Virus record (IMG/VR): IMGVR_UViG_3300044816_000098
Span: 1-64,000 of that record
Source of the DNA: a virus
Length of the DNA: 64,000 nt
Strand: one strand, 5' to 3'
Part shown: in pieces, positions 1-64,000 of the stretch
How positions within the stretch are numbered: the first letter of the stretch is position 1
How the letters are laid out: each line of letters begins with the position of its first letter
Made by a program: the position numbers and the translations under genes
The notes under the pieces: model-generated
What the model was told of the DNA's origin: nothing
The model's database searches: none
The model's input: the letters and a program-made list of their open reading frames with translations, nothing else

Positions 1-1
1 G

Positions 2-1444
2 ATTTGCTTCGCGGAGAAGGCCAAGGAGGCGGCCCGGGAGGCCGACCTGGTGATCACCAACACCGCGATGCTCATGACGGACCGGGTGATCCTGTCCAAG
101 ACCGCCCACCGCGAGAGCGGCCCGGTGGAGATGCTCGGTCAGTTCGACCTGCTTCTTCTGGACGAGGGTCACGAGCTGCCGGAGATCGCGGCGAACAACC
201 TCGGCTTCGAGTTCACCGCCCAGGGCATCGCGAACTTCGCCCGGGACGCCATGACGTGGGCCGCCCTCCAGGGCAAGGACGTCTCGGAGTCGGCCGACTT
301 CATCGGCGACACCCTGAAGATCCTGGACCCGGTGGTCCGCACCATGGGCGGCGAGTCGGTCAACCTGCGGTGGTTCACCGAGAACTTCGAGCCCTTCATG
401 GACGTCTGCGACGCGGTCAAGGCCCTGCGGACGACGATCATGGGCACGTCGGTGAACCGGGACCGGGACGGCCAGGAGACCAAGCGCAAGATGCTCATGG
501 TCCGGGGTCAGAACATCATCGAGAACCTGACCACGATGGTCTCCGCGCCCGACCACGAGCAGGTCCGCTGGGTCGAGCTGTACGAGACCAACCGAGGAGA
601 GAGCCGCTGGAAGATGCGGACCGCCCCGGTGGACATCGCGCCCTTCATGCAGACGTGGGTGTGGGACGAGGTGGAGACCGCTGTCCTGATGTCCGCCACG
701 CTGTCCTCCGGCGTCAACCACGACGGGACCAAGGACTTCACCTACATGAAGCGCTCCCTGGGCCTGTGGGACGCCTCCACGGTCGACGTGGGCACTCCCT
801 TCGACCTCGGCCGTCAGGGCCTGATGTACGTCCCCAAGCCGACCATCGCGAGCCCCAAGAGCAACTACGGCGCGTGGATGACCTTCGCGGGCGCCATCAC
901 GATGGAGCTGATCGACGCGAGCAAGGGCGGGGCCCTGCTGCTCTTCACCTCCCGCAAGGCCATGCAGGAGGCCCACCTCTCCCTGGGCGGGCGCCTGGAG
1001 GACAGCGGCTACACCGTCCTGATGCAGGGCGACGGCCGGACGAACAAGGAGTTGGCGCGGATCTTCAAGGAGGACACCCACAGCATCCTGTTCGCCCTCA
1101 AGAGCTTCTTCGTGGGCGTGGACGTCCCCGGGGAGGCCCTGCGGCTGGTGGTCCTGGACAAGCTCCCCTTCCCCGTCCCCTCCGAGCCGCGTTTCAAGGC
1201 GCTGTCGCTCAAGGAGGAGAACGAGGGGCGCCGGTCCTTCGCGAGCCTGTCGATGCCGATGATGATCCTCACGCTGGAGCAGGCCATCGGCCGCCTGATC
1301 CGGACCAAGACCGATCAGGGCGTGGTGGCGGTCCTGGACTCTCGTCTGTCCTCCGAGCGGTACGGCCGGGAGATCGTCTCCGCTCTGCCGGACTTCCCCG
1401 TCACGGTCGAGATCACGAAGGTTCGTGAGTTCTTTGCGGCCTGA
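2..1444 (+). CDS. DinG/XPD-type superfamily 2 DNA helicase, 5' end outside window
   Basis: The frame is open from base 2, so only the C-terminal 480 residues are present and the N-terminal Walker A region lies upstream. Visible SF2 motifs in order are LLLLDEGHELPE (DEAH-type Walker B), LMSATLSSG (motif III), a second RecA-fold domain with LLLFTSRKAM, the GVDVPGEALRLVVLDKLPFP stretch that is characteristic of DinG-family helicases (motif V), and QAIGRLIRTKTDQG (motif VI). Known family members unwind 5'-overhang DNA, R-loops or DNA-RNA hybrids. The downstream nuclease and polymerase genes fit a role in phage DNA replication or repair. The family call is secure from the motifs; the exact substrate is unknown. 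Confidence 0.93.
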   Translation: MCFAEKAKEAAREADLVITNTAMLMTDRVILSKTAHRESGPVEMLGQFDLLLLDEGHELPEIAANNLGFEFTAQGIANFARDAMTWAALQGKDVSESADFIGDTLKILDPVVRTMGGESVNLRWFTENFEPFMDVCDAVKALRTTIMGTSVNRDRDGQETKRKMLMVRGQNIIENLTTMVSAPDHEQVRWVELYETNRGESRWKMRTAPVDIAPFMQTWVWDEVETAVLMSATLSSGVNHDGTKDFTYMKRSLGLWDASTVDVGTPFDLGRQGLMYVPKPTIASPKSNYGAWMTFAGAITMELIDASKGGALLLFTSRKAMQEAHLSLGGRLEDSGYTVLMQGDGRTNKELARIFKEDTHSILFALKSFFVGVDVPGEALRLVVLDKLPFPVPSEPRFKALSLKEENEGRRSFASLSMPMMILTLEQAIGRLIRTKTDQGVVAVLDSRLSSERYGREIVSALPDFPVTVEITKVREFFAA

Positions 1445-1715
1445 GGAGGACCCCCGCGTCGTCCTGGTTCTGGCGGGCAATGCCTCCCAGTTCCGGGACT
1501 GGTGCCGGGAACGGGACCTGGGCCCCAACGACAAGACCGTGGTCTACGCCAGAGACATTCAGTCGCTCCGGGGGTTCCCTCTCCGAGAGGCCCCGGTCGA
1601 GGTCGTCACCACGGGGAGCTGGGGAGACCACTGGAGCGCGGCGGAGACCCTGCACTGCGCCCGCTACATCCAGCACAAGGTGAACACCAAGTTGGAGGAG
1701 CAGTCGAAGCGGTAA
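1425..1715 (+). CDS. Hypothetical protein, overlaps helicase end
   Basis: This 96-residue frame begins at a GTG inside the last 20 bases of the helicase gene and uses G/C-rich third positions. It starts VVLVLAGNASQF, a hydrophobic beta strand followed by a glycine loop, and ends in a helical KVNTKLEEQSKR tail. The start-in-stop overlap implies translational coupling with the helicase. No family was recognised. The promoter at 1734 lies just after its stop, so it closes the upstream operon. Confidence 0.7.
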   Translation: MSSLRPEEDPRVVLVLAGNASQFRDWCRERDLGPNDKTVVYARDIQSLRGFPLREAPVEVVTTGSWGDHWSAAETLHCARYIQHKVNTKLEEQSKR

Positions 1716-1733
1716 GGGAGGGAGCCCCTCCTC

Positions 1734-1762
1734 TTGCGTACTCCAACAATCCTTAGTAATAT
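1734..1762 (+). promoter_or_regulatory. Sigma-70-type promoter, TTGCGT-N17-TAATAT
   Basis: The -35 TTGCGT (1734-1739) and -10 TAATAT (1757-1762) are exactly 17 bp apart. The spacer carries a degenerate copy of the ACTCC...AATCCTT...AGTA operator seen in the 28-64 kb promoters. A leader with GACTCCGTGGGAGG follows before the ATG at 1806. This is the most upstream member of the dispersed promoter family. Confidence 0.75.
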
Positions 1763-1805
1763 TCGAGGTGTGGAAGAGATCCACACCGACTCCGTGGGAG
1801 GCCCC

Positions 1806-2552
1806 ATGTCTCAGCTCGTCGCACAGATTCCCCGGTCCATCAAGCTGGCCCTGAAGGCCGCTCCGCTGGACCAGGTGGCCGAGGAGCTTCTCCCCGGTGG
1901 CGTGACCGTCGCGGACGCCCCCGACAGCTTCCCGGAGCTTCCCGCTCCGCTGGAGGCCAAGGCGGACACCCGCAAGGCGTTCGCCAACCTCCACAAGATC
2001 TTCAACAAGGTCGTGATGGTCACCCGTCGCGTCCTGACCGAGCCCGAGATGGCCGAGCTGGGCGCGGAGTACCGCGACATCCAGGAGGTCAAGAAGCTGA
2101 TCGGCGAGCGCGAGTCGCAGATCAAGGAGTACGTCCGGACCCACCAGGACGTCGCTGCTGAGGAGACGGGCCAGGCGTTCCCCAAGGACGTCTACCGCAA
2201 CGGCAACCTGATCGCCCACGCCACCCCGCGTGACGCGAACGGCCACTACCTGCTGGCGGCCCCGAAGGTGCCCTCGGTCACCGAGATCCCCGGGACCAAC
2301 GGCCTGAAGTTCAGCAACCAGTTCTCTTCGGGCAAGACCACGATCAACCTCGGCAAGATCGACGAGGCGTACGCGGCCGGGAACATGGACGAGGAGACCT
2401 ACAAGGCCGTCACGCGGCTCGTGCGGGTCCCCGACGCGGAGAAGCTGCGGGAGCACGCCCTGAAGACCGGGGACACCTCTCTGCTGGCCACCGTGGTCAG
2501 CAAGGGCCGTCCGTCGGCCTCCATGTACCTGCGCGGCCTGAAGAAGAACTGA
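1806..2552 (+). CDS. Hypothetical protein (248 aa)
   Basis: The ATG at 1806 is chosen because the promoter at 1734-1762 excludes upstream in-frame starts and a GGGAGG Shine-Dalgarno lies 6 nt before it. The protein begins MSQLVAQIPRSIK, has a charged helical centre (about residues 80-115, including VKKLIGERESQIKEYV) and a C-terminal part rich in threonine and valine ending YLRGLKKN. It has no signal peptide or membrane segment. It is the first gene of a transcription unit that continues to the exonuclease at 5861. No family was recognised. Confidence 0.85.
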   Translation: MSQLVAQIPRSIKLALKAAPLDQVAEELLPGGVTVADAPDSFPELPAPLEAKADTRKAFANLHKIFNKVVMVTRRVLTEPEMAELGAEYRDIQEVKKLIGERESQIKEYVRTHQDVAAEETGQAFPKDVYRNGNLIAHATPRDANGHYLLAAPKVPSVTEIPGTNGLKFSNQFSSGKTTINLGKIDEAYAAGNMDEETYKAVTRLVRVPDAEKLREHALKTGDTSLLATVVSKGRPSASMYLRGLKKN

Positions 2553-2565
2553 CCCATTCATCGTC

Positions 2566-2592
2566 GCCGGGACAGTCCCCCGCTGTCCCGGC
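2566..2592 (+). terminator. GC-rich intercistronic hairpin without U-tract
   Basis: GCCGGGACAG (2566-2575) pairs perfectly with CTGTCCCGGC (2583-2592) around a 7-nt loop. No T-run follows, so it may be a weak terminator or an mRNA-stabilising hairpin just before the Shine-Dalgarno of the next gene. Confidence 0.5.
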
Positions 2593-2614
2593 CCCCGCTC
2601 CACCAGGAGGAACC

Positions 2615-3037
2615 ATGCCTGAACCTGTGATCCACGACTCCGGCAGCGTGGGGGACATCCTCGGCGTCAAGCCGAAGCTGGACCCCGAAACCGGGCTGTT
2701 GTTCTACCTGTGGGACGACATGTTCAACCAGGACGAGAACGGCAAGCCCAAGCCGACCTTCGGCGCCCAGGAGACCGCGAGGATGTTCTTCGCCAAGGGC
2801 GCGGACTGGCTCCGCTGGCGTTACCGTCCGGCCCCGGGCTACCCCGACGGGTACTTCGTCCTCAACGGCGTCATCCTGGAGCCCAAGCGCAGCGAGCCGG
2901 GTCAGCGGTATTACACCCTGGCGGACATCGAGCGCATGGCCCATGCTCTGGCCCAGAACCACGCCATCGACGGCGAGCGGGTGGAGACCATCATCTCCAT
3001 CGCGCTGTGGGTGGCCCGGCTCTACGAGGTCGTCTAG
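2615..3037 (+). CDS. Putative MerR-like winged-helix DNA-binding protein
   Basis: The 140-residue product starts at an ATG preceded by CAGGAGGAACC, a strong Shine-Dalgarno. The middle region (about residues 48-110) reads GAQETARMFFAKGADWLRWRY, then YYTLADIERMAHALAQ. This resembles the helix-turn-helix plus wing of MerR-type and phage excisionase-like domains, in which an aromatic-basic WLRW patch and a YTLADIERMA helix are typical. No ligand domain follows. A regulatory or replication-accessory DNA-binding role is inferred, not shown. Confidence 0.75.
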   Translation: MPEPVIHDSGSVGDILGVKPKLDPETGLLFYLWDDMFNQDENGKPKPTFGAQETARMFFAKGADWLRWRYRPAPGYPDGYFVLNGVILEPKRSEPGQRYYTLADIERMAHALAQNHAIDGERVETIISIALWVARLYEVV

Positions 3038-3471
3038 TGGCCGAGGAGGTGGGAGGCACCCTCCCTCACCTCCGTGAGGAGCAGTGGGCGAAACTCGAAA
3101 CGCTCAAGCTCACGACTGCTGATTCGGTACGTGTGTGGCAGGAGATCGTTAAGCCTCTGATCGAGGACATCGAACAACGTACGTTCTGGCCGCATGGCCG
3201 GTGTCGTCGTTGCGGTATCCGGAATCCGGCTAGCTTCCTCCCTGGTCAGAAGGACAGTGGTCACCGTACGTGGTGTCCCCGCTACGTTGGACCGCTCCGG
3301 CATGCGGTTCACCTGGGACCCCATGGGCTTTTCCACGATCAGCTCACCTGTCTGTGTGGGAAGCGGTACTCGATGTACCCGGACGACGACGGCCAGAGCG
3401 GGCCGAGGACGCAGAACGAGTGCCCCGACAAGGAACTGATTTGGAGGGGCCCGACCAACGACGAGGGGTAG
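3037..3471 (+). CDS. Hypothetical zinc-ribbon-like protein
   Basis: GTG at 3037 shares its G with the TAG stop of the previous gene (TAGTG), which decides the start. The 144-residue product has Cys clusters at CRRCG (about residue 56) and WCPRY, then CLCG and NECPD near the C-terminus, likely two zinc knuckles. Third codon positions are less GC-biased here than in the flanking genes. No family was recognised. Confidence 0.75.
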   Translation: MAEEVGGTLPHLREEQWAKLETLKLTTADSVRVWQEIVKPLIEDIEQRTFWPHGRCRRCGIRNPASFLPGQKDSGHRTWCPRYVGPLRHAVHLGPHGLFHDQLTCLCGKRYSMYPDDDGQSGPRTQNECPDKELIWRGPTNDEG

Positions 3472-3473
3472 CT

Positions 3474-3908
3474 ATGCCAACTGGTGCCGACCTGTACATA
3501 GGGGATCAGGATCGGGCGGAGTGGCTGGGTTCGTACATGTACGACGGGGAGCCGTGGTTCCTGGCGAAGGAGATCGTTCTCGCCAGGGGCGTTCAGGAGT
3601 ATCGCGAGGCGGTCTCCAACCATCTGGTACAGCGCAATGACGCCACGTTGTCCTATCAGGGGTGGCCGTGGCCATGGAACAGCTCACGCACGACGGACTA
3701 CGCCTACACCTGGAAGGACGGGGCCCTGTGGGGCTCCAACTTCGGGAAGCCGTGGTTCGCGGTAGACCCCTCCGATCGCTTCGGCGGGGCCGATGTCCGC
3801 AAGGACACTCCGGATCTTCACCTGCGGGCGAAGGGTTACACGCCGACTCATGGCGGATGGCCCGAGCTGCCGGACATGAAGAACCGCCAGAACATGACGA
3901 GGATCTAA
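3474..3908 (+). CDS. Hypothetical protein, Trp/Tyr-rich
   Basis: ATG 3474 follows GACGAGGGGTAGCT, giving a GAGGGG ribosome-binding site. The 144-residue product is rich in aromatic residues (GWPWPWNSS, YAYTWKDGALWGSNFG, KPWFAVD) and ends MKNRQNMTRI. It has no transmembrane segment or signal peptide. Its stop TAA overlaps the ATG of the phosphoesterase (TAATG), so the two are probably coupled. No family was recognised. Confidence 0.75.
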   Translation: MPTGADLYIGDQDRAEWLGSYMYDGEPWFLAKEIVLARGVQEYREAVSNHLVQRNDATLSYQGWPWPWNSSRTTDYAYTWKDGALWGSNFGKPWFAVDPSDRFGGADVRKDTPDLHLRAKGYTPTHGGWPELPDMKNRQNMTRI

Positions 3909-4945
3909 TGCCAGAGACGATCACCTGTTCGTGTCACTTTGTCGACATCGGTGTCGGCATGCAGAAAGCTGCCGAGGACCCCGCGTGCCCGGTATGCCAT
4001 GAGCAGGATCTGGCGGGGATGGACATCAAGACGGTCCTCCTCGTCGGCGACATCCACGGCAACACGAGCCATCTGCTCTGGCTCGTCGACAAGGCCAAGC
4101 GGAAGGGCGTTGACGCGATCTTCGCCCTGGGGGACTTCGGCATCTGGGACCACTACGACGATGGCCGGTTCACCGACACCTGCGCCAAGGAGGTCGAGCA
4201 GTCCGGGATCCCGATCTTCTTCCTGCCGGGCAACCACGACAACTACGACCTGCTGGAGGCGTGGGTCAACGAGAAGGACCGCACGGTCGACGGCTTCGTG
4301 ATCGTCAAGCCGGGCCTGTACTACTCGCCCCGGGCTCACCGGTGGACGTGGAACGGCGTGCGGTTCCTGTCCCTGGGCGGCGCCTACTCGATCGACAAGG
4401 AGCCCCGGCTCGTCCAGGACCGGCAGTTCCTGCGGGACGCCAACCGGCGCAAGGAACAGGGCCAGGACCTGAACGCCCGCGAGGAGTACATGCTCAAGTA
4501 CGAGCAGATGTCCTGGTGGCGCCAGGAGGAGATCACCCAGGAGGAGGCCGACGCTGCATCCGCCCCCGGCGGCGTGGACATCCTGCTGACGCACGACAAG
4601 CCCTACGACTCGAACCCCAAGTGGAACAGGAAGAACATCCCGGAGTGCGAGCCGAACCAGGAGAAGATCCAGCAGGTCGTGGACAAGACCGAACCGGGCC
4701 TGCTGATGCATGGCCACCTGCACTATGCCTACTCGGAGATGCTCGCGACGACCCAGACCTTCGTGAAAGCTCTCGACTGCGACCCGTCGGCCTCCCGGGG
4801 CACTGGCGGTTCCGGCAAGCGGGAACGGTCGTGCGCGGTGCTGGAGCTGAACCCGCAGGACAAGCCGGGCTTCTGGCGGCTGAAGTGGCTGGAGCAGGAC
4901 GGCACGGAACTGTCCACGGCGATGTCCCTCCCGCAGAGCCGATGA
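3908..4945 (+). CDS. Calcineurin-like metallophosphoesterase
   Basis: The 345-residue protein carries the complete metallophosphoesterase motif series: GDIHGN (about residues 47-52), LGDFGIWD, LPGNHDNYD, LLTHDKP and HGHLHYAY, which supply the di-metal ligands. Family members hydrolyse phosphomono- or diesters in nucleotides, nucleic acids or proteins. The N-terminal 38 residues add CSC and CPVCH, a possible zinc site outside the usual fold. An insertion of about 60 charged residues (RRKEQGQDLNAREEYML) separates motifs III and IV. It lies directly upstream of the exonuclease, suggesting a nucleic-acid role, but the substrate is unknown. Confidence 0.92.
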   Translation: MPETITCSCHFVDIGVGMQKAAEDPACPVCHEQDLAGMDIKTVLLVGDIHGNTSHLLWLVDKAKRKGVDAIFALGDFGIWDHYDDGRFTDTCAKEVEQSGIPIFFLPGNHDNYDLLEAWVNEKDRTVDGFVIVKPGLYYSPRAHRWTWNGVRFLSLGGAYSIDKEPRLVQDRQFLRDANRRKEQGQDLNAREEYMLKYEQMSWWRQEEITQEEADAASAPGGVDILLTHDKPYDSNPKWNRKNIPECEPNQEKIQQVVDKTEPGLLMHGHLHYAYSEMLATTQTFVKALDCDPSASRGTGGSGKRERSCAVLELNPQDKPGFWRLKWLEQDGTELSTAMSLPQSR

Positions 4946-4967
4946 GCGCTGAAGAGGACGGGGCGCC

Positions 4968-5861
4968 ATGATCCTGCTGGTCGACGCCAACAACCTCTAC
5001 GCCCGCGCCTGGTACGCCACCAGGAACGAGGCCATGACGGCCGACGGCGAGTCCACTGCCGCGATGGTGGTCTTCGTCAACACCCTGGTGCGGATCATCC
5101 GGACCAGGCGGCCGGACCGGGTGGCGGTGTGTTGGGACGGTGGCAGTTCGGTCTACCGGACCCGGTTGCTGCCGTCCTACAAGGCCAATCGCATGGCGAA
5201 GATCTCGGAGATGCGTACCGGCCGCGATCAGGTCCACGAATTCCTCGCGCTGGCGGAGATGTTCCAGGTGGAGCGCTCCGGCGTGGAGGCGGACGACCTG
5301 ATCGCGAAGTACTGGTACGACGCGGACGAGGAGGTCATGGTCTTCTCGGACGACAAGGACTTCCTCATGCTGGCCGGGACCAACCCTCAGGGTCACCTCT
5401 GCCGGGTCCATCGAGCCCAAGGCGCCCCATGGACGGACCAGATGGTCTTCGACCACACCGGGGCCTGGCCCAAGGACCTGCCGGACGTCATGGCCCTGAC
5501 TGGGGACGTCTCGGACAACATCCTCGGGGTGTCCGGCATCGGCCCCAAGAAGGCCGTGGCGCTCCTGGAGGAGTCGGGGTGGTCCCTGGAGGCCATAGAG
5601 CGCCCGGAGGTCCAGGAGAGGCTGTCTCAGGTCCTCTTGAACCGGGTGCTGGTCAACCTTCGGCTTCCGCTGCCGGGACTGCTGTTGCCGACCCCTCCGG
5701 CGTTCAAGCCGACGGGCGCCGGTTCGGTGCTGTATGTCGATCTTGTCGACTTTATGACCCGTTACGAACTCGGTGCCTTGCTCACGAAGCTCTACACGGG
5801 CACCCTGTGGGGTGGTGATGATCTGATCGGATCTTCTGCCTCCCCGGGAGAAGCTGTTTGA
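4968..5861 (+). CDS. 5'-3' exonuclease / flap endonuclease (FEN family)
   Basis: The 297-residue protein starts MILLVDANNLYARAW, with the first acidic ligand of PIN/FEN nucleases, and continues with VEADDLIAKYW and VFSDDKDFLML, the clustered Asp residues of the active site. ALTGDVSDNILGVSGIGPKKAVALLEE is the H3TH DNA-binding motif. It corresponds to phage 5'-3' exonucleases and the N-terminal domain of Pol I, which remove RNA primers and 5' flaps. Because the phage polymerase is of C family, it would supply the primer-removing activity in trans. It ends the first operon. Confidence 0.94.
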   Translation: MILLVDANNLYARAWYATRNEAMTADGESTAAMVVFVNTLVRIIRTRRPDRVAVCWDGGSSVYRTRLLPSYKANRMAKISEMRTGRDQVHEFLALAEMFQVERSGVEADDLIAKYWYDADEEVMVFSDDKDFLMLAGTNPQGHLCRVHRAQGAPWTDQMVFDHTGAWPKDLPDVMALTGDVSDNILGVSGIGPKKAVALLEESGWSLEAIERPEVQERLSQVLLNRVLVNLRLPLPGLLLPTPPAFKPTGAGSVLYVDLVDFMTRYELGALLTKLYTGTLWGGDDLIGSSASPGEAV

Positions 5862-5967
5862 GCTGATCGTCCGTCACATCCTGTGGTGGCCGGGCATCGC
5901 TTGATACGATCTCGACCACCCCATCCTTCCTCTCGGCGCCAGACGAGAAGGAGCGCGGACTCTGTCT

Positions 5968-6008
5968 CCCGCTCCGTCTGAGCTGACCCCAGACGGAGCG
6001 GGATTTTT
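5968..6008 (+). terminator. Strong Rho-independent terminator
   Basis: CCCGCTCCGTCTG (5968-5980) pairs perfectly with CAGACGGAGCGGG (5990-6002) over 13 bp around a 9-nt loop, followed by ATTTTT. It closes the exonuclease transcription unit. The T-tract is part of the GATTTTTAAATC palindrome at 6002-6013. Confidence 0.9.
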
Positions 6009-6029
6009 AAATCGACCAAGGGAGCGTTC

Positions 6030-6128
6030 GTGAAGTCATCCGTCTCTCCCCGTCGGCACTCCGGCTCCCTCTTGTGCGAGTGTGCGCACACCATCCCCTC
6101 GAAGATCAAAGATCAGGAGCACCAGTGA
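6030..6128 (+). CDS. Micro-protein with CxC, upstream of replication operon
   Basis: GTG 6030 follows AAGGGAG at a 5-6 nt spacing, and the TGA overlaps the GTG of the next gene (GTGA), the coupling pattern used throughout this genome. The 32-residue product includes LLCECAHTIP, a CxC-H pattern that could bind metal. It is too short for a family assignment. It could instead be a translated leader that opens the next start. Confidence 0.5.
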   Translation: MKSSVSPRRHSGSLLCECAHTIPSKIKDQEHQ

Positions 6129-6514
6129 TCGACTTCGCTTCCATCGCTCGTGAGGCCGCCAAGAACAAGGCCACCACGGCCTCTTCGCCTACCGTGCGGG
6201 AGACCGTCAGGACCACCCCTGTGGCGGGAGCCGCCTACCTCCTGAAGGAGGACGGGGCCTGGACGCCGGAAGACCTCCGCGACTACGTGATGGGCCAGAT
6301 CGAGACCCATCACGGTCCCCAGGTCCGCAACAGCGTCCGGGAGATGGCCACCTTCAAGGCGTTCCTCACCCGCTGGGAGAGCAAGGCCCCCGCCATCGCC
6401 CGCTTCGCCTTCGAGGTGCAGCGCGGCATGTGGCAGCGCGCCCCGATCGGTGTGAACCGCTTCTGCAAGGCTTCGGATCCGTACTTCGCCGCGATCATCG
6501 CCGAGCGCGTCTAG
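6125..6514 (+). CDS. Hypothetical protein at head of replication operon
   Basis: GTG 6125 has the Shine-Dalgarno TCAGGAG just upstream. The 129-residue product begins MIDFASIAREAAKNK and is predicted helical, with an unstructured Thr/Ser-rich stretch (about residues 15-35) and a C-terminal half (KAFLTRWESKAPAIARFAFEVQRGMW). It lies 57 nt before the helicase-loader gene, so a role at replication initiation is plausible from context only. Confidence 0.8.
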   Translation: MIDFASIAREAAKNKATTASSPTVRETVRTTPVAGAAYLLKEDGAWTPEDLRDYVMGQIETHHGPQVRNSVREMATFKAFLTRWESKAPAIARFAFEVQRGMWQRAPIGVNRFCKASDPYFAAIIAERV

Positions 6515-6571
6515 CTCAGCGGTCCCCTGCCAGAGACCCCGCCAGAGACACTGACTCCTTAGGAGAAGCGC

Positions 6572-7420
6572 GTGCCCAAGATCGCCCCGGTCGACATGCG
6601 TTGGTTGCTGGAAGAGAACGACTCCAGCCGCTTGCAGATCCAGTACCCGGCCCTGTGGTCGGACCCCCAGAAGTCCTGCATCACGTGCTTTTTCGAGACG
6701 AAGCCGAACGCCGAGAAGATCTTCCAGTGGTGGAATGACGCCCGCACCGAGGTCGTCGAGTGGGAGTGCGACTGCGTCTCGCAGTGGATCCTCCACCGCA
6801 AGCTCCTGCACCACGGCATCGGCAAGGCGTACCAGCGGCTGAGCTGGATGGATGCCACCCACGTCCCCCTCGGCTCCCAGGAGCAGGCGCTCAACTACCT
6901 GGAGAACGGCGTCCGGTACACCGAGCGGGGGATGAACCTGATCTTCCACTCGCCGGATGCCGGTACCGGCAAGACGATGATGCTCATGCTGCTGGCCAAG
7001 GGCCTGCTGTCCATGGGGGTCGACGTCTACGTGGCCCAGATGAACTCGATCGTGGAGTTGTACTCCTCCGGCTGGAGGTCCGCCGAGGAGAAGGCGTACT
7101 TCGAGCGCCGGGTGATGAACTGCGGTGTGCTGGGTATCGACGACCTCGGCAAAGAGACCGGTCAGAACAGGATCGACTTCATCGACAAGCTCTTGGACCG
7201 GGTCATCCGGCACCGCACGGCCAACGCCATGCCCGTCGTCACCACGACCAACCTGACGCCGGAGCAGATCGGGTCCGGCTACAAGGGCTACGTGATGAGC
7301 CTGCTCTCCGAGACCTGCGACTATGTGGAGACCGCCGGTCGGGACTGGCGCCCTGCATCCCTGTCAAGGATGAAGGAAGAGGTCGCTCTCGGCCTGTCCC
7401 GACCGGTGGTGCTGCGGTGA
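6572..7420 (+). CDS. DnaC/IstB-like AAA+ ATPase, putative helicase loader
   Basis: The 282-residue protein has Walker A PDAGTGKTMM (residues 128-137), Walker B VLGIDDLGKE and the sensor-1 region VVTTTNLTPEQI, in the order of DnaC-type AAA+ proteins. The N-terminal part carries CITC and CDC cysteines, possibly a small zinc site. GTG 6572 follows TTAGGAGAAG. Its stop overlaps the start of the DnaB-like helicase gene, matching the usual loader-helicase pairing. Loading of the phage helicase onto ssDNA is inferred from family and position. Confidence 0.9.
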   Translation: MPKIAPVDMRWLLEENDSSRLQIQYPALWSDPQKSCITCFFETKPNAEKIFQWWNDARTEVVEWECDCVSQWILHRKLLHHGIGKAYQRLSWMDATHVPLGSQEQALNYLENGVRYTERGMNLIFHSPDAGTGKTMMLMLLAKGLLSMGVDVYVAQMNSIVELYSSGWRSAEEKAYFERRVMNCGVLGIDDLGKETGQNRIDFIDKLLDRVIRHRTANAMPVVTTTNLTPEQIGSGYKGYVMSLLSETCDYVETAGRDWRPASLSRMKEEVALGLSRPVVLR

Positions 7421-8730
7421 CGACCTCCCGCGCAGAGGACGTCCTCTACTCCTCCCTGAACGACATCGACGCTCTGGAACAGCTCGCCAAGATCGGGCTG
7501 GAGCCGGACTGCATCCCCAAGCCCGGCATGCGGCCGGTGGTGGCCTGGGCCCTGGACTACTACTTCCGGACCGACCAGCGGCAGGCCCCCTCGCGGGAAG
7601 CGCTGATGGAGTCCTGGGGAGAGGTGATCGAGGACCTGGAGGTCGAGATCGAGGACGCGGATGTCGAGAAGGACGACATCCAATGGGCCATCGACTCCCT
7701 GAAGTCCCAGTACATCCTGTGGAAGTTCCAGAGCTGGCAGAAGGAGTCGGCGCAGGCCATCCACGAGGCGACCATGACGGACCGGATGACGGCCCTGGAG
7801 GACATCACCCACCAGCTCGTCACCATGTCCCTGTCGCTGCGGGACCGGACCGAAGAGGTCGAAGGGATGTCCGGCTTCCGCCAGTCGGTGGCCGACTACC
7901 GCAAGCGCGAGGGCGAGGCCCTGACGTCGCGGGGGATGACCTTCGGCATCCCGGAGGTCGACGAGTTCACCTACGGCATCCACGAGGGCGAGGTGGCGGT
8001 GTTCGCCGCCGGGCCCAAGACCGGCAAGTCGGTGACCTTCGCCTTCATTCTGCTCAACGAGTGGCGCCAGGGGAGGCTGACCACGCTCTTCACCCTGGAG
8101 AACTCGGTGAAGATGACGTATGACCGGCTCGTCTGCATGCGTCTGGCGATCGACCACGACCGCTATCGCAGGGGCGTGTGCATCCCGGAGGAGATCGAGC
8201 GGATCGAGACCTTCATCCAGGAGCGCGGTGACGCCATGAAGGAGCAGATCCGGGTGGTCCAGCCGCAGAAGGGCCAGCGCACCGTCCAGTGGATGGTTCG
8301 TCACGCCCGCACCCTGGGGACCGAGTCCCTGCTGATCGACCAGCTCACCTTCATGGAGGCGTCGCACCGCTCGCTGAGGGGGCCGGACAAGATCACCGAC
8401 ATCATGCACGACCTCAAGACCGAGGTCTCGACCGGCCGCAGTCAGATGTCCACCGCGCTGGCCCACCAGATCAACCGCGAGGGCATGAAGGAGGCCAAGA
8501 AGAACGGCTTCCTGGAGATGTACATGATGGCCGAGGGCTCCGAGGTCGAGCGGACGGCGGACTGGGTCTTCGGGCTCTACAGCAGTCCGGACGAGCAGAA
8601 GGCCCAGATGATCAAGTGGCAGACGCTGGCCGGTCGCCGGGCCTCGTCCAACAAGCACTGGCGGATGGCCTGGCGCCCCTGGGTCGGTCAGGTCGACGCC
8701 ATGGGAGAGATCGAGATGACGAGGTCGTGA
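7417..8730 (+). CDS. DnaB-like replicative helicase
   Basis: GTG 7417 overlaps the TGA of the loader gene (GTGA). The 437-residue protein has an N-terminal helical region, then a RecA-type ATPase core: AAGPKTGKSVTF (Walker A near residue 199), TLENSVKMTYDRL (catalytic Glu), LLIDQLTFMEASHR (Walker B) and ALAHQINREG, the glutamine-containing sensor strand of DnaB. VERTADWVFGLYSSPDEQ resembles the C-terminal arginine-finger region. It is somewhat shorter than bacterial DnaB (about 470 residues), mostly in the N-terminal domain. It should unwind 5'-3' at the phage fork with the neighbouring primase. Confidence 0.92.
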   Translation: MTTSRAEDVLYSSLNDIDALEQLAKIGLEPDCIPKPGMRPVVAWALDYYFRTDQRQAPSREALMESWGEVIEDLEVEIEDADVEKDDIQWAIDSLKSQYILWKFQSWQKESAQAIHEATMTDRMTALEDITHQLVTMSLSLRDRTEEVEGMSGFRQSVADYRKREGEALTSRGMTFGIPEVDEFTYGIHEGEVAVFAAGPKTGKSVTFAFILLNEWRQGRLTTLFTLENSVKMTYDRLVCMRLAIDHDRYRRGVCIPEEIERIETFIQERGDAMKEQIRVVQPQKGQRTVQWMVRHARTLGTESLLIDQLTFMEASHRSLRGPDKITDIMHDLKTEVSTGRSQMSTALAHQINREGMKEAKKNGFLEMYMMAEGSEVERTADWVFGLYSSPDEQKAQMIKWQTLAGRRASSNKHWRMAWRPWVGQVDAMGEIEMTRS

Positions 8731-9191
8731 TGGCAGAAGCATTGGATGGACACATCTGGGGGAAAGACCAGGTCTCTGACGACCTGATGTGCACGCGGTG
8801 CACCATGTACGCAGGGCAGTACGTGGACCAGGTATGCCCCGGGGTCCCGACGGAGTGGGATGACCAGGACCCGGCCCGGCCGGTGTGCGGGGACAACGAC
8901 GTATGTGAGGTGTGCGGGGAGTGCTCCAACTGCGGTTGCGGGTGCCCGCAGGGGCTGGTTCACCTGGATCTGGGCCTGCGGGCCTTCTCCCAGGGGGCCG
9001 CCTGTTCCAAGTGCGGCCTGACGGGCTTCAAGGTCACCTTCCACGTCATGCCGGTGATCGGTAACAGCCCGGCGTTCCCGTGCGAGGACTGGATCAACCG
9101 GGGGCTGCTGACCGGCGAGATCGGTGAGCACCTGTGCCGCGTCTGCACCTGCTGCGGGTACGGCTGGCCGGAGCGGACGTACGAGTCGTGA
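8730..9191 (+). CDS. Cysteine-rich zinc-binding protein in replication operon
   Basis: ATG 8730 shares its A with the helicase stop (TGATG). The 153-residue product has many CxxC pairs: CTRC near the N-terminus, then CEVCGECSNCGCGC, CSKCG and CRVCTCCG at the C-terminus, consistent with three or more zinc sites. Its stop overlaps the primase start. It may be a primase or helicase partner, by position only. No family was recognised. Confidence 0.85.
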   Translation: MAEALDGHIWGKDQVSDDLMCTRCTMYAGQYVDQVCPGVPTEWDDQDPARPVCGDNDVCEVCGECSNCGCGCPQGLVHLDLGLRAFSQGAACSKCGLTGFKVTFHVMPVIGNSPAFPCEDWINRGLLTGEIGEHLCRVCTCCGYGWPERTYES

Positions 9192-10318
9192 ATACCTTCT
9201 TCGAGGCGTCCCTCCTGCCGGACCAGTCGAAGCGGGCCCTGTGTCTGGAGCTGTTGTCGGAGTTCGGCGCCAACATCTCGCGGATCAACGACAAGAAGGG
9301 CGAGATCACCCACGGGTGCCTGGTCTCCCCGGGCATGCACTCGGACCAGGCGGCCAACCCGACGGCCTCGCTCAACTACGAGAAGCTGGTCTACAAGTGC
9401 CTGGGCTGCGGGGCCTCGGGTGGTCTCCTGTGGTTCATCGGCACCTGCCGGGGCTCCACCTCGGGGGACGCCCGCGTGTGGCTGGAGCAGACGGCCGGGC
9501 TGGGCACCTCCGTCATGGAGCTGGACGCCATGCTGCGGTTCCTGGACAACATGTACGCCAAGCGCTCCGCGATGCCCATCCCGAGCTACTCGGACCGGGC
9601 TCTGGACCCCTGGAAGTTCGACCATCCGTACATGACCGACCCGCCCACGGCTGACCCGCCCGGCCGGGGGGTTCCGGTGGAAACCCTGCGCCGGTTCCGG
9701 ATCGGGTGGGACCCGCAGAAGGACCGCATCGTCATGCCGCACTTCTGGAAGGGCAAGCTCGTCGGGTGGCAGACCCGCAAGATGCCGGTGCCCTGGATGA
9801 GCCAGATGCCGGAGGAGGGGGCACCGAAGTACCAGTCCTCTCCGGACTTCCCCAAGGACGCGACGATCTTCAACTACCTGCCGCAGGAGCGGTCGGCGGT
9901 GGTAGTCGAGTCCGCGCCTTCCGTCCTGCGGCACGTCCACGCGGTGCACATGGAGGCCACCTTCGGGGCGTCGGTCACCGAACTCCAGATGGCCCGGCTC
10001 GTTAAGCACGACGAACTGATCTTGTGGATGGACAACGACAAGTCTGGCTGGGTCGCGGTGGAGGGGGTTCCCGAGGAGCCCCGTACGAAGAAGTCCCCAG
10101 GCAAAGAGGCCAAGGTCGGCATGGGGGAGTACTTCTCCCGGTACTGCACGGTCCGGGTGGTCGACTCCCCGTGGTCCCAGGACGCGGGAGACCTGCCGAC
10201 CGAGGAGGCACTCCGGCTGATCGGCCTGGCGGTGCCCTGGGGGATCTGGGAGCGACCGAGGACACTGTGGTGCTACGAGTGCAAGCAGCAGGCCCACACA
10301 GGGCCGTGCAGGACTTAG
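9188..10318 (+). CDS. DnaG-type DNA primase
   Basis: GTG 9188 overlaps the preceding TGA. The 376-residue protein has an N-terminal zinc-binding region (HGCLVSPG and YKCLGCGASGG, about residues 50-85) and a TOPRIM core with VVVESAPSVL (Glu 241) and LWMDNDKSG (Asp 282 and Asp 284), the metal-binding acids of DnaG primases. A terminal CYECK...CRT may form another metal site. Related primases make RNA primers at the fork. No C-terminal helicase-binding domain is evident, which fits a short phage primase. Confidence 0.92.
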   Translation: MNTFFEASLLPDQSKRALCLELLSEFGANISRINDKKGEITHGCLVSPGMHSDQAANPTASLNYEKLVYKCLGCGASGGLLWFIGTCRGSTSGDARVWLEQTAGLGTSVMELDAMLRFLDNMYAKRSAMPIPSYSDRALDPWKFDHPYMTDPPTADPPGRGVPVETLRRFRIGWDPQKDRIVMPHFWKGKLVGWQTRKMPVPWMSQMPEEGAPKYQSSPDFPKDATIFNYLPQERSAVVVESAPSVLRHVHAVHMEATFGASVTELQMARLVKHDELILWMDNDKSGWVAVEGVPEEPRTKKSPGKEAKVGMGEYFSRYCTVRVVDSPWSQDAGDLPTEEALRLIGLAVPWGIWERPRTLWCYECKQQAHTGPCRT

Positions 10319-10326
10319 GAGCCCTC

Positions 10327-10458
10327 ATGCAGAAGTTCGGTACCGGCCAGATCCTCAACGACGAGGACCAGCCCGTCCGCAAGACCGCCAACGCCCGCCC
10401 GCTCACCGAGGACGACGTCCAGGAGATCGAGCGTGAGGGCCAGAACACCGAGGAGTAA
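10327..10458 (+). CDS. Small acidic protein (43 aa)
   Basis: ATG 10327 has TTAGGAG upstream at good spacing. The product is 43 residues, acidic at the C-terminus (PLTEDDVQEIEREGQNTEE), with no membrane segment. It sits between the primase and J-like genes with 2-8 nt gaps, so it is part of the operon. Function is unknown. Confidence 0.65.
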   Translation: MQKFGTGQILNDEDQPVRKTANARPLTEDDVQEIEREGQNTEE

Positions 10459-10460
10459 GC

Positions 10461-11291
10461 GTGGGCGCTCGTCCGGATCTTGATCTGTCGGTTCTTCTGG
10501 AGGGCTTCAACCGCACGTGGTTGTTCCCGGACCAAGAGGGCATCGACGACGCTCCCGAGACCAACGGCATCAAGTTCCCGGAGCCGGTGCGGCTCGGGTG
10601 GGGGCCGGACCAGTGGTCTGCCTCCACCGAGCTGGCCGTGCCCATCGTCTTCATCTGGGACGTCAACGGCTACTACGCCTCGCTGGGGGTCGGCCACCAG
10701 GCCACCCGTAAGGAGCTGCGGCAGGCGTATCAGGCCCTGGACGGCCAGGAGTCGGCCTACCTCACGTACGTCTTCAAGCAGCTCCTGGACCCGGAGGTAC
10801 GGGCCGAGTACGACCGGTCTCCTCTGGGGGCGCCGTTCTTGGACGACTACCAGGGGGACGACCTCAAGCGCCGTGCCGCCAAGGAGGCCGGGCTCCGGTC
10901 GGAGAAGGGCAAGCCCACCTCCCCCAAGGACGTTCTCTACGAGTGGGGATACACCTCGGGAGATCAGCCGGAGGGGGTTGACAGCGTCAGCTCCGACCTG
11001 GAGGATCATTCCAGCAAGGCCGAGCCGCTCAGGTACTCCTACTACGGCTGGAAGACCTCCACGTTCCTTCCGGACACGGAGCAACTCCAGGAGTGGCAGA
11101 GACTGCTGACGGCGGCAGCGGCCAAGCTTAGGGTGGCTCCGAAGATCTCCTTCGGGGTGACAGGATCATCAGACCGGCCGTACATTCTCCACACCGTGCA
11201 CGGCCAGACGGTCATCTTCTTTCCCGAGGGGGAGGAGCCGACTGAAGAGGTGGCCTTCGAGGCCATCGACCAGCTCTGCAAATCTCTCTGA
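10461..11291 (+). CDS. J-domain-like (DnaJ-like) protein lacking HPD
   Basis: Residues about 70-118 read YYASLGVGHQATRKELRQAY, then ALDGQESAYLTYVFKQL and LLDPEVRAEYD, matching J-domain helices II-IV including the closing LxDPxxRxxYD. The diagnostic HPD tripeptide between helices II and III is replaced by LDGQES, so stimulation of a DnaK ATPase is doubtful. The C-terminal half is unrelated and ends in a folded segment (PKISFGVTGSSDRPYILHTVHGQTVIFFPEG). Position in the replication operon recalls phage proteins that remodel helicase complexes through chaperones, but here that is inference. Confidence 0.8.
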   Translation: MGARPDLDLSVLLEGFNRTWLFPDQEGIDDAPETNGIKFPEPVRLGWGPDQWSASTELAVPIVFIWDVNGYYASLGVGHQATRKELRQAYQALDGQESAYLTYVFKQLLDPEVRAEYDRSPLGAPFLDDYQGDDLKRRAAKEAGLRSEKGKPTSPKDVLYEWGYTSGDQPEGVDSVSSDLEDHSSKAEPLRYSYYGWKTSTFLPDTEQLQEWQRLLTAAAAKLRVAPKISFGVTGSSDRPYILHTVHGQTVIFFPEGEEPTEEVAFEAIDQLCKSL

Positions 11292-11328
11292 ATTCTTCTC
11301 CGTTCTGCCCACAGAAAAGGTCTTCCAC

Positions 11329-12378
11329 ATGACCCAGACCGACGCATTGCCCATGACCGACGAAGAGATCGAAGCCCTTCTTCGTCGCGGCGACGAGGAC
11401 GACGAGCCCCGCTTCACCAACGGCTACCGGCGTGAGCCGCACCTGTTCCTGAAGGAGACTGGCGACTCCGCCATCGTCCGCCCCCTGATGGACTCGAAGG
11501 ACTGGTTCCGGGCCCGGACGCATAAGTTCGTCAACGTCACCAAGCCGAAGCCCGAGGGGTACGAGGGCAAGTGGCCGGAGATGATGACCGGCACGTGCCG
11601 CAAGGAGCCGCTCTTCAAGAAGCTCTACCCGGGCGGCTGCCCGCTCTGCGCCTCCCCCCTCCGCAACAAGTTCGACAAGACCATGGAGGAGTCTGCGCAG
11701 GAACTGCGCTACACCCTCGCGGTCGAGCGGGAAGAGGTCACCGGCGACGGCTCCCCCGAGATGGGCGGCCCGGAACTGGAGGGGAAGAAGGGGTGGCAGG
11801 ACAAGATGATCAAGGTCCCTGTCTTCGACGACAAGGGCGAACCGATCAAGGACCAGTTCGAACTGCACCCCTCGATCGTGATCATCAGCGGCACCATGTT
11901 CCAGATGTTCGCCGCGCTCAAGGCGCTCGGTGAGGCGTACGACGGCACGCTGAAGGACCGCGACTACCGGGTCAAGCGCGTCCCGAACCCCAACCCGAGC
12001 AGCAAGGGCGACATCTTCGTCTGGATCCCGCTGACGCCGATCGACGCGATCAAGCCGGGCACGGACCACTGGGACACCTACCTCGCCGCCATAAAGGCGT
12101 GGACCCCCACTGGTCTCAATCTGGCCCGCATCATCGTTGAGAAGTCCAGCGAGGAGTTCTACGACCGCTTCTTCACCACGGACGGCGTCTACGTCGTGCC
12201 GCAGCAGGCCCGGCCGAGGACTGGCGGTTTCTCTGTCGCCTCCACCCCGTCCGTCTCCACCCCCAGCGAGGCCCCTGACGCGGACAAGCTCGCGGCCATG
12301 CGGGCCCGTGTCCTGTCGCAGCAGCCCGCCGCCGCCGCGCAGGCGCCCGCTGACCAGGCGCCTGCCACCGAGGGCTGA
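11329..12378 (+). CDS. Putative single-stranded DNA-binding protein
   Basis: This 349-residue protein lies between primase and polymerase genes, where phages often encode an SSB. It has a Cys cluster (TCRKEP, then GGCPLCASPLRNKF, about residues 90-115), a beta-rich core (ELHPSIVIISGTMFQMFAAL, DIFVWIPLTPIDAI) and a flexible Ala/Pro/Gln-rich C-terminus from about residue 300. Core-plus-flexible-tail organisation with a zinc motif recalls T4 gp32. The tail is not strongly acidic, and the call rests on layout rather than a firm match. Confidence 0.6.
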   Translation: MTQTDALPMTDEEIEALLRRGDEDDEPRFTNGYRREPHLFLKETGDSAIVRPLMDSKDWFRARTHKFVNVTKPKPEGYEGKWPEMMTGTCRKEPLFKKLYPGGCPLCASPLRNKFDKTMEESAQELRYTLAVEREEVTGDGSPEMGGPELEGKKGWQDKMIKVPVFDDKGEPIKDQFELHPSIVIISGTMFQMFAALKALGEAYDGTLKDRDYRVKRVPNPNPSSKGDIFVWIPLTPIDAIKPGTDHWDTYLAAIKAWTPTGLNLARIIVEKSSEEFYDRFFTTDGVYVVPQQARPRTGGFSVASTPSVSTPSEAPDADKLAAMRARVLSQQPAAAAQAPADQAPATEG

Positions 12379-12392
12379 CCCTCCCCACAGGC

Positions 12393-12439
12393 CAACGGCC
12401 GCCCACCCCTACTTCGCCGTAAGGGGTGGGCGGCCGTTG
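12393..12439 (+). terminator. 18-bp perfect hairpin between SSB-like and polymerase genes
   Basis: The arms 12393-12410 and 12422-12439 are perfectly complementary over 18 bp with an 11-nt loop. There is no T-tract, as in some actinobacterial terminators. It may reduce read-through or protect the upstream mRNA 3' end. Confidence 0.65.
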
Positions 12440-12461
12440 CTGACCAGGGAGGAGGACTCCT

Positions 12462-15400
12462 ATGCAGATCATCGAGACGTATCCGCACGACCGTCTGGCC
12501 ATTGAGATCATGGGCCGGACCTACCCCGGTGTGTGCCTTGTCGAGGACGACGACGGTATCCGCTGGCTCCTTGTCGCCTGGGGCGCGGTCCACGGACCGA
12601 CCTGGGCCCGCGCCGCAGGATCCGGGGCAGCAGGCATCCTGCACACCGCAGGCGACCTGCCGATTCGTGCGATCACCGCAGAGCGCTTCGCCGACCAGCG
12701 CACGGAGCAACAGCCCTACTACGTCGTACCGGACGGGGCCTGGTCCCAGTTCGACCACATGCCCTCCTACGCCGAGGTCTACAGCAGCCGTCCTGGCTCT
12801 CTGCTGGTGGCCAGGGGACCGGTCAACTCCGGCTTCGTCCACCTGCACACCCACAGCGACTACTCGCCACTGGACGGGCTGAGCACCCTCCCGGAGATCG
12901 TCACCCAGGCCGCGCTGCACGGGCAGGAGTCCCTGGCGCTGACCGATCACGGCCGCTGTGCTGGACATCCGCTCCTCCAGAAGGAGTGCCAGGCAGCCGG
13001 GATCCGGCCGGGCTTCGGGATCGAGGCGTACTTCGTCAACGACCGGCTGATCCGGCCGGACGGCATGACGGTCCCCGAGGGCGCCGTGGACACCAAGGGC
13101 AAGCCCTTGACGGCGGCCAAGAAGCTCCAGCACGACTACTGGCACCTGATCCTGTGGGCCATGAACGAAGAGGGGCTGCACAACCTCTGGGCCATGTCGA
13201 CGGAGTCCTTCCGCGACGGGCTCTACTACAAGCCCCGGATGGACTGGGACACCCTGCGCAGGCACTCCAGCGGGGTCATGGCGGCCTCCGGCTGTCTGCG
13301 GGGCCCGTTGAGCGTGCCGATCCTCAACGACGACGAGGACGGCGCCCGCAGGAACCTGACCAAGCTCCTGGACATCTTCGGCGACCGGTTCTACCTGGAG
13401 ATCCAGCCCAACGCGCTGGCGGAGCAGGAGAAGGTGAACCGCGCCCTGGTGCGGCTGGCCAAGGACTACAGCGTCCCCCTGCTGGCCACGGTCGACTCGC
13501 ACTACCCGGTGAAGAAGGACCACGACGCCCACGAGGCGTGGATCGCGATCCAGACCAACAAGGACGTCAGCGATGAGGGCGACCTGTTCGCGATCAACCT
13601 GGACCTGTACATGCAATCCGAGGAGGAGGTCCGCAAGGGCCTCGCGTACCTCGGGGACAGCGTGGTGGATGAGGCCGTCGCCAACACGGTCGTAGTGGCC
13701 TCTCACTTCAACGCGATCATCGGCGGCAAACCGACGGCGCCGGTGTACTCGAAGAAGGGTGGCCCGCAGCGGGACGAAGAGCGCCTGCTGGAGCTGTGCA
13801 TCGAGAACTGGAACAAGGTCTCCGGCAAGAGGGACGACCAGGACACCTACGTCGCCCGCTTCGAGCGGGAGTTCTCCCTGCTTCGCCAGAAGGGCTTCTG
13901 CGGCTACTTCCTGATGGTCTCGGACTACTGCCGCTTCGCGAAGGACAACGGGATCCTGGTGGGCCCTGGGCGCGGTTCCGGGGCAGGTTCCCTGGTGGCC
14001 TACCTCAGCGACATCACCGAGGTCGACCCGATCGAGGCGAACCTCCCCTTCGAGCGGTTCATGACCGAGGGGCGCGTCTCGCTGCCGGACTTCGATGTGG
14101 ACTTCCCGGCCTCCAAGAAGGAGGTGATGCTCCAGTACCTGCGGGACAAGTACGGGGAGCAGTACGTCATCTCCATCGGCACCCACCTGCGGCTCAAGTC
14201 CAAGGGCATCGTCAAGGACCTTGGCCGGGCGCTGAAGTCCAAGCTCCTGGAAGACGTCCCGATGGAGGATCAGAACGACCGGTACGCGACGATCCTCAAG
14301 GACCTCAACGTGGTCTCGAAGATCGTCGAGGACGCGGAGCGGGGCACGGCCGGGCTCGGGATGTCCTGGGAGGACCTGTGGATCCAGCACGGTGACGAAC
14401 TGGATCCCTACCGGGCGAAGTACCCGTATCTGTTCTCCATGGCCGACCGGCTCGTGGGTCGGATGAAGGCGTACGGCAAGCACGCGGCCGGGGTCGTCAT
14501 CTCCACTGACCGGGCCCTGACGGACTGGCTCCCGCTCTCCGGCGGTGAGGGAGAGCAGATGGTCTCCCAGTTCGACATGGGTGCGCTGGAGGACATGGGG
14601 CTGGTGAAGTTCGACATCCTCACCATCCGGACCCTGGACACCGTGCAGCAGGCGGTGGACCTGATCCGGGAGCGCAACGGCTCCGACGTCGAGATTTATA
14701 AATGGCGGGACGAGTACGAGGACCCGCTCGTGTGGGAGAGGATCGCGGCGGGGGAGACCCTGGGGATCTTCCAGATCGAGACCCAGGCCGGTACCCGGCT
14801 GTGCCATCGGATGCAGCCGCACTCGATGCAGGAACTCTCGGACATGAACACCATCGTCCGGCCGGGCCCCATGCGTTCGGGCCTGACCGAGACCTACCTC
14901 AAGCGCCGGGCCGGGCTGGAGTCGATCTCCTTCCAGGACCCGCGCCTGGAGGCCATCACCGGCGACGCCCAGGGCTGCATCATCTACCAGGACCACGTCC
15001 TGGAGCTGCTGATGAAGCTCGCGGGCTACACCTCGGACGAGGCCGACGAGGTCAGGAAGATCCTCGGCAAGAAGAAGGTCGAAAAGATCGGCCCGGCCGG
15101 GCAGGAGTTCGTGGCCCGTGCTGTCGAGTGGGGCGGGATGGACCGCGAGGTCGCCTCCCACCTGTGGGACCAACTTGCGGAGTTCGCGAAGTACGGGTTC
15201 AACAAGGCCCACGCGTACAGCTACTCCATGATCAGCTACTGGACCGCGTGGCTGAAGTTCCACTACCCGGTGGAGTTCTTCACGGCCTGTCTGAGCACCA
15301 TCGACCAGAACCGCATTCCGGAGTTCATCAAGGAGGCCCGGCGGACCGGGCTCACTGTGCTGCCCCCGGACGTCAACGCCTCCGGCAAGGGCTTCAAGGC

Positions 15401-16298
15401 CGAACCGCTGGCGGTTCGCTACGGGCTGGACGCGATCAGCGGGATCGGTGAGGTGGCGGTCGAGGATCTGGAGGCCGGGCAGTTCTACACCTCCTGGACC
15501 CAGTTCAACGAGTACGCCACCCGGCCTGGCAGCAAGATCAACGCCGGGATCGTGATGCTCCTCGCCAAGGTGGGAGCGTTGGACTCCCTGGAACCCAACA
15601 GGGCGGGCCTGGTGGCCCGTCTGGAGGCCAAGAAGTCCGGGGAGGACACCCGGTGCGTCTTCAAGGACGACAGGGCCCTCCACAGCCCCGTGGTGATTCG
15701 CCATCCGGACGAGTCCGCAGAGGACCACCAGGTCCGGTACGACGCGGAGCGCAAGAAGCTCCCTCCGGACACCTGCACCTTCGACTGGAGCACCGAGGAA
15801 CCCCCGGTCAACCCGAGGACCTTGAAGCTCCTCCCCCTGAAGGCCCTGCCGAAGCGCTGCACCAAGGCGTGCCGCCAGTACAAGGCGCCGGACCTGATGG
15901 ACATCGCCGAGGTCGCCCCGTACACGGATGAAGAGGTCCGTGCGATCGAGCACGAGCTTCTGGGAGTGTTCCTCTCCTCCACGCCGTTCGACCGGCTGGA
16001 CGTGGTGGACCGCTCCTCGCTCTACCACGATGCCGAGGACCTGGTCACGGGGCCGCCGAAGCTGTACACGATGGCCGCCATCCTGATGGGGATCCGCAAG
16101 ACCAAGACCCGCGCCACCGGGGACGAGATGGCCTTCGTGTCGCTGGACACCGAGCTGAACACGGTGGAGGCCGTGGTCTTCCCCAAGCAGTGGGCCGCGA
16201 TCCAGACCGGGATGAAGGCCGGACAGCTCTGCCTGGTCGTGGTGGAGAAGCAGGCGGATGACAAGGGACTCGTCCTGCGCGAGTACGTGACTGTGTAG
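12462..16298 (+). CDS. dnaE: DNA polymerase III alpha subunit (DnaE, family C)
   Basis: The 1278-residue protein has a PHP domain from about residue 127 (HLHTHSDYSPLDG, LALTDHGRC), the C-family palm with GPGRGSGAGSLVAYL and the catalytic LPDFDVDFP (Asp 543 and 545), HAAGVVIS, a fingers region (FQIETQAGTRL, TIVRPGPMRSG), the FNKAHAYSYSMISYWTAWLK segment and a C-terminal OB-like fold (YTMAAILMG, FVSLDTELNTVEAVVFP). About 125 N-terminal residues precede the PHP domain and have no counterpart in bacterial DnaE. It is the replicative polymerase of the phage; no separate clamp or clamp-loader gene is visible in this window. ATG 12462 follows GGGAGGAGGACTCCT. Confidence 0.96.
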   Translation: MQIIETYPHDRLAIEIMGRTYPGVCLVEDDDGIRWLLVAWGAVHGPTWARAAGSGAAGILHTAGDLPIRAITAERFADQRTEQQPYYVVPDGAWSQFDHMPSYAEVYSSRPGSLLVARGPVNSGFVHLHTHSDYSPLDGLSTLPEIVTQAALHGQESLALTDHGRCAGHPLLQKECQAAGIRPGFGIEAYFVNDRLIRPDGMTVPEGAVDTKGKPLTAAKKLQHDYWHLILWAMNEEGLHNLWAMSTESFRDGLYYKPRMDWDTLRRHSSGVMAASGCLRGPLSVPILNDDEDGARRNLTKLLDIFGDRFYLEIQPNALAEQEKVNRALVRLAKDYSVPLLATVDSHYPVKKDHDAHEAWIAIQTNKDVSDEGDLFAINLDLYMQSEEEVRKGLAYLGDSVVDEAVANTVVVASHFNAIIGGKPTAPVYSKKGGPQRDEERLLELCIENWNKVSGKRDDQDTYVARFEREFSLLRQKGFCGYFLMVSDYCRFAKDNGILVGPGRGSGAGSLVAYLSDITEVDPIEANLPFERFMTEGRVSLPDFDVDFPASKKEVMLQYLRDKYGEQYVISIGTHLRLKSKGIVKDLGRALKSKLLEDVPMEDQNDRYATILKDLNVVSKIVEDAERGTAGLGMSWEDLWIQHGDELDPYRAKYPYLFSMADRLVGRMKAYGKHAAGVVISTDRALTDWLPLSGGEGEQMVSQFDMGALEDMGLVKFDILTIRTLDTVQQAVDLIRERNGSDVEIYKWRDEYEDPLVWERIAAGETLGIFQIETQAGTRLCHRMQPHSMQELSDMNTIVRPGPMRSGLTETYLKRRAGLESISFQDPRLEAITGDAQGCIIYQDHVLELLMKLAGYTSDEADEVRKILGKKKVEKIGPAGQEFVARAVEWGGMDREVASHLWDQLAEFAKYGFNKAHAYSYSMISYWTAWLKFHYPVEFFTACLSTIDQNRIPEFIKEARRTGLTVLPPDVNASGKGFKAEPLAVRYGLDAISGIGEVAVEDLEAGQFYTSWTQFNEYATRPGSKINAGIVMLLAKVGALDSLEPNRAGLVARLEAKKSGEDTRCVFKDDRALHSPVVIRHPDESAEDHQVRYDAERKKLPPDTCTFDWSTEEPPVNPRTLKLLPLKALPKRCTKACRQYKAPDLMDIAEVAPYTDEEVRAIEHELLGVFLSSTPFDRLDVVDRSSLYHDAEDLVTGPPKLYTMAAILMGIRKTKTRATGDEMAFVSLDTELNTVEAVVFPKQWAAIQTGMKAGQLCLVVVEKQADDKGLVLREYVTV

Positions 16299-16322
16299 TT
16301 GGCACGCGAGCTAGGAGAAGCA

Positions 16323-17420
16323 ATGCCCCCGAAGGTGAAGAAGACCTACACCCCTCCGAAGTCGCTGGACGCCTTCCGGACTGCCCAGGAGAAGAAGTAC
16401 GGGGACCGGGTGGTCCGTCACGAGGACGCCCGCGAGATGACGTACATCCCGACCGGCTCGATCGGTCTGGACATGGCCCTGGGAGGCGGCTGGGCCCGGG
16501 GCAGGATCCACGAGGTCATCGGACAGCCCGGTGTGGCCAAGACGTCCCTGTGCATGGTCGGTATGGGGGAGGCCCAGCGGCAGCACAAGACTCTGGCCGT
16601 GGGGTACATCGACATGGAGCGCACCTGGAAGTGGGACTGGGCCGAGAAGCTGGGGGTGGACACCAGCAAGAAGCGGCTCATCTACCAGAAGCCCGACTCC
16701 TCCGAGGACGTCTCCGACATGCTCCGGGACATGCTCCGCTCCGAGCTGTTCTCCCTGGTCGTGGTGGACTCGGTGGGCGGCATGGAGCGGGCCGACGTCA
16801 TCTTCGAGAAGGACGCCGAGCAGAGCGACATGGGCAAGAACTCCCAGGTCATCTCCCGGCTCTGCAAGCAGGTCGCCGTGATCGGGGACAACTCCAACAC
16901 CGCGACCATCCTGGTCAACCAGTTCCGCAAGGACTTCGGGTCCATGACGGGGATGGACAAGGCATCCGGCCCGATGATCCTGGGGTACTCCACAACGGAC
17001 TCGGTGGTCCTGCGCCGGACCTACGGTGTGGGCAACGTGGAGATGGCCAATCTGGACGGGGACGAGATCGAGGTCTCCCGGAAGATCGTGGCCCGGGTCC
17101 AGCGGTCGAAGATCTTCGTCCAGGGGCGCAAGGCGGAGTTCTTCTTCACCAACGCGGACACCGACTTCGGTCCGGTCGGAATCGACCAGGTCGGGGAGAT
17201 CTACATGATGGCGAAGAAGTGCGGGGTCCTTGTACCGAACACGGAGACATCAAGCTGGATGGTGTTCCCCGACGGCACCAAGGAGAACGGCGAGAAGGGG
17301 TGCAAGGCCCGTCTGCGCAAGGACCCCAAGCTCGCCGAGGAGATCCGCCGCATGTGCGTCAAGACGGTGGAGAAGGACCGCATCATCGAAACCGAAGTCA
17401 CATTCGAGCCCGCAGGGTAG
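16323..17420 (+). CDS. RecA-like recombinase
   Basis: ATG 16323 follows CTAGGAGAAGCA, preferred to the TTG 24 bp upstream. The 365-residue protein has the RecA layout: TGSIGLDMALGGGWARGRIHEVIG, a P-loop (GQPGVAKTS near residue 67), YIDMERTW, SLVVVDSVGGM (Walker B) and ATILVNQFRKDFG (the Gln-containing L2/switch region). The P-loop has Ala where GKT normally has its second Gly, so ATPase behaviour may differ. The bacterial C-terminal domain is reduced. Expected role is strand exchange in phage recombination-dependent replication or repair. Confidence 0.92.
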   Translation: MPPKVKKTYTPPKSLDAFRTAQEKKYGDRVVRHEDAREMTYIPTGSIGLDMALGGGWARGRIHEVIGQPGVAKTSLCMVGMGEAQRQHKTLAVGYIDMERTWKWDWAEKLGVDTSKKRLIYQKPDSSEDVSDMLRDMLRSELFSLVVVDSVGGMERADVIFEKDAEQSDMGKNSQVISRLCKQVAVIGDNSNTATILVNQFRKDFGSMTGMDKASGPMILGYSTTDSVVLRRTYGVGNVEMANLDGDEIEVSRKIVARVQRSKIFVQGRKAEFFFTNADTDFGPVGIDQVGEIYMMAKKCGVLVPNTETSSWMVFPDGTKENGEKGCKARLRKDPKLAEEIRRMCVKTVEKDRIIETEVTFEPAG

Positions 17421-17437
17421 TCAGGCAGAGCAGGGAC

Positions 17438-17812
17438 ATGTACGAGGGGTTCACGGGATTCATGGAGTTCGCAATGATCTTTTTCAACTGGTGGACGTTG
17501 ATCATGGGGATCGTCATCGGCCTCGCCGGGGGAGTGCTGGGGGCCCTGCTGGGGCTGCCGGTGATCTACCAGGTCAACCGGCGCCGGGCCCTGCGCAAGC
17601 AGTGGCGGCTGGACCGCCCCCGGCAGATGAAGACGTACCTCGCTCCCCAGTGGGGCGAGTACAGCCAGGACACGGAGAACATCGACCGCCGGTGCGTGTG
17701 CCACAACCGTGTCCTGGGCGAAGGAGAGACGGTCCTGCTGTGGCCGGAGATGGGACCCTTCGGGATCCTCTACACCGCCGTCTACTGCGAGAACGTCCGG
17801 GACCGGGTATGA
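17438..17812 (+). CDS. Membrane-anchored hypothetical protein
   Basis: ATG 17438 follows AGAGCAGGGAC. The 124-residue product has a long hydrophobic segment at about residues 10-44 (FFNWWTLIMGIVIGLAGG and on), followed by basic NRRRALRKQWRLDR, predicting an N-out, C-in single or hairpin anchor. The cytosolic part contains CVCH and a final YCEN. Its stop overlaps the next start. It is odd to find a membrane protein inside a recombination operon; a membrane tether for replication complexes is possible but not shown. Confidence 0.78.
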   Translation: MYEGFTGFMEFAMIFFNWWTLIMGIVIGLAGGVLGALLGLPVIYQVNRRRALRKQWRLDRPRQMKTYLAPQWGEYSQDTENIDRRCVCHNRVLGEGETVLLWPEMGPFGILYTAVYCENVRDRV

Positions 17813-18237
17813 GGACGAAGAACCAGCAGATGGGCGACGCCCACGAGGCGGACATCGCCACGTGGATCGAGGGCGCCCAGACCAAGGCGTCCGGCTCCCA
17901 GTGGCACAACCAGATGGACGCCAAGAACGGGCTGAAGATGCCGTTCCCGATCGCTGCCGACGGCAAGTCCACGCTGGGTAAGTCCATCGGGATCACCCGG
18001 GAGCTGTGGGCGAAGTTCCGGGAGCAGACCTTCGGCGAGATCCCGGTCATGTTCCAGCGCTGGTACCGGAGTGTGGACCTGCGGACGGTGGACCTGGACC
18101 TGATCACCATGGAGGTCGGGGACTTCCTGCCCATCCTGGTGGCCGCCCGCAAGTGGGAGGAGCACCAGCGGGCCGCCGAGGTCAGCCTGACGCGGCTGGA
18201 GAAGTACCTCGGCTCGAATCCTGGTGCTCATCAGTGA
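17809..18237 (+). CDS. Putative Holliday-junction-resolvase-like nuclease
   Basis: ATG 17809 overlaps the previous TGA. The 142-residue product has GDAHEADIATWIEG, then KASGSQWHNQMDAKNG and AADGKSTLGKSIGITRELWAKF. This order, a SGSxxxxxD segment followed by a xDGKST strand and a helix, resembles small PD-(D/E)xK phage resolvases of the Hjr type. Neighbouring RecA-like, Cas4-like and RuvC-like genes support DNA processing. Family assignment is tentative because the catalytic ExK is degenerate. Confidence 0.6.
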   Translation: MRTKNQQMGDAHEADIATWIEGAQTKASGSQWHNQMDAKNGLKMPFPIAADGKSTLGKSIGITRELWAKFREQTFGEIPVMFQRWYRSVDLRTVDLDLITMEVGDFLPILVAARKWEEHQRAAEVSLTRLEKYLGSNPGAHQ

Positions 18238-19064
18238 CCATCGACTACGAGGCTCTGCTTCGTCGGGAAGGGGCCGCCGCGTCGACAGGTGCCGTGGTGG
18301 CCCCGCTCCTGCGGCTGCACCTGACCGAGGGCCGCTTCCCGGCGAACCAGCACATCCTGCTGCCGGGAGGGGATCCCCAGCGCAAGCCGGACGGCTGGTT
18401 CCACCCCTCCAGCCATCCCACGATGAGCGCCAGGAAGCTCTACTACTACATGACCGAGCCGGAGCGCTGGAACCCGGATCCGTTCTCCCCCGAGGCGCGG
18501 ATGTCGGTGACCGTCGGCACGGTGATGCACGGGATCGTCGAGATCATTCTGGAGGACATCGGGCTGTGGCAGATGCCCACGGGGACCTGCCCGGCCTGTT
18601 CGCGTCCCTACGGCCGGGGTGAGGGTGAGTGCCGGGAGCCCGGGGTGGCGGATCCGGTCCTCAAGCGCCGGGGCCACATGGACGGAGTGCTGCTGACCAA
18701 GCAGCTCGGGATGGTGGGGTTCGACCTCAAGACGATCAACCACTTCGCCATCGGCCGGATGCCGGACATGGATTTGGAGCACTTTCGGGAGAAGTACCCG
18801 TACTACTACGGCCAGATGCAGGAGTACATGGCGCTGTCCGGCCTGCGTCTGGTCATCGTCACGTTCATGGGTATGGGATTCCCCTGGGAGTACCGAGAGG
18901 TCCATGTCGAGTACGACGAGCAGTACGTGATGAATCTGATCGCGAAGTACCGTCTAGTCCGTAATGCCGTGGCCGAGGGTATTCCCCCGGTGGCCTGCTG
19001 CCAGCACGGGAGCAAAGCGGCGAAAGCCTGTCCTGCCATGACGTGTCCCATCAAGGCTCTGTAG
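18234..19064 (+). CDS. Cas4/RecB-like PD-(D/E)xK nuclease
   Basis: GTG 18234 overlaps the upstream TGA. The 276-residue protein has GTVMHGIVEIIL (motif I His), RGHMDGVLL (Asp), GFDLKTIN (the D-x-K catalytic strand) and YYGQMQEYM (the QxxxY motif), as in Cas4 and RecB/AddB exonucleases. Cysteines in TCPACSRPYG and in CCQHG...ACPAMTCP could hold a zinc or an Fe-S cluster as in Cas4. The likely role is DNA end resection for RecA-mediated recombination. There are no Cas1/Cas2 genes nearby, so a CRISPR role is not implied. Confidence 0.85.
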   Translation: MTIDYEALLRREGAAASTGAVVAPLLRLHLTEGRFPANQHILLPGGDPQRKPDGWFHPSSHPTMSARKLYYYMTEPERWNPDPFSPEARMSVTVGTVMHGIVEIILEDIGLWQMPTGTCPACSRPYGRGEGECREPGVADPVLKRRGHMDGVLLTKQLGMVGFDLKTINHFAIGRMPDMDLEHFREKYPYYYGQMQEYMALSGLRLVIVTFMGMGFPWEYREVHVEYDEQYVMNLIAKYRLVRNAVAEGIPPVACCQHGSKAAKACPAMTCPIKAL

Positions 19065-19072
19065 GAGAACCG

Positions 19073-19405
19073 ATGACCAATCAGATTGAGGGGGCCATCC
19101 AGAGATGGATGGACAACCCTGACGGTGGTGGAAGCTTCCTCCGGCAGAGGGATGCCATCGCCAAGCACGACCAGGAATGCGAGAGTCTGAAATGGGCGTG
19201 GCTCCCGCGAAAGACCGGTTCTGTCTGTCCCAGCGACCTTTCGTACTGTGACGCCGAATGCGGGATTACCTTCTTCAACGAAGGCGTGTTCGGTCAGGTC
19301 GGTGACTGTAAGGAGTGCTGGTTCTGCGAGTGCTGCGCGAAGAACATCACAGTCTGCCCTTGCGAAGAGGAATTGATGATGCGCGCGATCCTCGGAGGTT
19401 CCTGA
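19073..19405 (+). CDS. Cysteine-rich hypothetical protein
   Basis: ATG 19073 follows TGTAGGAGAACCG. The 110-residue protein has at least ten cysteines: CPSDLSYCDAEC in the middle and CKECWFCECCAKN...CPC in the C-terminal third, suggesting zinc binding. Third positions are less GC-biased than in flanking genes. It sits between two nuclease genes in one operon. Function is unknown. Confidence 0.75.
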   Translation: MTNQIEGAIQRWMDNPDGGGSFLRQRDAIAKHDQECESLKWAWLPRKTGSVCPSDLSYCDAECGITFFNEGVFGQVGDCKECWFCECCAKNITVCPCEEELMMRAILGGS

Positions 19406-20016
19406 TGGAAGTGCCGGAGCAGATACTCCTTCGGATCAAGGCGTTCGCCGCCGAGGGGCAGAAGCAACTTCCGAAGAGGGGGTGGGTACCCCCGTCTCCG
19501 GAGAACTTCCGCCCGGCGCAGATCCTGTGCTTCGACCAGACCCTGAGCAACTGCGGGTGGGCCATCCTGGCCACTGACCAGCAGGAGATCTCGGTACCGG
19601 CCTGCGGGGTGCTCGTCGCACCGAAGTTCGCGGTGGGGGAGCGGGGCTTCGCGGCCACCTTCGCCAAGTCCATCTTCATCGCCGACGGGATGAAGCAGAT
19701 CCTGCGGGACAACCACGGCAGTTTCGAGGGCGTGGTGGCCGAGATGCCCGCCGTGTCGGGGTATCGCACGGAGTCCTCGCTCGTGGCCGCCGTGACCCTG
19801 GTGCAGACCCTGCACGACATGGGTGAGCCGTGGCCGGAGATGGTCTCCCGCAACCGCGCTGGGGCAGTGCTCTGCGGGGACAGGAACGCCCCCAAGGGCG
19901 TCTCTGGCGCCTTCGTCGACCAGATGGTCCAGGACCGCCACCCCAAGCCCTGGAACGAGCACGTACGCGATGCCGTCTTCGTCGGGCTCCAGAGTCTGTA
20001 CAAGGAGATCGCGTGA
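19405..20016 (+). CDS. RuvC-like Holliday junction resolvase
   Basis: ATG 19405 shares A with the preceding TGA. The 203-residue protein has an RNase H-fold signature: ILCFDQTLSNCGWAIL (Asp 44), VVAEMPA (Glu 113) and HVRDAVFVGLQ (Asp 189), the acidic residues that bind Mg2+ in RuvC. It is similar in length to bacterial RuvC (about 170-190) with an N-terminal extension of about 40 residues. It probably resolves recombination or replication intermediates before packaging. Confidence 0.85.
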   Translation: MEVPEQILLRIKAFAAEGQKQLPKRGWVPPSPENFRPAQILCFDQTLSNCGWAILATDQQEISVPACGVLVAPKFAVGERGFAATFAKSIFIADGMKQILRDNHGSFEGVVAEMPAVSGYRTESSLVAAVTLVQTLHDMGEPWPEMVSRNRAGAVLCGDRNAPKGVSGAFVDQMVQDRHPKPWNEHVRDAVFVGLQSLYKEIA

Positions 20017-20693
20017 GCGTGGAGGAGTTCGACCGCAAGACCGAGGAGGTCATTCGGGAGATGTCCCAGGAGGCCGACAAGCTCCCGGAGGTCGAGCTTC
20101 ACGAGGACCGGACCCGGGAGATGTCCTCGCTGAGCTTGTCCCGGATGCGCTGGGAGTGGCCGACGGAGCTGGGCGAGTCGATGGACGCCCTGCACCAGAT
20201 GATCGACAACCAGATGCTGATGAAGTTCGCCGGGGCCTACCAGATCATGAACGACCTCTACATGGTCGTCCGGGAGCCGATGGTGGGGGCCGGGGGCGAG
20301 ATGCTCGAAGACGCCCACGGCTGGCCCATCTGGGAGACCAACGAGTCCGGGGCCTACATCGAGGACTTCACTCGTCTGGGTATCAAGGAGGTGCAGAACT
20401 TCCTCTTCCGGATTACCACCCAGCTCTTCGCCTGGGAGCAGACCTCGGCCCGTCTGTGGGGTGACGCGATGTTCGCCAAGGCCGTCTGGGAAGAGGCCCT
20501 GGGGCTGGGCTACGAGCAGGCCAAGAGCAACGGGAGCCGTACCGTGGAGGACCGGACCCAGGCATCTCGCCTGGTCTCCCGGGAGGAGCGGTTGTTCTCG
20601 CTCTTCAAGAGCACCCTGAGCCGCCAGGCCGAAGCGCTCGTCCGCAGCATGCAGTTGTTGGGCCAGAGGCTGAAAGATGTCCTGTCTGCCTAA
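20013..20693 (+). CDS. Hypothetical helical protein ending the replication operon
   Basis: GTG 20013 overlaps the resolvase stop. The 226-residue product is almost entirely helical and acidic at the N-terminus (EEFDRKTEEVIREMSQEAD), with a C-terminal SREERLFSLFKSTLSRQAEALVRSM segment. No membrane segment or cysteine cluster is present. It is the last gene before a 100-bp gap. No family was recognised. Confidence 0.8.
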   Translation: MSVEEFDRKTEEVIREMSQEADKLPEVELHEDRTREMSSLSLSRMRWEWPTELGESMDALHQMIDNQMLMKFAGAYQIMNDLYMVVREPMVGAGGEMLEDAHGWPIWETNESGAYIEDFTRLGIKEVQNFLFRITTQLFAWEQTSARLWGDAMFAKAVWEEALGLGYEQAKSNGSRTVEDRTQASRLVSREERLFSLFKSTLSRQAEALVRSMQLLGQRLKDVLSA

Positions 20694-20762
20694 CTCCGGC
20701 TTTACCTCGTAACAAAACGAACACGTCAGCGAAGATGTGATCGTGTTACCCCAGCTTTTGTT

Positions 20763-20868
20763 GGCAACAGGCCACGCGTCCCCTACTCTCTCCATTGACG
20801 GATGATCTCCTTGCCCCTCCTCCAGGGGGAGCCGAGGAGGTCAGGGGAGGGGAGCGTGGCCTGTTGCC
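20763..20868 (+). repeat. 14-bp inverted repeat around start region of sigma-like gene
   Basis: GGCAACAGGCCACG (20763-20776) and CGTGGCCTGTTGCC (20855-20868) are perfect reverse complements 78 bp apart, and the pairing extends inward by TCCCCT with a 1-nt bulge. The right arm covers a candidate TTG start at 20864. It may be a regulatory hairpin of the mRNA or a paired DNA operator. Confidence 0.7.
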
Positions 20869-21514
20869 GTTGACCCGGGGCGTTCTGAGGTCGTTGTTGA
20901 AGAACCTGATTGCCTTTCAGTCTCTCTACGAGTCCGAAGGGGTTGACGTTGTCTGCGGCCCCGATGGCGACTCGTACTCCCTGTACGACATCGAATACCT
21001 CTACTCCGCCCGGGTTCTCCTGAGTGGTCGTCAGCGCCAGGCCATCGAACTCTTTCTCGTGAAGAACATGAAGGAGAAAGAAGTCGCTCTGGTGATGGGG
21101 GTCTCGGAGTCCAATCCGGTCGCCTCCTACGCTTCACAGGGCATCGACAAGATCCTGGGCATGGTCGCCACCGGCGGGCTCCCCCGGTACCGGCCGGAAG
21201 GAGATCAGGGTGGGTCAACTGCACTCCGGAGTCCACGCTCCACTGGACGACGCGGCGACGGAGCTGATCAGGAAGTCGCTGGAGGGTGTGACCTCCATGT
21301 CCGAGAAATCGGACATCTTGACCCCGTGGAAGGAAGTCGACCGGCGGCGCCGGGAGGTCTACACGGAGAACGGGGTCCCGGACGGATCTTTGCGACGTGG
21401 CATGTATCACCGGGCATGGAATTCGCACCACCCCCATCTGAACAGCGTGAACGGCCGGGTGCCGGTGCCCGCCGACCTCCTCGGTGGAGCATCCGAGCCC
21501 AGGTTCGCGCGTGA
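20795..21514 (+). CDS. Sigma-region-4-like HTH protein, frame overlaps next gene
   Basis: Residues about 70-130 read VLLSGRQRQAIELFLVKNMKEKEVALVMGVSESN and on to IDKILGMVA, the helix-turn-helix layout of sigma-70 region 4. The start is uncertain: TTG 20795 lacks a Shine-Dalgarno, whereas TTG 20864 follows GGAGGGGAG. Codon quality is good until about 21190, after which this frame looks non-coding while the +1 frame (gene at 21210) becomes coding; both overlap for about 300 bp. Either the true product shifts frame into the next gene or the tail is real but unusual. A transcription role is inferred. Confidence 0.6.
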   Translation: MTDDLLAPPPGGAEEVRGGERGLLPLTRGVLRSLLKNLIAFQSLYESEGVDVVCGPDGDSYSLYDIEYLYSARVLLSGRQRQAIELFLVKNMKEKEVALVMGVSESNPVASYASQGIDKILGMVATGGLPRYRPEGDQGGSTALRSPRSTGRRGDGADQEVAGGCDLHVREIGHLDPVEGSRPAAPGGLHGERGPGRIFATWHVSPGMEFAPPPSEQRERPGAGARRPPRWSIRAQVRA

Positions 21515-21701
21515 CGCCGACTGCGTAGAGGTCGGGGAGACATACGACCTACGGGTCTCCTGGGGCACCCAGGAGCGCATCAAGTGCCCCGGGTGCTCGA
21601 AGTACTGCAAGCCCGCGCTGGAGGTCTCGTGTCGCTGCGGGGCCGTGTTCACCCAGATGCCTGAGCGCGGGCACTACCAGATCGTGAGGCTCACCAGATG
21701 A
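21210..21701 (+). CDS. Zinc-ribbon protein, possible frameshift partner of upstream gene
   Basis: GTG 21210 has the strong Shine-Dalgarno GGAAGGAG 6-7 nt upstream, so independent initiation is credible. The frame is also open upstream to 21096, allowing a fusion with the sigma-like gene by a +1 shift. The 163-residue product has a helical N-terminus and a C-terminal zinc ribbon KCPGCSKYC...VSCRCGAVF. Third-position GC is strong across it. Function is unknown; a transcription or packaging accessory is possible. Confidence 0.75.
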   Translation: MGQLHSGVHAPLDDAATELIRKSLEGVTSMSEKSDILTPWKEVDRRRREVYTENGVPDGSLRRGMYHRAWNSHHPHLNSVNGRVPVPADLLGGASEPRFARDADCVEVGETYDLRVSWGTQERIKCPGCSKYCKPALEVSCRCGAVFTQMPERGHYQIVRLTR

Positions 21702-22384
21702 ACCAGGAAGACGCGTACCCGGAGGTGAACACCACCCCGGGCTCCATGGTCATGGTGAGCGTGAACGGCCAGCAGTACCCCCGCCGGGTCGTGTCCCAGT
21801 GCCACACCTGCATGTCTCCGTACCGGCTGGAGATCGAGCGGTACCTGATCGAGGGTCACAGCTACCAGGGGATCGCCGACACGGTGGCCGGGTGGCCGGT
21901 CAAGCCGAACCAGCGGTGGCGGCACCCGGTGGCGGTGGGGATCCGTCACCACGTGGTCTCCAAGCACATGCCGCTGGGGCCGACGGCCGAGCGGGCCCTG
22001 ATTGAGCAGAGGTCCCAGGAGATCGGGCGGAGCCTGGAGGACTACCAGAGCAGTCTGGTGGACCACGTGGCGGCCAATCAGATCGTCATCCAGCGCGGGA
22101 TGGCCCGGATGGCCTCGGGGGCCCTGGAGCCCTCCATGAGCGACCTCATGACGGCGATCCGCAACCAGCAGGCCATCGAGCAGGCCGCCGAGGGCGGAGT
22201 GGACTCCGCCGCGTGGCAGGAAGCGCTGGTGGCGTACATGGAGGTCGCGCAGAAGTTCATCCCTGCGGAGCTGCTGCACGCCTACGGCAACGCGCTGTCC
22301 CAGCACCCGGTCCTGCGGGCCATGATGACGAAGAAGCCCGCTGCGATCGAAGGGGAGATTGTCACGGAGGGTGAATCCGGGTAG
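21698..22384 (+). CDS. HTH protein, candidate small terminase subunit
   Basis: ATG 21698 overlaps the previous TGA. The 228-residue protein has CHTCMSPYRLEIERYLIEGHSYQGIADTVAG (a recruiting-helix type HTH with a CxxC) near residue 35, then a long helical region. It lies about 1.7 kb before the large terminase gene. A small-terminase role is suggested by order and by the N-terminal HTH plus helical oligomerisation layout, but no decisive motif exists, and it could be a transcription regulator. Confidence 0.7.
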   Translation: MNQEDAYPEVNTTPGSMVMVSVNGQQYPRRVVSQCHTCMSPYRLEIERYLIEGHSYQGIADTVAGWPVKPNQRWRHPVAVGIRHHVVSKHMPLGPTAERALIEQRSQEIGRSLEDYQSSLVDHVAANQIVIQRGMARMASGALEPSMSDLMTAIRNQQAIEQAAEGGVDSAAWQEALVAYMEVAQKFIPAELLHAYGNALSQHPVLRAMMTKKPAAIEGEIVTEGESG

Positions 22385-22387
22385 GAT
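22359..22387 (+). promoter_or_regulatory. Sigma-70-type promoter TTGTCA-N17-TAGGAT
   Basis: The -35 TTGTCA (22359-22364) and -10 TAGGAT (22382-22387) are 17 bp apart. The spacer lacks the palindrome of the main promoter family, and the -10 runs into the GATTTTAAAATC palindrome (22385-22396). It would serve the gene at 22429. Confidence 0.55.
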
Positions 22388-22396
22388 TTTAAAATC
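22385..22396. repeat. GATTTTAAAATC perfect palindrome
   Basis: This 12-bp AT palindrome sits between genes in otherwise GC-rich DNA. Related sites occur at 6002, 14693, 30991, 32963, 45560 and 57006. Confidence 0.6.
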
Positions 22397-22428
22397 TAGT
22401 CCACCCAACCCCGCCAGAGGAGTCCCCC

Positions 22429-23451
22429 ATGACCCACCTGTACATGCGTGATCTGCCCGGCACCACCCTCGCTGACCTGGCTGTCGAACTCGACCAGCAG
22501 TCCTTCGTCTGGGGCGGCGGCGCCCACGAGGTGGAGCCCCGGCTCGACCAGGAAGTCCCCGCGATGATCCTGGGCGGCCGGGAGATCCAGACCACCGCTG
22601 ACGGAGTGAAGGCGTTCGCCTCGTACTTCGACATCCCCCCGAAGTTCTTCACCCGGCTGGAGAAGGACGAGCAGCAGTGGCTGCTCAAGAGCCGCATGGA
22701 GCACCTGGGCGGGGAGCTGACGGTCCGCTACGGCGCCACCGGCATCAACGAGGTCTACAAGCCCACCATCGTCCGTGTGGAGCCCCAGCGGCTCGTTGCC
22801 GCCGCGCTGAAGACCTTCCCCGCGAACTCCCCGATCGTCGACTGGTGGTGCGACACCGAAGAACTTCAGGTCGACGTGATCGTCCCCGAGGGCTACGAGC
22901 GTTTCATCGGTGGTGACCTGGTGGAGGGTGACCTGACCCGTGGCGGAGTCCGCTTCGGCCAGGACCGCAAGCACAACACCGCCCCCTGGGTACAGCCGTT
23001 CATGTACCGCCTGTACTGCACCAACGGCATGGAGGTCCCCGACCTCGGCCTGAAGGTGGACGCGGCCCGTGCCTCCGCCGAGGAGGTCGAGGCCATGTTC
23101 GAGGGCGAGATCCGCCGCGCGGTGGATCGTCTGGAGAGCGACATCCACGCCTTCTACGACCTGCGGAACCAGAAGCTCGGGAACGACCCCACGGGTGTCC
23201 TGCGCCGGTCCGCCCTGGACCAGAACCTTCCCAACCGCACGGTGGGCACGCTGGAGGACCTGCTGCCCTCGGTGCTCGGGGAGGACAACGACCCGTCGAT
23301 GTTCGACGTCGTCAACCTCATGACCAACCAGGCCAACAACCCGACCATCGGCCTGCGCAGCTCTTCGCGGCGCAACCTCCAGCGTGCTGGCGGCGGCCTG
23401 GTCTTCGACCACGCGGAGCGGTGCGCCACCTGCCACTCGCGCCTGTCGTAA
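22429..23451 (+). CDS. DUF932-like phage protein
   Basis: ATG 22429 follows GAGGAGTCCCCC. The 340-residue product resembles the widespread phage and plasmid DUF932 type: a conserved N-terminal FDIPPKFFTRLEKDEQQWLL, then YGATGINEVYKPTIVRVEPQRLV, a central beta-rich part (LQVDVIVPEGYERFIGGDLVEGDL, MYRLYCTNGMEV) and a helical C-terminus. It ends CATCHSRLS. Members of this group are common in replication or early regions; biochemical function is unknown. Confidence 0.75.
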   Translation: MTHLYMRDLPGTTLADLAVELDQQSFVWGGGAHEVEPRLDQEVPAMILGGREIQTTADGVKAFASYFDIPPKFFTRLEKDEQQWLLKSRMEHLGGELTVRYGATGINEVYKPTIVRVEPQRLVAAALKTFPANSPIVDWWCDTEELQVDVIVPEGYERFIGGDLVEGDLTRGGVRFGQDRKHNTAPWVQPFMYRLYCTNGMEVPDLGLKVDAARASAEEVEAMFEGEIRRAVDRLESDIHAFYDLRNQKLGNDPTGVLRRSALDQNLPNRTVGTLEDLLPSVLGEDNDPSMFDVVNLMTNQANNPTIGLRSSSRRNLQRAGGGLVFDHAERCATCHSRLS

Positions 23452-23476
23452 CACCCCAGAACAGACCGGAGGAATC

Positions 23477-23890
23477 GTGACAGCCCTCAACACCGAGGCG
23501 TTCCACCCGTACGACACCGAGATCATCGAAATGCAGAGGATCAAGGACGAGGTCAACAACCGAGCCTCCCTGAGGGGCGGCTCGGTTGACCGGGACGCCA
23601 TGGGGCGGGAGCTGAAGGACCGGATGTACACCGAGGCCGGTCTCGTCGTGAACGTCCTCTGGTACACCGTCGGCGAGCAGATGCCGGACGGCAGCATCCG
23701 GGAGATCGTGGGTCGCTTCGATCCCGAGGTGGTCCCGGTCGGCCGGGTCAACAAGCAGGGCGTGGACCACGACCAGATGAAGCACGAGATCGTCAACGAC
23801 GTCCTGGGCCTCGGCGAGGGCGGCCTGATCAAGGTCACCACCGGCGACGTCCGGGCGGCGCTGGAACACGCGAAGGGACACTCCCACTGA
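23477..23890 (+). CDS. Hypothetical protein (137 aa)
   Basis: GTG 23477 follows CGGAGGAATC. The product begins MTALNTEAFHPYDTEIIEMQRIKDEV and includes beta-strand-rich LVVNVLWYTVGEQMPDG and a helical C-terminus (GDVRAALEHAKGHSH). It has no cysteines or membrane segment. It overlaps the next start by 1 nt. No family was recognised. Confidence 0.78.
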   Translation: MTALNTEAFHPYDTEIIEMQRIKDEVNNRASLRGGSVDRDAMGRELKDRMYTEAGLVVNVLWYTVGEQMPDGSIREIVGRFDPEVVPVGRVNKQGVDHDQMKHEIVNDVLGLGEGGLIKVTTGDVRAALEHAKGHSH

Positions 23891-24078
23891 TGGCCGACAT
23901 CAAGTTCTTCGAGCCCGGAGAGCCGATCACCTGCGCCAAGGCGGACGAGGGATGCAAGTCCCTCTACCACCGCCCGCAGGAGGCCGCTGAGGCCCTGTCC
24001 ACGAAGACCATCGCCCAGCTCCACGGCTGGAAGGTGGCCGACCGCGAGGCGGACACCCTCAACTGCCCGATGCACTAG
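23890..24078 (+). CDS. Small hypothetical protein upstream of terminase
   Basis: ATG 23890 overlaps the previous stop (TGATG). The 62-residue product has three cysteines (CAKADEGC, NCPMH) and a His that could form one zinc site. It lies 10 nt upstream of the large terminase gene and is probably co-translated. Function is unknown. Confidence 0.7.
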   Translation: MADIKFFEPGEPITCAKADEGCKSLYHRPQEAAEALSTKTIAQLHGWKVADREADTLNCPMH

Positions 24079-24088
24079 GACTCGTCAC

Positions 24089-26128
24089 ATGGCCGTCGCG
24101 GTCCGAGGCAAGTCGAGGCCCACAGGGATGATCCCTGTGGGCCTCGGTCCGCATGAGATCTTCCGCCTGTTCACCGGACTGGAAATCCCCGACCCGATCA
24201 CCTTCGTGATGGGGGACCGGTGGCTTGAGCGCGCCAACATGTACCCGCGCCAGGCCACCCTGTTGAAGATCATCTTCTTGCGGGACGACCTCTTCACCGA
24301 GTACGACCACATGGTCATCGACGAGTGGGAGGCGTCGTTCCGCAGCACGGGGAACAACGGCATCACCCCGAACGTCCGGAGCCGGATCACTCAGCTCCGC
24401 GCGGAGGGCCGGAAGTGGTTCCGGGAGGTCCTCCTCGTCATGGGCCGCCGTGCGGGCAAGGGGCACATCTCCGGCCTGTCCATGGCGTATGTCTTGTGGC
24501 ACTACATGGCCAAGGGAGATCCCCAGGGGTACTACGGGGTGGACCGGGACAAGAAGCTCGTGGCGATGGTCTTCGCCGGGAAGCGGGACCAGGCCAAGGC
24601 CACGGTGTGGCAGGACGCCGTCAACTACATCACCGGCGCGGTGTGCTTCGCCCCGTACATCCGGGCGCCCCTCCAGGCCGAGAAGCTGAGTGTCTACGCG
24701 CCCCACGACTTCATCCGCATGAAGAAACGTCTCGACCAGGGGATGAACCCTGAAGAGATCAACATGGCCACCTTCGAGATCGTCCCGAAGGAAAGCACCC
24801 TGATGGCCGGGCGTGGCCCCACGTCCTTCTGCCAGGCGTACGACGAGATGGCCCACGTGGTCGCCTCCGGGGCGAACCGCAGTGCGGAGGACGTCTACGG
24901 CGCGGCCACCCCGTCACTCGACCAGTTCGGCAAGGACGGCTTCATCATCGAGCCGTCCAGCCCCTGGCAGATGCTGGGGCAGTTCTACACGAACTACTGC
25001 AACTCAATCCTTGATGACGAAGAGGGCAATCCGGTCTATCCGGAAATGCTCATGATCCAGCTCGCGAGCTGGGACATCTACAAGGACTGGGAGATGGCCC
25101 ACACCCTGAAGGTCTTCCCCGACGGGTACGAGGGCGACCTGGGCGAGTACGTCGACATGCCCCCGCTGTACTTCCAGCCCCTGCGCGGCGCCATCCAGGC
25201 GTACGACGATCAGATGGCCCGGCTGGAGCAGTCGAACCCGGAGACTTTCAAGGTCGAGCGCCGGAGCCACTTCGCGGTGACCCTGGACGCCTACCTCAAC
25301 GAGGACAAGGTCCGGCAGATCTTCGCCCCCTGGCCCGACCGCGACCCGAGCTTTGGTGGCCCGGCCCTGGGGATGCAGACCGGCGGGCGCATGGACATCG
25401 ACTACTGCGCCCACGGCGACCCCTCGAAGTCCAACGCCAACTTCGGCCTGGCGCTGGCCCACACCGAGCCCGGCCCGGACGGCAGGCTCCACGTGGTCTT
25501 CGACAAGATCCACCATTTCCACCCGGGGGACTTCGAGGACCACATCGTCGACTACGACGAGATCGAGGGCTGGATCTGGGACAACATGCTGGCCCCCTTC
25601 ATGCCGACCCAGATGACCTTCGACCAGTTCAACTCGGCCCAGGTCATCCAGCGCCTGCACCGCAGGTCACGCACCTCGGGTCTGCCCAAGACGACCACGG
25701 TCTTCGAGGACTCGGCCACCAAGCAGAAGAACTGGCAGCGTGCGGAGATCTTCAAGACCGCCGTGAACCTCGGGTACGTCCACTCGCCCTACTACGAGCA
25801 GGGCGAGCTGGAGCTGAGGTTCCTCCAGGAGAAGAAGGGCGTCGTTGACCACCCGGACGCCGGGCCGGTGCAGACAAAGGACGTCGCGGACTGCATGATG
25901 CAGTGCGTGATGAACCTGATCGGAGACCAGATCGTCTCCATGCGGTCCGAGCTGGGATCCATGCGGCCCACCGGCGCCATGCCGGGCGGGATCTCGCCCT
26001 TCCCGGGGATGAGCAGCCCCACCCCGGAGAACCAGGTGTTCGACCAGCTCTCGGGGTTCGGCAAGTCCCGGGGGATGCGTACGGAGCAGTTCCGGCAGTC
26101 GCTGGGCCGGGGCAGCCGCCGCAGATAG
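24089..26128 (+). CDS. Large terminase subunit (TerL)
   Basis: The 679-residue protein has a packaging ATPase domain: VMGRRAGKGHISG (Walker A, residues 117-129) and SFCQAYDEMAHVV (Walker B with adjacent acid). It is followed by a RuvC-like nuclease domain: MDIDYCAHGDPSKSNANFGLALAH (first Asp), MTFDQFNSAQV, TTVFEDSA and VADCMMQCVMN (last Asp). The C-terminal 60 residues are Gly/Pro-rich and flexible. It cuts concatemers and drives DNA into proheads. This identifies the genome as a tailed phage. Confidence 0.95.
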   Translation: MAVAVRGKSRPTGMIPVGLGPHEIFRLFTGLEIPDPITFVMGDRWLERANMYPRQATLLKIIFLRDDLFTEYDHMVIDEWEASFRSTGNNGITPNVRSRITQLRAEGRKWFREVLLVMGRRAGKGHISGLSMAYVLWHYMAKGDPQGYYGVDRDKKLVAMVFAGKRDQAKATVWQDAVNYITGAVCFAPYIRAPLQAEKLSVYAPHDFIRMKKRLDQGMNPEEINMATFEIVPKESTLMAGRGPTSFCQAYDEMAHVVASGANRSAEDVYGAATPSLDQFGKDGFIIEPSSPWQMLGQFYTNYCNSILDDEEGNPVYPEMLMIQLASWDIYKDWEMAHTLKVFPDGYEGDLGEYVDMPPLYFQPLRGAIQAYDDQMARLEQSNPETFKVERRSHFAVTLDAYLNEDKVRQIFAPWPDRDPSFGGPALGMQTGGRMDIDYCAHGDPSKSNANFGLALAHTEPGPDGRLHVVFDKIHHFHPGDFEDHIVDYDEIEGWIWDNMLAPFMPTQMTFDQFNSAQVIQRLHRRSRTSGLPKTTTVFEDSATKQKNWQRAEIFKTAVNLGYVHSPYYEQGELELRFLQEKKGVVDHPDAGPVQTKDVADCMMQCVMNLIGDQIVSMRSELGSMRPTGAMPGGISPFPGMSSPTPENQVFDQLSGFGKSRGMRTEQFRQSLGRGSRRR

Positions 26129-26315
26129 TGACCGTCGTTGCGGAGCCACATGTCGTGTGGTCCAATGCGAAGGAGAGTTGTAAGGGAGCCCCCACCCGGG
26201 GGAAAAGTTCTCTGGCGGGAACGAACTCACACTGCACTCGAAGAAGAGCCCGCTTCGGCGGGCTCTTCTGCTGTCCCGGGACGGCGCCGGACGCCGAAGA
26301 GGTGGAGGTGGCGCC
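26129..26315 (+). other. Gap between terminase and multidomain gene
   Basis: Apart from the terminator at 26242-26269 this 187-bp gap holds a short CCCCCACCCGGGGG hairpin followed by AAAAG and a CCACA-TGTCG-TGTGG dyad near 26148. No convincing gene or promoter was seen. Confidence 0.4.
26242..26273 (+). terminator. Rho-independent terminator with TTCG tetraloop
   Basis: AGAAGAGCCCGC (26242-26253) pairs perfectly with GCGGGCTCTTCT (26258-26269) around the very stable TTCG loop. It terminates the terminase transcript, although the T-rich tail is short. Confidence 0.85.
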
Positions 26316-28826
26316 ATGCAGACGCTGACTGGGCTGTTCAGGGAAGACGGGTACCCGAACCTTGACGCGGTGTTCCGCGAGGGGGTCGAGCGTCGTCGGA
26401 AGCGGCACGGCGTCTGTCACGGCACCGGGTGCACCTTCTGGGCCGGTCACCCCGGGCTCTGCGGTTCGGCCCCCACAGGCCCTGTAGAGGGCGCTGACTC
26501 GGGCGGCGGAGACGACGGAGGGGGCATGTCGTCCACGGCTGCCAGGAAGCCGTACACCGAGGACGTCAGCGATGACGGTCCGGTAACCCTGCACTACCAC
26601 CGCCGGGTAGACGCTCCGGCCCCGAACATGGGCAGTCGGTTCGGCCAGGACATCGAACCCAACGGTCAGTACTTCTCGCAGGGCAAGCTGGGCGGAGACC
26701 ACCTCGATAACCCGATCTTCGAGCATGGCCAGAAGAGCTTCCAGCGCCCCTTGAGGATCCACCTGGACGACTGGAAGTCGCAGCTCTCCCAGCGGTACCA
26801 GGGACAGACCGGCAAGGGACTGTCGCAGGCGATCCGCAACGACGGCTACGACGCGATCCTGACCCATGACGAGTACGGCCCCTCGGAGAGCGTCGATCTG
26901 TCGAACTTCCGGCCGAAGAAGGCCGCTGAAGAGCACATCGGCGAGGACAAGTACGAGAAGGAGCCGGACGACTTCCATGACCAGCTCTGGGACCGGTGGC
27001 ACCCCAAGCTCCAGCCTACGGTCCACCGGCACCTGGCCCTGGACCTCCCCAAGGGTCACCCGGCGCATGACACCAAGCTGCCGATGGCCGACCGGGCGCA
27101 CGCCGTGCTGGAGGCCGCCACCTCGGGGGACGGGTACCGGCCGGGCAAGATGGGCGTCAACTGGACCGACGACCCGACGTACGACCACTTGTCCTCGGGC
27201 AACGGTCGGGTCTCCCCAGGACAGACCCGGGTGACCATCCACGCCCAGACTCCGCCCCGCCATCACATCGAGGACGACGACTACACCCTTGAGCAGCGCG
27301 GCGTGCGGGACTGGGACACGGACCCCGAGCGGGAGGTCCCGCTCAAGCGCAACGCGCCCATGAACGTCACCGGGGTGAGCTGGCACTCGGGGGACGGACC
27401 TCAGCGTCACACCTTCGAGCAGCCCATCAGCAAGAAGGCCCAGTACGAGCAGGAGCACTCGTGGCTCCCCACCGGTCGGTACTGGGGACCGAACTCCGGT
27501 CACAACGACCAGCGCCTCTTCGAGGGGGAGCATCTGCGGCCGGAGATCCGGAAGGACATCCTCAAGCGGGTGGGGGACTTCTTCGATGGTCACGGCTACA
27601 AGAACTGGCCGCACTGGACCAAGGTGTATTTCGCCGGGTCGGAGGCTGCTCAGTGGGAGCCGTTCAACGGGGACTTCGACATCCTCATTGGAATCAACTG
27701 GCCCCATTTCCGCAAGGACAACAGGGGTTACGCGAAGAAGAACGACCTTCAGGTCACCACGGAGATGACTGACGGATTGTGGAAGTCCACCAATGTGGAC
27801 GACTACTACTTCACGCTGGACAGCGGCAAGAAGGTCGGTCCATTCGACCGTACGTTCTTCGTCAACCCCATCGCCTGGGATATCTCAAAGCTGCATCCCT
27901 ACGCGGCATATGACGTCTCAGAGGATGAATGGGCCGTTTCTCCCCTAAAGGTCCCCAAGGACTGGAGCGCCGAGAAACTGCCCGAGGGATATTGGGTCTA
28001 CGCTGAGTCGCTCGTCGCCACCATCAAGGCCATCGGCACCCTTCCGGCGGAAGAGCGCCACCGTATGGCCCGCAACCTCTGGGAGGAGCTGCATACCCAC
28101 CGCAGCGACGCCTTCGCAGATGGCGGGCATGGTCTGTTCGACTTGTCCAACGTGGTGGAGAAGTACCTGGATCAGCACCCTGATAAGCCGTGGGACCAGC
28201 TCCGCGACTGGAAGAACACCTCTCCTGTCGGGCCGGAGCCGTGGGTTCCCACGACGGCCGCACGGAGGCAGACCTTGACTACGATCTTCCAGGAAGCAGC
28301 AGTACGCACCGAGGTACGCGACCCCGGCTCCGCCACCGGCGCGGACTACGAGGGCATCATGATCGCCCTGGTCCCGCCGAAGAAGGTCTGCAAGGACCTG
28401 GCCCTGGACGGCGGTGAGCCGGTCGAGTCCATGCACGTGACTCTCGCTTACCTCGGCTCCAGGGGAGAGCACAGCAAGAACCACATCAAGGCCCTGCCCA
28501 ACCTGGTGAAGTCCTGGGCCAGCACGCGGACTCCGTTGACCGCGACCGTGGGTGGGGTGGGCACGTTCGTGAACCCCACCCAGCACGTCCTGTGGGCTGC
28601 GGTGGACATCCCCGACGGCACCACGTTCCGGGACGACCTCGTGAGGTACCTGGAGGGACACGGGTACGAGATCCGCAACGACCACGGGTGGACCCCTCAC
28701 GTCACCCTCCAGTACAGCAAGAGCCGGATCCGGTTCCTGCCCAAGGTGGATCCGATGGAATGGCCGGTCAGCGAGGTGTGGGTGTGCATCGGCAAGCACT
28801 GGGCGTCCTTCCCCCTGGGTGGATGA
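26316..28826 (+). CDS. Multidomain polyvalent protein: ART-like?, nucleotidyltransferase-like, 2H phosphoesterase
   Basis: The 836-residue protein is modular. Residues about 30-55 have CHGTGCTFWAGHPGLC. Residues about 110-200 contain GYDAILTHDEYGPSESVDLSNF near 177, resembling the C-terminal part of phage ADP-ribosyltransferase-like or polyvalent domains. Residues 441-456 read GSEAAQW...NGDFDILIGI (Ser 442, Asp 453, Asp 455), a Pol-beta-type nucleotidyltransferase signature. The last 170 residues hold MHVTLAYLG (His 707) and PHVTLQYS (His 795), the paired HxT motifs of 2H phosphoesterases, a family that includes RNA ligase/CPDase LigT and the anti-CBASS protein Acb1. It follows TerL, a position where virion-injected polyvalent proteins occur. 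The 2H call is good; the other domains are tentative. Confidence 0.82.
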   Translation: MQTLTGLFREDGYPNLDAVFREGVERRRKRHGVCHGTGCTFWAGHPGLCGSAPTGPVEGADSGGGDDGGGMSSTAARKPYTEDVSDDGPVTLHYHRRVDAPAPNMGSRFGQDIEPNGQYFSQGKLGGDHLDNPIFEHGQKSFQRPLRIHLDDWKSQLSQRYQGQTGKGLSQAIRNDGYDAILTHDEYGPSESVDLSNFRPKKAAEEHIGEDKYEKEPDDFHDQLWDRWHPKLQPTVHRHLALDLPKGHPAHDTKLPMADRAHAVLEAATSGDGYRPGKMGVNWTDDPTYDHLSSGNGRVSPGQTRVTIHAQTPPRHHIEDDDYTLEQRGVRDWDTDPEREVPLKRNAPMNVTGVSWHSGDGPQRHTFEQPISKKAQYEQEHSWLPTGRYWGPNSGHNDQRLFEGEHLRPEIRKDILKRVGDFFDGHGYKNWPHWTKVYFAGSEAAQWEPFNGDFDILIGINWPHFRKDNRGYAKKNDLQVTTEMTDGLWKSTNVDDYYFTLDSGKKVGPFDRTFFVNPIAWDISKLHPYAAYDVSEDEWAVSPLKVPKDWSAEKLPEGYWVYAESLVATIKAIGTLPAEERHRMARNLWEELHTHRSDAFADGGHGLFDLSNVVEKYLDQHPDKPWDQLRDWKNTSPVGPEPWVPTTAARRQTLTTIFQEAAVRTEVRDPGSATGADYEGIMIALVPPKKVCKDLALDGGEPVESMHVTLAYLGSRGEHSKNHIKALPNLVKSWASTRTPLTATVGGVGTFVNPTQHVLWAAVDIPDGTTFRDDLVRYLEGHGYEIRNDHGWTPHVTLQYSKSRIRFLPKVDPMEWPVSEVWVCIGKHWASFPLGG

Positions 28827-28835
28827 TCGAGGGGG

Positions 28836-28864
28836 TTGACTCCTGCAATCCTTGGTAGTAGCGT
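28836..28864 (+). promoter_or_regulatory. Palindrome promoter: TTGACT-N17-TAGCGT
   Basis: The -35 TTGACT and -10 TAGCGT are 17 bp apart. The spacer contains the left half-site CTCCTGCAAT and a right half-site CCTTGGTAG with one extra G, compensated by one base lost after TTG. It drives the gene at 28906 through a GCCAGAGA...GACTCCCCGGGAG leader. Confidence 0.8.
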
Positions 28865-28905
28865 TCTCTTTGCCAGAGAGAAACTGACTCCCCGGGAGAA
28901 CCCAC

Positions 28906-30015
28906 ATGACGCAGCTTCACGAAGAGATCCGCATCGCCGTAGAGGTCGCCAAGGCAGCAGGCTGGCCAGTGGCCTTCCGCAGCGGCAAGGTCGTCATCAC
29001 GGCGCCCAACGGGATGAACCTCACCGTCGGCACCCGACCGAACGAGGAGACCGTCAAGGACTGGCGGTCGGTCTGCCGCAAGTACAACCTCCTTGGTGAG
29101 GGTCCGGCCCGTACGCCGGAGCAGCAGGAAGAGGCCCGGGTGGCGGCGGCGAACGGAACTCCCCTCTCCCCGGAGGCGAAGGCCGAGTCGGCAGCGAAGG
29201 CCGAGAAGAAGGCTCAGGCCGCCGAAGCACAACGCAAGGCGGACGCGGTGGTTGCGGAAGCGGCCAAGCTGCCGACCCCTCCGGCCTCTCCCTCGGCTCC
29301 GTCTTCACCGGTGAAGCCGGTCAACGTCCCGGTCGTCGCCGTGACCAAGGTGACCCCGGACACCATCGCGAAGAAGGCCGCTGCCAAGAAGACGGCTGCC
29401 GCCCCGGTTCGGGACGCCAACGGCTACCCGCCCTTCACGCCGGACATGCTCACCTCGAAGACCTACGCCCAGTTCAAGCTGGCTGACGGCCGGTACTTCT
29501 GCCCCAACTGCTGGGGCCACGGGGAGAAGCTGTCCTTCAAAGCGCCCCAGGGTGTCGCGAGCCACCGTGGCTTCAAGCACGGCGTCTTCAGCCCGGACGC
29601 CGCGAGCGGTGAAGGGGCCCTGCCGGAGTCGCTCCTGACGGCGCTGGAACTCCTCAAGCTGGAGATGGTCGAGCACCTGGCCAGCACGGTGGACGAGGAG
29701 CTGATCAAGGAGCAGCAGGAGAAGATCGAGGGCCTAGGCGTCCTGATCGAGCGTCAGCGGACTCTGCTCAAGGAGCGCGGCGAGGAGATCACGAAGCTCG
29801 GCTCCGAGATCGAGAAGCTCAAGCTGACCGCCGAACAGCGTGGGGTTCTGCTGGACGGGGAGAAGGCCCGCTTCGACCGCGAGGCGAAGCAGATCATGGA
29901 CAAGGTCGCCACCGACCTCGGACAGTTCCGTACCTGGATCAACGAGCTGGCCCCGGTGCGTGCTGTCGGCAAGATCAACGACACCCTGGACAAGTACCTC
30001 GGCGACGAGAGCTAG
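28906..30015 (+). CDS. Hypothetical protein: HicA-like N-terminus, zinc finger, coiled coil
   Basis: The 369-residue protein starts with about 60 residues (GWPVAFRSGKVVITAPNGMNLTVGTRPNEETVKDWRSV) resembling the dsRBD-like fold of HicA mRNA interferases, but the catalytic His position is Lys. An Ala/Pro-rich linker follows (about 70-150), then CPNCWGHGEKLSFKAPQGVASHRGFKH, a likely C2H2 zinc finger, and a long coiled coil (about 235-330, IKEQQEKIEGLGVLIERQRT). The layout suggests an oligomeric nucleic-acid-binding protein. It is monocistronic between a promoter and a terminator. Confidence 0.82.
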   Translation: MTQLHEEIRIAVEVAKAAGWPVAFRSGKVVITAPNGMNLTVGTRPNEETVKDWRSVCRKYNLLGEGPARTPEQQEEARVAAANGTPLSPEAKAESAAKAEKKAQAAEAQRKADAVVAEAAKLPTPPASPSAPSSPVKPVNVPVVAVTKVTPDTIAKKAAAKKTAAAPVRDANGYPPFTPDMLTSKTYAQFKLADGRYFCPNCWGHGEKLSFKAPQGVASHRGFKHGVFSPDAASGEGALPESLLTALELLKLEMVEHLASTVDEELIKEQQEKIEGLGVLIERQRTLLKERGEEITKLGSEIEKLKLTAEQRGVLLDGEKARFDREAKQIMDKVATDLGQFRTWINELAPVRAVGKINDTLDKYLGDES

Positions 30016-30026
30016 TCGGTAAGTGA

Positions 30027-30063
30027 GACAGGGGAGACCGGGTGTGACCTGGTCTCCCCTGTC
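30027..30063 (+). terminator. Terminator abutting the next promoter
   Basis: GACAGGGGAGACC (30027-30039) pairs perfectly with GGTCTCCCCTGTC (30051-30063). The following TTGT is both the U-tract and the -35 of the promoter at 30064. Confidence 0.85.
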
Positions 30064-30092
30064 TTGTACTCCAAGGATCGCAGGTGTACATT
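30064..30092 (+). promoter_or_regulatory. Palindrome promoter: TTGTAC-N17-TACATT
   Basis: The -35 TTGTAC follows the terminator stem without a gap. The spacer pairs a left half of type CTCCAAGGAT with a right half CGCAGGTG. The gene at 30133 lies downstream. Confidence 0.75.
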
Positions 30093-30132
30093 CGAGGAAC
30101 GATCAATAGGTATAGGCCAAAGAGGAGCAATC

Positions 30133-30627
30133 ATGAGGCGCAACGAATTGAAAGCGGGAGGGCTGTACGTCGGACCTGGCGACAAGTGCTACGAGATCGT
30201 CGACCTGTCCCCCGGATGGCGTATCGGTTCTGCTGGCGAGTGGGTGAAGGACTCGGCGACCCGTACCCGGCACATGCCCGGTAAGGGGAACGTCTCCTAC
30301 CGCACCAACCTCGCGATCCGCGTCATCCTCCACGACGCGGGCGGCGACGAGCTGAGCAACGCGGTGATCGACCCGCGCAAACTCACCAAGACCTGGGAAG
30401 AGCACCTGAAGGACGTCGAGTCCTCGGAGAACCAGTTCGCGGAGGCGGAGACCGTCGTCCGCACGGCCCGGCAGGTCCTGAGGAACAACTCCGGCTTCCG
30501 GCCGGGCACCTACGTGCTATCTGCCGACGGCCACACCGTCACCCTCCCCACAGAGGATCTCGCCGCGCTCGCCGGAGTCCGGCAGGGTGTCCAGGGTTCC
30601 ACCGAGGTCACCTGGATCAGCCCGTGA
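30133..30627 (+). CDS. Hypothetical protein (164 aa)
   Basis: ATG 30133 is chosen because the in-frame TTG at 30064 is the promoter -35; AGAGGAGCAATC supplies the ribosome-binding site. The product has a beta-rich N-terminal half (ELKAGGLYVGPGDKCYEIVDLSPGWRIG) of a type common in small phage proteins, then a helical stretch (EEHLKDVESSENQFAEAE) and ends TEVTWISP. Its last bases overlap the next start (GTGA). Function is unknown. Confidence 0.8.
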   Translation: MRRNELKAGGLYVGPGDKCYEIVDLSPGWRIGSAGEWVKDSATRTRHMPGKGNVSYRTNLAIRVILHDAGGDELSNAVIDPRKLTKTWEEHLKDVESSENQFAEAETVVRTARQVLRNNSGFRPGTYVLSADGHTVTLPTEDLAALAGVRQGVQGSTEVTWISP

Positions 30628-30986
30628 GCCCCAGGCGACGCGGATTCCTGGCCTTCGTCGGGGTTCTGGCCTTGAGCGGTCCGTGGGCCCTGCTGGCGAC
30701 TCAGTTGTTCTCCGGCAGCGACCTGAAGGGCGCGACCCTGGGCGGAATCGGGCTGATCTTCCTGATCTCGCTCATCGCGGCCTTCATGGCCGGAGCGGAC
30801 TTGTCCATCTACGAAGACGGGTACGTCCCGCAGCAGCAGCACCAGAGTCCGCCGATGTCCCAGTGGATGCAGGAACAGCGGGCCCACGAGGAGTACATGC
30901 GCAGGCGTGCCGAGGACTCCCGCATGCGCACCCTGATGAACCCGAACAGTCAGCAGGCCCCGCAGACGGACTGGTTCGGGCGCTGA
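30624..30986 (+). CDS. Two-helix membrane protein with Gln-rich tail
   Basis: The 120-residue product starts with basic MSPRRR followed by two hydrophobic segments at about residues 8-28 (FLAFVGVLALSGPWALLATQLF) and 38-57 (LGGIGLIFLISLIAAFMAGA). The hydrophilic tail is rich in Gln, Arg and Met (QQQHQSPPMSQWMQEQ). N-in, C-in topology is predicted. It could be a holin-like or superinfection-exclusion protein, but nothing decides. It overlaps the preceding gene by 4 nt. Confidence 0.75.
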   Translation: MSPRRRGFLAFVGVLALSGPWALLATQLFSGSDLKGATLGGIGLIFLISLIAAFMAGADLSIYEDGYVPQQQHQSPPMSQWMQEQRAHEEYMRRRAEDSRMRTLMNPNSQQAPQTDWFGR

Positions 30987-31017
30987 GCACGATTTTTAAA
31001 TGATGCCCCCTCCGGGG

Positions 31018-31046
31018 TTGTACTCCTGCAATCGCAGGAGTAGAGT
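31018..31046 (+). promoter_or_regulatory. Palindrome promoter: TTGTAC-N17-TAGAGT
   Basis: This is a canonical copy: the spacer contains CTCCTGC-AATC-GCAGGAG, a perfect inverted repeat with 7-8 bp arms. Identical spacers occur at 43044 and 62442. It drives the gene at 31090. Confidence 0.88.
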
Positions 31047-31089
31047 CTTACTTGTCAGCAGGAACGACAAAGACTCCCCGGAGGCGCAC

Positions 31090-32082
31090 ATGACCCACAC
31101 CACCGAGATCCAGACGATCCGCAACGAGATGGCCATCAAGGGCCTGAGGAACTGCACGCCGGTCGAGATCGACACCGTGCTCTACCACTTCTACGGACTC
31201 CAGTCCCAGGCGCAGGCCGCTTACGAGCAGGCCGACCGGTCCGTTGCGGAATTGCGGATGCAGATCTCCAAGGTGCTGGACGGGGAGAAGGTCCGGGGGA
31301 TCAACACTCCGGCGGATGGTGTTCGTCTCTCCCAGCGGCTGGACACCCAGTTCGCCACCATGCAGCGACTGGAGAGTCAGCGGGACGCGCTCCTCGATGA
31401 GGCCGCCCCCTACGAGCGCCAGTACAACCGTCGCCAGTGGAGCCGCTACTTCCTGGTCCAGAACGACAACGGCCACATCCACAGTTCGATGGGCTGCTCC
31501 ACCTGCAACCGTGAGGGCATCGCCACCCGCTTCGGCTGGCTGGTCGAGCTGTCCGGCAAGGCCGAGGCGGACGTCACCGACGAGGTCGGCCCCAACGCCT
31601 GCACCGTGTGCTACCCGTGGGCCGAGACCATCCGCGAAGAGGCCGAGAAGGGGGCCCGTAAGGCTCGCCAGGACGAGAAGGCGGCCAAGGACGCGGAGAA
31701 GGCCCGGATCGCGGCGGAGAAGGGCATCACCACCCCCGAGGGCCTGCCGCTGAACGTCGGTAACCACGGCTTCCCGGACATCGCCAAGACCCTCCGCACC
31801 GCCGAGATCGCCGCGACGGACTCCCTGGTCGACCTGGTCACCATCCAGCGTGAGGCCCTGGACCCGGAGTACGCCTTCCTCTTCCAGAACGGCCGGACCG
31901 TTGAGGTCCGCACGATGGAGATCACCCTCCGCGCCTGGTACCTGCTCCGCTCGATCGCCGCCAAGAAGGGCCAGACCTTCGAGGAGACCTTCCAGGTCCA
32001 CGAGGCCAAGGCTCAGGCCAAGGTCCGCAAGAACGACCGCGAGTGGGCGAAGGACTTCCGGAACCCGAACCGCAGCAAGTAG
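31090..32082 (+). CDS. Hypothetical helical protein with two CxxC motifs
   Basis: ATG 31090 follows GACTCCCCGGAGGCGCAC. The 330-residue protein has an N-terminal coiled-coil region (about 30-110, QAAYEQADRSVAELRMQIS), a central RYFLVQNDNGHIHSSMGCSTCN...GPNACTVCYPW segment whose two CxxC pairs probably bind zinc, a basic-acidic helix (EKGARKARQDEKAAKDAEKA) and a C-terminal helical domain. The HIHSSMGCSTC/ACTVCYPW block appears to be a recurring small domain of actinophage proteins. Function is unknown. Confidence 0.85.
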   Translation: MTHTTEIQTIRNEMAIKGLRNCTPVEIDTVLYHFYGLQSQAQAAYEQADRSVAELRMQISKVLDGEKVRGINTPADGVRLSQRLDTQFATMQRLESQRDALLDEAAPYERQYNRRQWSRYFLVQNDNGHIHSSMGCSTCNREGIATRFGWLVELSGKAEADVTDEVGPNACTVCYPWAETIREEAEKGARKARQDEKAAKDAEKARIAAEKGITTPEGLPLNVGNHGFPDIAKTLRTAEIAATDSLVDLVTIQREALDPEYAFLFQNGRTVEVRTMEITLRAWYLLRSIAAKKGQTFEETFQVHEAKAQAKVRKNDREWAKDFRNPNRSK

Positions 32083-32088
32083 GACCCC

Positions 32089-32113
32089 GGAGGGGGCCAT
32101 CCCGGCCCCCTCC
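32089..32113 (+). terminator. GC hairpin without U-tract
   Basis: GGAGGGGGCC (32089-32098) pairs with GGCCCCCTCC (32104-32113) around ATCCC. It lies 6 nt after the stop of the preceding gene and lacks a T-run. Confidence 0.5.
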
Positions 32114-32138
32114 TCCGTGTCTCCCCAGGAGGATCCCT

Positions 32139-32366
32139 ATGGATCTGTTCGTCGCCCTGTGTGTCTTGTACCTCTCCGGCTCCATCCTGGTCACCCTCTG
32201 GGTCTCAATCCAGGTGTTCGTCCTGGGCCGGGGAGACCAGTTCGTCGACAAGCACGGGAAGTACCGGGGGACCACCCTGGCAGTCCTGTTCTACGGAGCG
32301 TGGATCACCGGCTACCCGGTCATGTTCCTCGCCCGCTACACCCGGGGCCTGATCAAGGGCGTATAG
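32139..32366 (+). CDS. Small two-helix membrane protein
   Basis: ATG 32139 follows CCAGGAGGATCCCT. The 75-residue product has a hydrophobic segment at about residues 3-28 (LFVALCVLYLSGSILVTLWV) and another at about 46-62 (TTLAVLFYGAWITGYPVMFL) and ends with basic ARYTRGLIKGV. Size and topology are compatible with a holin, but no lysis genes are adjacent. Function is unknown. Confidence 0.72.
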   Translation: MDLFVALCVLYLSGSILVTLWVSIQVFVLGRGDQFVDKHGKYRGTTLAVLFYGAWITGYPVMFLARYTRGLIKGV

Positions 32367-32402
32367 CTCACCTCTTCCATCCCGACTCCCTCGGAGGTCC
32401 AC

Positions 32403-32657
32403 ATGAAGCTCATCGACTTGCAGACCGGCTACTTCGCTCACCCGGAGCGCCCGCAGGCGACGTTCCCCGAGATCCACGCGGTCACCCCGGACAAGACCCC
32501 GGTGTGCGGCCTGGCCGTCCAGGGGGACTTCGAGTACCAGTGGTGCTCCCGCACGCTGGAGTGGTCGTACATCGACTGCACGGCCTGCGAGGACAAGCTC
32601 CAGGCCATGGCTGACCACGAGAAGCTGGGCCAGCAGATGCTGGCGAAGTTCGTCTGA
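32403..32657 (+). CDS. Hypothetical small protein with Cys pairs
   Basis: ATG 32403 follows CGGAGGTCCAC. The 84-residue product contains VCGLAV, WCS and DCTACEDK, three or four cysteines that could bind one zinc ion, and a helical C-terminus (LQAMADHEKLGQQMLAKF). It lies between a membrane protein gene and a palindrome promoter. No family was recognised. Confidence 0.75.
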   Translation: MKLIDLQTGYFAHPERPQATFPEIHAVTPDKTPVCGLAVQGDFEYQWCSRTLEWSYIDCTACEDKLQAMADHEKLGQQMLAKFV

Positions 32658-32661
32658 GGGG

Positions 32662-32690
32662 TTGTACTCCTGCAATTGCGGGAGTAGAGT
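32662..32690 (+). promoter_or_regulatory. Palindrome promoter: TTGTAC-N17-TAGAGT
   Basis: The spacer has CTCCTGCAAT and TGCGGGAG half-sites. The leader continues TCATCAGCACAAC and GACTCCTCGGAGG before ATG 32736. Confidence 0.87.
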
Positions 32691-32735
32691 CTCACTCATC
32701 AGCACAACGCATCACCGACTCCTCGGAGGCTCCAC

Positions 32736-32951
32736 ATGGCGATCACCCTGAACCCGCAGTCCGTCCGGCTCGCGAACGCTCTTCGCCCCCGGACAGCGGT
32801 CCAGACCATGGGAGCAGACCAGTTCACCGCCGAGGGCGAGTGCGAGGACTGCGGCTACGCGAACCCGATGGAGTTCGAGATGGTCGGCTTCGACGAGGCC
32901 CGTGCCGAATGCCCCGGCTGCGGGGTTGAGGTCACCAAGATCGTCGAGTAG
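32736..32951 (+). CDS. Small zinc-ribbon protein
   Basis: The 71-residue product has CEDCGYANP and CPGCGVEV separated by 23 residues, a classical C4 zinc ribbon occupying the C-terminal two-thirds. Such mini ribbons commonly bind nucleic acid or RNA polymerase, but no target is apparent. It is expressed from its own palindrome promoter and is followed by a GATTTAAAAACC element. Confidence 0.8.
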   Translation: MAITLNPQSVRLANALRPRTAVQTMGADQFTAEGECEDCGYANPMEFEMVGFDEARAECPGCGVEVTKIVE

Positions 32952-32995
32952 GTGCGGTTCACGATTTAAAAACCCACTAGGCCCTGGAGGCCCAC

Positions 32996-33628
32996 ATGAC
33001 CGACACCAACATGCTCAAGTACTTCACCGCCCTCGCCGAGGCCATCCGGGACGGTGGGGATGTGTCCCAGGCCGCCGACATGCTGGAGCGGGAGTTCGGC
33101 GACAAGCTCACCTACGACACCGACGATCTCCGCGAGTTCATCGCCAACAACGAGTATGAGGACCGCGAGATCCTCGCCGAGGGCATCGCCGACATCATGG
33201 CCGGTCAGGAGGGGTTCGGGGCGGAGATCTTCAAGAACTACGCCACCGGCGTCTACCCGCACCCGTACAGCCCCCGCCGGTCCTGGATCATGCTGGCCGA
33301 CGCCATCGGCAAGTACCTGGACCACAATGAGGACGCGGCCCGCTGGCTCAACCAGGTCGTCGACCTGCTTCCGATCGACGACTCGACCCGGCTCCTGCTG
33401 ATCGAGGGGTTCGGCACCCTGCGGAGCAACAAGACGGACAGCCGCACGAACATCGCCCGCATCTTCGCTCTCATCCTGAGCGGCCAGGAGAAGTTCGACA
33501 CCGGCCGCTTCATCTTCCACGCCACTTCGAACGACACGGACAACAAGTGGAAGTACAACGAGCTGTTCCCCGAGGCCGCGATGAAGACCACGATCGAGGG
33601 CGGCGGAGAGACCGTCATCGTCCTGTAG
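32996..33628 (+). CDS. Hypothetical protein (210 aa)
   Basis: ATG 32996 follows CCTGGAGGCCCAC. The product is acidic and helical in its first two-thirds (LAEAIRDGGDVSQAADMLEREFGDKL, SWIMLADAIGKYL), with a beta-like end (RFIFHATSNDTDNKW...GGGETVIVL). It has no cysteines or membrane segments. It is followed by a strong terminator. No family was recognised. Confidence 0.82.
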   Translation: MTDTNMLKYFTALAEAIRDGGDVSQAADMLEREFGDKLTYDTDDLREFIANNEYEDREILAEGIADIMAGQEGFGAEIFKNYATGVYPHPYSPRRSWIMLADAIGKYLDHNEDAARWLNQVVDLLPIDDSTRLLLIEGFGTLRSNKTDSRTNIARIFALILSGQEKFDTGRFIFHATSNDTDNKWKYNELFPEAAMKTTIEGGGETVIVL

Positions 33629-33645
33629 TACCCGGCACCAACAGT

Positions 33646-33671
33646 GGGCCCCGCTTCGGCGGGGCCCTTCT
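33646..33671 (+). terminator. Rho-independent terminator with TTCG loop
   Basis: GGGCCCCGC (33646-33654) and GCGGGGCCC (33659-33667) form a perfect 9-bp stem capped by TTCG, followed by TTCTGT. Confidence 0.85.
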
Positions 33672-33707
33672 GTATGCAACGACCGAATCAAGCGGCACAC
33701 TGGGGAG

Positions 33708-33902
33708 ATGAAGATCCAGCCTGCCGTGTATCCGCAGCGCTCGTGCCGGGATCACGTCTGGGGTGTCCATCAGGCATATGCCTGCGAGATCCCCGAGATG
33801 CACAACGGTCCGTGTGTGTCCCTTTCGGTCCGGGCATCTATCCAGCGACGAGAGTCGTGGGAGGCTCAGCAGGACGCCCAGCGAGAGGAGCAGACCTCAT
33901 GA
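33708..33902 (+). CDS. Small hypothetical protein
   Basis: ATG 33708 follows ACTGGGGAG. The 64-residue product has three Cys and two His in its first half (SCRDHVWGVHQAYACEIPEMHNGPC), reminiscent of small actinophage Cys/His-rich proteins, and a basic/acidic helical tail (SIQRRESWEAQQDAQREEQTS). It overlaps the next start by 4 nt. Confidence 0.68.
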   Translation: MKIQPAVYPQRSCRDHVWGVHQAYACEIPEMHNGPCVSLSVRASIQRRESWEAQQDAQREEQTS

Positions 33903-34270
33903 CGACCACCGATCATCAGATCCCGGCCCAGGTAACTTCCGGTCAGACCGTGGACACCACCGAGGACGGCCTTCCGGCCATCGCCCCGTCCTTCATGCAG
34001 CACGGCGCCCCGATCTCGGATCCCGGTGAGGCCCTGCGCAACCCGTACGCGGCCGACCTGAACCGGCTGAACTCGTTCCTGATGGAGCGGTACCCCGAGC
34101 AGATGAACCGGACCAACCGTCCGGTCCAGGAGACTCCCGTGGATACCGCCATCCGGCTCCTGAGCGGCCTCTCCGCCACCGGCGTCTTCGCCAGGTGCTC
34201 CGAGTCCTACTGCAACCTGCCGGAGGCGCACGACGGCGACCACGGCTTCGTGCAGTACGCCCCTCGGTAG
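33899..34270 (+). CDS. Hypothetical protein (123 aa)
   Basis: ATG 33899 overlaps the previous TGA. The N-terminal third is Thr-rich and probably disordered; the C-terminus contains RCSESYCNLPEAHDGDHGFV, a C-x(5)-C-x(5)-H-x(3)-H pattern similar to the CxxxH motif in the preceding gene, so a small zinc knuckle is likely. No family was recognised. Confidence 0.75.
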   Translation: MTTTDHQIPAQVTSGQTVDTTEDGLPAIAPSFMQHGAPISDPGEALRNPYAADLNRLNSFLMERYPEQMNRTNRPVQETPVDTAIRLLSGLSATGVFARCSESYCNLPEAHDGDHGFVQYAPR

Positions 34271-34283
34271 ACCCGATCCGGCA

Positions 34284-34305
34284 GGCCCCTCCTCCGGGAG
34301 GGGCC
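34284..34305 (+). terminator. GC hairpin, weak terminator
   Basis: GGCCCCTCC (34284-34292) pairs with GGAGGGGCC (34297-34305) around a TCCG loop. No clear U-tract follows. Confidence 0.5.
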
Positions 34306-34336
34306 GCAGTCGTTTCAAGTGGTTCCGTGTCGGGGG

Positions 34337-34365
34337 TTGTACTACAAGGATTCCAGTAGTAGAGT
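34337..34365 (+). promoter_or_regulatory. Palindrome promoter: TTGTAC-N17-TAGAGT
   Basis: The spacer pairs a left CTACAAGGAT half-site with a right TCCAGTAG half-site. It precedes the gene at 34404. Confidence 0.85.
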
Positions 34366-34403
34366 CAGAGACGTCAAGCCAGACCGACTCCCTGGAGGAC
34401 ACC

Positions 34404-34751
34404 ATGACCTACAACATCCCGACCCACCTGCGGGGATCCGTCCGAACTGCCCTCAGTCACTTCACCGTCATCGACGAGGACCAGCGCTTCGAGGGCCTGA
34501 ACCTCGGGATGCTGGCGGAGGGCTGGTGGAACATCTCGTCCTCGGTCATCGGCTGGGCGAACGAGCTGGACGACCGGCAGGTCCGGGAGCTTCTCGCCGT
34601 GCTGTCCCCGATCGCCGAGTACGCCGCCGAGAACAACTACGGCGCGGAGTCGGACGAGCTGAGCTTCCCTGAGGACGTGAAGCTCGCCAACCAGTCCGAG
34701 GAGATCATCGCGTGGTTCACCGACGTCGCCCTGACATCGGCCCTGCGTTGA
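34404..34751 (+). CDS. Hypothetical protein (115 aa)
   Basis: ATG 34404 follows GACTCCCTGGAGGACACC. The product is helical and acidic, with an aromatic WWNISSSVIGW patch near the centre and an ELDDRQVRELLAVLSPIAEYAAE helix. It has no cysteine or membrane segment. Its stop overlaps the TTG of a micro-gene. Function is unknown. Confidence 0.8.
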   Translation: MTYNIPTHLRGSVRTALSHFTVIDEDQRFEGLNLGMLAEGWWNISSSVIGWANELDDRQVRELLAVLSPIAEYAAENNYGAESDELSFPEDVKLANQSEEIIAWFTDVALTSALR

Positions 34752-34867
34752 GGGGCAGGCGCCGCAAGGCGGGTCGCGGTGGTTCCGGAGAGAGTTGGGC
34801 CGGAGCGATCGGAGATCTCATCGGCGACATCATGGGGGCCATCGTCGAAGCCATCTTCCGTTGGTAG
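34748..34867 (+). CDS. 39-residue basic-amphipathic micro-protein
   Basis: TTG 34748 overlaps the upstream TGA (TTGA) and the frame closes at TAG 34865, directly before the next promoter. The product has a strongly basic Gly-rich start (RGRRRKAGRGG) and a hydrophobic, glycine-spaced helix (AGAIGDLIGDIMGAIVEAIF) with Asp and Glu on one face, ending RW. This resembles membrane-active or holin-like micropeptides. Translation is inferred from the overlap and from codon use. Confidence 0.55.
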   Translation: MRGRRRKAGRGGSGESWAGAIGDLIGDIMGAIVEAIFRW

Positions 34868-34896
34868 TTGTACTCCTGCAATTCCCGTAGTAGGGT
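34868..34896 (+). promoter_or_regulatory. Palindrome promoter: TTGTAC-N17-TAGGGT
   Basis: The -35 begins one base after the micro-gene stop. Half-sites are CTCCTGCAAT and TCCCGTAG. The leader contains CATCACCGACTCCCCGGAG before ATG 34938. Confidence 0.85.
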
Positions 34897-34937
34897 CATC
34901 AGTACACCAGCGCATCACCGACTCCCCGGAGACTCAC

Positions 34938-35666
34938 ATGAAGACCAGTGAAATCGCCAGCGGTCTCGTCTACGCCCACAAGAAGACTCGGGTGTGGGGC
35001 CAGGCCGAGGCGGCCCTCGTACTGGACACCAAGCTCTGGACCAGGGGCGAGGTGTGGCGGTCGGACGCGGACAAGGGCAGCCGCCGGGTCTACGAGATCG
35101 GCCTCGCGTCGGAGGGTTCTCGGGCCCGTGCGTCCACCTACGGCCACGGCGAGGTGGGGATTCCGGTCCTGATCACCTCGGAGTTCTACTTCCAGCGGAC
35201 GGGCGACGACAAGATCCAGGAGACCGCCGAGGCCCTGCTGACGCAGGCCGCGATCCAGATGGACGTGGAGAATCTCCACGGTCGCTACGAGAAGGGCCAG
35301 TATCCGGACTCCGAGGCGAAGGTGACCGCCACCACGGCGGACGGAAGCAAGGTCACCGTGGTCGTCCGACTGGCCCTGGTGGCGCCCCAGACGATCCTGG
35401 CGCTCTGGAACGAGTACCTCCAGGCGGCGATCGACGAGAAGCAGCGCCGGATGGCGTACGAGGCCAGGCAGCGCGGCGAGGCCAATCGGGCCCGTGACGA
35501 GACCCTGGACGTCGCCAACCGGCTGAACGCCCTGCTGGGGGAGAACCCCGACCGCCACGAGACCGGTCACCGCAGCGACCTCAAGCGCAAGAACGACGGG
35601 GACTTCCAGATCAAGCCGGAGGCACTCCTCGCCCTCATCGAGCTGGCCGAAGCCGGTCGGCAGTGA
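34938..35666 (+). CDS. Hypothetical protein with C-terminal coiled coil
   Basis: ATG 34938 is chosen from the leader; in-frame codons further up lie in the promoter. The 242-residue product has a beta-rich N-terminal half (VYAHKKTRVWGQAEAALVLDTKLW), a central beta pair (EAKVTATTADGSKVTVVVRLAL) and a charged helical segment from about residue 160 (EYLQAAIDEKQRRMAYEARQ). It overlaps the next gene by 4 nt. No family was recognised. Confidence 0.82.
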   Translation: MKTSEIASGLVYAHKKTRVWGQAEAALVLDTKLWTRGEVWRSDADKGSRRVYEIGLASEGSRARASTYGHGEVGIPVLITSEFYFQRTGDDKIQETAEALLTQAAIQMDVENLHGRYEKGQYPDSEAKVTATTADGSKVTVVVRLALVAPQTILALWNEYLQAAIDEKQRRMAYEARQRGEANRARDETLDVANRLNALLGENPDRHETGHRSDLKRKNDGDFQIKPEALLALIELAEAGRQ

Positions 35667-36283
35667 TCTTCCTTCCGGGTGAATACGTAGAGGTCGGGCA
35701 CGCCAAGCTGAACACCGGGGACGTCATCCTCTACGGCCGCGAGCCCCACCTGATCGTGCGCAAGGACCACCTCGGTGCCGGGCCCAAGCTGCGGATGCAG
35801 AACCTGTCCAGCCGCAAGGTCCTGGAGATCTTCCCCAAGTCGTACACGCGCCTCAAGCGCCTGCGCGCCCCCAGGAAGCACCAGGACGGCAAGGTCTGGA
35901 CGATGGCCTGCGGAGACGTGGTGCTGTACCCCGCCACGAGGAGCGCCCCGCCGGAGGTGGCGATCCGTCACATCCACGGCTGGTACTCCTCCGGGGGTTC
36001 GCCGGTGGTCCGGGCCGACGTCCACATCTTCAAGGCGCTGACCTCGAATACCGCCCTGGCGGTAAGGAATTCGCATCTGTTGAACGCTGTACCTATCCGC
36101 CGCCCGCACCGCATCGGTACGGTGGCGGCCGTCCGGAGCCTGAAAGTGCGGGAACCGACGGCCTGGGTCTGCGTGGGGCGGAACCTGTGGCGCTCGACCA
36201 GTGGGGTCGAAGCGTCGGACCTGATGATCGAGTTCGAATTGCAGCGCGGGATGTACGCGCTGCTCTACGAACCGGACGCGTAG
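35663..36283 (+). CDS. Hypothetical beta-rich protein (206 aa)
   Basis: GTG 35663 overlaps the previous TGA. The product contains repeated short beta segments with KLRMQNLSSRKVLEIFP and a basic RLKRLRAPRKHQ linker, then MACGDVVLYPATRS. Two segments look alike (GDVILYGREPHLIVRKD near residue 19 and GDVVLYPATRSAPPEVA near 85), suggesting an internal duplication of a small barrel-like unit. Function is unknown. Confidence 0.78.
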   Translation: MIFLPGEYVEVGHAKLNTGDVILYGREPHLIVRKDHLGAGPKLRMQNLSSRKVLEIFPKSYTRLKRLRAPRKHQDGKVWTMACGDVVLYPATRSAPPEVAIRHIHGWYSSGGSPVVRADVHIFKALTSNTALAVRNSHLLNAVPIRRPHRIGTVAAVRSLKVREPTAWVCVGRNLWRSTSGVEASDLMIEFELQRGMYALLYEPDA

Positions 36284-36294
36284 GAGGAGACCAG

Positions 36295-36753
36295 ATGATA
36301 GCCACCCCGATATACGACCAGATGCTCGCCGAGCGCGGGGGACGGCCGCCGGGCGGTCTGGCCGAGGAGGACTTCACCGCGCTGCTGTTGCCGCCGCCGG
36401 TCGAACTGCCGGTGGCGGACCCCGAGGACGAGACGGCCCTGATCACCGAGGCGTCGAGCCTCCTGCCCGCCGAGGTCGAGCGGGTGGTCCTGGTGAAGGC
36501 CCCCAAGGCGCCGGTGGACGATAACGCCGCGCCGGACGAATGCCTGGACTCGGAACTGTGCACCAAGGCGGACCCCTGCCCCGTCTGCGGCCCGGAGGAG
36601 TACGACCCGGACCCGGAGGAGACCCAGGAGATGAAAACCCCGGAGAACCCCCCTCAGGCCCCGCCGAAGGTGTCCGAGAAGAAGGTCTCCTCCCCGGCCG
36701 CCGGTCGTGTCCGCACCAGGACCCGCACCGGCGTCGTGAACGGCAAGAAGTAA
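36295..36753 (+). CDS. Low-complexity acidic protein with basic tail
   Basis: ATG 36295 follows GTAGGAGGAGACCAG. The 152-residue product is mainly disordered: acidic and Pro-rich (DPEDETALITEAS, EEYDPDPEETQEM), one CxxC pair (DPCPVCGPEE) with upstream Cys residues, and a C-terminal basic tail (AGRVRTRTRTGVVNGKK). An acidic linker with a basic tail could bind nucleic acid or host factors. No family was recognised. Confidence 0.72.
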   Translation: MIATPIYDQMLAERGGRPPGGLAEEDFTALLLPPPVELPVADPEDETALITEASSLLPAEVERVVLVKAPKAPVDDNAAPDECLDSELCTKADPCPVCGPEEYDPDPEETQEMKTPENPPQAPPKVSEKKVSSPAAGRVRTRTRTGVVNGKK

Positions 36754-36794
36754 CCCACCCGATCGTCTGAGCTTCACTCCCCGAGGAGCGCACC

Positions 36795-36926
36795 ATGATC
36801 ATGAACCTGATCGAGGCGATTATCGGCATAGGTGCCGTCGTGATGATCGCGAAGAACCCGGGCACCCGGCGCGGAGTCCAGGTCTTCTTCAAGCCGGACG
36901 GGCGGCACCGCCTTCCGCAGGACTGA
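36795..36926 (+). CDS. 43-residue membrane micro-protein
   Basis: ATG 36795 follows CCCGAGGAGCGCACC. The product starts MIMNLIEAIIGIGAVVMIAKN, a single hydrophobic helix, followed by basic TRRGVQVFFKPDGRHRLPQD, predicting an N-out, C-in anchor. Codon use matches the flanking genes. Function is unknown. Confidence 0.65.
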   Translation: MIMNLIEAIIGIGAVVMIAKNPGTRRGVQVFFKPDGRHRLPQD

Positions 36927-36991
36927 CGTTCTGTAGGACGCCGCTGCTACGATCCGCATCCCCTTCCCGCCAGAGACACAAGGAGGCCCTG

Positions 36992-37807
36992 ATGGGCCGT
37001 GAAATTCACCGCGTACCACTCGACTTCGACTGGGAGATCGACAAGACCTGGAAGGGCTACCTCCCGCCCAAGGAACTGGAGGAAACGGTCTGTCCCGACT
37101 GCCATGGCCAGGGGGATACCTCGGCCCGTGCGTGGGTGCAGGGGATCGTCTACCTGCTGGGGATGCTCGCCCGGGATCTCGGTGACCAGAAGTACGGCCG
37201 ACGGATCCACCCCTACCTCAGCGAACTGCCCCGGTCTCCCGATGACGGCGGAGAACTCGACCATGAGACGAGGAAGTGGATCCGGCTCCCGCAGATCCGC
37301 CGTGTGAGCGAGGACATCGTTCCTCTGCTGGCCGGTCTCACCGGTCAGCCTGCGGAAGAGCTGACCAACCGCATGATGTCGGACCCGAGCTACCCGATCA
37401 ACGACGTCCTGATCAAGGCGGCTGGGCTGGATCCCAAGACCTGGGGCTGGTGCATCACCTGCAAGGCGCACGGCTCTCTGGAGAAGTACGAGGGCCAGCG
37501 GGCCGAGGCCGAGGCGTGGGAGCGCACCGACCCGCCGAAGGGCGAGGGGTGGCAGCTCTGGCAGACCGTGAGCGAAGGATCCCCGATCTCCCCGGTGTTC
37601 GCCACTGCCGAGGAACTGGCCCGGTGGATGACCACCCCGGCGTACCACTGGGGTGCCTCCCGTGGGGAGGAGATTTCCTATGAAGGCGCGCTGGCCTTCG
37701 TCAACGTGGGCTGGGCTCCCTCGGGGATGGTCACCCGCGAGCATGGCGTGGAGACCGGAGAGCAGTTCATCGGCCGTACCGAGCTGGAGAAGGGCGAGGA
37801 CGCATGA
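36992..37807 (+). CDS. Conserved phage protein with two zinc-knuckle motifs
   Basis: ATG 36992 follows ACAAGGAGGCCCTG. The 271-residue product begins MGREIHRVPLDFDWEIDKTWKGYLPP, an N-terminal block of a type common in phage proteins, then CPDCHGQGDTSARA (residues about 34-47), a DnaJ-type CxxCxGxG zinc knuckle that probably pairs with WCITCKAHGSLE near 163. The C-terminal part (TTPAYHWGASRGEEISYEGALAFVNVGWAPS) is conserved-looking. Function is unknown. Confidence 0.85.
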   Translation: MGREIHRVPLDFDWEIDKTWKGYLPPKELEETVCPDCHGQGDTSARAWVQGIVYLLGMLARDLGDQKYGRRIHPYLSELPRSPDDGGELDHETRKWIRLPQIRRVSEDIVPLLAGLTGQPAEELTNRMMSDPSYPINDVLIKAAGLDPKTWGWCITCKAHGSLEKYEGQRAEAEAWERTDPPKGEGWQLWQTVSEGSPISPVFATAEELARWMTTPAYHWGASRGEEISYEGALAFVNVGWAPSGMVTREHGVETGEQFIGRTELEKGEDA

Positions 37808-38724
37808 GTTACGTCGCATTCCACTTTGCCGAGGGTGAAGTACTGCACCTGCGCGGCATGGAGCGGGGCTATCTGGGGCACCTGGCCGACTCGACAGCTG
37901 TCGGGGCGATCGGGCTGACCGCAGGCACGTTCGGCGGTGTCGGACGGGTCCTGGAGCAGATCTATCCGTTCCTGGACAAGGACTTCCATCAGGGCTGGCC
38001 GCCCTCGGACAAGAGCCTTCAGCAGAGGTTCGCCGACAACTTGCAGAACAGCTTCTTCGACCGGCCCCTCTTCTCCTGGAAGGGCAAGGCCATCGCGACG
38101 TGGCCGCTCATGCTGAACACGGCGCTGGCCGTGGGCTCTTCTCCCATCCGGATGGCCGCCAAGATCCACGCGACGTGTGAGATCCACGGCCGGATCGAGG
38201 GGCCGGACCGGGCCTGGGTGGCCGACGTCATCGAAGAAGGGCTGAGGTCCTGTCTCTACCGGCCGGGGTTCTTCACCACGAAGAACCCGATGGCGGAACT
38301 GATCATCGGTTCGAAGCAGGAAGGCACCCTGACCGAGGAGGACAAGGAGCAGGTCTTCGTCTCCATGGGCTGGACAGAGATCGTCGAGCAGCTCCGGAAG
38401 TCGGACCAGGGTGCGGTGGTGATGTCCTACTCCGTCACCGACGGCTTCCCAGATCCTCCGAAGGAATGGATGCCGACCGGTACCCCGCCGGAGGACTGGG
38501 ACCAGGTGTACGACTGGCGGTGGGAGGAGTGGGGCGACCTCTCGTACGAGGAGCAGTTCCGGCTGGCCCTGGACGAGATCAAGGCCACCTCGGGGAACGC
38601 GTCCATCTCCAAGTGGACCGAGCTGAACCTCTTCCAGCACGAGCTGAACCTCTTCGACCTGATCCGGGGAGACATCCCGAAGATCGAGAAGTGCCTGAAG
38701 ATCACCCCTGAGGTCGCGGAGTGA
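37804..38724 (+). CDS. Hypothetical protein (306 aa)
   Basis: ATG 37804 overlaps the previous TGA. It starts MSYVAFHFAEGEVLHLRGMERGYLG and has a Gly-rich early segment (VGAIGLTAGTFGGVG), a central LATCEIHGRIEGPDRAWVADVIEEGL-like region and an acidic C-terminus. It appears to form a conserved block with its neighbours. No catalytic motif was recognised. Confidence 0.8.
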   Translation: MSYVAFHFAEGEVLHLRGMERGYLGHLADSTAVGAIGLTAGTFGGVGRVLEQIYPFLDKDFHQGWPPSDKSLQQRFADNLQNSFFDRPLFSWKGKAIATWPLMLNTALAVGSSPIRMAAKIHATCEIHGRIEGPDRAWVADVIEEGLRSCLYRPGFFTTKNPMAELIIGSKQEGTLTEEDKEQVFVSMGWTEIVEQLRKSDQGAVVMSYSVTDGFPDPPKEWMPTGTPPEDWDQVYDWRWEEWGDLSYEEQFRLALDEIKATSGNASISKWTELNLFQHELNLFDLIRGDIPKIEKCLKITPEVAE

Positions 38725-38999
38725 GCGCCCCGGTGCAGGAGATCCAGCAGTTCATCCTGGATCGGCTTGAGGAGAACGTCGAGGGGATCCCCGGGTGGCA
38801 GATCATCCTGGATCGCCGCCTGACGAAGTTGCACGGGATCGAGGCTGGGCTGTGCACCGAGTGCGCCCAGCCTGCGGTGGAGGGGTGCTCCTGCGGCCAG
38901 TCGGTGGAGCCCTCGTTGCGCCCCTGCAACACCCTGTGCTTCATGGCGCTCCGCTGGGCCGAGCACGCGAAATTCAACCCGAAGTGGAACATCCTGTGA
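38721..38999 (+). CDS. Small Cys-rich protein, DUF6221-like
   Basis: ATG/GTG overlap at 38721 couples it to the previous gene. The 92-residue product has a helical first half and CTECAQPAVEGCSCGQ...SLRPCNTLCFMALRWAEH, a Cys-rich helix resembling short actinophage proteins of the DUF6221 kind. A structural zinc site is likely. Function is unknown. Confidence 0.75.
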   Translation: MSAPVQEIQQFILDRLEENVEGIPGWQIILDRRLTKLHGIEAGLCTECAQPAVEGCSCGQSVEPSLRPCNTLCFMALRWAEHAKFNPKWNIL

Positions 39000-39400
39000 C
39001 AGAGCTTGACGATCTGGACGAGACCCCGGAGTTCGATCCGGGGAACCTCGCCATCAACATCACCCGGTACACCATCCCGTACTGGGTGACGCACTGCGAA
39101 GAGCGGGCCTTCACGCTGGAGAGCCGGGGGCACATCGGGGAAGACCGCTGGGCCCTTCTGGACGCGCCCCACTGCTTCAACAAGCGGACGGGGGAGTTCG
39201 AGTACGAACTCCGTCCCTCCTCTCGGGACGACGATTTTCTCCGTGACTGCCGGATGACGCTGGAAGAGGCCATCCCTCACGTCAAGGAGCAGGTTGCCCT
39301 CAAGCGTGTGGCCGTGCGGGAGCAGATGACCCGCATCCTCCAGCGCAATGCCGAGCGGGAGGCCGCCAAGGCCAAGACGAAGGAGGGGCCCAGTGGTTGA
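38996..39400 (+). CDS. Hypothetical protein (134 aa)
   Basis: GTG 38996 overlaps the previous TGA (GTGA). The N-terminus is acidic (MTELDDLDETPEFD), the centre has YTIPYWVTHCEERAFTL and a long charged C-terminal helix follows (EQMTRILQRNAEREAAKAK). It overlaps the nucleotidyltransferase start by 8 nt. No family was recognised. Confidence 0.75.
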   Translation: MTELDDLDETPEFDPGNLAINITRYTIPYWVTHCEERAFTLESRGHIGEDRWALLDAPHCFNKRTGEFEYELRPSSRDDDFLRDCRMTLEEAIPHVKEQVALKRVAVREQMTRILQRNAEREAAKAKTKEGPSG

Positions 39401-40097
39401 GGACGACAACGAGATCTCCCGTCACATCCTGCTCTCCGGCGTGGTCGGCTCGACCGCGTACGGACTGGACCACCAGGGGTCGGACATCGACCGGATGGGC
39501 GTTTTCGCCTACCCGACGCAGAACGTGCTGGGGCTGCACGTCCCCAAGGACTCGATCGTCTCCACCAAGCCGGATATCACCCTCCACGAGGTCCGCAAGT
39601 TCTTGGGCCTCGCCCTGAACGGCAACCCGTCGATCATGGAGATGATGTGGCTGGAACAGTACGAGGTGGTCTCCGCCTGGGGTGCGGACCTGATCGAGAT
39701 CCGGCAGGCGTTTCTCACGGCGAGGTCCGTCCGGGACTCCTACTTCGGGTACGCCATGAGCCAGTTCAAGAGGCTCTCGACCCGGGGCAACGGCACCTTC
39801 TCCTCTGACCTCGGCAAGCGGACCGAGAAGCACGCGCGGCACCTCATGCGCCTGGTGGAGCAGGGGTTCTCCCTCTACACCACCGGCGAACTGTCGATCA
39901 AGGTCGACAACCCGGAGCAGTACCACGCCTTCGGCAAGACCGTGGCGGCCGGGAACCTGAACGCGGCTCAGACGTACCTGATGAAAGCGGAGGATCGCTT
40001 CAACCAGGCGACCACTGTGCTTCCTGACCGGCCGAACGAGCGCCGGGTGGAGAAGTGGCTGCTGGGTGTCCGGAAGGACTTCTTCTTCGAGGAGTGA
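39393..40097 (+). CDS. Predicted nucleotidyltransferase (Pol-beta superfamily)
   Basis: GTG 39393 overlaps the upstream stop. The 234-residue protein has LLSGVVGSTAYGLDHQGSDIDRMGVFAYP at residues 13-41: the GS helix followed by DxD, the hallmark of the predicted nucleotidyltransferase family related to RlaP/YcgL found in many phages. The KPDITLHEVRKFLGLALNGNPSIMEMMW block and a C-terminal helical region complete the fold. Members may transfer nucleotides to RNA or protein; substrate unknown. Confidence 0.88.
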   Translation: MVEDDNEISRHILLSGVVGSTAYGLDHQGSDIDRMGVFAYPTQNVLGLHVPKDSIVSTKPDITLHEVRKFLGLALNGNPSIMEMMWLEQYEVVSAWGADLIEIRQAFLTARSVRDSYFGYAMSQFKRLSTRGNGTFSSDLGKRTEKHARHLMRLVEQGFSLYTTGELSIKVDNPEQYHAFGKTVAAGNLNAAQTYLMKAEDRFNQATTVLPDRPNERRVEKWLLGVRKDFFFEE

Positions 40098-40099
40098 TC

Positions 40100-40312
40100 A
40101 TGGCCCGCATTACCGCCGACTCGGTGATAGACGAGCAGCTCGATCGGATCTACGAAGAGATCATCTTCGTGATCGGCCTGCATTCCCCGGATGGGGAAGG
40201 GAGCTGCCGGACGTGTCTCGAAACGTCTCCCTGCTGGACGCTGGACGCCGTGGAGAGGGCGAAGGCGCAGTTCGTCCGTCAGGTGTTTGAGGAGGGCTCA
40301 TGTCGGATCTGA
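40100..40312 (+). CDS. Small hypothetical protein
   Basis: ATG 40100 follows GAGGAGTGATC. The 70-residue product is helical with CRTCLETSPC in the middle, probably one metal site. It overlaps the next gene by 13 nt, an unusual but plausible coupling. Function is unknown. Confidence 0.65.
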   Translation: MARITADSVIDEQLDRIYEEIIFVIGLHSPDGEGSCRTCLETSPCWTLDAVERAKAQFVRQVFEEGSCRI

Positions 40313-40629
40313 CGAACCTGGAGCGGCGCGTCCTGGGGGCGATGAAGAGGGATCCGGACTCCGATCAACTGCCCATCTCCTTCCTGGCCCGGCTGGCCAG
40401 GAGAGCTGTCCGGGAGATGTGCACGGGGGAGGCGGTCAATCGGCGGAAGAAGATCCCGTTGATCCCCCTCCCTCCTCCCCCGGGGAACGCGAAGAGGCTG
40501 AGGGCGCTGGCCCGCCAGATCGAGGACTCGTTCGACACGATGCCCGAGGGGTGGCGGCGCTGGAGCGAATTGACCGACGAGGAACGTGCCGAACTGCGGC
40601 AGAAGAGCAAGAGGGGGAAGAAGTCATGA
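40300..40629 (+). CDS. Basic hypothetical protein (109 aa)
   Basis: ATG 40300 follows GAGGAGGGCTC inside the preceding gene. The product is strongly basic, with RRVLGAMKRDP, NRRKKIPLIPLPPPP and a C-terminal RQKSKRGKKS tail; a WSELTDEERAELRQ helix precedes the tail. It likely binds nucleic acid, but no family was recognised. Confidence 0.7.
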   Translation: MSDLTNLERRVLGAMKRDPDSDQLPISFLARLARRAVREMCTGEAVNRRKKIPLIPLPPPPGNAKRLRALARQIEDSFDTMPEGWRRWSELTDEERAELRQKSKRGKKS

Positions 40630-40859
40630 GCGACGACGGCGGTGCGCTCGGTGCATGGCGGCTCAAGGAGCTGGCCGGGCCTGAGGCGTGGCAGCAGATC
40701 ATTCTGGAGAGCCTGCCCGGCCTGACCCTGACTCTGGAGGGTCAGCAGAGGGTGACCTGTGCTGCGGCCCATCTGGATCCGGAGTACCACCCGGAAGGGC
40801 ACCTGGAGGACTACTCCCTCGAACTCAAGATCACGAGAGCCCAGGTGACCGACGGATGA
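40626..40859 (+). CDS. Small hypothetical protein (77 aa)
   Basis: ATG 40626 overlaps the previous TGA. The product contains GAWRLKELAGPEAWQQIILESLPGL and a His/Glu-rich middle (HLDPEYHPEGHLEDYSLE). No cysteine cluster or membrane segment is present. It overlaps the next start by 4 nt. Confidence 0.68.
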   Translation: MSDDGGALGAWRLKELAGPEAWQQIILESLPGLTLTLEGQQRVTCAAAHLDPEYHPEGHLEDYSLELKITRAQVTDG

Positions 40860-41428
40860 CCGCCAAGGACATCGAGCTTCCCGTGATCCCGTGCGACACC
40901 AAGCCGCAGGCGGGGAAGGGGTTCAGCTTCCTCCGGGAGTTCATGGAGAAGTACGACTACCAGGAGCTGTACAAGAAGCTCCAGGAACGGCGCGAGGAGG
41001 ACTGGACCAAGTGGGTCCAGCGCTTCGAGGAGGACCCGAGCTTCTTCAACGCTTGGCGCTACGTCGAGGGGCACCCTCTGTTCTGGCGCTTCGAGGCCCC
41101 GTCCAATGGTGACGCCTGGTTCCACGAGGAGTTCCTCGTCCACGACCAGGGGGTTGCCGAGGGGCTGGAGATCCAGGTCGTCCACGTCAACCCGGAGGAC
41201 GACAGGATCTCGGACGACGAGGCGAAGAACACCGCCGTCCGGATCTGGTACGAGGTGATGCCCTGCCTCCTGGGCCCGCAGAGCAAGCACCGCATCCACG
41301 CCTACGAGGCGGACGGCGGAGGGAAGACCTACGAGGCGGCCATAGTCATGGCCGCGCAGGAGATCCACCGGGTCTACGGCAACGACCGCCGGGTCCTGGA
41401 CGAGGAGTTCGGGGAGGACATGTTCTAG
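40856..41428 (+). CDS. Hypothetical protein (190 aa)
   Basis: ATG 40856 overlaps the previous stop. The product is acidic and aromatic-rich (FEEDPSFFNAWRYVEGHPLFWRFEA), with an alpha/beta C-terminus (KTYEAAIVMAAQEIHRVYGNDRRVLDEEFGEDMF). It has no recognised motif. It overlaps the next GTG by 1 nt. Confidence 0.78.
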   Translation: MTAKDIELPVIPCDTKPQAGKGFSFLREFMEKYDYQELYKKLQERREEDWTKWVQRFEEDPSFFNAWRYVEGHPLFWRFEAPSNGDAWFHEEFLVHDQGVAEGLEIQVVHVNPEDDRISDDEAKNTAVRIWYEVMPCLLGPQSKHRIHAYEADGGGKTYEAAIVMAAQEIHRVYGNDRRVLDEEFGEDMF

Positions 41429-41745
41429 TGGTTGAGGGACTGCACACCTACGAGGACGGCTACGAAGAGGGCTCGTACGACGGGTACATGGAGGGCTGCA
41501 AGGACCAGGAGCAGTGCGTCCCGCCGTGGTTCCGCCGGTTCTTCTGGTGGGGCAAGGAGCAGTTGTCCTTCCCGAAGAAGCCCTTCTACATCGGGGGTAC
41601 CGACGAGTACTGCAACGCCACCTTCGGGATCCGGCTGATCAACGGGGTGCTGTTCGTCCGGTACGGGCGCAAGATCCACGACGAGATGAACATGAACTGC
41701 CCCGTTTGCGTAGCGGCCAGGGCTGAAGAAAAGGACACGACATGA
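41428..41745 (+). CDS. Hypothetical protein (105 aa)
   Basis: GTG 41428 shares its G with the previous TAG. The N-terminus is unusually Tyr/Gly/Glu-rich (YEDGYEEGSYDGYMEGCKDQEQC), followed by an aromatic-basic PPWFRRFFWWGKEQL patch and a final CPVCVAARAEEK. A zinc site from the four cysteines is possible. Function is unknown. Confidence 0.72.
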   Translation: MVEGLHTYEDGYEEGSYDGYMEGCKDQEQCVPPWFRRFFWWGKEQLSFPKKPFYIGGTDEYCNATFGIRLINGVLFVRYGRKIHDEMNMNCPVCVAARAEEKDTT

Positions 41746-42017
41746 GGGTAACGATCGACCCGGACGACTCCGAGGAACTGGCGGAGGACTTGGCCCGCTG
41801 GCGCCCGCACCAGATCGTGGAGCTGGTCGAGCAGATCGACAAGCACATGGGGGAGTGGGACCTCGTTCTCAAGCTCAAGGTGTGGGTCGAGACGGAGATG
41901 GTCGAGTACGTCGCGGAGCAGACCTCGTCCCACGCGGTCCTGGGCCTCTGCTTCCGCAATCCGATCTCCGGGGAGACGATCCACCAGGATCCACACAAGG
42001 AGTGCATCCTCCGGTGA
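41742..42017 (+). CDS. Hypothetical helical protein (91 aa)
   Basis: ATG 41742 overlaps the preceding TGA. The product starts MRVTIDPDDSEELAEDLARW and contains a long amphipathic helix (QIVELVEQIDKHMGEWDLVLKLKVWVE). No motif was recognised. Its stop overlaps the next ATG. Confidence 0.72.
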   Translation: MRVTIDPDDSEELAEDLARWRPHQIVELVEQIDKHMGEWDLVLKLKVWVETEMVEYVAEQTSSHAVLGLCFRNPISGETIHQDPHKECILR

Positions 42018-42322
42018 TGGGCTTCATGCTCGACTGGATCCGGGCCAGGAGGAAGCTGATCCAGCAGGACATGGAACAGCTTCCTCCGCCCCCTTTGTCG
42101 CCCCGGCTCGATGAGAACCATGACTGCTACAAGTCGCCGTTCCCCCGGGCAGTGGTCCTCGCCTCGCCCATGCTGCCGCTGGAACCGTGCCCGGCATGCG
42201 GCCACGCGATCCTGGCCCACACCTACACGGAGCCGTGCGCCCTGTGCACGCTGTTCATGCAGGGGCGCGTGTGGAACTCCCTGATCAAGAACCTGATGAA
42301 GAAGAATCGAGGACCCGCCTGA
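42017..42322 (+). CDS. Small zinc-binding protein
   Basis: ATG 42017 overlaps the previous TGA (TGATG). The 101-residue product has a basic N-terminal helix (LDWIRARRKLIQQDM), a Pro-rich stretch and CPACGHAILAHTYTEPCALCTLF, a compact C2H2-C2 zinc module. It ends KKNRGPA. Function is unknown. Confidence 0.75.
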   Translation: MGFMLDWIRARRKLIQQDMEQLPPPPLSPRLDENHDCYKSPFPRAVVLASPMLPLEPCPACGHAILAHTYTEPCALCTLFMQGRVWNSLIKNLMKKNRGPA

Positions 42323-42843
42323 TGCCATCTCAGAACATCGTTTTCCGGACCACCGGCCTCCTGCTGAAGAGGATCTCCATCCGGGACCCGAAGGGCGTCA
42401 AGATGCCCGGGGCCACGGCCCGGCGTGACCTGGAGCGCTGGTACAGCGCGCTGGAGATCGCCCTGTCCAAGGTCAAGCTCGACCCGGCCGAGGCCGTCTT
42501 CCTCATCAAGGTCGTCGGGACGGAGCCGGAACACAACGATCACTTCGTGGAGTTCCTGGGCGCGGCGATTCAGGACTCCGACGAGGAGGGCTTCGAGCAC
42601 GTCCGGGCCCGGCTCATCCACAAGGTCTCGCAGTGGGACTTCATCACCCTGTGGGCCGTGGTGGACGCCTGCGAGCGGTACGTGGTCTACCAGGCCCGCA
42701 ACGCGGGGGACCCCAAGGTCACCCTGGGGATGGCCCTACACCAGGTGGGCCTGCACAGCTACATGGTGACCCCCGAGGAGCTGGCGGCCCTGGAGGCCGC
42801 TGAGGCTGCTCCGCCGGTCGAGCTGGAGGTTCCGGTCGCATGA
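42322..42843 (+). CDS. Hypothetical protein (173 aa)
   Basis: ATG 42322 overlaps the previous TGA. The product is mainly helical: LERWYSALEIALSKVKLDP, HFVEFLGAAIQDSDEEGFEHVRARLIHK and a C-terminal EELAALEAAEAAPPVELEV tail. It has no cysteine cluster. It overlaps the next gene by 4 nt. Confidence 0.75.
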   Translation: MPSQNIVFRTTGLLLKRISIRDPKGVKMPGATARRDLERWYSALEIALSKVKLDPAEAVFLIKVVGTEPEHNDHFVEFLGAAIQDSDEEGFEHVRARLIHKVSQWDFITLWAVVDACERYVVYQARNAGDPKVTLGMALHQVGLHSYMVTPEELAALEAAEAAPPVELEVPVA

Positions 42844-43037
42844 TGTCCGACGAGGAGGCCGAGGCTCTCCTGAGAGGCGACGAGCACGACGGCCCGAGAG
42901 TCGCCACCTTCGTCGCGGAGTACCAGAGCGACTGCTTCGAGTGCGGGGGCATGGTCGTGCCCGGTGACCTGGCCGGATACGTGAACGACGATACCGAGGC
43001 GACCTGTCCCGAGTGCCTGGACAAACTGACCCGATGA
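42840..43037 (+). CDS. Small zinc-ribbon protein (65 aa)
   Basis: The ATGATG at 42840 overlaps the previous TGA. CFECGGMVVPGDLAGYVNDDTEATCPEC forms a C4 ribbon with 20 residues between the pairs; the N-terminus is acidic. It is the last gene before the palindrome promoter at 43044. Confidence 0.75.
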   Translation: MMSDEEAEALLRGDEHDGPRVATFVAEYQSDCFECGGMVVPGDLAGYVNDDTEATCPECLDKLTR

Positions 43038-43043
43038 AGGGGC

Positions 43044-43072
43044 TTGTACTCCTGCAATCGCAGGAGTAGAGT
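43044..43072 (+). promoter_or_regulatory. Palindrome promoter: TTGTAC-N17-TAGAGT (perfect dyad)
   Basis: The spacer is identical to those at 31018 and 62442, with CTCCTGC and GCAGGAG arms around AATC. The leader ATCAGCACAAC-GACTCCCCGGAGG leads to ATG 43109. Confidence 0.88.
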
Positions 43073-43108
43073 TCCACTCATCAGCACAACGACTCCCCGG
43101 AGGCTCAC

Positions 43109-44035
43109 ATGGAAACCACCTCGCGACCCATCGCCCACGCATCGGCCGTCTCCGGCATCCTGAACCGCGCCGGGTTCCGCAAGTGCATCGACGTCGTTGG
43201 CTTCGAGACCATCCAGATCGCTCACGTCACCCAGGTCTGGTACACCCCGGCTCGCACCGAGGTTATGAGCGACGTGCTCGACCAGATGGACGAGGTGCTC
43301 AAGGAGAAGGGCTACACCGTCCGGAAGACCACCTCGGAGACTTCGGGCAGCCTGATGCTGGAGGTCACCAAGGGCGAGGACACCCTGGCAACTGAGGAGC
43401 CGGTCAAGGTGACCGTCCGGGAGGTCCGTCAGGTCCTTCTCCAGACCTGTTACGAGGTCACCACTGGCACCTCCGGCTTCAACGTCCAGACGTTCTGGTC
43501 CGACAAGAGCCTCATCCGGGTTTCCTTCGAGCTGAAGCCGTGGACCACCTTCGAGGACGGTCCCGGGGCCGAGCGCAAGCACATCGAGTGCACTCTGGCC
43601 ATGTACGAGATCAACCTGAACGCTGCCGGATACGCCACCGAGCGACTCCGGGACTCGGAGGGCGGTCTCGTTGACGCCATCCTGGTCGGCCCTCCCGGGA
43701 CGGAGTTCTACACCGACGGACAGCGCAGCACCTGGGCTGTCATCAAGGAGGAGCGCGAGCACATGCAGCAGCAGACCCAGGAGGCCCAGACGCTGACGCT
43801 GGTCCGTGAGGCGATCGAGAACGACGACCTGGCCTACTCCACCCGCAAGGCGGGACCGTGGTCGATCTTCGTTCTCTACCTGGTGCCCTTCAAGAACAAG
43901 GTCCGGCGGGCGGAGGTCTCCTTCGACTTCGAACTCGGCGGCTACGTCGTCATCGGCCGTCTGGGATTCAGGTACGACCGGACGTTCGACCTCCAGAAGG
44001 TCCTGGAGCACCTGCGGGACGAGCTGAAGGACTGA
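43109..44035 (+). CDS. Hypothetical protein (308 aa)
   Basis: The product has an N-terminal segment (AHASAVSGILNRAGFRKCIDVVGFETIQ) followed by RKTTSETSGSLMLEVTKGED, then an extended beta/alpha region with a clear repeat-like pattern of hydrophobic strands, and ends VLEHLRDELKD. The early FxxAHASAVSGILNRAGF block is typical of small actinophage proteins of unknown role. It is transcribed from a strong palindrome promoter and closed by a terminator. Confidence 0.82.
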   Translation: METTSRPIAHASAVSGILNRAGFRKCIDVVGFETIQIAHVTQVWYTPARTEVMSDVLDQMDEVLKEKGYTVRKTTSETSGSLMLEVTKGEDTLATEEPVKVTVREVRQVLLQTCYEVTTGTSGFNVQTFWSDKSLIRVSFELKPWTTFEDGPGAERKHIECTLAMYEINLNAAGYATERLRDSEGGLVDAILVGPPGTEFYTDGQRSTWAVIKEEREHMQQQTQEAQTLTLVREAIENDDLAYSTRKAGPWSIFVLYLVPFKNKVRRAEVSFDFELGGYVVIGRLGFRYDRTFDLQKVLEHLRDELKD

Positions 44036-44047
44036 CACCCTTCCTGT

Positions 44048-44076
44048 GAGGGCGGTGGGGACTTCCCACCGCCCTC
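44048..44076 (+). terminator. 12-bp hairpin terminator
   Basis: GAGGGCGGTGGG (44048-44059) pairs perfectly with CCCACCGCCCTC (44065-44076) around a 5-nt loop; the T-tract is weak. Confidence 0.75.
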
Positions 44077-44099
44077 GGTCCTGCCCTCCGGAGGTTGCC

Positions 44100-44339
44100 A
44101 TGCACGCCGTGTACGAGATCCACAAGGTCGTCAACGAAGCGACCCATCAGCACGAGCCCATGCTGATCAGCCGGGACGCGGGGGAGACCTACGAGCCCAT
44201 GACGCTGTCCGGCAAGCAGGTCGACGAACTCTTCCGGATCGCCATCGCGAAGGAAGCCCGTCCCTGCGTCCGCTATGACGACGGTCGGGTCCAGACCGGC
44301 CACTACGTATTCGTCCCGCAGGAGACCAAGAAGGAGTAA
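44100..44339 (+). CDS. Small hypothetical protein (79 aa)
   Basis: ATG 44100 follows CTCCGGAGGTTGCC. The product (MHAVYEIHKVVNEATHQHEPMLISRD) has an alternating strand/turn pattern and a helix (SGKQVDELFRIAIAKEA). It resembles small soluble host-takeover proteins in size only. It is 5 nt from the next gene. Confidence 0.7.
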   Translation: MHAVYEIHKVVNEATHQHEPMLISRDAGETYEPMTLSGKQVDELFRIAIAKEARPCVRYDDGRVQTGHYVFVPQETKKE

Positions 44340-44344
44340 CCCCC

Positions 44345-44605
44345 ATGACTACGAGGCTCAAGGACGACGAGAAGACCCTCTGGATGGCCTACGCGGACGG
44401 CGAGGTCCTCGGATGCGGTGAGAAGTCGGAGACGGTCGTACAGGCCCTGTTCCTGGCTTACCAGAAGGACCTGGGGCTGGATGACGCCCAGCGCGAGGAC
44501 CTGTTCCTGGATCTCAAGCTCGGAGACTGGTTCGTCGTCGACCCGGTCTTCTGCTCCAGCTACCGCCAGCGCGCCTACTTCGTCAGGAAGGTACCGAAAC
44601 TATGA
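44345..44605 (+). CDS. Small hypothetical protein (86 aa)
   Basis: ATG 44345 follows AAGAAGGAGTAACCCCC. The product is acidic with WMAYADGEVLGCGEKSETVVQALFLAY and GDWFVVDPVFCSSY. No motif was recognised. It overlaps the next start by 4 nt. Confidence 0.7.
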   Translation: MTTRLKDDEKTLWMAYADGEVLGCGEKSETVVQALFLAYQKDLGLDDAQREDLFLDLKLGDWFVVDPVFCSSYRQRAYFVRKVPKL

Positions 44606-44829
44606 GCGAGCAAGTGGGTTACCGCAAGATCGCGCCGCGTGACCTCGAAATCGGGGACATGATCTGGGTGAACGGCCGCCTGGAGATGATCGGGGGACTC
44701 GGCAGCTACGGCCCCGCTCCCGACCGGCCGTGGGACTGCCCCATCCGGCCGGACTGGCGGGCCTACAACATCCACACCCAGTCCGGGGATGTGTGGTGGG
44801 GAGAGCCGGTGTTCCCGGGTAAGAAGTAG
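44602..44829 (+). CDS. Small beta-rich hypothetical protein (75 aa)
   Basis: ATG 44602 overlaps the previous TGA. The product contains RDLEIGDMIWVNGRLEMI and ends SGDVWWGEPVFPGKK, a pattern of short strands suggesting a small barrel. Function is unknown. The palindrome promoter at 44833 starts 3 nt after its stop. Confidence 0.7.
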   Translation: MSEQVGYRKIAPRDLEIGDMIWVNGRLEMIGGLGSYGPAPDRPWDCPIRPDWRAYNIHTQSGDVWWGEPVFPGKK

Positions 44830-44832
44830 GGG

Positions 44833-44861
44833 TTGTACTCCCGTAATCCTTGTAGTACCGT
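44833..44861 (+). promoter_or_regulatory. Palindrome promoter: TTGTAC-N17-TACCGT
   Basis: Half-sites are CTCCCGTAAT and CCTTGTAG. The leader contains GGCCAGAGAGACAC and GACTCCCAGGAGG before ATG 44900. Confidence 0.84.
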
Positions 44862-44899
44862 CCAACAGGCCAGAGAGACACGACTCCCAGGAGGTCACC

Positions 44900-45559
44900 A
44901 TGACGGACTCCGAACTGCCGGAACCCCACAAGGGCGCTGTCGCCAAGCGTTTCCGCGTCCAGCTCAAGAAGGCATTCCCGAAGACGACCTTCATGGTCAC
45001 GTCCAACCGGCACCGCTGGTCCTCGGAGATCCGGGTCCTGTGGATCGGCGGCCCCTCCCAGGAGGAGGTCCAGGCCGAATTGGGAACCGACTACGCGGGC
45101 CTGGTACTGGACCACAAGTCCTTGAGTTCCGTTGAGGAGCTGGAGGTTCACCCTCCGGACGAGATCTTCGTTCCGAAGCAGCGGTCCTCCAAGGGGCGCC
45201 TGATGCGGGACAACACCTTCGTCCTGGGGATGTACCCCGGAGAGAAGCCCCTCCTCCAGATCCGTCAGTCCAGCCCCTTCGAGGCTCTCCTGAGGGTTGT
45301 CCCCGACGACGAACACGAGGACGAGGAGGACCTCTCCCCGCGCATGGTGACCTCGCTCAGCCCCTCGGGCAGCAAGTTGCAGATCTACTCGGTCGCCGCC
45401 CTGGTCATGGCCGACAACAACGGCTTCAACGCCGGTGAGATCGTGTGGATCGGCCGGACCATCGCCACCGTGCTGGAGCAGACGGACCGCGTGCTGGCCT
45501 CCCGGGGTGACGGTCTGCCCCTGCTGCCGGTCACCTCGGCGTTGCTCAGTCTCTTCTGA
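44900..45559 (+). CDS. Protein with LPD29-like N-terminal domain
   Basis: ATG 44900 is set by the leader; earlier in-frame codons lie in the promoter. Residues about 12-60 (VAKRFRVQLKKAFPKTTFMVTSNRHRWSSEIRVLWIGGPSQEEVQ) resemble the small alpha/beta LPD29 module of large polyvalent proteins (KxxFPxTKFSV...SIxVxWxDGPxxxEV). The rest (219 residues in all) includes an acidic DDEHEDEEDLS loop. LPD29-type domains occur in proteins delivered by mobile elements; function is unresolved. Confidence 0.8.
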   Translation: MTDSELPEPHKGAVAKRFRVQLKKAFPKTTFMVTSNRHRWSSEIRVLWIGGPSQEEVQAELGTDYAGLVLDHKSLSSVEELEVHPPDEIFVPKQRSSKGRLMRDNTFVLGMYPGEKPLLQIRQSSPFEALLRVVPDDEHEDEEDLSPRMVTSLSPSGSKLQIYSVAALVMADNNGFNAGEIVWIGRTIATVLEQTDRVLASRGDGLPLLPVTSALLSLF

Positions 45560-45583
45560 GATTTAAAAATCCTGCCAGAGGGC

Positions 45584-45613
45584 TTGCTACTACAAGGATG
45601 CCAGGAGTAATGT
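45584..45613 (+). promoter_or_regulatory. Palindrome promoter variant: TTGCTA-N18-TAATGT
   Basis: A one-base insertion makes the spacer 18 bp. Half-sites are CTACAAGGAT and GCCAGGAG. The leader has TTGTCAGCAGCACC and GACTCCTTCAGGAG before ATG 45654. Confidence 0.78.
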
Positions 45614-45653
45614 CTTCCTTGTCAGCAGCACCCGACTCCTTCAGGAGATGCAC

Positions 45654-46553
45654 ATGACCACTCAGCTCACCGGCTTCCAGAAGAACTTCATGGGAGATGT
45701 CGTCAGGGAGCACGCGGTTGCTACCGACCACAGCCCCTACTGCTGCGAGACGGCTCGCCGGTATGAGGAGCAGCTCGCCGACTGCACCCTGAAGCCCGAC
45801 GTGAAGGGTGCGGGAAACGCTGAGTGGAAGCGCAACAACGGAGGAGGCACCGGCCGAGCGACTGCTATGAAGGGCTCTCCCGCCAGTGACGCCCAGGTCA
45901 ACTACGTCAAGGGCCTGATGCTGGAGCGCGACTACTCCGCACTGGAGGGCAAGACCTGGAACGCGATGCTGGCCAACGGGATGTCCGTCCGGGAGGCGTC
46001 CACCATCATCCAGAAGCTGAAGGAGCGCAGCCGCCGCAACGACATCGTGTCCTCAGACGGCATCGTCGGCCGCCCGGCCAGCGACAAGCAGGTCTCGTTC
46101 ATCCTGAGCCTGGCCGACCAGAAGGACTGGTCGCAGGAAGCCCCTGAGGCCACCGCCATCCAGGCTGCGATCGACGACCGCGAGATCGGCATCAAGGACG
46201 CCTCGGCCGCCATCAACTACCTGATCGGCTGCCCCAAGCTCGTCGCCTCGGTCACCGCGAAGGAGACCGGGACCGAGGGGATCTACTTCTTCGAGGGCGA
46301 GTACTACAAGGTCCAGCGTGCGGTGCACGGCTCGGGTCGCCTCTACTCGAAGAAGTTCGACCGCGAAGAGGAGAGCTGGAGCCGGGGCGGTTCGCTCGGC
46401 AAGCTCACCCCCGAGTTCCTGGTCACCCAGGAGCAGGCCAAGCAGTTCGGTGACCTCTACGGGCAGTGCATCCGGTGTCACGCCACGCTGACCGACGAAG
46501 AGAGCATCGAGAGGGGAGTCGGACCCATCTGCTTCTCCAAGATGGGCTTCTGA
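45654..46553 (+). CDS. Protein with duplicated helical module and DUF6011-like C-terminus
   Basis: ATG 45654 is preferred over the ATG two codons upstream because the leader normally ends CACATG. The 299-residue protein has two copies of one module: PASDAQVNYVKGLML...SVREASTIIQKL (about residues 77-122) and PASDKQVSFILSLAD...GIKDASAAINYL (about 143-193), a pattern like DUF3072-type helical repeats. A beta-rich region (GIYFFEGEYYKVQRA) and a C-terminal CIRCHATLTDEESIERGVGPICFSKMG zinc motif (DUF6011-like) follow. Such proteins are common in actinophages; function is unknown. Confidence 0.85.
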   Translation: MTTQLTGFQKNFMGDVVREHAVATDHSPYCCETARRYEEQLADCTLKPDVKGAGNAEWKRNNGGGTGRATAMKGSPASDAQVNYVKGLMLERDYSALEGKTWNAMLANGMSVREASTIIQKLKERSRRNDIVSSDGIVGRPASDKQVSFILSLADQKDWSQEAPEATAIQAAIDDREIGIKDASAAINYLIGCPKLVASVTAKETGTEGIYFFEGEYYKVQRAVHGSGRLYSKKFDREEESWSRGGSLGKLTPEFLVTQEQAKQFGDLYGQCIRCHATLTDEESIERGVGPICFSKMGF

Positions 46554-46560
46554 TCCGCCT

Positions 46561-46584
46561 GGGGCCGGGTGTCCGCCCGGCCCC
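46561..46584 (+). terminator. GC hairpin without U-tract
   Basis: GGGGCCGGG (46561-46569) pairs with CCCGGCCCC (46576-46584) around a 6-nt loop, 7 nt after the preceding stop. Confidence 0.5.
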
Positions 46585-46615
46585 TCCCGCCAGAGACACA
46601 AGAAGGAGCACCACC

Positions 46616-46804
46616 ATGAACCAGACCCTCAAGCAGCCCGAGACCCCCACCGAGTGGGCCGGTGCCGCGCTGCTGTGCCTGGGCGTTCTGTGCGCCCTGT
46701 CCGTCGCCTGGACCCTCGGGTTCTCAGGCTTCGTCGAGATCTTCGTGGCCATCATGGCCCTGTTCTTCGGCGCCCGGATGTACTTCGGTTCGGCCAAGAG
46801 CTGA
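46616..46804 (+). CDS. Small two-helix membrane protein (62 aa)
   Basis: ATG 46616 follows AGAAGGAGCACCACC. Two hydrophobic segments lie at about residues 13-33 (AGAALLCLGVLCALSVAWTL) and 36-56 (GFVEIFVAIMALFFGARMYF), ending SAKS. A hairpin topology with both ends inside is predicted. Function is unknown. Confidence 0.72.
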   Translation: MNQTLKQPETPTEWAGAALLCLGVLCALSVAWTLGFSGFVEIFVAIMALFFGARMYFGSAKS

Positions 46805-46842
46805 CCTACCCGCCAGACGACCCGACTCCCTAGGAGGCAGCC

Positions 46843-47559
46843 ATGCCCACTCAGCACAAGCGCAAGAACATCACTCCCAGCTCGGTCAGCCGTCAGCTCC
46901 GGGCCCACGCCGGTCACGAGCCCTACGTCCACAACGCGAACCACGGCGGGTTCGAGATCCGCGAGAAGAGCAAGGACCCGGCGGTCCTGACGATCACCTA
47001 CCGAGGTGTGGAGCGGGACCACCTGGCCCGCGAGGATCGGATCAAGGCGTTCCGCGAGGAGATGCGGCGCCTGCGGATGAGCCTGACCGACATCCTGGGT
47101 CTGGAGGTGTGCTGGGGCATGGACTCCACGGGGGAGGTCGACACCTCGCACCTGCTGATCTCCATGGACCCCATCGAGCGCCCTGGGGGCCACGAGAAGG
47201 TCCCGACCGTCGCGGAGGTCACCCAGGTCTCCACGGAGGTCGGGAAGGCTCCTGTGGCCCCTCCGGAGGGCATCCTGACCACCTTCGTCGAGGACGTCTT
47301 CCGGGGGAAGGAGCCCTATGACGAGGAGCGGCCCGAGGGCGGCAGTTTCCGGGACCTGTTCATCGGCCCGATGGAGATCCTCGGCACCAACAAGGCCATC
47401 GCCTTCGCGCACGCCATCTCGACCGATGACGGCAAGGCCGAGTCCCTGGAACGGGCCCTGCACCACAAGGTCCTGCTGGCCATCGCGGCCGGTGCCGAGG
47501 ACCCGGCCCACCTGGCCATGCTGGCGCTGGAGACACAGCACCTGCCGCTGGCGCGCTGA
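46843..47559 (+). CDS. Hypothetical protein (238 aa)
   Basis: ATG 46843 follows GACTCCCTAGGAGGCAGCC. The product starts basic (MPTQHKRKNITPSSVSRQLRAHAG) and contains LTITYRGVERDHLAREDRIKAFREEMRRL and a helical C-terminus (ALHHKVLLAIAAGAEDPAHLAML). No recognised motif or membrane segment. Its leader has the CGCCAGACGA variant of the recurrent GCCAGAGA box. Confidence 0.8.
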   Translation: MPTQHKRKNITPSSVSRQLRAHAGHEPYVHNANHGGFEIREKSKDPAVLTITYRGVERDHLAREDRIKAFREEMRRLRMSLTDILGLEVCWGMDSTGEVDTSHLLISMDPIERPGGHEKVPTVAEVTQVSTEVGKAPVAPPEGILTTFVEDVFRGKEPYDEERPEGGSFRDLFIGPMEILGTNKAIAFAHAISTDDGKAESLERALHHKVLLAIAAGAEDPAHLAMLALETQHLPLAR

Positions 47560-47587
47560 GCACTGCGCTTGCCCGGAGTCCTTGGGG

Positions 47588-47616
47588 TTGTACTCCAAGG
47601 ATTGCGGGAGTAGCGT
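47588..47616 (+). promoter_or_regulatory. Palindrome promoter: TTGTAC-N17-TAGCGT
   Basis: This copy has a hybrid spacer: CTCCAAGGAT on the left and TGCGGGAG on the right. Leader GACTCCCAGGAGG precedes ATG 47649. Confidence 0.85.
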
Positions 47617-47648
47617 GAGCACTCGACACAGACTCCCAGGAGGTGCCT

Positions 47649-47993
47649 ATGGGCACGTACGAGCAGTTCATGGAAGACCGGGCGAAGGGCACCCGGAGGG
47701 GAAGCGGGCTCTCCATGGAAGACCGCATGGATGCCGCGATGAACGTGGACGAGGCATTCACGGACGCTCGGGGGAGGATTCAGACCTTCGTGGACGCCTA
47801 CCTCGTCCAGCGCCACCAGGAGATCAAGCACCTGAACGACCCGGGTGCCGCCATTCCCGGCGGGGAGTTCTACCAGATCGTGCACGACAGCGTTCAGCGG
47901 CTGAAGAGCGCCGGAACGAGCGACGCCGACGCCAAGCACCTCCTGCTGGACGACCTGCGGATTCTGCTGGACATGGTGGGTGGCTCCCGATGA
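47649..47993 (+). CDS. Hypothetical helical protein (114 aa)
   Basis: ATG 47649 is preferred to the GTG 6 nt upstream because of spacing from GGAGG. The product is helical: LSMEDRMDAAMNVDEAFTDARGRIQTFVDAYLVQRHQEIKHL. It contains no cysteine. It overlaps the next start (ATGA). Function is unknown. Confidence 0.75.
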   Translation: MGTYEQFMEDRAKGTRRGSGLSMEDRMDAAMNVDEAFTDARGRIQTFVDAYLVQRHQEIKHLNDPGAAIPGGEFYQIVHDSVQRLKSAGTSDADAKHLLLDDLRILLDMVGGSR

Positions 47994-48370
47994 GCGACAC
48001 CGTGACCTGGACCCCGTTCGAGCTGGAATGCGGTACGGACATCCAGTGGAAGGAGGGGGAGGAGTCCTTCGGGGACTTCGTGATCCGCAAGAACGAGGTC
48101 TGTGCCCTCCGGCGGGACATGGCGGAGTCGCAGCGCCAGCACAACCGGGCGATGGAGACCCTGCCGTGGAGCGAGTACACCCACTTCGCCAGTACCGATG
48201 GCGACGAGGGGATGCTCTCCGAGCTGTACTGCATGCGGTGCGTCAAGGATCCGAAGATCTCCTCGGAGGGCAGCGTGGTCATCGAGACCTACCAGGAGGA
48301 CATGGACAAGGTCGTCGAGGCCATGCTCAAGCACGAGTACGAAAAGCACGGAGGGCGTCCCTGTGGCTGA
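47990..48370 (+). CDS. Hypothetical protein (126 aa)
   Basis: ATG 47990 overlaps the previous TGA. The product has FVIRKNEVCALRRDMAESQRQHNRAM, then LYCMRCVKDPKISSEG and ends GGRPCG; the CMRC pair with the terminal Cys may bind zinc. The 8-nt overlap with the next gene implies coupling. Function is unknown. Confidence 0.75.
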   Translation: MSDTVTWTPFELECGTDIQWKEGEESFGDFVIRKNEVCALRRDMAESQRQHNRAMETLPWSEYTHFASTDGDEGMLSELYCMRCVKDPKISSEGSVVIETYQEDMDKVVEAMLKHEYEKHGGRPCG

Positions 48371-48617
48371 GAGCGATCAGGACGAGCGCGAGGTCATGAT
48401 CCCCGATCTGAGCCGGTACGCCTTCGTGGTCCGTGAGCCCGATCCGTACAGCGCCACGACCCAGCGCTTCGTGGATATCACCTGTCGCCTGGAGCACCCG
48501 GAGCCTTGGATGAGGCTGGTGCGGAGCATCCCGGACATCTTCCGGCCGGACCACGACTACTCATTGCCCGAGGTCCTGGAGATGATCCAGAACCACCACG
48601 ACAGCTTCCACGCCTAG
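48363..48617 (+). CDS. Small acidic hypothetical protein (84 aa)
   Basis: GTG 48363 lies in the last bases of the previous gene. The product (MAESDQDEREVMIPDLSRYAFVVREPD) has no recognised motif and ends in a helix with PEVLEMIQNHHDSFHA. Its TAG overlaps the TAGGAGG ribosome-binding site of the phosphatase gene. Confidence 0.68.
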   Translation: MAESDQDEREVMIPDLSRYAFVVREPDPYSATTQRFVDITCRLEHPEPWMRLVRSIPDIFRPDHDYSLPEVLEMIQNHHDSFHA

Positions 48618-48625
48618 GAGGCACC

Positions 48626-49084
48626 ATGGAGCGACCGGAGGCGGTCATCTACGACATGGACGGCACGCTGACGGATGTCTCCTCGATCCGCCACCTGGTG
48701 ACCGGCCCCGACCGCAACTTCCATGCCTTCCACCGCGAGTCGATCAACTGCCCGCCGCACCGCTGGGTGGTCCGCAGGGCCCACGCGGACAAGGCGGCGG
48801 GCCGGGCGATCATCATCATGACGGCCCGGCAGCAGAAGTACGGCCGGATCACCGGAGTGTGGCTGGCCCTGAACGACGTCCCCTCGGATGCCATGTACAT
48901 GCGCAAGGACAACGACTGCCGACCGGACTACGAGGTCAAGAAGGACCTGTTCACCGCAGCGTCCCGACGCTTCCGGATACGGGGTGCAGTGGATGACAAC
49001 CCGAACGTGTTGAACCTCTGGATCGAGTTGGGGCTTGAGGTCACCGTGGTGCCAGGATGGCCGAGGGGGGATACCGCGCAATGA
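48626..49084 (+). CDS. HAD-superfamily phosphatase, PNKP 3'-phosphatase-like
   Basis: The 152-residue protein has the HAD motifs YDMDGTLTD (nucleophile Asp 10, acid Asp 12), IIIMTARQQKY (motif II Thr), the Lys region YEVKKDLF and AVDDNPNVLNLW (motif III). The short form with DxDGT and TAR resembles the 3'-phosphatase domain of phage polynucleotide kinases, which clear RNA or DNA ends. No kinase domain is present. A nucleotide phosphatase is the alternative. Confidence 0.88.
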   Translation: MERPEAVIYDMDGTLTDVSSIRHLVTGPDRNFHAFHRESINCPPHRWVVRRAHADKAAGRAIIIMTARQQKYGRITGVWLALNDVPSDAMYMRKDNDCRPDYEVKKDLFTAASRRFRIRGAVDDNPNVLNLWIELGLEVTVVPGWPRGDTAQ

Positions 49085-49095
49085 CTGCGTGGACG

Positions 49096-49131
49096 CAGGA
49101 AGGGCCTTCCCTGGGGAGGGCCCTTCCTGTT
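49096..49131 (+). terminator. Terminator fused to next promoter
   Basis: CAGGAAGGGCC (49096-49106) pairs perfectly with GGCCCTTCCTG (49119-49129). The TT that follows is the start of the -35 of the promoter at 49130. Confidence 0.85.
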
Positions 49132-49158
49132 GTACTCCTGGGATCCTTGTAGTACTGT
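49130..49158 (+). promoter_or_regulatory. Palindrome promoter: TTGTAC-N17-TACTGT
   Basis: Half-sites are CTCCTGGGAT and CCTTGTAG. The leader has GACTCCCCGGAGG before ATG 49193. Confidence 0.84.
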
Positions 49159-49192
49159 CAGAGACGTAATCCCGACTCCCCGGAGGTAGCCC

Positions 49193-49624
49193 ATGAAGAT
49201 GTACGTCGTCCAGGATGGTTCGAGGGCCCCGCAGCCCCGCTGGTCCATCGAGGAGGCTCGGCAGCTCGTGAAGAGCAATCACCACGGGCACGACCTCAAC
49301 TTCGAGTGGGACCGCTACGGCGAGAAGTGGATCGCCTACGACTGGTCCGCGATGGTCGATGACGTGGCTCCGCAGGTCAACGAGGCGATCTACGAGGTGG
49401 AGGTGCCCGGTGAGGCACCGGCCCGGTCGAATGTCCTCCCCGACTGCGCTGCCGTCCGGATGGAGATGCGAATCACCACCCGTAATCGGGTGTCCTCCTT
49501 CGAACACATGGACACGTCCGATATCTGGAACGCGGTCGATCTGGGTAAGGGTTACCTCATCCAGCAGTTCGCTGCCCGCGCAGGGCGTTCCCTGGCCGAG
49601 CACTTGACCGAGGAGTCCACATGA
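49193..49624 (+). CDS. Hypothetical protein (143 aa)
   Basis: The product begins MKMYVVQDGSRAPQPRWSIEEARQLV and has alternating strands (LNFEWDRYGEKWIAYDWSAM, AVRMEMRITTRNRVSS) and a C-terminal helix. No motif was recognised. The ATG of the next gene overlaps its TGA. Confidence 0.78.
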   Translation: MKMYVVQDGSRAPQPRWSIEEARQLVKSNHHGHDLNFEWDRYGEKWIAYDWSAMVDDVAPQVNEAIYEVEVPGEAPARSNVLPDCAAVRMEMRITTRNRVSSFEHMDTSDIWNAVDLGKGYLIQQFAARAGRSLAEHLTEEST

Positions 49625-49998
49625 AGACCGCCGTCAGCACCAATGTCCTGGCCGACCAGCTCAAGAAGAAGGGGATCACGTCCGGCCGCAGGCTCGCGGA
49701 GCACACCGATGCCGAGGCCGTGATCTACTTCCTCGCCAAGGACGAAGAGGGCAACAACAACCCTCGGGCCGAGCTGCACGACCTCCTGGACAAGTCCCCG
49801 TTGCGGGTCTACCGCCCGGATGAGGACGTCCGCACCCTGTCCGTCGCCCGCCAGCAGACGCTGGCGAAGGCGGTTGCTGACGCCACGGAGCTGTGGGGCC
49901 TGAGCGACTGGCGCAAGACCCCCTTCAGCAACTGCTGGTTGCCGGTCGAGGCGATCAACATCATGCGCCACGAACTCGGCGTAGACCTGCTGACGTAG
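49621..49998 (+). CDS. Hypothetical protein (125 aa)
   Basis: The product begins MKTAVSTNVLADQLKKKGITSGRRLAEHTDAEAVIYFL, with an HTH-like spacing of helices near residues 8-35, and ends LGVDLLT. DNA binding is only a suggestion. It lies 5 nt upstream of the next promoter. Confidence 0.75.
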   Translation: MKTAVSTNVLADQLKKKGITSGRRLAEHTDAEAVIYFLAKDEEGNNNPRAELHDLLDKSPLRVYRPDEDVRTLSVARQQTLAKAVADATELWGLSDWRKTPFSNCWLPVEAINIMRHELGVDLLT

Positions 49999-50002
49999 GG
50001 GG

Positions 50003-50031
50003 TTGTACTCCAGCAATTGCAGGAGTAACGT
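50003..50031 (+). promoter_or_regulatory. Palindrome promoter: TTGTAC-N17-TAACGT
   Basis: Half-sites are CTCCAGCAAT and TGCAGGAG. The leader TTGTCAGCAGCACG-GCGACTCCCCGGAGG precedes ATG 50071. Confidence 0.86.
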
Positions 50032-50070
50032 CTTCCTTGTCAGCAGCACGGCGACTCCCCGGAGGCCCAC

Positions 50071-50415
50071 ATGATCGAGTTCCAGAACAGCGAAGAGATT
50101 CGCTTGATGCTGGTCACCGAGATCCGGGAAGCGGCCTCCCGCCGTCACCTCGCTGGGATCAACTCCCTGGTCGCCTGGTTCGCCAACGGGGGCCAGGGGG
50201 ACCGGCCGGAGGTCAAGGGCATCGGCACCAAGCCCCTGGAGGCACTGGACGACGACCTGGAGTGGATCTACAGCCCGGAGCTGGCTGAGGGCTGGCGCCA
50301 GTGCAGTTACGAGCGCTCCTACGTCAAGAACCGCCGTGCCGCCCAGCGCAGCGCAGAGAACAACCACCGGGGCAATGGCCCCAAGGTCCTGAGGGACCTG
50401 CTCCCGAAGTTCTGA
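50071..50415 (+). CDS. Hypothetical protein (114 aa)
   Basis: The product contains IRLMLVTEIREAASRRHLAGINSLVAWFANGG and a basic C-terminal half (RSYVKNRRAAQRSAENNHRGNGPKVLRDLLPKF), so nucleic-acid or membrane association is possible. It lies 35 nt before the vWA gene. No family was recognised. Confidence 0.72.
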   Translation: MIEFQNSEEIRLMLVTEIREAASRRHLAGINSLVAWFANGGQGDRPEVKGIGTKPLEALDDDLEWIYSPELAEGWRQCSYERSYVKNRRAAQRSAENNHRGNGPKVLRDLLPKF

Positions 50416-50450
50416 TTCCTGCCCAAGATCGCCAAGTCCCTGGAGGACGC

Positions 50451-51224
50451 ATGTCATTTCTCAAGCGCGGCACCAAGCTCGACCTCTCCAAGACCGGCCC
50501 GACGGGCATCAGCCTGGAGAAGCGGATCGAGACCGCTCACAAGGTCATCCTGACCAAGGGTCTCGGCGAGCAGAAGGCCGCCGTCTACCTGGTCATCGAC
50601 CGCTCCGGCTCGATGGAGATGTCCCCGACCTTCTTCTACACCGACCACACCGTCCAGAACCTCGCGGAGCAGGTCCTCGGCCTGGCCGCGCAGTTCGACG
50701 ACGACGGCAAGGTCCCGGTGGTCTACTTCGACACCAAGGTCCAGAAGGCCGCTGAGATCGAGATCGGCCAGCACGCGGGTGTCATCGACAAGCACCACAA
50801 GAAGATGGGCCGTATGGGCGGCACCGACTACTCCGTGGCCATGGACTGGGTGGTGGACGACTACCGCAAGAACTACCCGGCGTACGACGTCCCGGCCTTC
50901 GTCATCTTCCAGACCGACGGCCAGACCTCGCGTCAGCAGCACGTGGAGAACACCCTGTGCCTGGCGGCGGAACTGCCGATCTTCTGGCAGTTCGTGGGCT
51001 TCGGTCCCGAGGGCGACGAGGACGGCTACGACGTCTTCGCGTTCCTGAAGTCGCTCAACTCGGGCCTGCCGGTACCGGCGCGGCGCAAGGTCGACAACGC
51101 TGGGTTCTTCGCCCTGGGCGCCAACCCCAAGGACATGGCGGACGAGACCCTGTACGGCAAGCTCATGGAGGAGTTCCCGTCCTACCTGAACGACGCGCGG
51201 ATCGCGGGCGTCCTCAAGGGCTGA
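50451..51224 (+). CDS. vWA-domain protein, TerF/TerY-like
   Basis: ATG 50451 follows CCTGGAGGACGC. The 257-residue product starts MSFLKRGTKLDLSKTG, a TerD-like leader strand, and then has a von Willebrand A domain with the complete MIDAS: DRSGSM (residues 50-55), MGGTDYSVAM (Thr) and FQTDGQTSR (Asp). This combination is found in tellurium-resistance TerF/TerY proteins and in many actinophage genomes as a lone gene. A metal-dependent protein-binding role is expected; no other ter genes were found in the window. Confidence 0.9.
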   Translation: MSFLKRGTKLDLSKTGPTGISLEKRIETAHKVILTKGLGEQKAAVYLVIDRSGSMEMSPTFFYTDHTVQNLAEQVLGLAAQFDDDGKVPVVYFDTKVQKAAEIEIGQHAGVIDKHHKKMGRMGGTDYSVAMDWVVDDYRKNYPAYDVPAFVIFQTDGQTSRQQHVENTLCLAAELPIFWQFVGFGPEGDEDGYDVFAFLKSLNSGLPVPARRKVDNAGFFALGANPKDMADETLYGKLMEEFPSYLNDARIAGVLKG

Positions 51225-51256
51225 CAACAACACCACCCGACTCCCTGGAGGTCCTC

Positions 51257-51427
51257 ATGACGGCACCACTCGCCCCCTCGAAGCCGTGTACCTCCTGCGG
51301 GTCCCCCAGGACCAAGCAGACCGAGTTCCGGCCGCCGGTGACCTCTCACGGCTCCTGTGACGCGAGCTGCACCAAGACCGGCACGTTCTGCCTGAACTGC
51401 CGGACGCTCAAGCAGGGAAGTGAATGA
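51257..51427 (+). CDS. 56-residue zinc-ribbon protein
   Basis: ATG 51257 follows GACTCCCTGGAGGTCCTC. CTSCGSPRTK and CDASCTK...CLNC give two pairs of cysteines, a small ribbon. It ends directly before the next ATG. Function is unknown. Confidence 0.7.
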   Translation: MTAPLAPSKPCTSCGSPRTKQTEFRPPVTSHGSCDASCTKTGTFCLNCRTLKQGSE

Positions 51428-51919
51428 ATGGGTACTAGCTGGAACTCCGAGGGCCAGATCATCATCGACCCGCCGCTGAACCTCGCGCAGATCAAGGCGT
51501 TCCGTAAGGACTGCTTCGCGCAGCTCCGGCCGGTCGACCTCCAGCGGCTCAACCGGGTCTTCCCGAACGGGGAGGCGGAGGAGCGGTTCAACATCGCCGA
51601 CTTCTTCGCCCTGACCCTGGAGATCGAGCAGGACGAGCGCGAGACGGACGAGGGGGTCCTCCAGATCAGCCGGGCCGTCTCCCTCATCCCCGCCTGCGCC
51701 AACGGAGGGGGATCCTCCTACCGGATGGGCGACCAGGTGGAGCGGGCATTCAAGATCTTCCCTGACAACTCCTTCACCGGCGAGATCGTCGCGGTGCGGG
51801 AGCAGAACGGCGGCGCGATCAAGATCACCGCCAAGGGCCGCAAGGTCGAAGAGGTCGCAGGCACCGTCCATGTCGTCTGGGCTGACGGGTCGGAGAGCAC
51901 CGACATCACCGACTTGTAG
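51428..51919 (+). CDS. Hypothetical protein (163 aa)
   Basis: ATG 51428 is immediately after the previous TGA. The product has a helical N-terminal half (QIKAFRKDCFAQLRPVDLQRL, FFALTLEIEQDERETDEG) and a beta-rich C-terminus (FTGEIVAVREQNGGAIKITAKGRKVEEVAGTVHVVW), a possible small SH3-like barrel. Its TAG falls inside the -35 of the next promoter. Confidence 0.78.
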   Translation: MGTSWNSEGQIIIDPPLNLAQIKAFRKDCFAQLRPVDLQRLNRVFPNGEAEERFNIADFFALTLEIEQDERETDEGVLQISRAVSLIPACANGGGSSYRMGDQVERAFKIFPDNSFTGEIVAVREQNGGAIKITAKGRKVEEVAGTVHVVWADGSESTDITDL

Positions 51920-51942
51920 TACAAGGATCCCAGGAGTAAGTT
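51914..51942 (+). promoter_or_regulatory. Palindrome promoter variant: TTGTAG-N17-TAAGTT
   Basis: The -35 overlaps the upstream stop codon. Half-sites are GTACAAGGAT and CCCAGGAG. It lacks the usual GACTCC-GGAGG leader and lies only 1 nt from ATG 51944. Confidence 0.72.
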
Positions 51943-51943
51943 C

Positions 51944-52612
51944 ATGTCCAGGACGTCATTGCCGATGTACAGCTTCGACTCGAATACCGGTGTCGTGACC
52001 GTAAACAGCGGTGTGGGCTACCACAGCAGCCACATCACGTACACGGCGGACACCAACATCAACGCGTTCCAGCCGTCGTACCCCAGTCCTGCCGAGCAGG
52101 CCCCGAAGAAAGAAGAGGTCTCTATGCGCACCTACCAGATCGAGTTCAACAGTTCGAAGCCCAACGAGGTCGTCGAGGGCGTTCACCAGGTCGTCACAGA
52201 CAACGGCATGATCGCCTTCTACGGTGAGGACCGCCGGGTCCTGCGCTCCTTCCTGGTGACCGGCATCTTCGCCTACGGCGTCGTGGCCGACCCGGAGAAG
52301 CTCGTCGTCGGGAAGTACCTCTTCACGCTGCACCTGATCGACAACGCCACCAAGACGGTCGCGGCGGACACCTACGTGATCACCAAGAGCGGCGACGAGG
52401 GCAGCTCGGTCTACGAGTTCTTCACCTCGCTCTCCGAGCAGGGAACCAAGACCCGCAGCGAGCTGGCCATCCCGTACGGTGCGGTCAAGTACGTCGAGCG
52501 CGTCGACCCGGAGAAGGCCCAGACCGCCGCCGTGGACTCGCCGAGGACCGGCGGTCGTCTCATGGACACCGAGGACTACGGCGACGCCGCCCGGCCCCCG
52601 GCCAAGCGCTAG
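51944..52612 (+). CDS. Hypothetical protein (up to 222 aa), start uncertain
   Basis: ATG 51944 is 1 nt after the predicted -10, so transcription from that promoter should start inside the frame. ATG 51965 or ATG 52124 (preceded by AGAAGAGG) are alternative starts, unless reinitiation from the upstream gene is used. Codon use is good throughout. The C-terminal two-thirds (TYQIEFNSSKPNEVVEGVHQVV, FTLHLIDNATKTVAADTYVI) is beta-rich. No family was recognised. Confidence 0.72.
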   Translation: MSRTSLPMYSFDSNTGVVTVNSGVGYHSSHITYTADTNINAFQPSYPSPAEQAPKKEEVSMRTYQIEFNSSKPNEVVEGVHQVVTDNGMIAFYGEDRRVLRSFLVTGIFAYGVVADPEKLVVGKYLFTLHLIDNATKTVAADTYVITKSGDEGSSVYEFFTSLSEQGTKTRSELAIPYGAVKYVERVDPEKAQTAAVDSPRTGGRLMDTEDYGDAARPPAKR

Positions 52613-52631
52613 TCCCTACCCCCTGCACGAT

Positions 52632-52664
52632 GCGGGCCGGTACCCATCCCGGGTACCGGCCCGC
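52632..52664 (+). terminator. 14-bp GC hairpin
   Basis: GCGGGCCGGTACCC (52632-52645) pairs perfectly with GGGTACCGGCCCGC (52651-52664) around ATCCC. No U-tract follows. Confidence 0.6.
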
Positions 52665-52686
52665 CGTGCGTCTGAGAGGAGCACAC

Positions 52687-53175
52687 ATGGCCGTGTTCAG
52701 CCGCAGAGAAGAGGTCTCCCGCAAGGTGATCTTCTTCGTTCTGTCGCCGACCAACTTCGCCGAGTTCGACAAGGCCATGACGGCCGCGACCCGGGAACTC
52801 TCCGAGAAGAGGAAGAGCCTCTTCGACGACTCGTTGGCGGTCGAGGCTCATGATGATGAGATCCACATCTCCTACACGGAGAAGGTGGATCTTCCGGCGC
52901 CCAAGTCGCAGGGCCAGATTATGAAGGAGGCGGAGGAGGCCGCTCAGCTCGACTCGGTGATCTTCCATATCTACTTCGCCAGCGGCAAGTGGAAGAAGCG
53001 GACCGAGAGCCTGAGCGACCGGGACAAGGAAGCTGCCGCGCAGGCGGTGGAGCGGCACATCGACACGATGCGCAACCACCTGTACGACAACGCCGGAAGG
53101 ATCCACCAGGACACCGTGCTGGACAACCCCGACGTCATGGAGCAGAACCTCCGCTGGTGGGAGCCGGAGGTATGA
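52687..53175 (+). CDS. Hypothetical protein (162 aa)
   Basis: ATG 52687 follows GAGAGGAGCACAC. The product is an alpha/beta protein (VIFFVLSPTNFAEFDKAM, DEIHISYTEKVDLPAPKS, SVIFHIYFASGKWKKRTES) with a helical C-terminus (EAAAQAVERHIDTMRNHLY). No motif was recognised. It overlaps the next ATG by 4 nt. Confidence 0.78.
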   Translation: MAVFSRREEVSRKVIFFVLSPTNFAEFDKAMTAATRELSEKRKSLFDDSLAVEAHDDEIHISYTEKVDLPAPKSQGQIMKEAEEAAQLDSVIFHIYFASGKWKKRTESLSDRDKEAAAQAVERHIDTMRNHLYDNAGRIHQDTVLDNPDVMEQNLRWWEPEV

Positions 53176-53348
53176 GGCGCCTGATCGCCCGCTTCTGGTA
53201 CGAGCGCCGGAACCGCTGTCCCTGGGCGTGCAACGAGATGCACACCGAGACGGGCTTCTGTCTGATCGCCCAGCAGCGCGAGCGGGATAAGCGGGTCTCG
53301 GTCCTCGAAGGGGCCCTGGAGTACATCAAGCGCAACAAGCTGTCCTGA
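53172..53348 (+). CDS. Small basic protein (58 aa)
   Basis: ATG 53172 overlaps the previous TGA. The product is strongly basic (MRRLIARFWYERRNRCPWACNEMHTETGFC) with three Cys and one His that may bind zinc, and a C-terminal helix. Function is unknown. Confidence 0.65.
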   Translation: MRRLIARFWYERRNRCPWACNEMHTETGFCLIAQQRERDKRVSVLEGALEYIKRNKLS

Positions 53349-53350
53349 GC

Positions 53351-53379
53351 TTGTACTACTGCAATCGCAGGAGTAGAGT
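53351..53379 (+). promoter_or_regulatory. Palindrome promoter: TTGTAC-N17-TAGAGT
   Basis: Half-sites are CTACTGCAAT and CGCAGGAG. Leader GACTCCCCTGGAGG precedes ATG 53412. Confidence 0.87.
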
Positions 53380-53411
53380 TCCCGCATCACCTGACTCCCC
53401 TGGAGGAAGAC

Positions 53412-53945
53412 ATGAAGAGAGCATTCGACTTCTGGGCCGCATCCGACCTTGCGGCCAAGGGCCATGAAGGCCAGATCGACAAGCTGGGGGTGCCGTACAT
53501 ACAGCACCCTCGTGAGGTCGCCCTCGGTGTCCTCCAGTTCGGGGAGGACCATGGCATCGTCGCCCTCCTGCATGACCTCGTGGAGGACACAGAGATCACC
53601 CTGGAGGATCTGCGCCAGATGGGCCTGTCGGCGCCCTGCACAGTGGCTGTGGGCCTCCTGACGAAGGAGAAGGGGGAGCGGTCCCAGGACTACCTGATGC
53701 GGATCGCGGCGTACCCCATGGCCTGCCGGGTGAAGATCGCGGACAACGCGCACAACACCCTGCCGGAGCGGACGGCCAAGCTGGCTGAGACGGCGGACCA
53801 GGCGACGATCGACCGGCTCGGGCGCAAGTACCGGCAGGCCCAGGACATCCTGTGGGCCGCGATGCCGTACACCGAGGTCAAGGCCATCCTGAAGGTCATG
53901 AACCCGGACCTGATCGAGCGCCTGCGTGAGGTGTCGTTCCGGTGA
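53412..53945 (+). CDS. SpoT/MESH1-type HD phosphohydrolase
   Basis: The 177-residue protein has YIQHPREVA (His 32), ALLHDLVEDTEIT (His 54, Asp 55, Glu 58, Asp 59) and VKIADNAHNTLPE, the HD, ED and RxKxAD/N signatures of RelA/SpoT hydrolase domains and small alarmone hydrolases. It lacks a synthetase domain. A phage enzyme of this kind could remove (p)ppGpp or related pyrophosphorylated nucleotides made by the host or by toxic small alarmone synthetases. This role is inferred from the family. Confidence 0.9.
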   Translation: MKRAFDFWAASDLAAKGHEGQIDKLGVPYIQHPREVALGVLQFGEDHGIVALLHDLVEDTEITLEDLRQMGLSAPCTVAVGLLTKEKGERSQDYLMRIAAYPMACRVKIADNAHNTLPERTAKLAETADQATIDRLGRKYRQAQDILWAAMPYTEVKAILKVMNPDLIERLREVSFR

Positions 53946-54028
53946 GCAGGCGGGCGTGGGCCTTTGCCCTGAGCTTCAGTCTGCTGATCTGGGGCAGCAT
54001 AGGGGCCCTGATCTGCGCGTTCGTGTGA
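53942..54028 (+). CDS. 28-residue single-helix membrane peptide
   Basis: GTG 53942 overlaps the hydrolase TGA (GTGA) and the frame ends 5 nt before a strong terminator stem. The peptide starts MSRRAW and is otherwise one hydrophobic helix (AFALSFSLLIWGSIGALICAFV). This resembles small toxin-like or holin-like peptides. Translation is inferred from the coupling geometry. Confidence 0.55.
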   Translation: MSRRAWAFALSFSLLIWGSIGALICAFV

Positions 54029-54033
54029 GCCAT

Positions 54034-54067
54034 GGAGCCCCCGGAGAAATCCGGGGGCTCCTGCTTG
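54034..54067 (+). terminator. Terminator with GAAA tetraloop
   Basis: GGAGCCCCCGGA (54034-54045) pairs perfectly with TCCGGGGGCTCC (54050-54061), followed by TGCTTGT, whose TTGT starts the next -35. Confidence 0.87.
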
Positions 54068-54093
54068 TACTCCGGCAATTGCAGGAGTAGAGT
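54065..54093 (+). promoter_or_regulatory. Palindrome promoter: TTGTAC-N17-TAGAGT
   Basis: Half-sites are CTCCGGCAAT and TGCAGGAG. It sits 3 nt after a terminator stem and drives ATG 54135. Confidence 0.87.
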
Positions 54094-54134
54094 CTCTCTT
54101 GTCACCAAGGAACACCGACTCTCCGGAGGTCCCC

Positions 54135-54446
54135 ATGGCTCTCAGCTCCTTGAACCGCACCCGCGTCATCGCCGCCATGAAGGCGAAGGTCCCCTTCGAG
54201 TACTCGTCCATCTCCGGATGGACGGCGAGGGGTGACGGAGACCTGCGGACCGGCGACCTGCCGGAGCCCTACCTCCAGATGCTGCTGAGCGCGGACAAGG
54301 CGGGAGAGGTGGAGTTCGTGGTCATGTCGTACCGCACGCCGATCGCCTGGATCCTGAAGAACGGCCTCGTCATGGTCCCGGAGGTCACCTACTCCTTCAC
54401 CACGAGCCAGCACCAGCGGATCGTGGAAGAGACCCTCTGCCGGTAG
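54135..54446 (+). CDS. Hypothetical protein (103 aa)
   Basis: ATG 54135 follows GACTCTCCGGAGGTCCCC. The product (SLNRTRVIAAMKAKVPFEYSSISGW...LMVPEVTYSFTTSQHQRIVEETL) resembles small phage proteins in which strands ending SxTTSxHQ are conserved. It is flanked by two palindrome promoters, so it is monocistronic. Function is unknown. Confidence 0.78.
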   Translation: MALSSLNRTRVIAAMKAKVPFEYSSISGWTARGDGDLRTGDLPEPYLQMLLSADKAGEVEFVVMSYRTPIAWILKNGLVMVPEVTYSFTTSQHQRIVEETLCR

Positions 54447-54449
54447 AGC

Positions 54450-54478
54450 TTGTACTCCTGCGATCCTTGTAGTAGCGT
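54450..54478 (+). promoter_or_regulatory. Palindrome promoter: TTGTAC-N17-TAGCGT
   Basis: Hybrid half-sites CTCCTGCGAT and CCTTGTAG. The leader AACAGCACAAT-GACTCCCCGGAGG precedes ATG 54515. Confidence 0.86.
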
Positions 54479-54514
54479 CTTCTCCAACAGCACAATGACT
54501 CCCCGGAGGCTCAC

Positions 54515-55129
54515 ATGACGAACATCAACGAATGCCGCGACCGGCTCCGCAATCTGGCCGCCCAGCTCATCGACGCGGACGGCACCTCCACCGCAGCCCT
54601 CGTCCAGGCGGCCGTTGCCCTGGAAGAGGCCATGGTCGAGCAGGAGGAGTCCACGGCCTACCGCCGGTTGCAGGAGTTCCTCCGCCAGCACCAGGTGGCC
54701 AAAGCCCAGTACCTGAACCGCAAGCGGGACTTCTCGCCGGGCGCCCAGGACGACCAGATCCACGTCCTGCACCATGACAAGTACGTCGGTGCCGTCTCGC
54801 TGCGTTACTCCGACCTGGAAGAAGTGGTCGGCATCTCGCAGCGGGACACCAAGGCCGAGTACTACGGCCTCCAGCGGCAGCGGCTGGCGAAGGTCCTGGC
54901 GGCCAACCCCAGGCTGACGGACAAGCAGAAGCTCGCGCTGGAGATGGTGGCCGAGGGCAAGGTCACGTACATGTACGGCGTCCGGGACCACCGCCGGTCC
55001 TTCAACGGGCTGGACCAGAGCGGAGTCTCCGCCCAGACCATCACGGGCCTGGAGACGCGAGGCATCCTGACCACGATGTCCGATCACTCCCACTCGGGCC
55101 ACATGAGCATCGCCCGGGTCAAGAGCTGA
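54515..55129 (+). CDS. Hypothetical helical protein (204 aa)
   Basis: The product has a helical N-terminal half (DRLRNLAAQLIDADGTSTAALVQAAVALEEAMVEQEES) and a centre with VGISQRDTKAEYYGLQRQRLAKVLAANPRLTDKQKLALEMVA, then a His-rich tail (SDHSHSGHMS). A CAP-like or HTH element is possible but unproven. Its TGA overlaps the next ATG. Confidence 0.78.
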   Translation: MTNINECRDRLRNLAAQLIDADGTSTAALVQAAVALEEAMVEQEESTAYRRLQEFLRQHQVAKAQYLNRKRDFSPGAQDDQIHVLHHDKYVGAVSLRYSDLEEVVGISQRDTKAEYYGLQRQRLAKVLAANPRLTDKQKLALEMVAEGKVTYMYGVRDHRRSFNGLDQSGVSAQTITGLETRGILTTMSDHSHSGHMSIARVKS

Positions 55130-55281
55130 TGGCCAACCTCTCCGAGGTCGACAGGGCGGCGCAGGTCCACCAAGAGGAACTGCGCCGTCTTGTCCAGGAC
55201 CCCACACCCGAAGCCGCCGCTGATCTGTTGGAGCAGTGGGACGGCTACTACAACCGCGAAGACGCCTGGAGGGCGAAATGA
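55129..55281 (+). CDS. 50-residue acidic helical protein
   Basis: ATG 55129 overlaps the previous TGA (TGATG), and its own TGA overlaps the next ATG (ATGA), so it is a coupled gene. The product (MANLSEVDRAAQVHQEELRRLVQ...WDGYYNREDAW) is helical and acidic. Function is unknown. Confidence 0.65.
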   Translation: MANLSEVDRAAQVHQEELRRLVQDPTPEAAADLLEQWDGYYNREDAWRAK

Positions 55282-55796
55282 CGATGACCCGTGAGCAGTT
55301 CATGGCGGACATGCGGCACCAGTGGATGAACCGGATGGATCCGCACAAGTTCCAGGGCTTCGAGGGGGACGAGTACAACGCGTGGCTGGAGCACCGGCAC
55401 GCCTGGCCGATCGACGAGGACGGGCGCTGTGCCCCCTCGGTGGTCCTGTCGATGCAGGACGGGGGAGGGGACTTCTCGGCCGAGGAGTGCACGGTCTGCA
55501 TGCGCCTGGCGGACCTGTACCGCATCTACACCAGCGGCCACAAGGAGGAGTGTCTCGACCAGCAGGCGGGGGAGATCACGATCACGCGGCTGGGAGACGA
55601 CTCGGTCGCCTTTCACTTCCCCAACGGCGTGGGGGACCTCGCGCCCCCGGTGGACCTGGTGCTGAGCAAGACCGAGTACGACGTGTTCAACCGCGCCCAC
55701 ACCCGCTTCCTGCGCACGGACGCGCTGATGCTGACCAAGGCACTCGTGGGCGAGGTCCGCAAGGGCTTCAAGCAGTTGTGGGCGGAGGGCAAGTGA
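55278..55796 (+). CDS. Hypothetical protein (172 aa)
   Basis: ATG 55278 overlaps the previous stop. The product has a helical aromatic N-terminus (REQFMADMRHQWMNRM), an EECTVCMRLADLYRIYTSGHKEEC segment with four possible zinc ligands, and a beta-rich centre (GEITITRLGDDSVAFHFPNG). It ends FKQLWAEGK. No family was recognised. Confidence 0.75.
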   Translation: MTMTREQFMADMRHQWMNRMDPHKFQGFEGDEYNAWLEHRHAWPIDEDGRCAPSVVLSMQDGGGDFSAEECTVCMRLADLYRIYTSGHKEECLDQQAGEITITRLGDDSVAFHFPNGVGDLAPPVDLVLSKTEYDVFNRAHTRFLRTDALMLTKALVGEVRKGFKQLWAEGK

Positions 55797-55972
55797 CCGA
55801 CGTGCCCCAGGACGGCGACGTTCTCTCGCTCACCCTCACCTACGACATCTTCGATGAGGTGGACGGCGAGTTCCGCGAGGTCGAGTACAGCGTCGAGGCC
55901 ACCCGCCAGGGCCTCGTCAGGGTCCTCCAGGCCATGGACGAGGCCAATGACGAGGAGGGGGCTGATGCCTGA
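55793..55972 (+). CDS. Small acidic protein (59 aa)
   Basis: GTG 55793 overlaps the previous TGA. The product (LSLTLTYDIFDEVDGEFREVEYSVEATRQGLVRVLQAM) is acidic, with two strands and a helix. It overlaps the next gene by 8 nt. Function is unknown. Confidence 0.65.
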   Translation: MTDVPQDGDVLSLTLTYDIFDEVDGEFREVEYSVEATRQGLVRVLQAMDEANDEEGADA

Positions 55973-56192
55973 GCCCATGAGGCCCTTCGGGGTCATCCTG
56001 ACGGAGCTGGTCGACGTGACCGAGCAGCTCAACGAGCTGAAGGCCCGGCACAGGGCGCTGGTCATCGAGGCGGACGAGCACGTGGTGGCCTTCGCGCCCG
56101 GGGCGACCCGGGCGAAGATCGCTGTCTTCGCAGATCTGTACCCCAGCACGATGTACCGCTGGTTGAAGAGTGCGGGGCACCCCGTCACCTAG
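55965..56192 (+). CDS. Small putative HTH protein (75 aa)
   Basis: ATG 55965 lies within the end of the previous gene. The N-terminal half is a coiled helix (LTELVDVTEQLNELKARHRAL), and the C-terminus reads GATRAKIAVFADLYPSTMYRWLKSAG, a good helix-turn-helix in which YRWLKS would be the recognition helix. DNA binding is inferred. It is a candidate regulator, but nothing links it to the promoter palindrome. Confidence 0.68.
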   Translation: MPEPMRPFGVILTELVDVTEQLNELKARHRALVIEADEHVVAFAPGATRAKIAVFADLYPSTMYRWLKSAGHPVT

Positions 56193-56195
56193 GGG

Positions 56196-56224
56196 TTGTA
56201 CTCCAGGAATTCCCGTAGTAGCGT
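56196..56224 (+). promoter_or_regulatory. Palindrome promoter: TTGTAC-N17-TAGCGT
   Basis: Half-sites are CTCCAGGAAT and TCCCGTAG. The leader has TGCCAGAGAAACACC and GACTCCAAGGAGG before ATG 56264. Confidence 0.85.
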
Positions 56225-56263
56225 TCCACCTGCCAGAGAAACACCGACTCCAAGGAGGCCCAC

Positions 56264-56848
56264 ATGGGTAATCAGCTCAAGGTCCAGCTCACCCTCACCG
56301 GCACCGCACCGATCCTCATGCACAACGCGCGGCTGGCGGACCCGCTGGACAGCTACACCAAAATGCTCAAGGTGGTGTCATCCAAGCGGACCAAGACCGA
56401 CGACGACCACGAGGAGATGGCCCGCGTCGAGTTCCTTGGGGGCCTGTACTGCGACGACGTCATGGGTCCGTACATCCCGGGCGTCAACCTCCACCAGTGC
56501 CTGATCGAGGGAGCCAAGCTCACCCGGCGCGGTCGGCACGTGGAGCGCGGCGTGGTGGTCATGGAGGAACAGCTCCTCCTCGCATACAGCGGCCCCCGCA
56601 CGCCGGACGAGCTGTACGCGGACAAAAACTTCCGCTCGCGGCTCTCGGTGGGTGTCACCACCTCCCGCGTCATGCGGACCCGCCCGAAGTTCTCCTCGTG
56701 GGCCCTGGAGGCCAACCTCGTCGTGGACACCGGGCAGCTCGACCTCAACGACATCAACGAGATCAGCGAGACGGCCGGGATGATGATCGGCCTGGGCGAC
56801 TACCGCCCGCGCTACGGCCGGTTCGATGTCGTGGTGACGGAACTCTGA
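56264..56848 (+). CDS. Conserved phage protein, possibly RAMP-like
   Basis: The 194-residue protein reads LKVQLTLTGTAPILMHNARLADPLD, then KRTKTDDDHEEMARVEFLGGLY, GPYIPGVNLHQCLIEGAKL and ends GLGDYRPRYGRFDVVV. The N-terminal beta strand, the central GPxIP and the terminal glycine-rich GxxRPRYGRF strand resemble the ferredoxin-like RAMP fold of Cas7/Csm3 proteins, in which a G-rich loop is conserved. No other cas gene is present. It may be an unrelated phage family with similar topology. Confidence 0.75.
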   Translation: MGNQLKVQLTLTGTAPILMHNARLADPLDSYTKMLKVVSSKRTKTDDDHEEMARVEFLGGLYCDDVMGPYIPGVNLHQCLIEGAKLTRRGRHVERGVVVMEEQLLLAYSGPRTPDELYADKNFRSRLSVGVTTSRVMRTRPKFSSWALEANLVVDTGQLDLNDINEISETAGMMIGLGDYRPRYGRFDVVVTEL

Positions 56849-56855
56849 CGTTCAG

Positions 56856-56939
56856 GGCAAGGCATGGCAAGGCTCGGTAGAGCTGGGCCAGGCTGGTCAA
56901 GGCAGGGTTCCCCATCAGGGCTTCACGGCGCTAGTGGGG
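56856..56939 (+). repeat. GGNNN pentamer array module 1 with hairpin
   Basis: Eleven pentamers lie in strict 5-nt register from 56856 to 56910; nine begin GG and the last is GGTTC. The hairpin arms are 56910-56921 and 56928-56939 (two mismatches) with loop TTCACG, the same loop as module 7. Confidence 0.88.
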
Positions 56940-56947
56940 GCGTTCAA

Positions 56948-57026
56948 GGCGGGGCGTGGCAAGGCACGGTACGGCACGGCGGGGCAAGGCAGGGTTCCCC
57001 TTCAGGATTTAAAAGTCCTGGAGGGG
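56948..57026 (+). repeat. GGNNN pentamer array module 2 with hairpin
   Basis: Ten pentamers, all starting GG, occupy 56948-56997 in perfect register and end GGCAG-GGTTC. The hairpin arms are 56997-57007 and 57016-57026. The loop and its flanks form the GATTTAAAAGTC element. Confidence 0.9.
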
Positions 57027-57034
57027 GCGCTCTG

Positions 57035-57123
57035 GGCGAGGCTTGACGGGGCTGGGTATGGCCAGGTCTGGCGGGGAAAGGCAAGGCAGGGTTCCCCTCC
57101 TCAGGATCACACCTGAGGAGGGG
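57035..57123 (+). repeat. GGNNN pentamer array module 3 with hairpin
   Basis: Twelve pentamers span 57035-57094 in register, eleven starting GG. The hairpin is a perfect 12-bp stem (57094-57105 with 57112-57123) with loop ATCACA, the same loop as module 6. Confidence 0.9.
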
Positions 57124-57130
57124 GCTTTGA

Positions 57131-57224
57131 GGCGGGGCATGGGCAGGACCAGGCGGGGCGCGGTGTGGCCGTGTAGGGCACGGCGTGGCAGGGTTCTTCT
57201 CCCTCTGGGTCAGACCAGGGGAGA
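57131..57224 (+). repeat. GGNNN pentamer array module 4 with hairpin
   Basis: Four pentamers (57131-57150), a single extra A, then nine more (57152-57196) ending GGTTC. The hairpin arms are 57198-57208 and 57215-57224 with one bulged base and loop GTCAGA. Confidence 0.85.
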
Positions 57225-57234
57225 GGGCAATCAA

Positions 57235-57279
57235 GGCGCGGCACGGCGCGGTTAGGCAAGGCAAGGCATGGCAGGGATC
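57235..57279 (+). repeat. GGNNN pentamer array module 5, no hairpin
   Basis: Nine pentamers, all starting GG, end with GGATC instead of GGTTC. No stem-loop follows; the array runs straight into the GACTCACAGGAGG ribosome-binding region of the gene at 57303. Confidence 0.88.
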
Positions 57280-57302
57280 ACCACCGACTCACAGGAGGAA
57301 CG

Positions 57303-57881
57303 ATGAAGAAGTTCGAGGCCGAGGACCAACAGCCTCGGTGGGCACGGGTCTACAACGGCATCCGCGCCCTGAAGACCGGTGAGGCGGCCACCTATCACCA
57401 GCTCAGCGAGTGGGCAGGGGTGGATGTCACCGGGACCAACAGGGCCTGCGTCTACGAGGCGATCCGGTTCTTGCAGCGCAAGGACCACCGGACGCTCGCC
57501 TGTATCCCCACGGTGGGCTACATGGTGGTTCCGGCCAGTGCTCACGAGGATCTCGCCAAGAAGCACAACAAGAAGGCGGGTCGTCAGCTCCGCGAGGCCA
57601 TCGGCAAGGTCCAGTCGGCTGACCGGAACTACCTGACCCCGGCCGAGGCCCGGCGGATGGATTCCATGGAGGTGGACCTCTCCCGGCAGAGGCACATGAT
57701 CATCGGCCTGAGTCGGCGACTCGACAGGACCGAGACCGCCATCAAGGAGGCCCGCCAGCGCGACCGCGAGGCCAAGGGCACCATCGCTCAGCTCTCCGAG
57801 GAGAAGGACGCTCTGGCCACCGAGGTGCGCGAGCGCCTGGCGCGCCTGGAGCAGGTCCTCCTGGACCGCACGGCGGCCTGA
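57303..57881 (+). CDS. Winged-helix/coiled-coil DNA-binding protein within pentamer arrays
   Basis: The 192-residue product has an N-terminal winged-helix-like domain (about residues 14-75: RVYNGIRALKTGEAATYHQLSEWAG, NRACVYEAIRFLQRKDHRTLACIPTVGYMVV, with the wing in the last part), then a basic stretch and a long coiled coil from about residue 115 (MEVDLSRQRHMIIGLSRRL, EAKGTIAQLSEEKDALATEVRERLARLEQ). A HTH domain plus dimerising coiled coil, encoded inside an array of short repeats, suggests it binds them, for example as an origin or partition protein or an autoregulator. That link is inference. Confidence 0.85.
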   Translation: MKKFEAEDQQPRWARVYNGIRALKTGEAATYHQLSEWAGVDVTGTNRACVYEAIRFLQRKDHRTLACIPTVGYMVVPASAHEDLAKKHNKKAGRQLREAIGKVQSADRNYLTPAEARRMDSMEVDLSRQRHMIIGLSRRLDRTETAIKEARQRDREAKGTIAQLSEEKDALATEVRERLARLEQVLLDRTAA

Positions 57882-57896
57882 TCCCCAGACTTCTTG

Positions 57897-57980
57897 GGCA
57901 CGGCTCGGCTCGGTAGGGCCAGGCGTGGCACGGCAAGGCGCGGCAGGGTTCCCGCCCTGGGGATCACACCTCAGGGCGGG
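57897..57980 (+). repeat. GGNNN pentamer array module 6 with hairpin
   Basis: Eleven pentamers, all starting GG, run in perfect register from 57897 to 57951 and end GGCAG-GGTTC. The hairpin 57951-57962 with 57969-57980 has one mismatch and loop ATCACA. Confidence 0.9.
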
Positions 57981-57989
57981 GCGTTCCGT

Positions 57990-58083
57990 GGCAAGGCAAC
58001 GCAAGGCGGGCCGGGGCGCGGTGGGGCAAGGTACGGCTTGGCATGGCGAGGTTCCCCACCAGCACTTCACGGTGCTGGTGGGG
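57990..58083 (+). repeat. GGNNN pentamer array module 7 with hairpin
   Basis: Thirteen pentamers in register from 57990 to 58054, eleven starting GG, ending GGTTC. The hairpin is a perfect 12-bp stem (58054-58065 with 58072-58083) with loop TTCACG. Confidence 0.9.
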
Positions 58084-58091
58084 GCGTTCAG

Positions 58092-58136
58092 GGTTAGGCA
58101 GGGCTGGGCTGGACAAGGTAAGGCAGGACATGGGAG
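58092..58136 (+). repeat. GGNNN pentamer array module 8
   Basis: Nine pentamers, seven starting GG, run 58092-58136 and lead in register into the GAGACCCCGC stem of the terminator, which takes the place of the usual hairpin. Confidence 0.82.
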
Positions 58137-58172
58137 GAGACCCCGCAGGTCAGATGACTTGCGGGGTCTCTT
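58137..58172 (+). terminator. Rho-independent terminator closing the array
   Basis: GAGACCCCGC (58137-58146) pairs perfectly with GCGGGGTCTC (58161-58170); a further GTCA/TGAC pairing lies in the loop, and TTC follows. Confidence 0.8.
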
Positions 58173-58184
58173 CATGCAGCGGGG

Positions 58185-58213
58185 TTGTACTCCTGCAATC
58201 CTTGTAGTAGCTT
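58185..58213 (+). promoter_or_regulatory. Palindrome promoter: TTGTAC-N17-TAGCTT
   Basis: A clean hybrid: left half CTCCTGCAAT as in 31018 and right half CCTTGTAG as in 63746. Leader GACTCCCCTGGAGG precedes ATG 58255. Confidence 0.87.
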
Positions 58214-58254
58214 TCTCTTATCACCATGAACCACTGACTCCCCTGGAGGGTCAT

Positions 58255-58914
58255 ATGCAGGACGAGAACCCCATCGAGGCGGAGCAGCGCAGGCGCCAGG
58301 AGGCCCTGGACCAGGCGTGTGCTGACCGGTACCTCGCCATGCTGGAGGTCGAGCACGGGGACACCTTCCGGGAGGCCGTCAAAGAGGGTGAGGAGTACGA
58401 GCGCCGGAAGGAGGAGCTTCGCGCCCACATCCTGAAGACGTACGACGTGGGCGATTTCAACCAGGAGAACCTGCATGGTGATCCGCCTGCGCTCACTCCG
58501 GAACAGGCCGAGAAGCTCCAGAAGGCGGCCAAGCGGGTGGCGGATACAGCCCGCAAGCACCTGTATGAGCAGACGCTCTCTCCGGAGGAAATCCGGGAGG
58601 ACTTCGTTCCCCGCATCGGTGGCTGGACGCCCGGCAGGCACAAGCCGGAGACCCACGAGGGCCTGCTCTTCGAGCTGGAGGCGGAGCGGGCCATGTTCCT
58701 CGGCAAGGGCGCGCCCAAGGATCCGGACCCCGACCTCCAGGCCCTGCACCAGGAGCTGCATCAGCTCCACGTGACCTACCAGCGCACGGGGGACCGCTCC
58801 CTGTTGCTCCCGATCGCAGACCTGACCGCGCGGTACAACGCGCTGATCAAGCCGAAGCCCCGGATGGACAAGCCGAAGAACCCCAACCCCTTCCCCCGCT
58901 TCACCGTCGACTAG
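58255..58914 (+). CDS. Hypothetical charged helical protein (219 aa)
   Basis: The product is helical and highly charged: EAEQRRRQEALDQACADRYLAML, KEGEEYERRKEELRAHILKTYD, TPEQAEKLQKAAKRVADTARKHL and ELHQLHVTYQRTGDRSLLLPIADLTARYNAL. It ends Pro/Lys-rich. No cysteine cluster or membrane segment is present. No family was recognised. Confidence 0.78.
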   Translation: MQDENPIEAEQRRRQEALDQACADRYLAMLEVEHGDTFREAVKEGEEYERRKEELRAHILKTYDVGDFNQENLHGDPPALTPEQAEKLQKAAKRVADTARKHLYEQTLSPEEIREDFVPRIGGWTPGRHKPETHEGLLFELEAERAMFLGKGAPKDPDPDLQALHQELHQLHVTYQRTGDRSLLLPIADLTARYNALIKPKPRMDKPKNPNPFPRFTVD

Positions 58915-58949
58915 ACCCCATCACGCTCAACGACTCCCTGGAGGTCTCC

Positions 58950-59417
58950 ATGGACCCTCTCGTCCTCCCCGTCGCCCTCGGTGCCGGGATCCCGTCCTAC
59001 CTCGTCGTAGGCGCCCTCACAGCTCGCCGCGCCTACCGCCAGATGTCCGCCGAGTGGTACGAGGAAATGATCCAGAAGTGCCTGACGAAGTGGCGCTGCA
59101 CGGAGATCTCCGCAGAGGGCATGCAGAAGATCGACGACACCTTCCGGGACGACGGATCCACGGAGGCGGTCTTCGGAGCCCTGCTCTCGGGAGCCCTGTG
59201 GCCGATCACCTGGGTGTGGGGCTTCATCTTCGGCACCCGCATCCCGACCGGCCTGGAGGCGGACACCCGCAAGGCGGTGGAGAACGCCGAACTGCGCAGG
59301 AAGATCCAGCGCCTGGAGCGGGAGGTGGACGACGACCTCCAGGACCAGCTCTCCACGGCGGAGGCTGCCCGTCAGGCCGCCCGCAAGGCCCAGCGCAAGG
59401 CCCTTCGCGACAACTGA
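58950..59417 (+). CDS. Membrane protein, tandem paralog 1
   Basis: ATG 58950 follows GACTCCCTGGAGGTCTCC. The 155-residue product has a hydrophobic N-terminus (LVLPVALGAGIPSYLVVGAL), a central hydrophobic pair (VFGALLSGALWPITWVWGFIFG) and a C-terminal coiled coil (NAELRRKIQRLEREVDDDL). It is homologous to the next gene: GMQKIDDTF, WPITWVWGFIF and GLEADTRKAVENAELRRKI align. Function is unknown. Confidence 0.8.
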   Translation: MDPLVLPVALGAGIPSYLVVGALTARRAYRQMSAEWYEEMIQKCLTKWRCTEISAEGMQKIDDTFRDDGSTEAVFGALLSGALWPITWVWGFIFGTRIPTGLEADTRKAVENAELRRKIQRLEREVDDDLQDQLSTAEAARQAARKAQRKALRDN

Positions 59418-59455
59418 CCACATCCCGCATACCCATGACTCCCCAGGAGGCATCC

Positions 59456-59905
59456 ATGTTCATCCATCTCGACCTGTTCACCCTGACGACCGTGCTACCG
59501 GCCTATGCCGCTGTCGGCACGGTCTACGCCCGGATCCACTACCGGGCCCAGGTCCGCAAGTACTACGCCGCCGCCGTCCAGGCGTGGAAGGACAAGAACG
59601 GCGGCCAGGACATGACCCCCGCCGGGATGCAGCAGATCGACACGGGCTTCCACAGCGTGGGCCAGAAGAAGCTTTCCGGCATCGCCTTCGACAAGGGCAT
59701 CTTCTGGCCGGTCGCCCTGGTGGGCTCCTTCATCTACTCCACCCCCAAGGCGGAGGGGGCCGAGGCCGACGCCCGCAAGGAGGTCGAGAACGCCCGGCTC
59801 CGCAAGAAGATCGAGCACATGGAGGCGGTCATGGAGAAGGAGGCCCAGGATCGCTTGGCCATCCTGGAGGCCGACGACGGCAAGAAGGGCTGGGACATTG
59901 TTTGA
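59456..59905 (+). CDS. Membrane protein, tandem paralog 2
   Basis: ATG 59456 follows GACTCCCCAGGAGGCATCC. The 149-residue product has the same layout as its neighbour: N-terminal hydrophobic segment (TTVLPAYAAVGTVYARI), GMQQIDTGF, FWPVALVGSFIYST and EGAEADARKEVENARLRKKIEHME followed by a short coiled coil. The pair arose by duplication. A membrane-bound oligomer, possibly hetero-oligomeric, is a reasonable inference. Confidence 0.82.
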   Translation: MFIHLDLFTLTTVLPAYAAVGTVYARIHYRAQVRKYYAAAVQAWKDKNGGQDMTPAGMQQIDTGFHSVGQKKLSGIAFDKGIFWPVALVGSFIYSTPKAEGAEADARKEVENARLRKKIEHMEAVMEKEAQDRLAILEADDGKKGWDIV

Positions 59906-60227
59906 GCGCCCTGCCCCCGAGGGGGAGCCCGGCTACTGGGACCAGCCCGATCCCCTGCTCCCGGCGCACCTGGATACGTTCTCCCTGTTCGCCATGAACG
60001 AGACCACGATCTCCCAGATGCAGCGCATGGGCTGGGAGGAGGAGCACGTGGACCAGGTGCGGGCCTCGATGGACTCCGTGTACGTCCGGTACCGCGAGGA
60101 GCTGGCGGAGCAGTACATGAGCTACCCGGCGCACCTGAGGGCCCACCAGTGGTTCATGAGGGACTACCTCCCGGCCATCCAGTTCTGGCCCGACGGAGGG
60201 GTCCTGGACAGCTCCCACCCCCGGTAG
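59898..60227 (+). CDS. Hypothetical protein (109 aa)
   Basis: TTG 59898 starts within the end of the previous gene (8-nt overlap). The product (MFERPAPEGEPGYWDQPDPLLPAHLDTF...SMDSVYVRYREELAEQYMSYPAHLRAHQWFMRDYLPAIQFW) is acidic and aromatic. No motif was recognised. A strong terminator follows its stop. Confidence 0.72.
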   Translation: MFERPAPEGEPGYWDQPDPLLPAHLDTFSLFAMNETTISQMQRMGWEEEHVDQVRASMDSVYVRYREELAEQYMSYPAHLRAHQWFMRDYLPAIQFWPDGGVLDSSHPR

Positions 60228-60244
60228 AGCCCCTGCATGACCCC

Positions 60245-60284
60245 GAGGGCCCGTCTGCGTAGTGAACGTCAGACGGGCCCTCGA
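60245..60284 (+). terminator. 13-bp Rho-independent terminator
   Basis: GAGGGCCCGTCTG (60245-60257) pairs perfectly with CAGACGGGCCCTC (60270-60282) around a 12-nt loop; the U-tract is poor. Confidence 0.8.
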
Positions 60285-60294
60285 ACATGTCTTA

Positions 60295-60323
60295 GGTTAC
60301 TACAAGGATTCTTGTGGTAGGCT
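60295..60323 (+). promoter_or_regulatory. Degenerate palindrome promoter: GGTTAC-N17-TAGGCT
   Basis: The palindrome CTACAAG-GATT-CTTGTGGTAG is almost perfect, but the -35 has decayed to GGTTAC. It may depend on an activator or be weak. It precedes the sorting-signal and glycosyltransferase genes. Confidence 0.65.
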
Positions 60324-60392
60324 CTACCAAGAATTGTACGAGGGAGGTATTCATCCTCATCTCGTTCCCCGTAATCCCCTGAGGAGACTCAC
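60324..60392 (+). other. 5' leader of the sorting-signal/glycosyltransferase unit
   Basis: This leader differs from the standard one: it contains a second TTGTAC (60334-60339) and TATTCATCC, then GTAATCCCCTGAGGAGACTCAC. No good -10 was found at 17 bp from that TTGTAC. Confidence 0.4.
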
Positions 60393-60557
60393 ATGAACCA
60401 CTACGGATCTCTGGCACACACCGGTGTGGGCCTGACCATCGCTGGGGTGGTGCTCGACCAGACCTGGCTGATCACCGCTTCTGTGGCCCTGGTCGTGCTC
60501 GGTGCCCTGGTCGTGCGCGTCACCTTCCGCCGCAACCGCACCGTGGACAGCATCTGA
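60393..60557 (+). CDS. 54-residue LAxTG sorting-signal membrane protein
   Basis: ATG 60393 follows CTGAGGAGACTCAC. The product is MNHYGSLAHTG, a hydrophobic span (about residues 12-44, ending ALVVLGALVV) and a basic tail VTFRRNRTVDSI: the exact order of a cell-wall sorting signal, with LAHTG matching the LAxTG motif of class E sortases in Streptomyces. There is no signal peptide or surface domain. Its TGA overlaps the glycosyltransferase ATG. It might be a sortase substrate, a decoy, or simply a small membrane partner of the glycosyltransferase. Confidence 0.75.
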   Translation: MNHYGSLAHTGVGLTIAGVVLDQTWLITASVALVVLGALVVRVTFRRNRTVDSI

Positions 60558-61975
60558 TGGCCGCTGTACCCACTGCGACGTTCGCGGGACCTGGACGGGT
60601 CGCAGCACTGACGCTCATACCTCTGGTGGGCTTCATCGCCTGGGGGATCTACCACGCGCTGGCCGTGACCCAGGCGTTCGAGGGACACGGCAACAAACTC
60701 GCCACCGCGTGGGCTGTGTCCTTCCTGCTGCTGTGGTGGGTACCGGTCGCGTGGAGAGAGAAGCCCCTCACCGCGACACCTCGCCAGCAGAAGGCGCTGG
60801 ACCGACTCTTCGTCACCGTGCAGATCCCGGCCTACAACGAGGAGGAGAACGCTCTTCGCCAGTGCATCCAGTCGCTCTTCGACCAGACCCGGCTTCCGAA
60901 CCGGATCCACGTGGTGGACGACGGCTCGGTGGACAAGGCCCAGGGCGTCCCGATCACCTACGACGCGGTGAAGGACTGGTTCCTGACCACGGCGTGGGAC
61001 CTGGGGATCGAGGCCACCTGGGTGCGTACGGTGAACCGGGGCAAGCGGCACGCCCAGATGGAGGTCCTGACGGACGATGACGGGGACATCTTCGTCACCC
61101 TGGACAGTGACTCCGTTCTGGACCGCCAGGCGCTCAGAGAGGGCCTCAAGCCCTTTGCCGACCCCAAGGTGATGTCGGTCGCGGGCATGGTCGTGGTGCT
61201 CAACAGCCGGGACAACCTGCTGACGTTCATGACGAGCATGCTGTACCTGCCCTTCACCCGGGGATTCCGCTCCGCACAGTCGGTGCTGAAGCGGGTCATG
61301 GTGAACTCGGGGACGCTGGCGTTCTACCGGGGAGACGTGGTGCGCAAGCACGCGGGCTCGTACGAGAACGAGAGCTTCCGTGGCAAGCCCATGCAGATGA
61401 ACGACGACTCCATGCTGACCTTCTACGCGATGCTGGAGGGGGACACCGTCCACCAGCCGTCGGCTATCTGCTTCACGCTGGCGCCGGTGAAGGTCAAGCA
61501 CTACCTGAACCAGCAGTTCCGCTGGATGCGGGGGACCTTCGTCCGCACCTTCTGGTGGTTCCGGTACCTGTCGCCCACGAGCATCGCGTGGTGGATGCCG
61601 GTTATGGAGATGGCGCAGCTCCTGCTGTCGCTGATCATCCCGATCGCGCTCATCACGGATCCGGCCCAGGCCGGGAACATGTGGAACCTGGTCCAGTCGA
61701 CCATCTGGGTGGGGCTCGGGGTCAACTACGTGATCGCCCTGAGGTTCTTCTCCATCGACCGGACGGACGAGTCCTTCTGGTTCCGCATGGCGCTGTTCCT
61801 CACCTCGCCCCTGACGGGCATCTGGCGCCTGCTGGTGCTGCGTCCCATGTACTTCTACGCTCTCGCCACCTGCTGGAAGGTCGGCAAGTGGGGGACGCGG
61901 GAGACCGTCGAGGTCGGTATGGCCCCGGTGGATCAGCCCGTCGTACCGCTCGACAAGATCAACACCAACGCCTGA
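60557..61975 (+). CDS. Processive family 2 glycosyltransferase (membrane)
   Basis: ATG 60557 overlaps the previous stop. The 472-residue protein has two N-terminal membrane segments, then a GT-A domain with VQIPAYNEEEN (near residue 90), VVDDGSVD, TLDSDSV (Asp 183 region), MNDDSML and QQFRWMRG (residues 319-326, QxxRW), followed by four or so C-terminal membrane helices. This is the hyaluronan/chitin/cellulose-synthase arrangement, which makes and exports a polysaccharide. A phage could use it to alter the host envelope or exclude competitors. Polymer unknown. Confidence 0.93.
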   Translation: MAAVPTATFAGPGRVAALTLIPLVGFIAWGIYHALAVTQAFEGHGNKLATAWAVSFLLLWWVPVAWREKPLTATPRQQKALDRLFVTVQIPAYNEEENALRQCIQSLFDQTRLPNRIHVVDDGSVDKAQGVPITYDAVKDWFLTTAWDLGIEATWVRTVNRGKRHAQMEVLTDDDGDIFVTLDSDSVLDRQALREGLKPFADPKVMSVAGMVVVLNSRDNLLTFMTSMLYLPFTRGFRSAQSVLKRVMVNSGTLAFYRGDVVRKHAGSYENESFRGKPMQMNDDSMLTFYAMLEGDTVHQPSAICFTLAPVKVKHYLNQQFRWMRGTFVRTFWWFRYLSPTSIAWWMPVMEMAQLLLSLIIPIALITDPAQAGNMWNLVQSTIWVGLGVNYVIALRFFSIDRTDESFWFRMALFLTSPLTGIWRLLVLRPMYFYALATCWKVGKWGTRETVEVGMAPVDQPVVPLDKINTNA

Positions 61976-61983
61976 GGAGAACC

Positions 61984-62232
61984 ATGCCGAACAGTGAAGA
62001 GCACCGGGCAGACCTGTGGGACGCGCTCGCAGATCTGGGGTCCGAACGGAAGACCACCCTGTTCAAGAAGCGGCTGTGTTTCGAGGACAACAACGAAGCA
62101 CTCGACCTGGACCCTGTGGTTCTCGCGGCATTGGAGGAGACCCTCACGGTTCTGATGAGCCGCGCGGACGCTCAGTCCTATCTCCATGAGCGAGTGCTCC
62201 TAGCCAAGCGCTTCGTGCCCAAGGTCGACTAA
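61984..62232 (+). CDS. Small hypothetical protein (82 aa)
   Basis: ATG 61984 follows CTGAGGAGAACC. The product is acidic and helical (LWDALADLGSERKTTLFKKRL, DPVVLAALEETLTVLMSRADAQSYL). Its TAA overlaps the next ATG. No family was recognised. Confidence 0.72.
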   Translation: MPNSEEHRADLWDALADLGSERKTTLFKKRLCFEDNNEALDLDPVVLAALEETLTVLMSRADAQSYLHERVLLAKRFVPKVD

Positions 62233-62432
62233 TGGGGGAGAGGCCCCCTGAGGACTTCTCTGACCCCATCGCGGTGTGGAACGACTCCCAGAGGACCCCG
62301 GGGACTCCCTGGGGCGTCTCAGGGGCCATGTGGGGCCGTCTGTGGGAGTATCCCGGGGCCTTCTACCTCTTCGGCAGGGTCTACCGCTGGGACACGGTGG
62401 ACGGACGGCTGAGCCTGACGAAGAGAAGGTGA
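62232..62432 (+). CDS. Small Trp/Gly-rich protein (66 aa)
   Basis: ATG 62232 overlaps the previous stop. The product (WNDSQRTPGTPWGVSGAMWGRLWEYPGAFYLFGRVYRW) is aromatic-rich and ends SLTKRR; no motif was recognised. A palindrome promoter begins 10 nt downstream. Confidence 0.62.
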   Translation: MGERPPEDFSDPIAVWNDSQRTPGTPWGVSGAMWGRLWEYPGAFYLFGRVYRWDTVDGRLSLTKRR

Positions 62433-62441
62433 GGAAGGGGC

Positions 62442-62470
62442 TTGTACTCCTGCAATCGCAGGAGTAGAGT
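62442..62470 (+). promoter_or_regulatory. Palindrome promoter: TTGTAC-N17-TAGAGT (perfect dyad)
   Basis: Third copy with the spacer identical to 31018 and 43044. The leader CAGCAGCACAGCACACC-GACTCTCCGGAGG precedes ATG 62513. Confidence 0.88.
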
Positions 62471-62512
62471 CTTACTCAGCAGCACAGCACACCGACTCTC
62501 CGGAGGATCACC

Positions 62513-62824
62513 ATGGCGAAGAAGATCACTCGCAAGCAGGCCGAAGCCGTTCTCCAGTCCGTCGAGGCCCAGTTCGCCCGGTACATCGAGCCCGGCTACG
62601 GCCCCAAGCTCATGGACGAGGACTGGGACGAGGGCTTCTGGGCGATCGTCTGGGAAGAGGGCGCTCCGTACGAGTGGACCCTTGCCGCCGAGGTCGGTGG
62701 GACCGACGAGGAGCTGAGCGTTCTGCGGGGAGAGCGCGTGGACATCCCCGCTGCGGCCTCCTGGCCCAAGGGCGTCTTCGCGGAGCCGGTGAACAACTGC
62801 GTGCTGGGCCTGTACCCGGCCTAG
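62513..62824 (+). CDS. Hypothetical protein (103 aa)
   Basis: The product (ITRKQAEAVLQSVEAQFARYIEPGYGPKLMDEDWDEGFWAIVWEEGAPYEW) is a small alpha/beta protein ending PVNNCVLGLYPA. The pattern KLxxDWxxGxWAIVWEEGxPYEW suggests a conserved actinophage fold, but function is unknown. It is monocistronic upstream of a tRNA-like gene. Confidence 0.8.
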   Translation: MAKKITRKQAEAVLQSVEAQFARYIEPGYGPKLMDEDWDEGFWAIVWEEGAPYEWTLAAEVGGTDEELSVLRGERVDIPAAASWPKGVFAEPVNNCVLGLYPA

Positions 62825-62862
62825 AGCCCGACAGCCCGGCGGGAGCTGTGATCCCGCCCCTC

Positions 62863-62979
62863 GTCCCCATAGCTCAAGAGCCCCCAGCACATGCGGCCCT
62901 GTAAGGGTGGCTGTGGGCTCTGGCAGAGCAGACGCCTCCCCAGGCGCCACAGATGCAGGTTCGAAGCCTGCTGGGGGCT
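62863..62979 (+). tRNA. tRNA-like gene with hairpin insertion in D-loop and 8-nt anticodon loop
   Basis: Acceptor arms are GTCCCCA (62863-62869) and TGGGGGC (62972-62978), followed by TA and D-stem GCTC (62872-62875), A14, then GGCA-GAGC-A (62922-62930). The T-arm GCAGG-TTCGAAG-CCTGC (62955-62971) is canonical. About 44 nt (62877-62921) interrupt the D-loop and fold with AGAGCCC/GGGCTCT ends. The anticodon stem (62931-62935 with 62944-62948, one mismatch) holds an 8-nt loop CTCCCCAG rather than 7, so the decoding identity (Gly CCC-like?) is unclear. No CCA is encoded. It may be a functional, suppressor-like or decayed tRNA, or another tRNA-mimic RNA. Confidence 0.55.
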
Positions 62980-63013
62980 CTCAGAGCCTTTCTCGGACTC
63001 CCTGGAGGATCCC

Positions 63014-63742
63014 GTGACCGTCAAGAACCTGCCTCTGCACGCCAACAGCCATCAGGTCACGCAGGAGGGGACGACCGAGGTGACCGTTTTCTTCACCAAG
63101 CCCATCCCCGGGATCGACCCGAACTTGTTGAGCGGCATCTACAACACCTTTGGATGCCACTGGTGTGGGAGGCGCCCTCCGATGCGGGTGGAGGACGACG
63201 GGGTGTACATCGACGAGGCGTGCACCGTGCCCGAGGGCATCACCACGGTGATCCACCTGGAGGTCCCCTCCGGCACGATCATCGTGAGGGACGACCTGCG
63301 GGCCGTGTACGACGTGGACCGCGACGACCTGGCCGACTACAACTCCGTCCTGGGGCAGGCTCAGTACGTCGAGGCCATGGCCCAGCTCGGTTGCGCGTAC
63401 GGCCCGGTGGGCAACTCCTGCCCCGACCTGTGGAAGACCGGCAAGGACACGTACGTCATCGGCAAGATGCCGTACGACGAGGAGACCGACGAGCAGATCG
63501 TCACCCCGCCCGGCTCCGTCAAGCTGGCGGGCGTCTGTACCGGCCTGTGGGCCTACTCCATCGCTGACTACCAGGATTGGCTGTCCAAGGGCGGCGAGAC
63601 GGTCGAGGAGCTGGGCTGGACTTCCACGCTGGTGGAGGTGCCCCCGGGCACGTACCAGTTCACCCTCCACTCGGGGGAGAAGGGCTTCGACCACTGGGGC
63701 GAGAACGGAGTGATCTTCGCCGACGTGAAGAAGGTCGCCTGA
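63014..63742 (+). CDS. Hypothetical beta-rich protein (242 aa)
   Basis: GTG 63014 follows GACTCCCTGGAGGATCCC. The product is strand-rich (TTEVTVFFTKPIPGIDPNLLSGIYNTFGCHWCGRRPPM, TVIHLEVPSGTIIVRDDLRAVY) with one CxxC that may bind zinc with later Cys residues (GCAYGPVGNSC). The C-terminus is also beta-rich (EVPPGTYQFTLHSGEKG). No family was recognised. Confidence 0.8.
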   Translation: MTVKNLPLHANSHQVTQEGTTEVTVFFTKPIPGIDPNLLSGIYNTFGCHWCGRRPPMRVEDDGVYIDEACTVPEGITTVIHLEVPSGTIIVRDDLRAVYDVDRDDLADYNSVLGQAQYVEAMAQLGCAYGPVGNSCPDLWKTGKDTYVIGKMPYDEETDEQIVTPPGSVKLAGVCTGLWAYSIADYQDWLSKGGETVEELGWTSTLVEVPPGTYQFTLHSGEKGFDHWGENGVIFADVKKVA

Positions 63743-63745
63743 GGG

Positions 63746-63775
63746 TTGACACTACAAGAATCCTTGTAGTAGCGT
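63746..63775 (+). promoter_or_regulatory. Palindrome promoter: TTGACA-N18-TAGCGT
   Basis: The -35 is the consensus TTGACA with an 18-bp spacer made of CTACAAG-AATC-CTTGTAG, a perfect dyad of the second half-site type. The leader TTGTCACCACGCAGCACC-GACTCCCCGGAGG leads to ATG 63817. Confidence 0.88.
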
Positions 63776-63816
63776 TCCTCTTGTCACCACGCAGCACCGA
63801 CTCCCCGGAGGCCACC

Positions 63817-64000
63817 ATGGCAACCATTACCCAGCTTCGTTCCGCCGCCAAGCAGGGCGCGACTCTCATCGTCACCAGCGGCGTGTACGAGGGCGAAGAG
63901 GTCTACTACAGCCCCGATGGTGACGAGCTGCCGTGGCGTGTGACCGGGAAGACCTGGCTGGACCGGGTGCACTCCAGCCAGGTCGAGATCGTGTTGGAGC
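63817..64000 (+). CDS. Hypothetical protein, 3' end outside window
   Basis: ATG 63817 follows GACTCCCCGGAGGCCACC. The 61 visible residues (MATITQLRSAAKQGATLIVTSGVYEGEEVYYSP, then WRVTGKTWLDRVHSSQVEIVLE) are consistent with a small beta-rich phage protein, and the frame is still open at the window edge. Function is unknown. Confidence 0.78.
   Translation, partial: MATITQLRSAAKQGATLIVTSGVYEGEEVYYSPDGDELPWRVTGKTWLDRVHSSQVEIVLE

What the first reader, a model, noticed from the sequence alone, without database searches (positions are those of the whole stretch)
56856..58170. Eight modules of strict 5-nt-period GGNNN arrays, most with a stem-loop, flanking a DNA-binding protein gene
Seen directly: arrays at 56856-56910, 56948-56997, 57035-57094, 57131-57196, 57235-57279, 57897-57951, 57990-58054 and 58092-58136 contain 9-13 pentamers each. 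They keep perfect 5-nt register with one single-base slip at 57151. Most pentamers begin GG (commonly GGC), six arrays end GGTTC, and the stem-loop starts on the last C. The inner three bases vary freely, so only GG spacing is conserved. Known parall: TRAP protein binds about 11 NAG triplets spaced by 2 nt (also period 5) next to a terminator hairpin. G2N3G2N3G2N3G2 is also a two-tetrad G-quadruplex motif. Inference: this is a ring- or polymer-binding RNA/DNA element, a G4 array, or an origin/partition locus.
Basis: partly seen in the sequence, partly recalled or inferred. Interest (0 to 1): 0.93.

Follow-up and report, generated by a model that had tools for sequence, protein, structure and literature searches.

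The report
Phage VIPR guide-RNA locus
The odd five-base-rhythm DNA is a set of eight guide-RNA genes of a VIPR system, a recently described CRISPR-like weapon that phages appear to use against other phages; this is a new example in a large phage that probably infects actinobacteria, with extra guide-RNA genes elsewhere in its genome.

Summary
Eight GG-period-5 arrays lie on the + strand at 56856-58136 and nowhere else in the window. The units are GGY/NN: positions 1-3 are fixed, positions 4-5 are near-random.

The arrays belong to a VIPR system (bioRxiv 2026, PMC13142463). It is phrog_4652. AlphaFold gives pLDDT 96.6, and all 50 PDB matches listed are CRISPR RAMP-type proteins, nearly all type III or VII backbone subunits. 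It is 35% identical to the gene I take as the prototype SUSP1 Vipr. Of 120 IMG/VR loci fetched by the (GGNNN)x10 DNA pattern alone, 82 encode a Vipr homologue. In those, 294 of 296 arrays share its strand and 286 lie within 1 kb.

Each module is a vrRNA: a guide tract plus a 12-bp hairpin tail that covaries between modules. Likely function, by homology: Vipr coats the vrRNA, the NN pairs read DNA with one base skipped, and the target gene is silenced. I found no significant target.

Extras: a second four-tract array and a solo tract elsewhere in the genome without a vipr gene, and tRNA-minihelix-like tails in related actinophages. New member of a known kind.

The parts
56196..56224 (+). putative promoter of the operon: TTGTAC-N17-TAGCGT, one of 13 copies of a shared element in the window
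   Evidence: pattern search: 13 matches against 0.27 expected; alignment by eye shows TTGTAC, 17 nt often holding an inverted repeat, then TAGAGT-like; promoter role is inferred
56264..56848 (+). vipr gene: 194-aa RAMP protein (phrog_4652)
   Evidence: PHROG E 1.8e-57; AlphaFold2 pLDDT 96.6; PDB fold matches are Csm3/Cas7-type RAMPs, best E 4e-6; 35% identity to the SUSP1 protein
56854..56939 (+). vrRNA 1: GGY/NN tract to 56910, hairpin tail 56910-56939
   Evidence: tail identical to one in the second array
56946..57026 (+). vrRNA 2: tract to 56997, hairpin 56997-57026
57033..57123 (+). vrRNA 3: tract to 57094, hairpin 57094-57123
57129..57228 (+). vrRNA 4: tract to 57196 with a +1 slip at 57141-57143, hairpin from 57196
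57233..57279 (+). vrRNA 5: tract without its own hairpin, running into the leader of the vap gene
57303..57881 (+). vap gene: 192-aa winged-helix plus long coiled-coil protein
   Evidence: profile search finds the gene next to vipr in Felix-type, Pseudomonas, Mycobacterium and Gordonia phages and IMG/VR loci; AlphaFold2 pLDDT 94.2, HTH-wing-coil; weak PDB matches to winged-helix regulators
57895..57980 (+). vrRNA 6: tract to 57951, hairpin 57951-57980
57988..58083 (+). vrRNA 7: tract to 58054, hairpin 58054-58083
58090..58173 (+). vrRNA 8: tract to about 58133, ending in a strong hairpin 58134-58173, probably the operon terminator
   Evidence: arms 19 nt, 89% complementary; folding z-score -6.1; the strict terminator scan did not call it

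Best explanation
This is a VIPR locus closest to type II: promoter (56196), vipr (56264-56848), vrRNAs 1-5, vap (57303-57881), vrRNAs 6-8 and a terminator-like hairpin (58134-58173), all on one strand. SHOWN here: the GGY/NN code, the covarying hairpin tails, the RAMP fold of the upstream protein, its homology to the protein I identify as SUSP1 Vipr, the vap homologue, and tight linkage of such arrays to this protein family across many viral contigs. INFERRED from the preprint's experiments on SUSP1: the transcript yields about 80-100-nt vrRNAs, each bound by several Vipr subunits. The GGY bases are held by the protein and the NN bases pair with double-stranded DNA, skipping one target base between dinucleotides, so the complex sits on and silences genes of competing phages, prophages or satellites. 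The Vap probably helps it hold DNA.
For: Array statistics and GGY/NN composition. Upstream protein is phrog_4652, folds with pLDDT 96.6, and the 50 PDB matches listed are CRISPR RAMP-type proteins. 35% identity over 186 aa to SUSP1 ALH47069.1, whose flanks show one GGY/NN array upstream and three downstream, the layout the preprint reports for SUSP1 vrRNAs. Vap homologues sit beside vipr in the same phages and the model is winged-helix plus coiled coil. 82 of 120 loci found by DNA pattern alone encode Vipr; 294/296 tracts on the same strand, 286/296 within 1 kb. Tails covary: 93.8% of cells paired, 8 of 12 pairs with double changes, slid controls at most 67%. Same arrangement in annotated phages LittleE, MakoManhole, prophiBWHA-1, Medea1, LESphi2, wV8 and VSe11.
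Against: No significant target was found under the 1-nt-skip rule: own genome, 1.27 Mb of related loci, four IMG/VR scans of vrRNAs 1, 3, 6 and one from the second array, one 85,000-species genome scan, and 299 genomes of the family of the best candidate's genome, where hits (5) were about equal to the reversed-pattern control (3). Expression, Vipr binding and silencing are not shown for this locus. vrRNA 5 lacks a hairpin tail.
Confidence: 0.95

Rival explanations
1. The arrays are a protein-binding sponge or autoregulatory RNA: the RAMP protein coats its own transcript to control expression or stability, with no DNA targeting.
For: No target was found for the vrRNAs tested; arrays sit in the same operon as the binder.
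Against: The two NN bases are close to random while GGY is fixed, which fits a guide better than a plain binding site. SUSP1 and P. fulva relatives silence DNA by the NN code in the preprint (PMC13142463). The genome also carries array copies far from the vipr gene.
Confidence: 0.04
2. The arrays form G-quadruplexes or act as a DNA element such as a replication origin or partition site.
For: G2N3 repeats can in principle form two-tetrad quadruplexes (general knowledge).
Against: Conserved pyrimidine at position 3, RNA-style covarying hairpins, near-perfect strand and position linkage to a RAMP gene, and the same spacing kept as GGTNN in Felix-type phage genomes of about 39% GC (GC content from the Felix O1 abstract). 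GC skew shows nothing special here.
Confidence: 0.005
3. A TRAP-like regulatory RNA: a ring protein binds the evenly spaced repeats next to a terminator hairpin.
For: Period 5 and a hairpin after each tract resemble TRAP targets (reader; general knowledge).
Against: TRAP needs NAG triplets; here the fixed triplet is GGY. No TRAP homologue was seen; the linked proteins are a RAMP and a winged-helix protein.
Confidence: 0.005

Closest known systems
VIPR system of Escherichia phage SUSP1 (type II; PMC13142463, locus in KT454805)
   Same: Single RAMP gene plus small DNA-binding-type vap, flanked by same-strand GGY/NN arrays, each with a structured 3' tail; Vipr 35% identical
   Different: The phage seems to infect actinobacteria (nearest polymerase relatives are mycobacteriophages). 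It has eight vrRNAs here plus four tracts and one solo tract elsewhere, against four in SUSP1. Tails are simple 12-bp hairpins rather than the reported pseudoknot. Vap is longer, with an extended coiled coil. Several vrRNAs lie between vipr and vap.
Type III and VII CRISPR backbone proteins (Csm3/Cas7)
   Same: RAMP fold; subunits coat a guide RNA at a fixed step (6 nt in CRISPR, general knowledge and preprint)
   Different: One small protein, no CRISPR repeats or other cas genes seen in the tested neighbourhood; 5-nt repeat built into the guide itself
TRAP and its RNA targets
   Same: Repeats every 5 nt next to a hairpin
   Different: NAG rather than GGY; no TRAP protein
Mycobacterium phage LittleE and Gordonia phage MakoManhole loci (unannotated VIPRs)
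   Same: Homologous vipr and vap and the same array code
   Different: Tails look like tRNA acceptor/T-arm minihelices

Membership tests
VIPR | single-domain RAMP protein of the Vipr family | tested here: met
VIPR | vrRNAs of about 9-16 tandem YNNGG units with fixed GGY and free NN | tested here: met
   eight tracts of 9-13 units; composition
VIPR | variable tract followed by a conserved structured 3' tail | tested here: met
   7 of 8 tracts end in a hairpin; covariation
VIPR | vap gene next to vipr (DNA-binding type in types II, VI, VII) | tested here: met
   homologues beside vipr in many phages; winged-helix model
VIPR | encoded mainly by phages or prophages | tested here: met
   154-kb virus record; phage polymerase
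VIPR | vrRNAs transcribed and bound by Vipr | not testable with these tools
   needs RNA sequencing and pull-down
VIPR | NN dinucleotides match competing mobile elements by the 1-nt-skip rule | tested here: inconclusive
   no significant match for the guides scanned
CRISPR-Cas type III | CRISPR repeats and Cas10 or other cas genes alongside the RAMP | tested here: not met
   no CRISPR-type repeats in 56500-58700; none of five neighbouring proteins matches a Cas family
TRAP target RNA | NAG triplets every 5 nt | tested here: not met
   fixed triplet is GGY

The most novel reading that the evidence does not exclude
The phage keeps guide-RNA arrays away from its VIPR operon: four tracts at 151051-151382 and a solo tract at 111497-111557, both on the minus strand with no vipr nearby. 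They would act in trans with the single Vipr, and modules seem to be copied between arrays with their tail intact while the guide bases change. In actinophage relatives the tails would be tRNA-minihelix mimics cut by the host's RNase P or RNase Z, a route of guide maturation that the preprint's main text does not mention.
Probability: 0.35. Interest if true: 0.65.

Novelty: new member of a known kind. Interest (0 to 1): 0.5.

Why it matters
VIPR is a very recent, preprint-only system proposed as an ancestor of CRISPR, with a new way of reading DNA by gapped base pairing. This locus extends it to a large phage that probably infects actinobacteria, with at least 13 guide tracts in three places, and gives independent sequence-only support for the GGY/NN code and its link to the Vipr family. 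It also shows a simple search key: a ten-unit (GGNNN) DNA pattern alone recovers mostly VIPR loci, so unannotated examples in known phages (LittleE, MakoManhole, Trine, LESphi2, Felix-type phages) can be listed at once.

Tried and rejected
G-quadruplex, origin and TRAP readings (see rivals). Coding repeat: tracts slip frame, carry hairpins and keep a 5-nt period, so no protein explains them. Rfam at gathering threshold on the window and at E up to 1 on four related loci gave nothing; ARAGORN found no tRNAs in the window and none at the tRNA-like tails. Nucleotide search in INPHARED found only weak Gordonia phage matches, over the vipr gene. Searching viral contigs with the vap protein alone found nothing; with vipr alone, one locus. 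Target hunting: the best candidate, an integrase-like gene in Actinacidiphila oryziradicis (L230, 19 of 20 bases over ten NN, skip at the wobble base), is what chance gives in that much sequence and has no support in 299 genomes of its family. A LESphi2 guide used as a positive control gave four loci; the two best are the same DNA in an unrelated AT-rich phage, so I could not reproduce the skip rule here.

Full report
WHAT IS THERE. The eight arrays are real and local: a fixed-period scan found them at period 5 on the + strand only, and shuffled sequence does not reproduce them. Reading them as pentamers gives GGY/NN. Over 88 units, G is at position 1 in 85, G at position 2 in 80, C or T at position 3 in 83, and positions 4-5 carry 1.75 and 1.94 bits. 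Seven tracts run into a hairpin. The six internal hairpins plus two from a second array in the same genome share a 12-bp, 6-nt-loop shape while their sequences differ: 93.8% of cells pair, 8 of 12 pairs show changes on both sides, and slid controls reach at most 66.7%. These counts rest on only eight sequences.

THE LINKED GENE. The more informative gene is the one just upstream (56264-56848), a member of phrog_4652 with no known function in that library and no Pfam match. Relatives occur in 130 INPHARED records, mostly Felix-type phages of Escherichia and Salmonella, plus Gordonia, Mycobacterium and Pseudomonas phages. In MakoManhole, LittleE, prophiBWHA-1, Medea1, LESphi2, wV8 and VSe11, GGNNN tracts flank the gene; Trine has one inside an annotated gene next door. 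In the Felix-type phages, whose DNA is far less GC-rich, the units are mostly GGTNN, so the GG spacing is not a by-product of GC content.

THE ASSOCIATION. Iterated profile search of all ORFs found a homologue of the 56264 protein in most of these loci; counted on L005-L124, 82 of 120 have one, 294 of 296 tracts lie on its strand, 286 within 1 kb, 220 downstream and 74 upstream. Some loci without a hit are short contigs or end-of-contig simple repeats; others may hold a more distant relative, which I did not chase.

WHAT THE PROTEIN IS. AlphaFold2 on the window protein with 66 relatives gave mean pLDDT 96.6. Foldseek against the PDB returned 78 matches at E up to 0.001; all 50 listed are CRISPR RAMP-type proteins, nearly all Csm3/Cas7 backbone chains of type III and VII complexes, best E 4.1e-6, TM-scores mostly about 0.45-0.55, so a shared fold rather than close kinship. 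Invariant residues cluster in R140, W146 and a glycine-rich C-terminal loop (G176, R181, P182, G185, F187; some nearly rather than fully invariant), in line with a RAMP glycine loop.

WHAT IT IS CALLED. A literature search turned up the answer: PMC13142463, a 2026 preprint describing VIPR systems, a Vipr RAMP plus vrRNAs of alternating GGY/NN motifs that recognise double-stranded DNA with one base skipped between dinucleotides. I compared this window with the preprint's prototype phage. In phage SUSP1 (KT454805) I identify vipr as ALH47069.1, by homology and position. It is 35% identical to the window protein over 186 aa, and its flanks show one array upstream and three downstream, as the preprint says. 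The window's 57303 protein belongs to the family that sits beside vipr in the relatives; its direct match to the SUSP1 neighbour is weak (E 4e-4), but the profile links them through Felix-type phages. Its model is an N-terminal winged helix followed by a long coiled coil, with weak matches to winged-helix regulators. By vap family this looks like type II, though I had no access to the preprint's classification data.

HOW IT LIKELY WORKS. By homology, one transcript from a promoter-like element at 56196 (one of 13 copies in the window) covers vipr, five vrRNAs, vap, three more vrRNAs and a terminator-like hairpin. Vipr subunits coat each tract; the NN bases read the target. The preprint shows silencing and phage inhibition for SUSP1-type systems; nothing of that has been shown for this phage.

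TARGETS. I tested the 1-nt-skip rule. Nothing stands out in the phage's own genome, so there is no sign of self-targeting, nor in 1.27 Mb around other VIPR loci, where skip lengths 0-3 perform alike. Exact 18-base patterns from vrRNA 6 and from one tract of the second array have no match in IMG/VR. Sixteen-base cores of vrRNAs 1 and 3 gave 42 and 3 hits, and of vrRNA 6 in 85,000 species genomes 54 hits; extension to full length is at chance level. The best, an integrase-like gene in Actinacidiphila oryziradicis, was not supported by 299 genomes of its family (5 hits against 3 for the reversed control). Exact-match scans are strict, only some guides were scanned, and environmental phages are thinly sampled, so this is a lack of evidence rather than evidence against targeting. 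A control with a LESphi2 guide also failed to give a convincing target.

WHAT MAY BE NEW. The same genome holds a second array (151051-151382, minus strand, four tracts) and a solo tract (111497-111557, minus), yet only one Vipr and one Vap. One tail in the second array is identical to the first tail in the window, which suggests module copying with change of guide. In LittleE, MakoManhole, Trine, prophiBWHA-1 and IMG/VR locus L042 the tails look like a tRNA acceptor stem plus T-arm with an invariant GTTCGANTC loop, although ARAGORN and Rfam do not call them; not every one of them folds that way as its minimum-energy structure. The preprint's main text does not contain the word tRNA; its supplement was not available to me, so I cannot say these points are unreported.

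VERDICT. New member of a known, very recently described kind; high confidence in identity, no direct evidence on its targets.

Noticed in passing
G000:C1:151051-151382 (-), outside the window: Second vrRNA array of four tracts with no vipr or vap beside it; one hairpin tail is identical to the tail at window 56906-56945.
   Followed up: partly
G000:C1:111497-111557 (-), outside the window: A lone GGY/NN tract followed by a hairpin, apparently a solo vrRNA.
   Followed up: partly
L134 (LittleE), L132 (MakoManhole), L133:4640-4780 (Trine), L135 (prophiBWHA-1), L042: vrRNA tails resemble tRNA acceptor/T-arm minihelices with an invariant GTTCGANTC loop; possible RNase P or Z processing signals.
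   Followed up: partly
window 31018, 32662, 34868, 43044, 44833, 49130, 50003, 53351, 54065, 54450, 56196, 58185, 62442 (+): Thirteen copies (0.27 expected) of an intergenic element TTGTAC-N17-TAGAGT-like, often with the palindrome CTCCTGC-AATC-GCAGGAG between the boxes: probably promoters with a shared operator. One lies just upstream of vipr.
   Followed up: partly
L133:4640-4695: In phage Trine a vrRNA-like tract and tRNA-like tail lie inside the annotated gene 40, so that gene's start is probably misannotated.
   Followed up: no
L138 (phage wV8) 3750-3807 and 5143-5200: GenBank 'DR_4' repeats of Felix-type phages lie in the intergenic regions that hold the vrRNA tracts beside vipr and vap, and probably mark repeated parts of the vrRNAs.
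   Followed up: partly
IMG/VR loci such as L005, L006, L023, L029, L048, L067: GGNNN arrays with diverse NN bases but no detectable Vipr homologue in the stretch held: distant Viprs, contig ends or orphan vrRNAs.
   Followed up: no
window 12462-16298 (+): DnaE-like DNA polymerase about 30% identical to those of large mycobacteriophages such as Tonenili and HyRo, hinting at a distant actinobacterial myovirus-type phage.
   Followed up: partly
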